DNA of 17,366 bases from an uncultured Acidobacteriota bacterium (GTDB lineage Bacteria > Acidobacteriota > Thermoanaerobaculia > Gp7-AA8): contig CAMPKJ010000080.1 of the NCBI GenBank assembly GCA_946887105.1, positions 1-17,366 of the forward strand, in the 5' to 3' direction. A model generated the notes under the pieces. The model saw nothing but the letters and a program-made list of their open reading frames with translations. It did no database searches and had not been told where the DNA came from. The translations under genes and the position numbers were made by a program. Shown piece after piece: positions 1-17,366 of this stretch. Positions within the stretch are counted from its first letter, which is position 1. The number at the start of each line of letters is the position of its first letter.

Positions 1-284
1 CGCACATCGTCGACGACGTGAGCGATCTCTGCTCGCGCATGGCCGTCCTGGCCGGAGGGCGCGTGCGGCTGGAAGGCATGCACCGGCTCGAGGGAAGGGT
101 GTGGCGCAAGACCGTCCGCAAGGATGCGGTGCCGCGCTACAAAGAATTGTTTGCGGTGCTCTCGACGCGGCTGTTCGCGGGTGACACGCGCATTCACGTT
201 CTCGCGGACGACAGACCGGAGCCGGGCTTCGAGCGCGTGTCGACGAACCTCGAGGATGTCTACTTCTCGGTGTTGCGATGCTGA
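1..284 (+). CDS. ABC-2-type transporter ATP-binding protein, C-terminal fragment
   Basis: This is the 3' end of a gene that starts left of the window; the reading frame begins at base 3. The first visible residues, HIVDDVSDLCSRMAVLAGGRV, split as HIVDDV then SDLCSRMAVLAGGRV, match the H-loop and following strand of ABC-2-type ATPases, whose usual form is STHIVEDVE...RVAIL..G. The rest is the small C-terminal regulatory tail, ending in a typical NLEDVYF stretch. Walker A, Walker B and the signature motif lie outside the window. The stop codon TGA (282-284) overlaps the ATG of the next gene (278), so the two are almost certainly translationally coupled, and this protein should energise the permease encoded there. 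The substrate is unknown. Confidence 0.85.
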   Translation, partial: HIVDDVSDLCSRMAVLAGGRVRLEGMHRLEGRVWRKTVRKDAVPRYKELFAVLSTRLFAGDTRIHVLADDRPEPGFERVSTNLEDVYFSVLRC

Positions 285-3200
285 CGGACATCGTCCGTTT
301 CGAGTGGCGCTACCACACGCGCCAGGTCTCGTTCATCGCCGCGGCGGCGCTGTTTTTCGTGTTCGGGTTTGCGCTGACGGCCACCGGATTCGGCCCCGAC
401 AACGTCAACATCAATTCGCCGTACAGCATCGCGCAGTCGATCGGGCTGCTGTCGCTGGCGGCCGTGTTCATCCTGGCGGTGTTCTGCGCGAATGCTGTGG
501 TGCGCGATCGCGAGACGCAGATGGAGGAGATCGTTTTCACGACCTCCGTCACCAAACTGCCGTTCCTCATCGGCCGCTTCACCGGCTCGTTTCTGGCGGC
601 ATTCACCGCGTTCAGCACGTGCGCATTGGGAATGCTCACCGCGCGCTTCATGCCGTGGCTCGATCCGGACCGCCTCGGCACCGTGCACCCGGCTCATTAC
701 CTGTGGGCGCTGCTGGTCATCGCATTGCCGAACATGCTCTTTGCCGGCGTGGTGCTGTTCGCGCTGTCGACGGTCACGCGCAGCGTACTGGCGAGCTATG
801 CCGGCTCGGTGCTGCTGTACGTCCTCTATTTCGTGACCGCGGCGATGACGAATTCACCGCTGATGGCGTCGTCGGTTCCCGGCGTCAATGAAAGCGCGGC
901 GCTCGCGGCGCTGCTCGATCCGTTTGCGCTCTCCGCATTTTTCGAACAGACCCGGAACTGGATTCCGGCGGAGCGCAATACGCGCCTGCTGTCGCTGACC
1001 GGCAATTTCCTGCTCAATCGCCTGGTGTGGATCACGGCCTCGATCGCGATTCTCGGCGCCGTCTATTACCTGTTCTCGTTCCGCGTCGTGTCCGTGGCCC
1101 GCAAGCGCGTCAACGACACTCCCGAAATCGACACCGCACCGGTGAGGACCTACAAGCCGGTTTCCACAGAGCCCTCACAATGGGCGTCTTATCTCGCCGC
1201 GACGAACATCGAGCTCCGCACGTTCCTGGCCACGCTGCCGTTTCTGGTCATGCTGCTCTTATGGGCGGCGCTGGCCGGCTTCGAGATCATCAGCGACATC
1301 AACGGCGGTGAATACGGCTCGGCCTCGTATCCCGCGGCGGGAATGCTCTTCGAGACCCTGGGCACGCCGTTGACGATCCTCGGCACGATTCTCCTGATCT
1401 ACACCTCGGCCGAGATGATCTGGCGCGAGCGCGCGCTGCGCATTTCCGGAATCCTCCATGCCACGCCCGCCTCCAACGCCGTCTTCGTCGCGGCGAAATG
1501 CACCGCTCTCACCGTAATGATCGTCGCATTGACGACGACGGCGGTCCTCACCGCGGCAGCGGTGCAGCTCGCGAAAGGGTGGGCGCCCGATCCTGCCCTG
1601 CTGCTCGCGTTCGGCTACCTCATGGCCGCGCCGCTGGTGTTGTTCGCCTGTGCGGCGGTCTTCATTCAGACGCTCAGCTCGCACAAGTACCTCGGGATGC
1701 TGATGGTCGTACTGCTCGCGGTGATCAGCCTGCAGGGCGACATGTTCGGACTCGAACAGCGCCTGCTGCGCTACGGCTCCGTGCCGCCGCTCCTGTACTC
1801 CGACATGGATGGCTTCGGCCCCGCGGCGCGATTCCACTGGTTCGTCGTCTATTGGGCCGCACTGGCCGGACTGCTGCTCCTGTTCGCGACCGCGGCGTGG
1901 CGCAATCGCGCCGGCGCATTACGCAGAGTGCCGCGGCTCGCGACGATGGTCCTGACCGCGATCTTCATCACCAGCGGCGCGTTCATCTTCTACAACACCG
2001 ACATTCTCAATGCGAACGAAACGCGGGCGGAGGTGCTGGACTGGAAGGCGGATTACGAACGCACCTACAAAGCGTTCGCCGCGCTTTCGCAACCGCGCAT
2101 CGCGGAGGTCCGGGCGGATGTCGACCTTCATCCCGAGGAGCGGCGGTATCGCGTGCACGGCGAATATGTCGTCGTCAATGAGTCGACGCACCCGATCGAC
2201 ACCATACTGATCGCCGTTCGCGGCGACGCCGATCGCGCCGCCGTGACCGTTCCGGCAGCGCGTGAAATGCACAATGCGCGCTTCGGTCAACACCTCTTCA
2301 AGCTCGACGCGCCACTGCAGCCGCAGGCGCGCACGACGGTCGGCTTCGACATCACTTACACAAATCCGGGATTCGTCGCCGGCGACCGCGAACAGACCAT
2401 CATCGCGAACGGGTCGTTCATCATGACCCACCGCTCCTTCCCGACCATCGGGTATCGCGTGAGCTACGAGATCGACGATCCGCGCGAACGGCGCAGGCGC
2501 GGGTTGCCGGTCTCCTCGGCCGCCGACGGCGCGGCGCGTGATTTCATGCAACACGACGCGATCGTGGCGGCCGATTGGGTGCGTTTCGACGTCACCGTCT
2601 CGACCCCGGCCGATCAGCGCGTGGTGGCACCGGGGCGCATCGTGCGGGCGTGGGAACACGGCGGGCGGCACTCCGTGCAGTTCCGTCCCGATCATCCGAT
2701 CCCCAACCACTTCATCATCTCCTCGGCGCGCTATGCGGTCACGAGAGAAACGCACCACGGCGTTCCGATCGAGATCTACCACCACCCGCAGCACACCTAC
2801 AACGTCGCGCGCATGATGCGTGCGGCCGCGGACTCGCTGCGCTATCTCGGCGAGAACTTCGGACCGTATCCGCACGACACCTTGCGATTGGCCGAAGTTC
2901 CGGCTGTCTTTCGCGGGTTCGCGGGGTTTGCGCAGCCGGGCGTGGTGTTCCTCAGCGAGAACCGCGGATTTCTGATCGACGCGCGCGATCCGCGGCGGAT
3001 CGACCTCCTCTATCGCAGGACCGCGCACGAAGTCGCGCATCAATGGTTCGGCCACACCATCGTGCCGGCCAATGGACCGGGCGGCTCGATGATCACCGAG
3101 TCGCTGACGAAGTATTGCGAGCTGATGCTGCTCGAGAAGGCGTATGGCCGCGAACAGGTGCGCCAGGCGCTGACGTACGAGCTCGATCTCTATCTTTCGG

Positions 3201-3769
3201 GACGCACCAGCGAATCGGAGGCCGAGCCGCCGCTGTCGCGCGTCGACAATCAGTCCTACCTCTACTATCGCAAGGGCGCGCTGGTGCTGTACGCGCTGAG
3301 GGACCTCCTCGGCGAGGAGACCCTCAATACGGCGCTGCGCAATCTGATCCGGGAGCAGGGCGGGCCGAGGAAGAAGCCGGCGGCAGCGGATGTGATCCGT
3401 CACATTCGCGCCGTCGCTCCGGCGGAGCATCACCCGCTCATCGACGAGTGGCTGAACGGCGTCGTGCTCTATGACTTCCAGCTCGACTCGGCGGCGTCAC
3501 GGCGGATGCCGGACGGCACGTACGAGATCGCGATGCGGATCGTCGCGACGAAGGAATCGCGCGACCAAGCCGTCGCGATGCGCGAGGCGATCGACGTCGG
3601 CGTATTCGACGCGGCGGGAGAGCCGCTCCATCTCGCGCGACACGAGCTGCGCGATGGCGCGCAGGAAATCCGCGTCGTGGTCGCGAAGGAGGCGCTGCGC
3701 GCGGCAGTCGATCCGTACATCACGCGCATCGATCGCAATCGCTTCGACAACAGCAGGCGCGTCGAGTGA
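278..3769 (+). CDS. ABC-2-type permease fused to an M1-family zinc aminopeptidase-like domain
   Basis: The 1163-aa protein has two parts. Residues about 1-580 hold roughly 13 hydrophobic segments (near 17-36, 52-73, 100-125, 141-190, 245-268, 313-338, 355-380, 400-430, 438-465, 472-490, 517-541 and 555-575), arranged like two ABC-2 permease halves. Residues about 600-1163 form an M1-type peptidase domain, which the odd segment count would place outside the cytoplasm. The zinc motif HEVAH is at 917-921, followed by QWFG, with a Glu at 941 as likely third ligand. This gives HEXXH-X19-E rather than the classical X18. A YYRKG motif (996-1000) matches the region of the catalytic Tyr. The classical GAMEN motif is absent; RGFAGFAQPG (879-888) stands near its place. 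Such fusions are known in Bacteroidota and Acidobacteriota, but the substrate is not established. The gene overlaps the ATPase stop by 7 bp, forming a two-gene exporter unit. Peptidase activity is inferred. Confidence 0.9.
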   Translation: MLTDIVRFEWRYHTRQVSFIAAAALFFVFGFALTATGFGPDNVNINSPYSIAQSIGLLSLAAVFILAVFCANAVVRDRETQMEEIVFTTSVTKLPFLIGRFTGSFLAAFTAFSTCALGMLTARFMPWLDPDRLGTVHPAHYLWALLVIALPNMLFAGVVLFALSTVTRSVLASYAGSVLLYVLYFVTAAMTNSPLMASSVPGVNESAALAALLDPFALSAFFEQTRNWIPAERNTRLLSLTGNFLLNRLVWITASIAILGAVYYLFSFRVVSVARKRVNDTPEIDTAPVRTYKPVSTEPSQWASYLAATNIELRTFLATLPFLVMLLLWAALAGFEIISDINGGEYGSASYPAAGMLFETLGTPLTILGTILLIYTSAEMIWRERALRISGILHATPASNAVFVAAKCTALTVMIVALTTTAVLTAAAVQLAKGWAPDPALLLAFGYLMAAPLVLFACAAVFIQTLSSHKYLGMLMVVLLAVISLQGDMFGLEQRLLRYGSVPPLLYSDMDGFGPAARFHWFVVYWAALAGLLLLFATAAWRNRAGALRRVPRLATMVLTAIFITSGAFIFYNTDILNANETRAEVLDWKADYERTYKAFAALSQPRIAEVRADVDLHPEERRYRVHGEYVVVNESTHPIDTILIAVRGDADRAAVTVPAAREMHNARFGQHLFKLDAPLQPQARTTVGFDITYTNPGFVAGDREQTIIANGSFIMTHRSFPTIGYRVSYEIDDPRERRRRGLPVSSAADGAARDFMQHDAIVAADWVRFDVTVSTPADQRVVAPGRIVRAWEHGGRHSVQFRPDHPIPNHFIISSARYAVTRETHHGVPIEIYHHPQHTYNVARMMRAAADSLRYLGENFGPYPHDTLRLAEVPAVFRGFAGFAQPGVVFLSENRGFLIDARDPRRIDLLYRRTAHEVAHQWFGHTIVPANGPGGSMITESLTKYCELMLLEKAYGREQVRQALTYELDLYLSGRTSESEAEPPLSRVDNQSYLYYRKGALVLYALRDLLGEETLNTALRNLIREQGGPRKKPAAADVIRHIRAVAPAEHHPLIDEWLNGVVLYDFQLDSAASRRMPDGTYEIAMRIVATKESRDQAVAMREAIDVGVFDAAGEPLHLARHELRDGAQEIRVVVAKEALRAAVDPYITRIDRNRFDNSRRVE

Positions 3770-3778
3770 CCGCGCGCT

Positions 3779-3784
3779 TATAAT
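3779..3784 (+). promoter_or_regulatory. Candidate -10 box TATAAT before the SulP gene
   Basis: A perfect TATAAT stands out in GC-rich sequence 10 bp after the stop codon of the permease-peptidase gene. No convincing -35 hexamer was found at 16-18 bp spacing, so the match is only half of a sigma-70 promoter. A start site near 3791 would leave only about 5 nt before the TTG codon used for the SulP gene. Confidence 0.4.
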
Positions 3785-3795
3785 GCGCGCCAGCT

Positions 3796-5436
3796 TTGTT
3801 CGTCCCGAAGTCGATCATCTGTTTACGTGAAGGGTATACACGCGAGACCGTGCTGCGCGATGTCATCGCCGGCGTCGTGGTGGGGATCGTTGCACTTCCA
3901 CTGGCACTGGCGTTCGCCATCGCCTCGGGCGTACCTCCCGAGCGCGGCCTCTACACCGCCATCATCGCCGGCTTCCTGATCTCCGCTCTGGGCGGGAGCC
4001 GCGTGCAGATCGGCGGACCGACCGGCGCATTCGTGGTCATCGTCTACGGCATCGTGCAGCAGTTCGGCTACGAGGGACTGGTGATCTGCACCGTCCTGGC
4101 CGGCGCGATCCTGGTCGTCCTCGGCCTGGCGCGCATGGGCGCGCTCATCAAATACATCCCTTATCCCGTCATCACCGGCTTCACCGCCGGCATCGCGGTG
4201 ATCATCTTCTCGTCGCAGATGAAAGACTTCTTCGGCCTGAAGATGGGCGCCGTTCCGGCGGACTTCATGGAGAAGTGGGTCGCGTACGCCGGCAACTTCG
4301 GCTCGATCGATCCGGCCACCGCGTTCCTCGCGGTCGGCACTCTGGCCGTGCTCCTGATCTGGCCGCGGATCTCGCGCGTCATTCCGGGACCGTTCGTTGC
4401 GATGATCCTGGCCACGCTGGTCGTGCAGCTCTTCGATCTGCCGGTTGAGACCATCGGCTCGCGCTTCGGCGGCGTCCCTTCATCGCTGCCGCGCCCGCAC
4501 TGGCCGGACATCCCGTGGACGCACATCCGCGCGCTCGTTTCGCCGTCGCTGACGATCGCCCTGCTGGCCGCGATCGAATCGCTTCTCTCCGCGGTCGTGG
4601 CCGACGGCATGATCGGCACGCGCCACAAATCAAACATGGAGCTCGTCGCGCAGGGCGTCGCCAACATCGCCTCGCCGATCTTCGGCGGCATCCCGGCGAC
4701 CGGCGCGATCGCACGCACCGCCACGAACGTACGCACGGGCGGGCGTACGCCGCTCGCGGGCATCGTGCACGCCGTCACGCTGATGCTCATCCTGCTGCTG
4801 CTCGGAAAGTGGGCGGCCATGATTCCGCTCTGCGCGCTGGCGGCGATCCTGGTGGTGGTCGCGTATCACATGAGCGAGTGGCGATCGTTCGCCGGACTGC
4901 TGCGCGCGCCGAAGAGCGACATCGCGGTACTGCTGATCACCTTTGCGCTGACCGTGTTCGTCGACCTCACGATAGCGGTGCAGATCGGCATCGTCGCGGC
5001 CTCGCTGCTCTTCATGAAGCGCATGGCCGACATCACGCAGATCGAGGGCGTCACTGCCGCGGATCCCGCGGACGATGACGTCGGGGAAATCAGCCAGGTG
5101 CGGCGCCGCAAGAACATTCTCGGCGGACGCGAGATCCCGGCCGGCGTCGAGGTGTACGAGGTGAATGGCCCGTTTTTCTTCGGCGTGGCCGACAAGCTCA
5201 AGGACGTGATGTCGGAGATCGCCAAGCCACCCAGGGTTTTCATCGTGCGCATGCGCCACGTGCCGGCCGTCGACGCGACCGGACTGCACGCGCTCGACCA
5301 GATGGCGAAGAAGTGCCGCGCGCAGGGAACGTTGCTGGTCCTCACCGAGATTCGCGAACAGCCGCGCAATGCGATCGCGCGGTCGGGAAAGTCGTTCGAG
5401 ATCGTGGAGACGTTGGACGAGGCGCGGGCGCGTTAG
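3796..5436 (+). CDS. SulP-family anion transporter with C-terminal STAS domain
   Basis: The 546-aa protein is an inner-membrane secondary anion transporter of the SulP (SLC26-like) family. Known substrates in the family include sulfate, bicarbonate and dicarboxylates; the substrate here cannot be read from sequence. The N-terminus shows the family pattern YTRETVLRDVIAGVVVGIVA (residues 14-33), followed by LPLALAFAIASG. A GGPTGAF motif and a later TGAIARTATNVRTGGRTPLAG stretch (written ATGAIARTATNVRTGG plus RTPLAG, around 300-320) are SulP hallmarks. About 11-14 membrane segments fill residues 20-410. The STAS domain covers roughly 445-546 and contains the conserved DATG loop at 493-496. The start is uncertain. 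TTG at 3796 is the first usable codon in frame. GTG at 3850 would remove the YTRE segment that homologues keep, so the upstream start is preferred. The gene sits 26 bp after the preceding stop. Confidence 0.92.
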   Translation: MFVPKSIICLREGYTRETVLRDVIAGVVVGIVALPLALAFAIASGVPPERGLYTAIIAGFLISALGGSRVQIGGPTGAFVVIVYGIVQQFGYEGLVICTVLAGAILVVLGLARMGALIKYIPYPVITGFTAGIAVIIFSSQMKDFFGLKMGAVPADFMEKWVAYAGNFGSIDPATAFLAVGTLAVLLIWPRISRVIPGPFVAMILATLVVQLFDLPVETIGSRFGGVPSSLPRPHWPDIPWTHIRALVSPSLTIALLAAIESLLSAVVADGMIGTRHKSNMELVAQGVANIASPIFGGIPATGAIARTATNVRTGGRTPLAGIVHAVTLMLILLLLGKWAAMIPLCALAAILVVVAYHMSEWRSFAGLLRAPKSDIAVLLITFALTVFVDLTIAVQIGIVAASLLFMKRMADITQIEGVTAADPADDDVGEISQVRRRKNILGGREIPAGVEVYEVNGPFFFGVADKLKDVMSEIAKPPRVFIVRMRHVPAVDATGLHALDQMAKKCRAQGTLLVLTEIREQPRNAIARSGKSFEIVETLDEARAR

Positions 5437-5443
5437 ACACGCT

Positions 5444-5513
5444 GGCTGGCGTTGGGGGTCAGGAGCCGCGCGCCTGCGGGCTGGCGTTGGGCGTCAGGTG
5501 CCGCGCGCCTGCA
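5444..5513 (+). repeat. Tandem 35-bp duplication of the repeat arm
   Basis: Bases 5444-5478 and 5479-5513 are adjacent copies of the same 35-bp unit, which begins GGCTGGCGTTGGG. They differ at three positions (unit positions 14, 21 and 35), giving 32 of 35 identities. Only the inner unit has a free partner at the right end of the palindrome (5624-5640), so either unit could pair with that single right arm. Confidence 0.9.
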
Positions 5514-5640
5514 GGGCGCGCGGGGGCGTCTGGGCGGTCTCGCGAAAGATCGCTCGTGTGCAACCTGGGCTGCATCGCGAGACGGGCCGGATGCGCCGGC
5601 GGCGCTCTGGCGCCGCGGCTCCCGACGCCCAACGCCAGCC
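5444..5640 (+). repeat. Structured palindromic intergenic repeat, copy A
   Basis: The 234-bp gap between the SulP and antiporter genes is almost filled by nested inverted repeats. The outer arms GGCTGGCGTTGGGCGTC (5479-5495) and its exact complement (5624-5640) form a perfect 17-bp stem. Inside are three hairpins: CCGCGCGCC (5501-5509) with GGCGCGCGG (5515-5523) around a TGCAG loop; GTCTCGCGA (5537-5545) with TCGCGAGAC (5575-5583) around a 29-nt loop; and GCGGCGC with GCGCCGC around a TCTG loop near 5599-5616. The left arm is duplicated just upstream. The element resembles copy B (7363-7500) in sequence, order of hairpins and orientation. I see no ORF worth calling in it. It could be a REP/BIME-like or MITE-like dispersed repeat and could also act as a transcription end for the SulP gene. 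Confidence 0.85.
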
Positions 5641-5656
5641 TCGAATCCTTCCGTCG

Positions 5657-5662
5657 CATAAA
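5657..5662 (+). promoter_or_regulatory. Possible -10 box CATAAA before ybaL
   Basis: CATAAA matches four of six positions of TATAAT and ends 8 nt before the GTG start codon. There is no Shine-Dalgarno sequence between them, which would fit a leaderless mRNA. No good -35 box was identified. Confidence 0.25.
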
Positions 5663-5670
5663 CTGCGGCG

Positions 5671-7362
5671 GTGCCTCATGAGCTGACCCTCATCACCACC
5701 CTCGCCACCGCGTTCGGCATGGCGCTGGTCCTCGGGTTCGTCGCGGCGCGGCTGAAGCTGCCGCCGCTGGTCGGGTATCTCGTGGCGGGCGTGCTGGTGG
5801 GACCGCACACGCGCGGGTTCACGGCGGACGTCGAGCTGGCCGGTCAGCTCGCCGAGATCGGCGTGATGTTGCTGATGTTCGGCGTCGGCCTGCACTTCTC
5901 GCTCGAGGATCTCGCGGCCGTGCGGCGCATCGCCCTCCCCGGCGCGGTCGTACAGATCGCCGTGGCCACCACGCTCGCGGCCATCACGGCGATGCTCTGG
6001 GGCTGGAGCTTCGGCGGCGGTCTCGTGTTCGGACTGTCGTTGTCGGTCGCCAGCACGGTGGTGTTGTTGCGCGCACTCGAAGCGCGCGGCCAATTCGAAT
6101 CGTTGAATGGCCGCATCGCCGTCGGCTGGCTGATCGTCGAGGATCTGGTGACGGTGCTGGTGCTGGTCATTCTGCCGCCGCTGGCGGCCGTGCTCGGCGG
6201 ACATGCGGACGGCGATGCGGGCCGCGGCGTGGGGATGACGCTGCTGATCACGTTCGCGAAAGTGGGCGCGTTCATCGTGCTGATGCTCGTGGTCGGCCGC
6301 CGGGTGTTTCCGCGCGTGCTGTGGGTGGTGGCAAAGACCGGTTCGCGCGAACTCTTCACGTTATGCGTCATCGCCGCCGCTGTGGGCATCGCGTATGGCG
6401 CCGCGGAGCTGTTCGGCGTCTCGTTCGCTCTGGGCGCGTTTTTCGCCGGCATGATGATGCGCGAATCGGCGCTCAGCCATCGGGCAGCCGAGGAGTCGTT
6501 GCCGTTGCAGGATGCGTTCGCGGTGCTGTTTTTCGTTTCGGTGGGGATGCTGTTCGATCCGATGGTGATGGTGCGGCAGCCGCTGCAGATCATCATCGTC
6601 GTGGCCATCGTCATGATCGGCAAGACCCTCGCCGCGGTCGGGATCGTGCTGCTCTTCCGCTACCCGCTGACGACCGCGCTGACCGTCGGCGCCGGACTCG
6701 CGCAGATCGGCGAGTTCTCGTTCATCCTGGCCGGGTTGGGCGTCAGCCTCGGATTGCTGCCGGTCGAGGGACAGAGCCTCATCCTCGCCGGCGCGATCGT
6801 CTCCATCGCGTTGAATCCGCTGCTCTTCACCGCCATCGAGCCGGTACAGCGCTGGATCCGCGAACGCTCCGACCTGGCGCGGAAGCTCGACCGCAGCATG
6901 GATCCTCTGGCCACGCTGCCGATGACCGTCGACCAGGACCGCCTGACCGCGCACGTCGTGCTGGTCGGCTACGGACGCGTCGGACGGCGTATCGCAAACG
7001 CACTCACCGAGAACAACATCCCGTTCGTCGTGGCCGAGCAGAACCGCGAGCTGGTCGAGCTGCTTCGCTCGCGCAACATCCCCGCCGTCTCGGGCGACGC
7101 CTCCGATCCGGCCGTGCTGATCCAGGCGCACGTGCAGCGCGCGAGCATGCTCGTGATCGCCACGCCGGATACCTTCGGCGTGCGCAAGATGGTCGAAACC
7201 GCGCGCATGCTTCGGCCGCAGATCGAAGTGGTGGTGCGCACGCACAGCGATGAAGAAGCGGAACTCTTGCGCAACGAGAACATCGGGCGGATCTTCATGG
7301 GCGAGCACGAGCTGGCCCTCGGCATGACCGAGCACGTTCTACACACGATGGAAGCGAAGTAG
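5671..7362 (+). CDS. ybaL: YbaL/KefB-type monovalent cation:proton antiporter with RCK domain
   Basis: The 563-aa inner-membrane protein belongs to the CPA2 cation/proton antiporter family (Kef/YbaL branch) and should exchange K+ or another cation for protons. Similarity to E. coli YbaL is visible over the whole length: LITTL near the N-terminus, PPLVGYLVAGVLVGPHT, LMFGVGLHFSLEDL, the SVASTVVLLRALE and VGWLIVEDL core helices, ELFGVSFALGAFFAGM, and DAFAVLFFVSVGMLFDP. A cytoplasmic RCK/TrkA-N domain starts near residue 427 with the dinucleotide-binding motif GYGRVG (about 433-438), followed by an acidic end of strand 2 and a GDASDP segment. Length is close to YbaL. The GTG start at 5671 is chosen because MPHELTLITT aligns with the family N-terminus; the nearby ATG at 5678 is out of frame. 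The gene is flanked on both sides by palindromic repeats and looks like its own transcription unit. The symbol denotes family similarity, not proven function. Confidence 0.93.
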   Translation: MPHELTLITTLATAFGMALVLGFVAARLKLPPLVGYLVAGVLVGPHTRGFTADVELAGQLAEIGVMLLMFGVGLHFSLEDLAAVRRIALPGAVVQIAVATTLAAITAMLWGWSFGGGLVFGLSLSVASTVVLLRALEARGQFESLNGRIAVGWLIVEDLVTVLVLVILPPLAAVLGGHADGDAGRGVGMTLLITFAKVGAFIVLMLVVGRRVFPRVLWVVAKTGSRELFTLCVIAAAVGIAYGAAELFGVSFALGAFFAGMMMRESALSHRAAEESLPLQDAFAVLFFVSVGMLFDPMVMVRQPLQIIIVVAIVMIGKTLAAVGIVLLFRYPLTTALTVGAGLAQIGEFSFILAGLGVSLGLLPVEGQSLILAGAIVSIALNPLLFTAIEPVQRWIRERSDLARKLDRSMDPLATLPMTVDQDRLTAHVVLVGYGRVGRRIANALTENNIPFVVAEQNRELVELLRSRNIPAVSGDASDPAVLIQAHVQRASMLVIATPDTFGVRKMVETARMLRPQIEVVVRTHSDEEAELLRNENIGRIFMGEHELALGMTEHVLHTMEAK

Positions 7363-7500
7363 TCAGGAGCCATGCGCGCCCTGCAGGCGCGCGCGGGGGC
7401 GTCTGGGAAATCGCGATAAAGCCAGGTTTCGCAAGATTGGCCTCATCGCGAGATCTCCCAGACACCCCCGCGGCGCTCCGGCGCCGCGGCTCCTGACGCC
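7363..7500 (+). repeat. Structured palindromic intergenic repeat, copy B
   Basis: The repeat begins directly after the ybaL stop codon. The outer arms are TCAGGAGCC (7363-7371, with the preceding stop-codon G extending it) and GGCTCCTGA (7488-7496). Inside are three hairpins: a GC-rich palindrome around CTGCAG (about 7374-7394); a long hairpin in which GGGGGCGTCTGGGA (7395-7408) pairs with 7456-7469 at 13 of 14 positions and TCGCGA (7411-7416) pairs with 7446-7451; and CCGCGGCGC (7468-7476) with GCGCCGCGG (7481-7489), a perfect 9-bp stem closed by TCCG. The last is a C(UNCG)G-type tetraloop in RNA. Copy A has the same parts in the same order. There is no T-tract, so it is not a textbook terminator, although it may end the ybaL transcript. 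Confidence 0.85.
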
Positions 7501-7531
7501 AGCGCGCTCTGCGCGCAAACACTCCCCGCAC

Positions 7532-7537
7532 TACAAT
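7532..7537 (+). promoter_or_regulatory. Candidate -10 box TACAAT before the LolD-like ATPase gene
   Basis: TACAAT matches five of six positions of the sigma-70 -10 consensus and is followed by 8 nt and then the ATG at 7546. No Shine-Dalgarno sequence lies in those 8 nt. A start site 7-9 nt after the box would fall at or next to the A of ATG. No good -35 box was seen. Confidence 0.4.
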
Positions 7538-7545
7538 CCCCCGTC

Positions 7546-8250
7546 ATGAGCTCACTCGTAGAAATCCGCGACGTTCACAAGGTCTACAAGCGCGACTCGT
7601 TCGACGTGCCCGTTCTGAACGGCGTCTCCGTCGACGTTCCGCGCGGTGATTTCCTCGCGCTGATGGGTCCCTCCGGATCGGGCAAGACCACGCTCCTCAA
7701 CCTGATCGCCGGCATCGACCGCCCCACGCGCGGACAGGTGGTGGTCGACGGCAAGGAAATCTCCGCGTACAACGAGACCAGGCTCGCCACGTGGCGCGCG
7801 CAGCACGTCGGGTTCATCTTCCAGATGTACAACCTGATTCCGGTGCTCAATGCGTTCGAGAACGTCGAGCTGCCGTTGCTGCTCACGCATCTCAACAAAC
7901 GCGAGCGGCGCGAGCACGTCGAGGCGGCGTTGAAGATCGTTGGCCTGCCTGACCGCATGACGCACTATCCGCGGCAGCTGTCCGGCGGCCAGGAGCAGCG
8001 CGTGGCCATCGCGCGCGCCATCGCCACCGATCCGACCATCCTCGTCGCCGACGAGCCGACCGGTGACCTCGACGCGAAGAGCGCGCACGAGATCCTCGAT
8101 CTGCTGCAGCAGCTCAACGCCGAGTATCAGAAGACCATCATCATGGTCACGCACGATCCGAAGGCCGCGGATCGCGCCCGTCACACGCTGCACCTGGACA
8201 AAGGCGTTCTGGTCGAACAGGGGCAGGAATCCCGCGTGGTGCAGGCATGA
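7546..8250 (+). CDS. LolD/MacB-type ABC transporter ATP-binding protein
   Basis: The 234-aa cytoplasmic ATPase has every core ABC motif: Walker A GPSGSGKT (41-48), a Q-loop in [20 protein letters not shown], signature [16 protein letters not shown], Walker B and D-loop [12 protein letters not shown] (165-176) and the switch His in MVTHD (H203). The YNLIP segment after the Q-loop and the overall size are typical of the LolD/MacB/FtsE group, which drives FtsX-type mechanotransmission permeases. The signature has QEQ where QQQ is usual, a mild change. Its stop codon overlaps the ATG of the next gene by 4 bp (ATGA). It should therefore form a complex with the two permeases that follow. Whether the system moves lipoproteins, exports small molecules or controls envelope enzymes cannot be read from the sequence. 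Confidence 0.95.
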
Positions 8251-9395
8251 AGTTCTCGAAGCTCATCATCCGCAACCTGTTCCGCAACAAGCTGCGCAGC
8301 TTCCTGACGCTGGTGCTGATGGGCGCGATCTTCTTCTTCGTGGCCACGCTGCTCTCCATCCTGGAGAATTTCGAGTCCGCCTCGAATTCCGGCGAAGGGC
8401 AGAATCGCCTCGGCGTGCAGTCGGCGATCTCGCTCGCCAATCCGCTTCCGCTGTCGCACGAGGCGAAGATCGCCACCATCCCCGGAATCGTGGAGATCGC
8501 CAAGCTGCAATGGCTCGGCGCGTACTACAAGGAGCCGAAGAACTTCTTCGCGAACTTCGCCGTCGATCACGACAAGATGGAAGTGGTCTGGGACGACTAC
8601 GCCACGCCGAAGGATCAGATGGACGCGTTCAAGGCCGATCGCCGCGGCGCCATCGTCGGCCCCGAGCTCGCCAAACGCTGGGGCTGGAAGATCGGCGACC
8701 GGGTCGTGCTCACCGGCCAGATCTTTCCGTGGAATCCGGAGCTGACCATCCGCGGGATCTACAAGCACAAGTTCGACACGTCGTCGCTGTTCCTGCACTT
8801 CGACTACTTCCACGAGGCCACCAAGGACATCACCGGCTCGACGGCCGGCACGTTCTGGGTGCGCGTGAAAGATCCGAACGACATGGCCAGGATCAGCCAG
8901 CAGATCGACGACATGTTCAAGAACTCCGAGTATCCGACCGAGACGTTCACGGAGAAGGAGTTCCAGCAGCAGTTCATGGCCATGATCGGCAACATCAAGC
9001 TGCTGTTCAGCGTGGTGGCCATCTGTTCGATCTTCATGGTCATCCTGCTGGCGGCGATCACCATGAGCATGGCCGCGCGCGAGCGCGTCACGGAAGTGGC
9101 GGTGCTGAAGGCGATCGGCTTCACCAGCGGCACGATCCTCACGCTGATGCTGATCGAGTTCGTGACGCTCGGCCTGATCGGCGGCGCACTCGGCACATTC
9201 GGCGCGAAGCTTCTCTATGGCGCGGTCAACATGACCGAGGTGACGCAGGGATTCCTGGTGGCGTTCGGCGTGAATGCGAAGACCGTCGTCACCTGCCTCA
9301 CTGCCGCGGTCATCGTCGGCTTCCTGGCCGGAGGACTTCCGGCGCTGCGGTCGGCGCGACTCTCGGTGGTCGACGGCCTGCGAAAGGTGTGGTGA
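8247..9395 (+). CDS. FtsX/MacB-type ABC permease, first subunit
   Basis: The 382-aa protein has the four-helix layout of type VII ABC permeases. One helix lies near residues 18-40, then a large periplasmic domain (about 41-250), then helices near 251-275, 295-320 and 346-366. The C-terminus follows the FtsX pattern [18 protein letters not shown], with the arginine-rich end facing the cytoplasm. The stretch [21 protein letters not shown], read as [10 protein letters not shown] and [11 protein letters not shown], is the coupling-helix region usual in the family (normally RE.G..RA.G). It overlaps the ATPase gene by 4 bp and its TGA abuts the start of the second permease. The two probably form a heterodimer. 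Confidence 0.93.
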
Positions 9396-9398
9396 GTG

Positions 9399-10562
9399 AT
9401 GGCCATTCCAATCAAGTACAACATCGGCAATCTCATGAGCCGCAAGGTCTCGACGCTCATGACCGTGCTCGGCATCGGCATCGTCATCGCGGTGATGGTG
9501 GCGATGATGGCGCTCTACAACGGCGTGCAGCAGGCGCTGGTCTCGTCGGGATCGAAGGACAACCTGATCGTGCTGCGCGAAGGCGCGCAGACCGAGGCCA
9601 CGAGCTGGGTGACGCGCGACAAGTTCCGCATCATCCGCTCGCTGGAAGGCATCGCCAGAGCGTCGGACGGCGAGCCGCTGGTCTCGCCCGAGCTGGTGAT
9701 CATCTTCAAGCTCCCGCGCCGCGATAACCCGACCGGCTCCAACATCAACGTGCGCGGCGTGACGCAGAAGGCGCTCGAGATCCGGCCGTACATCAAGCTC
9801 GAGGAAGGACGGATGTTCCGCTCCGGCGTGAACGAGGTGATCGTCTCGCGCAGGATGCAGCAACGCTTCCTCGATCTCGACATCGGCGACACGTTCAAGT
9901 CCGGCACGCACACCTGGAGCGTGGTGGGCATCTTCGACGCGAAAGGAACGAGTTTCGACTCCGAGATCTGGGCGGACGTCGAACAGCTCGGCCTCGCGCA
10001 GAAGCGTCCCGAGTACTCGTCGGTGCTGCTGAAGCCGGATGACGCCGCGTCGTTCCGCGCCATTCAGGACGCGATCTCGACGGACACGCGTCTGAAGCTG
10101 CAGTCGAAGACGGAGTTCAAGTATTACGAGGACCAGACCAGCGGCCTGCTCGGGATCAGGATCCTGGTGACGATCGTGACGTTCTTCATGGTGCTCGGCG
10201 CGACGCTCGGCGCGATGAACACCATGTTCTCCGCGGTGGCGTCGCGCAAACGCGAGCTGGCCACGATGCGCGCCCTCGGCTTCAAGCGCCGCGACGTGCT
10301 GCTGTCCGTCGTGGTCGAGGCCATCGTCGTCAGCGGCATCGCCGGCGTCATGGGCGTGCTTCTGGCGCTGCCGGTGAACGGCATCGCCACCGGCACCGCG
10401 AACTTCGTGACCTTCTCCGAGGTGGCGTTCAACTTCAACATCTCCACGAATGTGGCTGTGTTCGCGGTGGTCCTGGCGATCGTGGCCGGTGTGATCGGAG
10501 GACTGCTGCCCGCGATCAGCGCGGCGCGGCTGCCGATCACGCGCGCGCTGCGCGAGATTTAG
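9399..10562 (+). CDS. FtsX/MacB-type ABC permease, second subunit
   Basis: The 387-aa protein has the same plan as its neighbour: one N-terminal helix (about 20-42), a periplasmic MacB-like core domain, and three C-terminal helices (near 251-280, 300-328 and 350-372), ending LPAISAARLPITRALREI. The coupling region reads ASRKRELATMRALGFKR, close to the family form. The sequence differs clearly from the first permease, so a heterodimer is likely. Two starts are possible in tandem, GTG at 9396 and ATG at 9399. Both lie behind a weak AAGGTG (9384-9389); the ATG is preferred. The gene begins directly after the first permease's stop and ends 2 nt before the DUF5996 gene. Confidence 0.93.
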   Translation: MAIPIKYNIGNLMSRKVSTLMTVLGIGIVIAVMVAMMALYNGVQQALVSSGSKDNLIVLREGAQTEATSWVTRDKFRIIRSLEGIARASDGEPLVSPELVIIFKLPRRDNPTGSNINVRGVTQKALEIRPYIKLEEGRMFRSGVNEVIVSRRMQQRFLDLDIGDTFKSGTHTWSVVGIFDAKGTSFDSEIWADVEQLGLAQKRPEYSSVLLKPDDAASFRAIQDAISTDTRLKLQSKTEFKYYEDQTSGLLGIRILVTIVTFFMVLGATLGAMNTMFSAVASRKRELATMRALGFKRRDVLLSVVVEAIVVSGIAGVMGVLLALPVNGIATGTANFVTFSEVAFNFNISTNVAVFAVVLAIVAGVIGGLLPAISAARLPITRALREI

Positions 10563-10564
10563 TC

Positions 10565-11461
10565 ATGCAGAACTGGCCGGAACTGCCCCTCGAAGCCTGG
10601 CGCGACACGAAGGAAACGCTCCACCGCTGGACGCAGGTGGTGGGGAAGATCCGCATGAGGCTCACGCCGCTCATCAATCACTGGTGGAACGTGCCGCTGT
10701 ACGTCACCGCGCGCGGACTGACCACGTCCGAGATCCCGTACGGCGACCGCTGGTTCGACATGGAGTTCGACTTCATCGCGCACGTGCTGCGCGTGCGCAC
10801 GAATGACGGCGGCGAGCACGACATCCCGCTCGGCGCGCGCAGCGTGGCCGACCTGCACGACGAGGTCTTCCGCGTCCTGAATGCACTCGACATCTCCTGC
10901 CGCATCTGGACGGTTCCGGTCGAGATCGAAAATCCGATCCCGCTCGATCGCGATGAGCATCACGCCTCGTACGACCGCGAATACGTCGAGCGCTTCTGGC
11001 GCATCCTCGCGCTCTCGCACGCGGTCTTCACCGATTTCCGCGCGGAGTTCATCGGCAAGTGCAGCCCGGTGCATTTCTTCTGGGGCGGCTTCGATCTCGC
11101 GGTGACGCGTTTCTCGGGCCGTCCCGCGCCGCCCCGTCCCGATGCGGATGCGATCACTCGCGAAGGGTATTCGCACGAAGTGAGCAGCGTGGGCTGGTGG
11201 CCGGGCGACAGCCGCCTGCCGCAGGCCTCGTTCTACAGCTACGCCGCGCCCGAGCCGGAGGGCTTCCGCACCAGCGCCGTCTCTCCCGCCGCGACGTACT
11301 ACAACGAGCCGCTGAACGGGTTTTACCTGCACTACGACGACATGCGCCGCCTGGAGAATCCGGAGCGGGCGCTGCTCGATTTCTGCCACTCGACCTACGA
11401 CGCCGCGGCGAAAACGGGCCATTGGGATCCGGCGTTGGTACGCCGCCCGCCGGCCGGCTGA
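10565..11461 (+). CDS. DUF5996 family protein of unknown function
   Basis: The 298-aa protein is recognised as a DUF5996 member by its tryptophan- and histidine-rich blocks: WPELPLEAW at the N-terminus, NHWWNVPLYVTARGL (38-52), HFFWGGFDLAVTRFSGR (170-186), a HEVSSVGWWPGD block and EPLNGFYLHYDD. It has neither signal peptide nor membrane helix and should be cytoplasmic. Its function is unknown to me. The many conserved Trp, His and Asp residues suggest an enzyme or ligand-binding protein, but no catalytic motif can be named. It starts 2 nt after the second FtsX permease and has no Shine-Dalgarno sequence, so it is probably translated from the transporter mRNA. A hairpin spans its stop codon. 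Confidence 0.88.
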   Translation: MQNWPELPLEAWRDTKETLHRWTQVVGKIRMRLTPLINHWWNVPLYVTARGLTTSEIPYGDRWFDMEFDFIAHVLRVRTNDGGEHDIPLGARSVADLHDEVFRVLNALDISCRIWTVPVEIENPIPLDRDEHHASYDREYVERFWRILALSHAVFTDFRAEFIGKCSPVHFFWGGFDLAVTRFSGRPAPPRPDADAITREGYSHEVSSVGWWPGDSRLPQASFYSYAAPEPEGFRTSAVSPAATYYNEPLNGFYLHYDDMRRLENPERALLDFCHSTYDAAAKTGHWDPALVRRPPAG

Positions 11462-11470
11462 CGCCGGCGG
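11447..11470 (+). terminator. GC-rich hairpin spanning the DUF5996 stop codon
   Basis: CCGCCGGC (11447-11454) and GCCGGCGG (11463-11470) are perfect complements separated by 8 nt that contain the TGA stop. The stem is strong but no T-tract follows, so this is either a non-canonical terminator or an mRNA 3' stabiliser. Confidence 0.35.
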
Positions 11471-11523
11471 CATCCCGCGCCGCCACCCGCCTCGGTTCCT
11501 TCTTCCAAATCCGCGCTCAGCTG

Positions 11524-11578
11524 CGCAGCGCCGACGGTACGAAAGAGAGTGCTTGCGCTGTCGTTGCCCGGCGCTGCG
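11524..11578. repeat. Inverted repeat in the convergent intergenic region
   Basis: CGCAGCGCCG (11524-11533) and CGGCGCTGCG (11569-11578) form a perfect 10-bp stem with a 35-nt loop. The repeat lies between the convergent DUF5996 and pirin genes, so it could serve as a bidirectional transcription end. There is no T-tract on either strand. The remaining sequence between 11471 and 11641 holds no gene I can support. Confidence 0.35.
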
Positions 11579-11641
11579 TCGGCTGCAGCGCGGTCCATCG
11601 ATTTAGCAATTGCGCTAGGCGGTCAGCCGAACGTGGACTGA

Positions 11642-12532
11642 CTAACTGGCCGGGTTCGGAGGCGCGAGTTTCGTCAGCGACGGTGCGTGCAGACGCGGGC
11701 CGTTGTACGGAACGGTGCCGAAGCGGCTCCCTTCCTCCCACTCCGCGCGCGCGGCGGCGATCTCCTCCGGCGTGCGCGCGACGAAGTTCCACCACATCAG
11801 CACCGGCTCCCGGAACGGCTCGCCGCCGAGGAGGAGCACGCGCGCGCCGGAAGCGCTGCGGAGCGCGAGGTCGGAGCGGTCCGTGCCGAGGTAGACCATC
11901 GTGTTGCGTGTGAGCGGATGGCCGTCGAGCTCCGCATCGCCGTCGAGAAGCATCACGCCGTGCTCGCGATCCGTGCGCGCGGGCAGCAGCAGCGTCTCGC
12001 CGCGATGCACCGTGATGTCGGCGCCGATGCCGTCCGAATACGAATCGGCGGGCGAGACCGCATCTTCGATCGCGCCCATGAACACCTGCGCCGCGCCGCC
12101 GCGCCACTCCAGTCGCGGCACTTCATGCAACGGCTGGAACGACGGCGCAATGTTGCGATGCGCGTCCGGCAACGCGATCCACAACTGCAATCCGTTCAGC
12201 CGGCCGCGATTCGACCGCGGCGTCTCCTCGGCATGCGCGATCCCGCTTCCCGCGGTCATCACGTTCACGCCGCCCGGACGCGCGGTGCCTTCGCCGCCGA
12301 TGCTGTCGTGATGCACGACCTCTCCCTCCAGCAGCCAGGAGACGGTCTGCAATCCGATGTGCGGATGCGGCGCGACGTCCATCGGCTTTCCGTCGCTGAA
12401 CGACAGCGGCCCATAGCGATCGAGAAAGCACCACGGCCCGATCAGCCGCCGGCCGCGCGCCGGAAGCGCTCTCCAGATGGTCAGCTCGCCGAGTGCGGTC
12501 TCGCGTCCCGGATGTTCTTCGAACGCCGGCAT
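11642..12532 (-). CDS. Pirin family bicupin protein
   Basis: The 296-aa cytoplasmic protein shows the pirin fold. The four metal ligands are in place in the N-terminal cupin: HPH (H56, H58) and HAE (H100, E102), matching the His-His-His-Glu iron site of human pirin almost residue for residue. Other family blocks are IGPWCFLDRYGP (31-42), HIGLQTVSWLLEGEVVHHDS, read as HIGLQTVSWLLEG then EVVHHDS, and GGVNVMTAGSGIAHAEE. Some bacterial pirins have quercetinase activity; others affect metabolism or stress response, and the role here is unknown. The reading frame stays open 36 codons upstream, but MPAFEEHPGRET aligns with the usual family start and the extension would cross the divergent promoter. 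The gene is divergent from padR, with 74 bp between start codons, and convergent with DUF5996. Confidence 0.93.
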   Translation of the reverse strand: MPAFEEHPGRETALGELTIWRALPARGRRLIGPWCFLDRYGPLSFSDGKPMDVAPHPHIGLQTVSWLLEGEVVHHDSIGGEGTARPGGVNVMTAGSGIAHAEETPRSNRGRLNGLQLWIALPDAHRNIAPSFQPLHEVPRLEWRGGAAQVFMGAIEDAVSPADSYSDGIGADITVHRGETLLLPARTDREHGVMLLDGDAELDGHPLTRNTMVYLGTDRSDLALRSASGARVLLLGGEPFREPVLMWWNFVARTPEEIAAARAEWEEGSRFGTVPYNGPRLHAPSLTKLAPPNPAS

Positions 12533-12539
12533 CCCGAGG

Positions 12540-12545
12540 ATGATA
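12540..12545 (-). promoter_or_regulatory. Possible -10 box TATCAT for pirin
   Basis: On the minus strand TATCAT (five of six consensus matches) ends 7 nt before the pirin ATG, with no Shine-Dalgarno sequence between. The position 17 bp upstream overlaps the TGGCTATAGCCA palindrome and is not a good -35 box, so expression may need an activator or another promoter. Confidence 0.25.
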
Positions 12546-12560
12546 GCGGGAGTCCCATGG

Positions 12561-12598
12561 TGGCTATAGCCATTGACGATATATCCACTATGGCTATA
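12561..12598. promoter_or_regulatory. Candidate operator: palindrome plus inverted repeat between pirin and padR
   Basis: TGGCTATAGCCA (12561-12572) is a perfect 12-bp palindrome. In addition TATAGCCAT (12565-12573) is repeated in inverted form as ATGGCTATA (12590-12598), with 16 bp between. The left arm abuts the padR -35 box and the right arm overlaps its -10 box, so a protein bound here would block RNA polymerase. PadR proteins usually repress their own operon by binding inverted repeats at the promoter, so the padR product is the likely binder. The region is also AT-rich compared with its surroundings. Confidence 0.6.
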
Positions 12599-12600
12599 CT
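12573..12600 (+). promoter_or_regulatory. Sigma-70-type promoter of the padR-ADOP operon
   Basis: TTGACG (12573-12578) and TATACT (12595-12600) each match five of six consensus positions and are separated by 16 bp. The expected start site, 7 nt after the -10 box, falls on the A of the padR ATG at 12607. This is the best promoter in the window and predicts a leaderless transcript. Confidence 0.65.
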
Positions 12601-12606
12601 CAGCGC

Positions 12607-12954
12607 ATGTCCGACGTCGACGGCTTCCTCCCTCTCCCACCGGCCACGTTTCACATCCTGCTCGCGCTCAGCGATGGCGAGCGCCATGGCTACGCGATCA
12701 TCCAGGAAGTGGAGGCGCGTACCGACGGCGAGCTGCGGCTGAGCGCGGGCACGCTGTACCGCTCCATCGCGCGCATGGTGGAACAGGGACTGATCGCCGA
12801 GGTCACACGCCGTGCGTCGAAGCAGGACGATCCGCGCCGGCGCTATTACCGGGTCACTCCGTTCGGCACCTCTGTCGCGCGCGCGGAGATGCGCCGCCTG
12901 ACCCAGCTCGTGAAGATCGCCCGCGCCAGCGGCCTGACTCCGGAGAGTGCGTGA
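12607..12954 (+). CDS. PadR-family winged-helix transcriptional regulator
   Basis: The 115-aa DNA-binding protein has the short-PadR layout. It opens LPPATFHILLALSDGERHGYAI (read LPPATFHILLALSDGE, RHGYAI), continues through the wing helix LRLSAGTLYRSIARMVEQGLI and ends the domain with RRRYYRVTPFG. These are standard blocks for the family, whose members dimerise through a C-terminal helix and usually repress adjacent membrane-protein operons. The ligand is unknown. Its TGA overlaps the ATG of the ADOP permease by one base, an arrangement common for PadR/ADOP pairs. The ATG at 12607 follows the promoter directly with no leader, and its operator probably lies at 12561-12598. Confidence 0.95.
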   Translation: MSDVDGFLPLPPATFHILLALSDGERHGYAIIQEVEARTDGELRLSAGTLYRSIARMVEQGLIAEVTRRASKQDDPRRRYYRVTPFGTSVARAEMRRLTQLVKIARASGLTPESA

Positions 12955-15518
12955 TGCGCTTCTATCGCCTGTTGCTGCGGCTCTATCCCTCCTCGTTTCG
13001 TGGCGCGTACGGCGACGAGCTGACCACCGTTTTCGAGGAGCGCACGCGACACATGCCGGCGCCGCGGAAGCCGCTCGCCGCGATCGCGGACGTCGTCCCA
13101 AACGCGTTCGCCGTGCACGCCGACCTGCTCGCGCAGGATCTGCGCTACGCCGTGCGCTCCCTCTTCCGCGCACCCGGCTTTGCCATCACGGCCATCCTCG
13201 TCGCCGCCCTCGGCATCGGCGCGAACACCACCGCGTTCTCGCTCGCCGACTTCGTGCTCGTGCGTCCGTTGCCATTCCCCGAGCCCGATCGCCTGCTGAA
13301 GCTGTGGGAGAAGTATCAATCCGGGCGCAACGTCGTGTCGCCTGCGAACTTCCTCGACTGGAAAGAGCAATCGCGCTCGTTCGAGGCGATGGCTGCATAC
13401 ACAGTGCGCCCGGCAAATCTCGTCGGGATGGGCGATCCGCGTCAGCTGGAGCTGGTCCGCGCTACGCCGGAAGTCCTGCCGGCCGTCGGTGTCGCTCCGC
13501 TGCTCGGCCGCCACTTCACCGCCGCGGAAGCCGCAAACAGTGCGCCGCTGATGCTCAGTTACGCGCTGTGGCAATCGCAGTTCGGCGGCGTGCCGGACGT
13601 CATCGGCCGCGTCGTGCGGCTCGATGGAGCACCGCACACGATCGTCGGTGTGATGCCGCCGGCGTTTCAGTTCCCACGCCGCGGGATCGACGCGTGGTCG
13701 CCGCTGCTCCTGAACGAAGAAAGCCGCGAGGATCGCACCGACACGTTTCTCGAAGTGATCGGCCGTCTTCGCAAGGGAGTGACGGTCGAGCAGGCGCGTG
13801 AGGAGCTCGAGCTGATCGCGTCGCGCCTGGAACGGCAATATCCGGAGGAAAACAAGGACCTCGGCGTGCACGTCTGGCGTCTGCGCGATGAGGTCGGGGC
13901 GAGCGCACGGATGCTCGTGCTGGCATTGTGCGGCGCCGCGCTCTGCATCCTGCTGCTGTCGTGCGCGAACCTGGCCAGCCTGTTCCTGGTGCGAGGCGCG
14001 AGCCGCGCGCGCGAGCTGGCCGTGCGCTCGGCACTCGGCGCCGGACGCGAGCGGCTGGTCCGCCAGCTCGTGACCGAAAGCTTCGTCATCGCCATCCTCG
14101 GCGGCATCGCCGGCGTCGGGCTCGCAACCGCGACCGTTCCACTGCTCACGCGTCTCGTGCCGCCAGCGCTGCCGATCGCCGAATATCCATCCATCGATGT
14201 GCGCGTGCTCGGCGTAGCCGCGCTGTTCATGGTGCTGACCGGGCTCGCCTTCGGCGTTCTTCCCGCGGTGCGCGCGGGCGGAGGACAGATGCTCGACGCG
14301 TTGCGCGCCGATGCGCGCAGCGGTGGCGGGCGCACGCAACGTCTGCGCTCCGCGCTGGTGATCATCGAGATCGTCGCGTCGGTGGTGTTGCTCATCTCGT
14401 CGGGACTCCTGATTCGCGCGGTCTGGAACATCCAGCAGACCAGGCCGGGCTTCCGCACCGACAACGTGCTCGCGCTGCGCACCGCCTTGCCGCTGCCGAA
14501 ATACGAGAACGTCTCGTTCCGGGCGCGCTTCTACGAGCGCGTGCTCGATGACGTGCGCGCGCTGCCGGGCGTGCAGAGCGCGGCGTACATCACCGGCTTG
14601 CCGATGGAGATGCGCGGCGGAATCTGGCCTGTGGCCATGCCGGGTGAAGAGGAGATACGCGACGGTTCCGCGAACGTCAGCATGCGATTCGTGACGCCAC
14701 AGTTCTTCAGCACGCTGGGCATTCCGCTGCTGCGCGGCCGCGACGTGGCCACCACAGACGCCGCCGATCGTCCGTACGTGGCCGTCGTGAGTGAATCGTT
14801 CGCGCAGCGGCACTGGCCGGGGCAGGATCCGCTCGGCAAGCGATTCAAGCTCGCATTTTTCGAGCGCACGGTGATCGGTGTGGCCGGCGACGTGCGCGTG
14901 CGCGGTCTCGAGCAGACCAGCGAGCCGCAGGTGTACCTGTCGTACAAGCAGGTTCCCGACAATGGCCTGATCGGGTACGTGCCGAAAGAGCTGGTGGTGC
15001 GTTCGACGGCGCATCCGGACGCGCTCATCGCGCCCGTTCGCGAGATCGTGCGCCGCGCCGATCCCGAGCAGCCGGTCTCGAATGCGCGCACGCTCGAGAC
15101 GATCCTCCAGGAAGAAACGGCGACGCGCGTGACGCAGGTACGCCTCCTTTCCGCGATGGCCGCAATCGCGCTGCTCATCGCCGCGATCGGCATTCACGGT
15201 CTGCTCGCCTACACCGTTTCGCTGCGCTGGCGCGAGCTCGGCGTGCGGCTCGCCCTCGGCGCGCAGACCGATGGAATCGTGCGGCTGGTGTTGCGCGACG
15301 GACTCGTGCTCGCCGCGATCGGCATCGCCGCCGGGATGTTTCTCGCCTATCTCGCGGCGCGCAGCATGGGCGCGCTGCTGGCCGGGATCCGGCCGATGGA
15401 TCCGGTGACGTTCGCGGTCGCGTCCGCACTCTGTTTCCTGACCGTGCTCGCGGGATGCCTGCGGCCGGCGCTCCGCGCGGCGCGCGTCGATCCGATGACG
15501 GCATTGCGCGCGGAGTGA
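12954..15518 (+). CDS. ADOP-type (acidobacterial duplicated orphan permease) FtsX/MacB-like ABC permease
   Basis: The 854-aa membrane protein is a tandem duplication of a MacB/FtsX-type permease. An N-terminal prefix (MRFYRLLLRLYPSSFRGAYG, residues 1-20, through about 60) is characteristic of ADOP proteins. DLRYAVRSLFRAPGF follows, then helix 1 (76-100) with LGIGANTTAFSL, a periplasmic core, helices at about 319-345, 375-402 and 415-440, and then a second half with helices near 466-490, 731-758, 784-810 and 816-840, ending RVDPMTALRAE. Two periplasmic core domains lie between. No ATPase gene is adjacent, which is the orphan feature; a partner encoded elsewhere is presumed. The start at 12954 is chosen because the prefix begins there and overlaps the padR stop; the frame stays open upstream only inside padR. 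Function and substrate are not established. Confidence 0.94.
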   Translation: MRFYRLLLRLYPSSFRGAYGDELTTVFEERTRHMPAPRKPLAAIADVVPNAFAVHADLLAQDLRYAVRSLFRAPGFAITAILVAALGIGANTTAFSLADFVLVRPLPFPEPDRLLKLWEKYQSGRNVVSPANFLDWKEQSRSFEAMAAYTVRPANLVGMGDPRQLELVRATPEVLPAVGVAPLLGRHFTAAEAANSAPLMLSYALWQSQFGGVPDVIGRVVRLDGAPHTIVGVMPPAFQFPRRGIDAWSPLLLNEESREDRTDTFLEVIGRLRKGVTVEQAREELELIASRLERQYPEENKDLGVHVWRLRDEVGASARMLVLALCGAALCILLLSCANLASLFLVRGASRARELAVRSALGAGRERLVRQLVTESFVIAILGGIAGVGLATATVPLLTRLVPPALPIAEYPSIDVRVLGVAALFMVLTGLAFGVLPAVRAGGGQMLDALRADARSGGGRTQRLRSALVIIEIVASVVLLISSGLLIRAVWNIQQTRPGFRTDNVLALRTALPLPKYENVSFRARFYERVLDDVRALPGVQSAAYITGLPMEMRGGIWPVAMPGEEEIRDGSANVSMRFVTPQFFSTLGIPLLRGRDVATTDAADRPYVAVVSESFAQRHWPGQDPLGKRFKLAFFERTVIGVAGDVRVRGLEQTSEPQVYLSYKQVPDNGLIGYVPKELVVRSTAHPDALIAPVREIVRRADPEQPVSNARTLETILQEETATRVTQVRLLSAMAAIALLIAAIGIHGLLAYTVSLRWRELGVRLALGAQTDGIVRLVLRDGLVLAAIGIAAGMFLAYLAARSMGALLAGIRPMDPVTFAVASALCFLTVLAGCLRPALRAARVDPMTALRAE

Positions 15519-15591
15519 GACAGGCGCTTTGTGCGGCCGCGGCTGTTGCAAAGAGGAAAACGAACGCGGATAGCAGGCTCTGGCGGTGCAT
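15519..15591 (-). pseudogene. Possible relict 5' end of a secreted-protein gene
   Basis: Read on the minus strand from the ATG at 15589-15591, the intergenic DNA encodes MHRQSLLSAFVFLFATAAAA then QSA. This has the form of a signal peptide: charged start, hydrophobic core and small residues at the end. The frame then runs into the antisense of the ADOP gene, where the composition becomes Arg/Pro/Ser-rich shadow sequence. It may be the leftover start of a gene whose body was replaced. Chance is a real alternative. Confidence 0.2.
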
Positions 15592-15635
15592 GATCGATAA
15601 CGCAATGCCTCGGCATTTGCATATCGCGAAATGTC

Positions 15636-16778
15636 ATGACCTTCCTCGCGCTGATCCTTGCTGCAGTGGTTGCCCAGGCCGAACCGTCCATCACGCTCGA
15701 ACCGGTGGCACAGGGACTGGACAGTCCGGTGTCGATCACGCACGCGGGCGACGACCGGCTCTTCATCACGCTGCAGGATGGAATGGTGGTGATCTACGAC
15801 GGCACGCGCATCCTGCCGGAGCCGTTCCTCGACATCCGCGGTCTCGTGCTGAACGGCGGCGAGCGCGGACTGCTGAGCATCGCCTTCCATCCGCGATACG
15901 CGGAGAACGGCCTGTTCTACGTCAACTACACGAACCTCCAGGGCGACACCGTGGTCGCCCGGTACTCCGTGCAGCCGCAGAATCCGAACCGCGCCAATCC
16001 CAACTCCGCGGTGACGATCCTGACCGTCGACCAGCCCTTCGCGAATCACAACGGCGGCCAGTTGCAGTTCGGCCCCGATGGCTATCTCTACATCGGCATG
16101 GGCGACGGCGGCTCGGGCGGCGATCCCGGCAATCGCGCGCAGAACATCATCGACCTGCTCGGAAAAATGTTGCGCATCGACGTCGACAGCGAATCGCCGT
16201 ATGGGATTCCGCCGTCGAATCCGTACGCGGATGTCGACCCCGGCCGAGGGGAGATCTGGGCGATCGGACTGCGCAACCCGTGGCGTTTCTCGTTCGATCG
16301 CACCACCGGCGATCTGTGGATCGCGGACGTTGGACAGGGCCAGTGGGAGGAGATCAATTTCCAGCCCGCCTCCAGCATCGGCGGCGAGAACTACGGCTGG
16401 CGGCGGATGGAAGGCACGCACTGCTTCAATCCGAGCACGAACTGCAACACCGGTACGCTCGTGCTGCCGGTGATCGAGTACGACCATGGCGTCGGCTGCT
16501 CGGTGACCGGCGGCTACGTCTACCGCGGCACGCGCAACGCGCGGCTGATCGGCCAGTACATCTACGGCGACTACTGCAGCGGACGGATCTGGGCGGGCAC
16601 CCGCAACGCGAACGGCACCGTTTCCTCGCGCGTGCTCGTCGATGCGACGTTCAACATCAGCACGTTCGGCGAAGACGCGGCCGGCGAGTTGTACGTCGGC
16701 GGACATTCGAACGGAGTGATCTACCGCATCGTCGACACACGTGCGCTATCGGGAAAGCGCCGCGCCGTGCGAAAGTAA
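15636..16778 (+). CDS. PQQ-dependent sugar dehydrogenase (glucose/sorbosone dehydrogenase family), secreted
   Basis: The 380-aa protein begins with a signal peptide, MTFLALILAAVVAQA, likely cleaved before EP at residue 16, and should act in the periplasm. The mature part is a six-bladed propeller of the glucose/sorbosone dehydrogenase family, seen in GLDSPVSITHAGDDRLFI, GERGLLSIAFHPRY, the NHNGGQLQFGPDGYLYIGMGDGG block (NHNGGQLQF, then GPDGYLYIGMGDGG), GLRNPWRFSFD, ENYGWRRMEG and IYGDYCSGRIW. H138 in NHNGG corresponds to the catalytic His of soluble PQQ glucose dehydrogenase. Several Cys residues in the second half may form disulfides. PQQ binding and substrate are inferred from the family, whose members oxidise various sugars. 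No PQQ synthesis gene is in the window. It has no clear Shine-Dalgarno sequence and ends in a basic tail. Confidence 0.9.
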   Translation: MTFLALILAAVVAQAEPSITLEPVAQGLDSPVSITHAGDDRLFITLQDGMVVIYDGTRILPEPFLDIRGLVLNGGERGLLSIAFHPRYAENGLFYVNYTNLQGDTVVARYSVQPQNPNRANPNSAVTILTVDQPFANHNGGQLQFGPDGYLYIGMGDGGSGGDPGNRAQNIIDLLGKMLRIDVDSESPYGIPPSNPYADVDPGRGEIWAIGLRNPWRFSFDRTTGDLWIADVGQGQWEEINFQPASSIGGENYGWRRMEGTHCFNPSTNCNTGTLVLPVIEYDHGVGCSVTGGYVYRGTRNARLIGQYIYGDYCSGRIWAGTRNANGTVSSRVLVDATFNISTFGEDAAGELYVGGHSNGVIYRIVDTRALSGKRRAVRK

Positions 16779-16783
16779 GGGGA

Positions 16784-17366
16784 GTGTCACGCCGCTTCGA
16801 CCGTCTGGTGAGCGACCTCGGAAATGTCGCGGTCTCCGAGCGCGCAAACAACCAGTTCTCGCACACGACCGGCGATCTGCAGGCGAACGCCATCCGCCGC
16901 CGCAACCTCCGCCTGTACCTCTGCGAGATGGACGCGATCGGACCGCGCATGCTGCTGATCGGCGAGGCGGTGAGCTATCGCGGCGGACGGCTGACCGGCA
17001 TCGCGTTCGTCAGCGAGAGCGTGATGCTCGGCGGCGTCGACACCGCCAGCGGCCGGATCCTCGGTGCGGATTGCGGCTACCGGAAAGCGACCTACGGTCC
17101 GAAGCTGTCCACCGAGGCCAGCGCCACGATGGTGTGGGGCACGATCCGCGACGTGCATCCGCTGCCGCTGCTCTGGAACGCCTTTCCGTTTCATCCATTC
17201 GGACCGGACAGCGAAGACTCGAACCGCGCGCCGACCGCCGCCGAGCTGCTGATCGGCGAGCGCTTCATCGGCCGGCTGATGGGACTCTTCGCGTTCGAAC
17301 AGATCGTGGCCATCGGCAACTCGGCATCGCTATCCTTGCAGCGGATGGGCATCGGGCACACTAAAG
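16784..17366 (+). CDS. Uracil-DNA glycosylase superfamily protein, N-terminal part (runs off the window)
   Basis: An open frame runs from GTG at 16784 to the window end (194 full codons). It shows the block pattern of a UDG-superfamily group: NAIRRRNLRLYL, then MLLIGEAVSYRGGRLTG (56-72) as the first motif, LWNAFPFHP (130-138) with SNRAPT downstream, and VAIGNSASLSLQRMG (from about 175). These enzymes normally excise damaged bases such as uracil from DNA. The usual motif-1 form in relatives, as I recall it, is GEAPGYRG..TG.PF; here it is GEAVSYRG and TGIAF. The start is uncertain: AAGGGGAG lies immediately before the GTG, too close for a normal ribosome site, and a second GTG lies at 16808. 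It begins 5 nt after the sugar dehydrogenase stop, so the two are probably cotranscribed. Confidence 0.75.
   Translation, partial: MSRRFDRLVSDLGNVAVSERANNQFSHTTGDLQANAIRRRNLRLYLCEMDAIGPRMLLIGEAVSYRGGRLTGIAFVSESVMLGGVDTASGRILGADCGYRKATYGPKLSTEASATMVWGTIRDVHPLPLLWNAFPFHPFGPDSEDSNRAPTAAELLIGERFIGRLMGLFAFEQIVAIGNSASLSLQRMGIGHTK

Follow-up and report, generated by a model that had tools for sequence, protein, structure and literature searches.

Two inverted, hairpin-bearing repeats behind neighbouring transporter genes of an uncultured Acidobacteriota bacterium: candidates for a REPIN-like element

The window analysed here is a stretch of 17,366 nucleotides from an uncultured Acidobacteriota bacterium. 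On its plus strand lie a SulP-type transporter gene with a STAS domain (3796..5436), a YbaL-type CPA2 cation/proton antiporter gene (5671..7362) and an ABC transporter ATPase gene (7546..8250). The intergenic gaps on either side of the YbaL-type gene hold one repeat each, copy A (5444-5640) and copy B (7362-7500), with coordinates confirmed in the sequence. Each copy sits just 3' of a stop codon: A starts 4-7 nt past that of the SulP-type gene, and B directly at that of the YbaL-type gene. A preliminary description of this DNA had reported two intergenic copies sharing sequence, architecture and orientation, and these observations held. A and B are 75% identical across 141 nt (BLAST, E about 1e-17), and their local alignment score was 104 in direct orientation vs 72 against the reverse complement of B. 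Dinucleotide shuffles of B (n=2000) gave a mean score of 21.5 (sd 3.2, maximum 38). Thus, the similarity is not a matter of chance and the common orientation is real. No third copy was found within the window. By eye, the -10-like boxes TACAAT (7532-7537) and TAAACT (5659-5664) lie 8 and 6 nt 5' of the start codons that follow them, and each gene may thus form a transcription unit of its own.

Both copies are imperfect inverted repeats, read on the plus strand, in which an outer stem encloses two small GC-rich hairpins and a central stem with TCGCGA; self-complementarity over the whole element is 74-75% in A and B alike. Sequence, inverted repeats, folding and alignment place element A proper at 5476..5640. 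Its 5' end carries an additional partial tandem copy of the left arm (5441..5475; 35 nt, or five times seven) matching 5476-5510 at 91%, of which 5444-5470 forms a 27-nt inverted pair with the right outer arm (5614..5640; 93% complementary to the left arm). The left outer arm (5479..5505) is heptad-like: GGCGTTG GGCGTCA GGTGCCG at 5483-5503 agrees with (GGNGTCG)x3 at 15 of 18 fixed positions, and the right arm agrees at 16 of 18 (5616-5636). The left small hairpin, CGCGCC-TGCAG-GGCGCG (5504..5520), was recognised by eye and competes in folds with other pairings. The central stem, GGGGCGTCTGGG..TCTCGCGA / TCGCGAGA..GCGCC with its loop (5523..5597), and the right small hairpin, GCGGCGC-TCTG-GCGCCGC (5599..5616), are apparent in both sequence and fold.

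Element B (7362..7503), the second copy, was delimited by sequence, fold and alignment. It opens with a left outer arm, GTCAGGAGCC (7362..7371), which overlaps the 3' end of the YbaL-type stop codon by one base. There follow a left small hairpin, GCGCGCC-CTGCA-GGCGCGC (7374..7392; sequence and fold), a central stem with loop, CGGGGGCGTCTGGGA..TCGCGA / TCGCGA..TCCCAGACACCCCC (7394..7469; sequence and folds of both strands), a right small hairpin, GCGGCGC-TCCG-GCGCCGC (7470..7487; sequence and fold), and a right outer arm read from the sequence, GGCTCCTGAC (7488..7497). The right arm of B is one 7-nt unit shorter than that of A, and the flank GCCAGC, up to 7503, matches A minus this unit.

Folding of both copies, a check put forward in the preliminary description, gave z-scores of -7.4 for A and -7.4 for B on the plus strand and an even better -8.7 for B on the minus strand; in each case none of 200 shuffles folded as well. 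The elements are indeed more elaborate than a single REP unit. The cloverleaf shape ascribed to them fared less uniformly: both can be drawn as a clover and the minimum-energy fold of B is branched, but A without its extra arm forms a single long hairpin. The clover and the long hairpin are thus best regarded as alternative folds.

Further copies were sought in relatives, with a cut-off of E <= 1e-5 for copies of the window sequence. At this cut-off no copy was found. B yielded no third copy in a phylum sample of 396 Acidobacteriota genomes (two candidates scored per genome), where one 33-nt partial match was seen in genome G156, nor any copy in 19 genomes of the order around G289 (up to 40 candidates each); in a search of three genomes with B, two gave short and weak matches (best E 0.007). 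A had no copy in 148 genomes of the nearest class (five candidates each), and neither repeat appeared in 80 loci around ybaL homologues. Plasmid and phage sets gave no match to B. Viral contigs shared nine 17-mer stretches with the repeats, none of which BLAST to A and B extended past 17-23 nt and which we judge by eye to be chance, and no 21-mers. Model R1, run over the 148-genome class under stricter filters, returned one row (G492, E 0.004), an unrelated hairpin; one of its four rows in the 19-genome run (G289, locus L109) resembles coding sequence by eye. Model R3, applied to 43 of 56 loci of G405, G233, G404 and G257, gave three weak rows (best E 0.0016). An empty answer in such a search carries no weight unless a positive control accompanies it. 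As no third copy was found, we only infer that the A/B sequence belongs to a dispersed family. Titles, abstract openings and passages of published work, bioRxiv being outside this scope, contained no description of A/B-type repeats in Acidobacteriota.

A dispersed family of the same plan does exist in G289, the nearest genome among those compared, as judged by one protein. G289 contains at least 43 such elements (86 rows, corresponding to 43 places found on both strands; of 313 first-look candidates, 40 were scored), built of outer arms ..GGAGC / GCTCC.., two GC-rich small hairpins and a central TCTCGCGA. In 400 kb of this genome 25 places were counted, 12 of them outside the model's alignment (48 rows). 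Only roughly 15 of 24 copies lie outside called genes in a sequence that is 82% coding, by a crude gene caller that, in the window, calls a long, probably false minus-strand gene. At E <= 1e-5, G289 has one Y1_Tnp match only, a REP-associated tyrosine transposase (RAYT) of 181 aa that reaches 103.5 bits against NF047646 REP_Tyr_transpos (cut-off 80). Four family copies surround its gene, one ending 35 nt before the ORF, one inside its 3' end and two after it. The G289 family is a RAYT-linked REPIN. A linked RAYT-type transposase, named in the preliminary description as support for REP-like mobility, is therefore present in G289 beside same-plan elements, but none was detected in the 17,366-nt window (best tblastn E 0.14).

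Stem covariation, likewise named there as a check, was counted in the G289 family; between A and B themselves, some pairs are kept and others broken. G-C and C-G exchange in both small hairpins (6/30 and 2/30 copies), and the covariation score of 0.052, vs 0.019 for shuffled alignments, was reached in none of 500 shuffles. Three of five measures exceed all 500 shuffles. The other two are unremarkable: 4 pairs had changed on both sides (reached by 53/500 shuffles) and further pair types numbered 8 (110/500). The outermost two pairs are mostly unpaired.

When a model built from A and B was run over 567 kb of G289 and G233, the best four of ten rows were copies of the G289 family. In the reverse test the G289 model did not find A in the window and placed B seventh of twelve (11.9 bits, E 0.6), so that the two sides are alike in plan rather more than in sequence. 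The G289 family also lacks the long central stem seen in A and B.

Across the order, 30 Y1_Tnp loci were taken, in which 16 ORFs were assigned, 14 of them with both flanks. Matching repeats stood on both sides in 8 of the 14, that of G289 included, some being short terminal repeats. By eye, the RAYT-like genes of G399, G401 and G410 adjoin GC-rich hairpins with GTGGAGC, GTGTAGC or GTGGGGC. Model R2 found nothing significant in the 30 loci, and model R1 no convincing copy in 29 of them, its best row being an octamer array of unrelated sequence (22.8 bits, E 0.0017).

On balance, we consider it probable that A and B represent a REPIN/BIME-like element that is lineage-specific and non-autonomous. 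Both consist of two inverted palindromic units forming a hairpin, as REPINs do. The units, of about 70-75 nt and hairpin-bearing, would each fold as single-stranded DNA into a hairpin, which could be bound and cut by a REP-associated transposase of the Y1 (HUH/tyrosine) kind whose gene lies in another part of the genome. The dimer would be copied into intergenic sites and might be best tolerated just behind stop codons; once inserted, it presumably becomes part of the upstream transcript as its 3' end, which the very stable fold could shield, or it could aid transcription stop, other than as a classical terminator. On this reading the source genome should possess its own RAYT and more copies, and A and B may have an effect on mRNA. 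GT[AG]G is absent within 0-2 nt 5' of the hairpin foot in both copies, AGGAGCC or AGGTGCC standing there instead, and the nearest GTAG (7359-7362) belongs to the YbaL-type stop codon, 11 nt from the left hairpin of B. For lack of this tag we do not file the window pair as a REPIN member. Taken as a whole, the earlier interpretation is partly supported.

The first alternative, unlikely yet the most serious, derives A and B from convergent arrays of the G-rich heptamer GGNGTCG, comparable to the GGGNATC-type repeats of Xanthomonas and Nostoc, which would arise and change through slippage and fold-back in place of transposition and act near gene ends by forming G-quadruplexes or hairpins. When the window is compared with (GGNGTCG)x3, its top three matches fall on the arms of A, which agree at 16, 15 and 15 of the 18 fixed positions; shuffles (n=300) averaged 0.15 places at 15 or more, and 16 was reached in one. 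Yet these arms are mutual copies, and a place with at least 15 also turns up in 43 of the 300 shuffles. The variable base of the arms falls at the N of GGNGTCG, and both the difference between the right arms and the 35-nt duplication keep to the 7-nt unit. Beyond the outer 20-27 nt of A, however, this heptameric look is lost: B stays below 13 of 18 throughout, and the core common to both copies (small hairpins, GGGGGCGTCTGGG, TCGCGA) is not heptameric. The top R1 match among the 19 genomes (G405, E 6e-6) is a heptamer array opening, as A's arm does, with GGCGTTGGGCGTC, but it was lost under the stricter filters, and the consensus was chosen only after the model had pointed to such arrays. Five of the 19 genomes contain 25-328 matches each to GGGNGTCGGGNGTCGGG, where the backwards control gave 0, and in 37 loci picked for their arrays, neighbouring arrays converge in 37 of 42 pairs. 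The heptamer pattern has no match in G289 or G233, the genomes that one protein marks as nearest.

Somewhat less probable again is a structured RNA motif of the 3'-UTR (a terminator, RNase barrier or processing site) that is immobile and was locally duplicated behind two neighbouring genes. A and B begin 0-7 nt past a stop codon in gene orientation, fold very stably and may follow separate transcription units, as the -10-like boxes suggest by eye. Against this, neither has a T-tract, a terminator scan lists nothing in them, the opposite strand of B folds even better, and an RNA motif would not need a DNA palindrome. No Rfam family is reached at its curated gathering threshold, in line with the preliminary failure to recognise a named family; the weak matches, all in B, are to miRNA-precursor models of long hairpins.

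That REPIN-like dimers and heptamer arrays form one continuum in this Acidobacteriota branch seems decidedly doubtful. Short tandem arms would then supply the outer stem around RAYT-type hairpins, and the outcome would be a class of mobile, nested inverted repeats that carry no tag and whose fold, and not GTAG, is read by a divergent RAYT. The GGGNGTC doublet occurs in none of the 30 Y1_Tnp loci, which counts against the idea. A classical MITE would be a transposon with an internal deletion that is mobilised by a DDE transposase, ends in terminal inverted repeats and is flanked by a target-site duplication. Such an origin would agree with the 27-nt inverted ends of A and with neither copy containing a supported gene-like ORF, but is very improbable given that no target-site duplication was seen by eye around A or B, their ends are unlike, the inverted symmetry spans the entire element and plasmids and phages gave no match to B.

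It is likewise unlikely that ybaL was transferred as a cassette together with its flanking repeats, because YbaL-type homologues 83-86% identical are found, at least two of them named Thermoanaerobaculia by source. Homologues at 77% and 85% sit on metagenome contigs of up to 68.5 kb. Betaproteobacterial matches need not imply foreign origin.

These results bear on the way in which recognition features are chosen and altered by REP-type repeats. The order around G289 is a small clade that brings together a genome with one detected RAYT and a large two-hairpin family, other RAYT-like genes with hairpin sets of their own, and genomes rich in inverted heptamer arrays. Mobilisation of the window pair without a GTRG tag would widen the substrate range of RAYTs; otherwise the pair adds another stable 3'-end structure to a known general type.

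Among known systems, intrinsic terminators combine a GC-rich hairpin with a T-tract, and A and B lack the latter. The GGGNATC heptamers of Xanthomonas and Nostoc, as passages of PMC4692102 describe them, are tandem G-rich 7-nt units, preferably four per array; A and B recall them in their convergent inverted pairs and in G-rich 7-nt units that lie close to stop codons, on the coding strand, but their unit is GGNGTCG, degenerate in A (three units) and almost absent in B. CGTC-tagged REPs are characterised in parts of PMC3733652 by an unpaired CGTC tag, an AT-starting stem, a loop of 4-5 nt and a CCA tail. CGTC occurs in the window arms too (GGCGTCAGG, GGCGTCTGGG), but it is paired there, with neither an AT-starting, 4-5-nt-loop stem after it nor a CCA tail, so that by this description A and B are not CGTC-tagged REPs. 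For REPs of the TnpA_REP type, passages of PMC6006769 take as the defining mark a tetranucleotide, GT[AG]G, that precedes the foot of the hairpin by 0-2 nt. The small GC-rich hairpins of A and B resemble these GTAG/GTGG-tagged REPs (excerpts of PMC6006769 and PMC8266576), but in place of GTRG they follow AGGAGCC or AGGTGCC. In the G289 family, CT directly precedes GTGG in 20 of 30 aligned copies, the arrangement of known cleavage sites. REPINs, in the passages of PMC3116915, are REP doublets that form hairpins and are mobilised by RAYTs. A and B differ from them in being known from two copies in 17 kb, in the missing GTAG/GTGG tag, in the heptad-like outer arms (A) and in the long central stem. 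They resemble them in having two inverted palindromic units with a spacer, in their extragenic position, in folding as a long hairpin or a clover, a configuration named in the legend of Figure S11 of that paper, and, through the relative G289, in the presence of a RAYT among the copies of a family of the same plan.

Two structured inverted repeats occupy neighbouring intergenic gaps of the window. Element A spans 5444-5640, its incomplete additional left arm beginning at 5441, and is flanked by the SulP-type gene at 3796-5436 and the YbaL-type gene at 5671-7362. Element B (7362-7503) lies between the latter and the ABC ATPase gene (7546-8250). Alignment of the two gave 75% identity over 141 nt, with a local score of 104 in direct and 72 in inverted orientation against a maximum of 38 among 2000 shuffles, upholding the preliminary description of same-orientation copies with common sequence and architecture. 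Both are imperfect inverted repeats. The outer arms are 27 nt long and 93% complementary in A and read GTCAGGAGCC / GGCTCCTGAC in B; inside them come, in both copies, a left small hairpin centred on CTGCAG, a stem in the middle (GGGGGCGTCTGGG..TCGCGA) and, on the right, a second small hairpin that reads GCGGCGC-TCNG-GCGCCGC. Folding z-scores were -7.4 to -8.7. The minimum-energy fold is branched for B, as proposed earlier, and one long hairpin for A; clover and long hairpin are thus alternatives. We conclude that the repeat is real, structured and present in two copies.

Among the best named homologues of the M1-peptidase/ABC-2 fusion protein, most came from Acidobacteriota with the label Thermoanaerobaculia and one carried the label Vicinamibacterales; YbaL has homologues at 83-86% identity, at least two of them under the Thermoanaerobaculia label. 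In a sample of 396 phylum genomes, the fusion protein matched genome G289 in three pieces (52, 53 and 43%) and G233, of the same order, at full length (45%). Judged by this one protein, G289 appears to be the nearest genome to the window, and 19 genomes of its order were compared.

Searches of relatives with A or B gave no further copy in support of the dispersed family envisaged from the two copies. For B, a single 33-nt partial match was the only return from the 396 phylum genomes (two candidates scored per genome), and no copy was found in the 19 order genomes; for A, none was found in 148 genomes of the class (five candidates per genome). Neither 80 ybaL neighbourhoods nor plasmids and phages held a further copy. 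The sole positive control for these searches was the A-B match itself. Most likely, at about even confidence, the pair is a REPIN-like non-autonomous element (a REPIN being a REP doublet that forms a hairpin), known here from two copies.

In 400 kb of G289 sequence (L183-L202), a lenient threshold yielded 142 sites with inverted repeats. These fall in several families, including GCAGAAG heptamer arms, and the inverted repeats of these loci include TCATCCTGAGC..GAAGGATCT palindromes. One family reads CTGTGGAGC - GGCGGCCG(CYCT)CGGCCGCC - GRTTCTCGCGAGAGGTC - GGCGGCCG(AGRG)CGGCCGCC - GCTCCAC. Its outer arm ending GGAGC, two GC-rich small hairpins and central TCTCGCGA follow the plan of the window pair, minus the latter's long central stem. 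It was found at 25 places in the 400 kb (48 rows), of which 12 had not entered the model's alignment, and at no fewer than 43 places genome-wide (86 rows; 40 of 313 candidates scored), some in tandem clusters. At E <= 1e-6, two of the 19 order genomes had matches: G289, and G403 with half elements (7 rows). An alignment of 30 copies had pairing in 94.7% of its cells, whereas slid versions reached no more than 66.9%, and G-C to C-G exchanges occur in both small hairpins (6 and 2 copies, respectively). None of 500 shuffles equalled the family in covariation score, in percentage paired or in the number of cells changed on both sides; pairs changed on both sides and further pair types were reached by 53 and 110 of the 500, respectively, and show no excess. 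Pairing is mostly lost at the two outermost positions.

Matches to Y1_Tnp (PF01797) occur in 18 of the 19 order genomes. The one in G289 at E <= 1e-5 is an intact ORF of 181 aa (L197:13044-13589) that scores 103.5 bits on the NCBIfam REP-associated tyrosine transposase (RAYT) model, for which the cut-off is 80. Family copies lie beside it at L197:12930-13008, L197:13619-13697 and L197:13743-13820, with another inside its 3' end at L197:13495-13573. The gene stands among four GTGG-tagged two-hairpin copies (L197:12930-13820, C4), and its 3' end reads through one. Of 30 Y1_Tnp loci fetched from the order, 16 could be assigned an ORF and 14 of those had both flanks; at 8 of the 14, G289's included, matching repeats stood on either side, several of them short terminal ones. 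By eye, RAYT-like genes of G399, G401 and G410 are adjoined by GC-rich hairpins with GTGGAGC, GTGTAGC or GTGGGGC. At Y1_Tnp loci L252, L270 and L207 of G405, the flanking units are of ~95 nt with three hairpins each, and similar units form an inverted dimer at L207:5491-5688.

R1, a model built from A and B, was applied to 567 kb from G289 and G233. Of its 10 rows, the first 4 were G289 family copies (29.9 to 24.3 bits, E 3e-4 to 5e-3); such copies made up 5 of the 10 in all, at 3 places. In the reverse direction, the G289 family model R3 did not find A and ranked B seventh of 12 (11.9 bits, E 0.6). Since R1 finds the family but R3 fails to find A, we read the architecture as common and any common descent as distant at most.

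Across the 19 order genomes, R1 returned four rows at E <= 0.1. One is probably coding; three are inverted GGGNGTC heptamer arrays in G405 and G404, the G405 row not being recovered under stricter filters. Matches to GGGNGTCGGGNGTCGGG numbered 328 in G404, 246 in G405, 226 in G257, 50 in G408 and 25 in G032, with none in the other 14 order genomes; its backwards control gave 0 throughout the order except for 5 in G410. Of the 396 genomes sampled across the phylum, 38 had at least one match to the heptamer pattern and eight had at least 18, the maximum being 336 (G328); small counts mean little, because the backwards control also occurs in ~30 genomes, mostly as one or few matches. In G054 that control is abundant (92 matches), suggesting another heptamer family. 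Neighbouring arrays were convergent in 37 of 42 pairs, with a median gap of 31 nt (37 loci chosen around arrays, L141-L177). The nearest published parallel is found in Xanthomonas and Nostoc, whose repeats have the unit GGGNATC (PMC4692102). The three arms of A are the window's three best matches to (GGNGTCG)x3; the two weaker were matched by 43 of 300 shuffles and the best by 1 of 300. No place in B reaches 13/18. A heptamer-derived hairpin, the main rival though an unlikely one, would explain the outer arms of A but leaves the core common to A and B unexplained.

An immobile RNA element is a second rival for A and B, likewise unlikely. Each lies directly 3' of a stop codon; neither has a T-tract, and a terminator scan listed nothing in either. 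The elements may plausibly shield the upstream mRNA end or help stop transcription. By eye, -10-like sequences lie downstream of both, just before the next start; one, TACAAT at 7532-7537, is 8 nt before the ABC ATPase ATG and suggests a leaderless transcript. The 9-mer TCATGAGCT recurs at 5676-5684 and 7544-7552, at the starts of both genes after the elements, probably by chance.

That REPIN-like dimers and heptamer arrays form one continuum served by a divergent RAYT is very unlikely, and less probable because the 30 Y1_Tnp loci contained no GGGNGTC-type arrays. The window pair, favoured as a REPIN-like element, would behave as REPINs do; the GTRG (GTAG/GTGG) tag is absent from its hairpin foot, so it is not classed as a REPIN. 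In the G289 family, CT stands directly 5' of GTGG in 20 of the 30 aligned copies, in agreement with the established CT cleavage site (PMC8266576).
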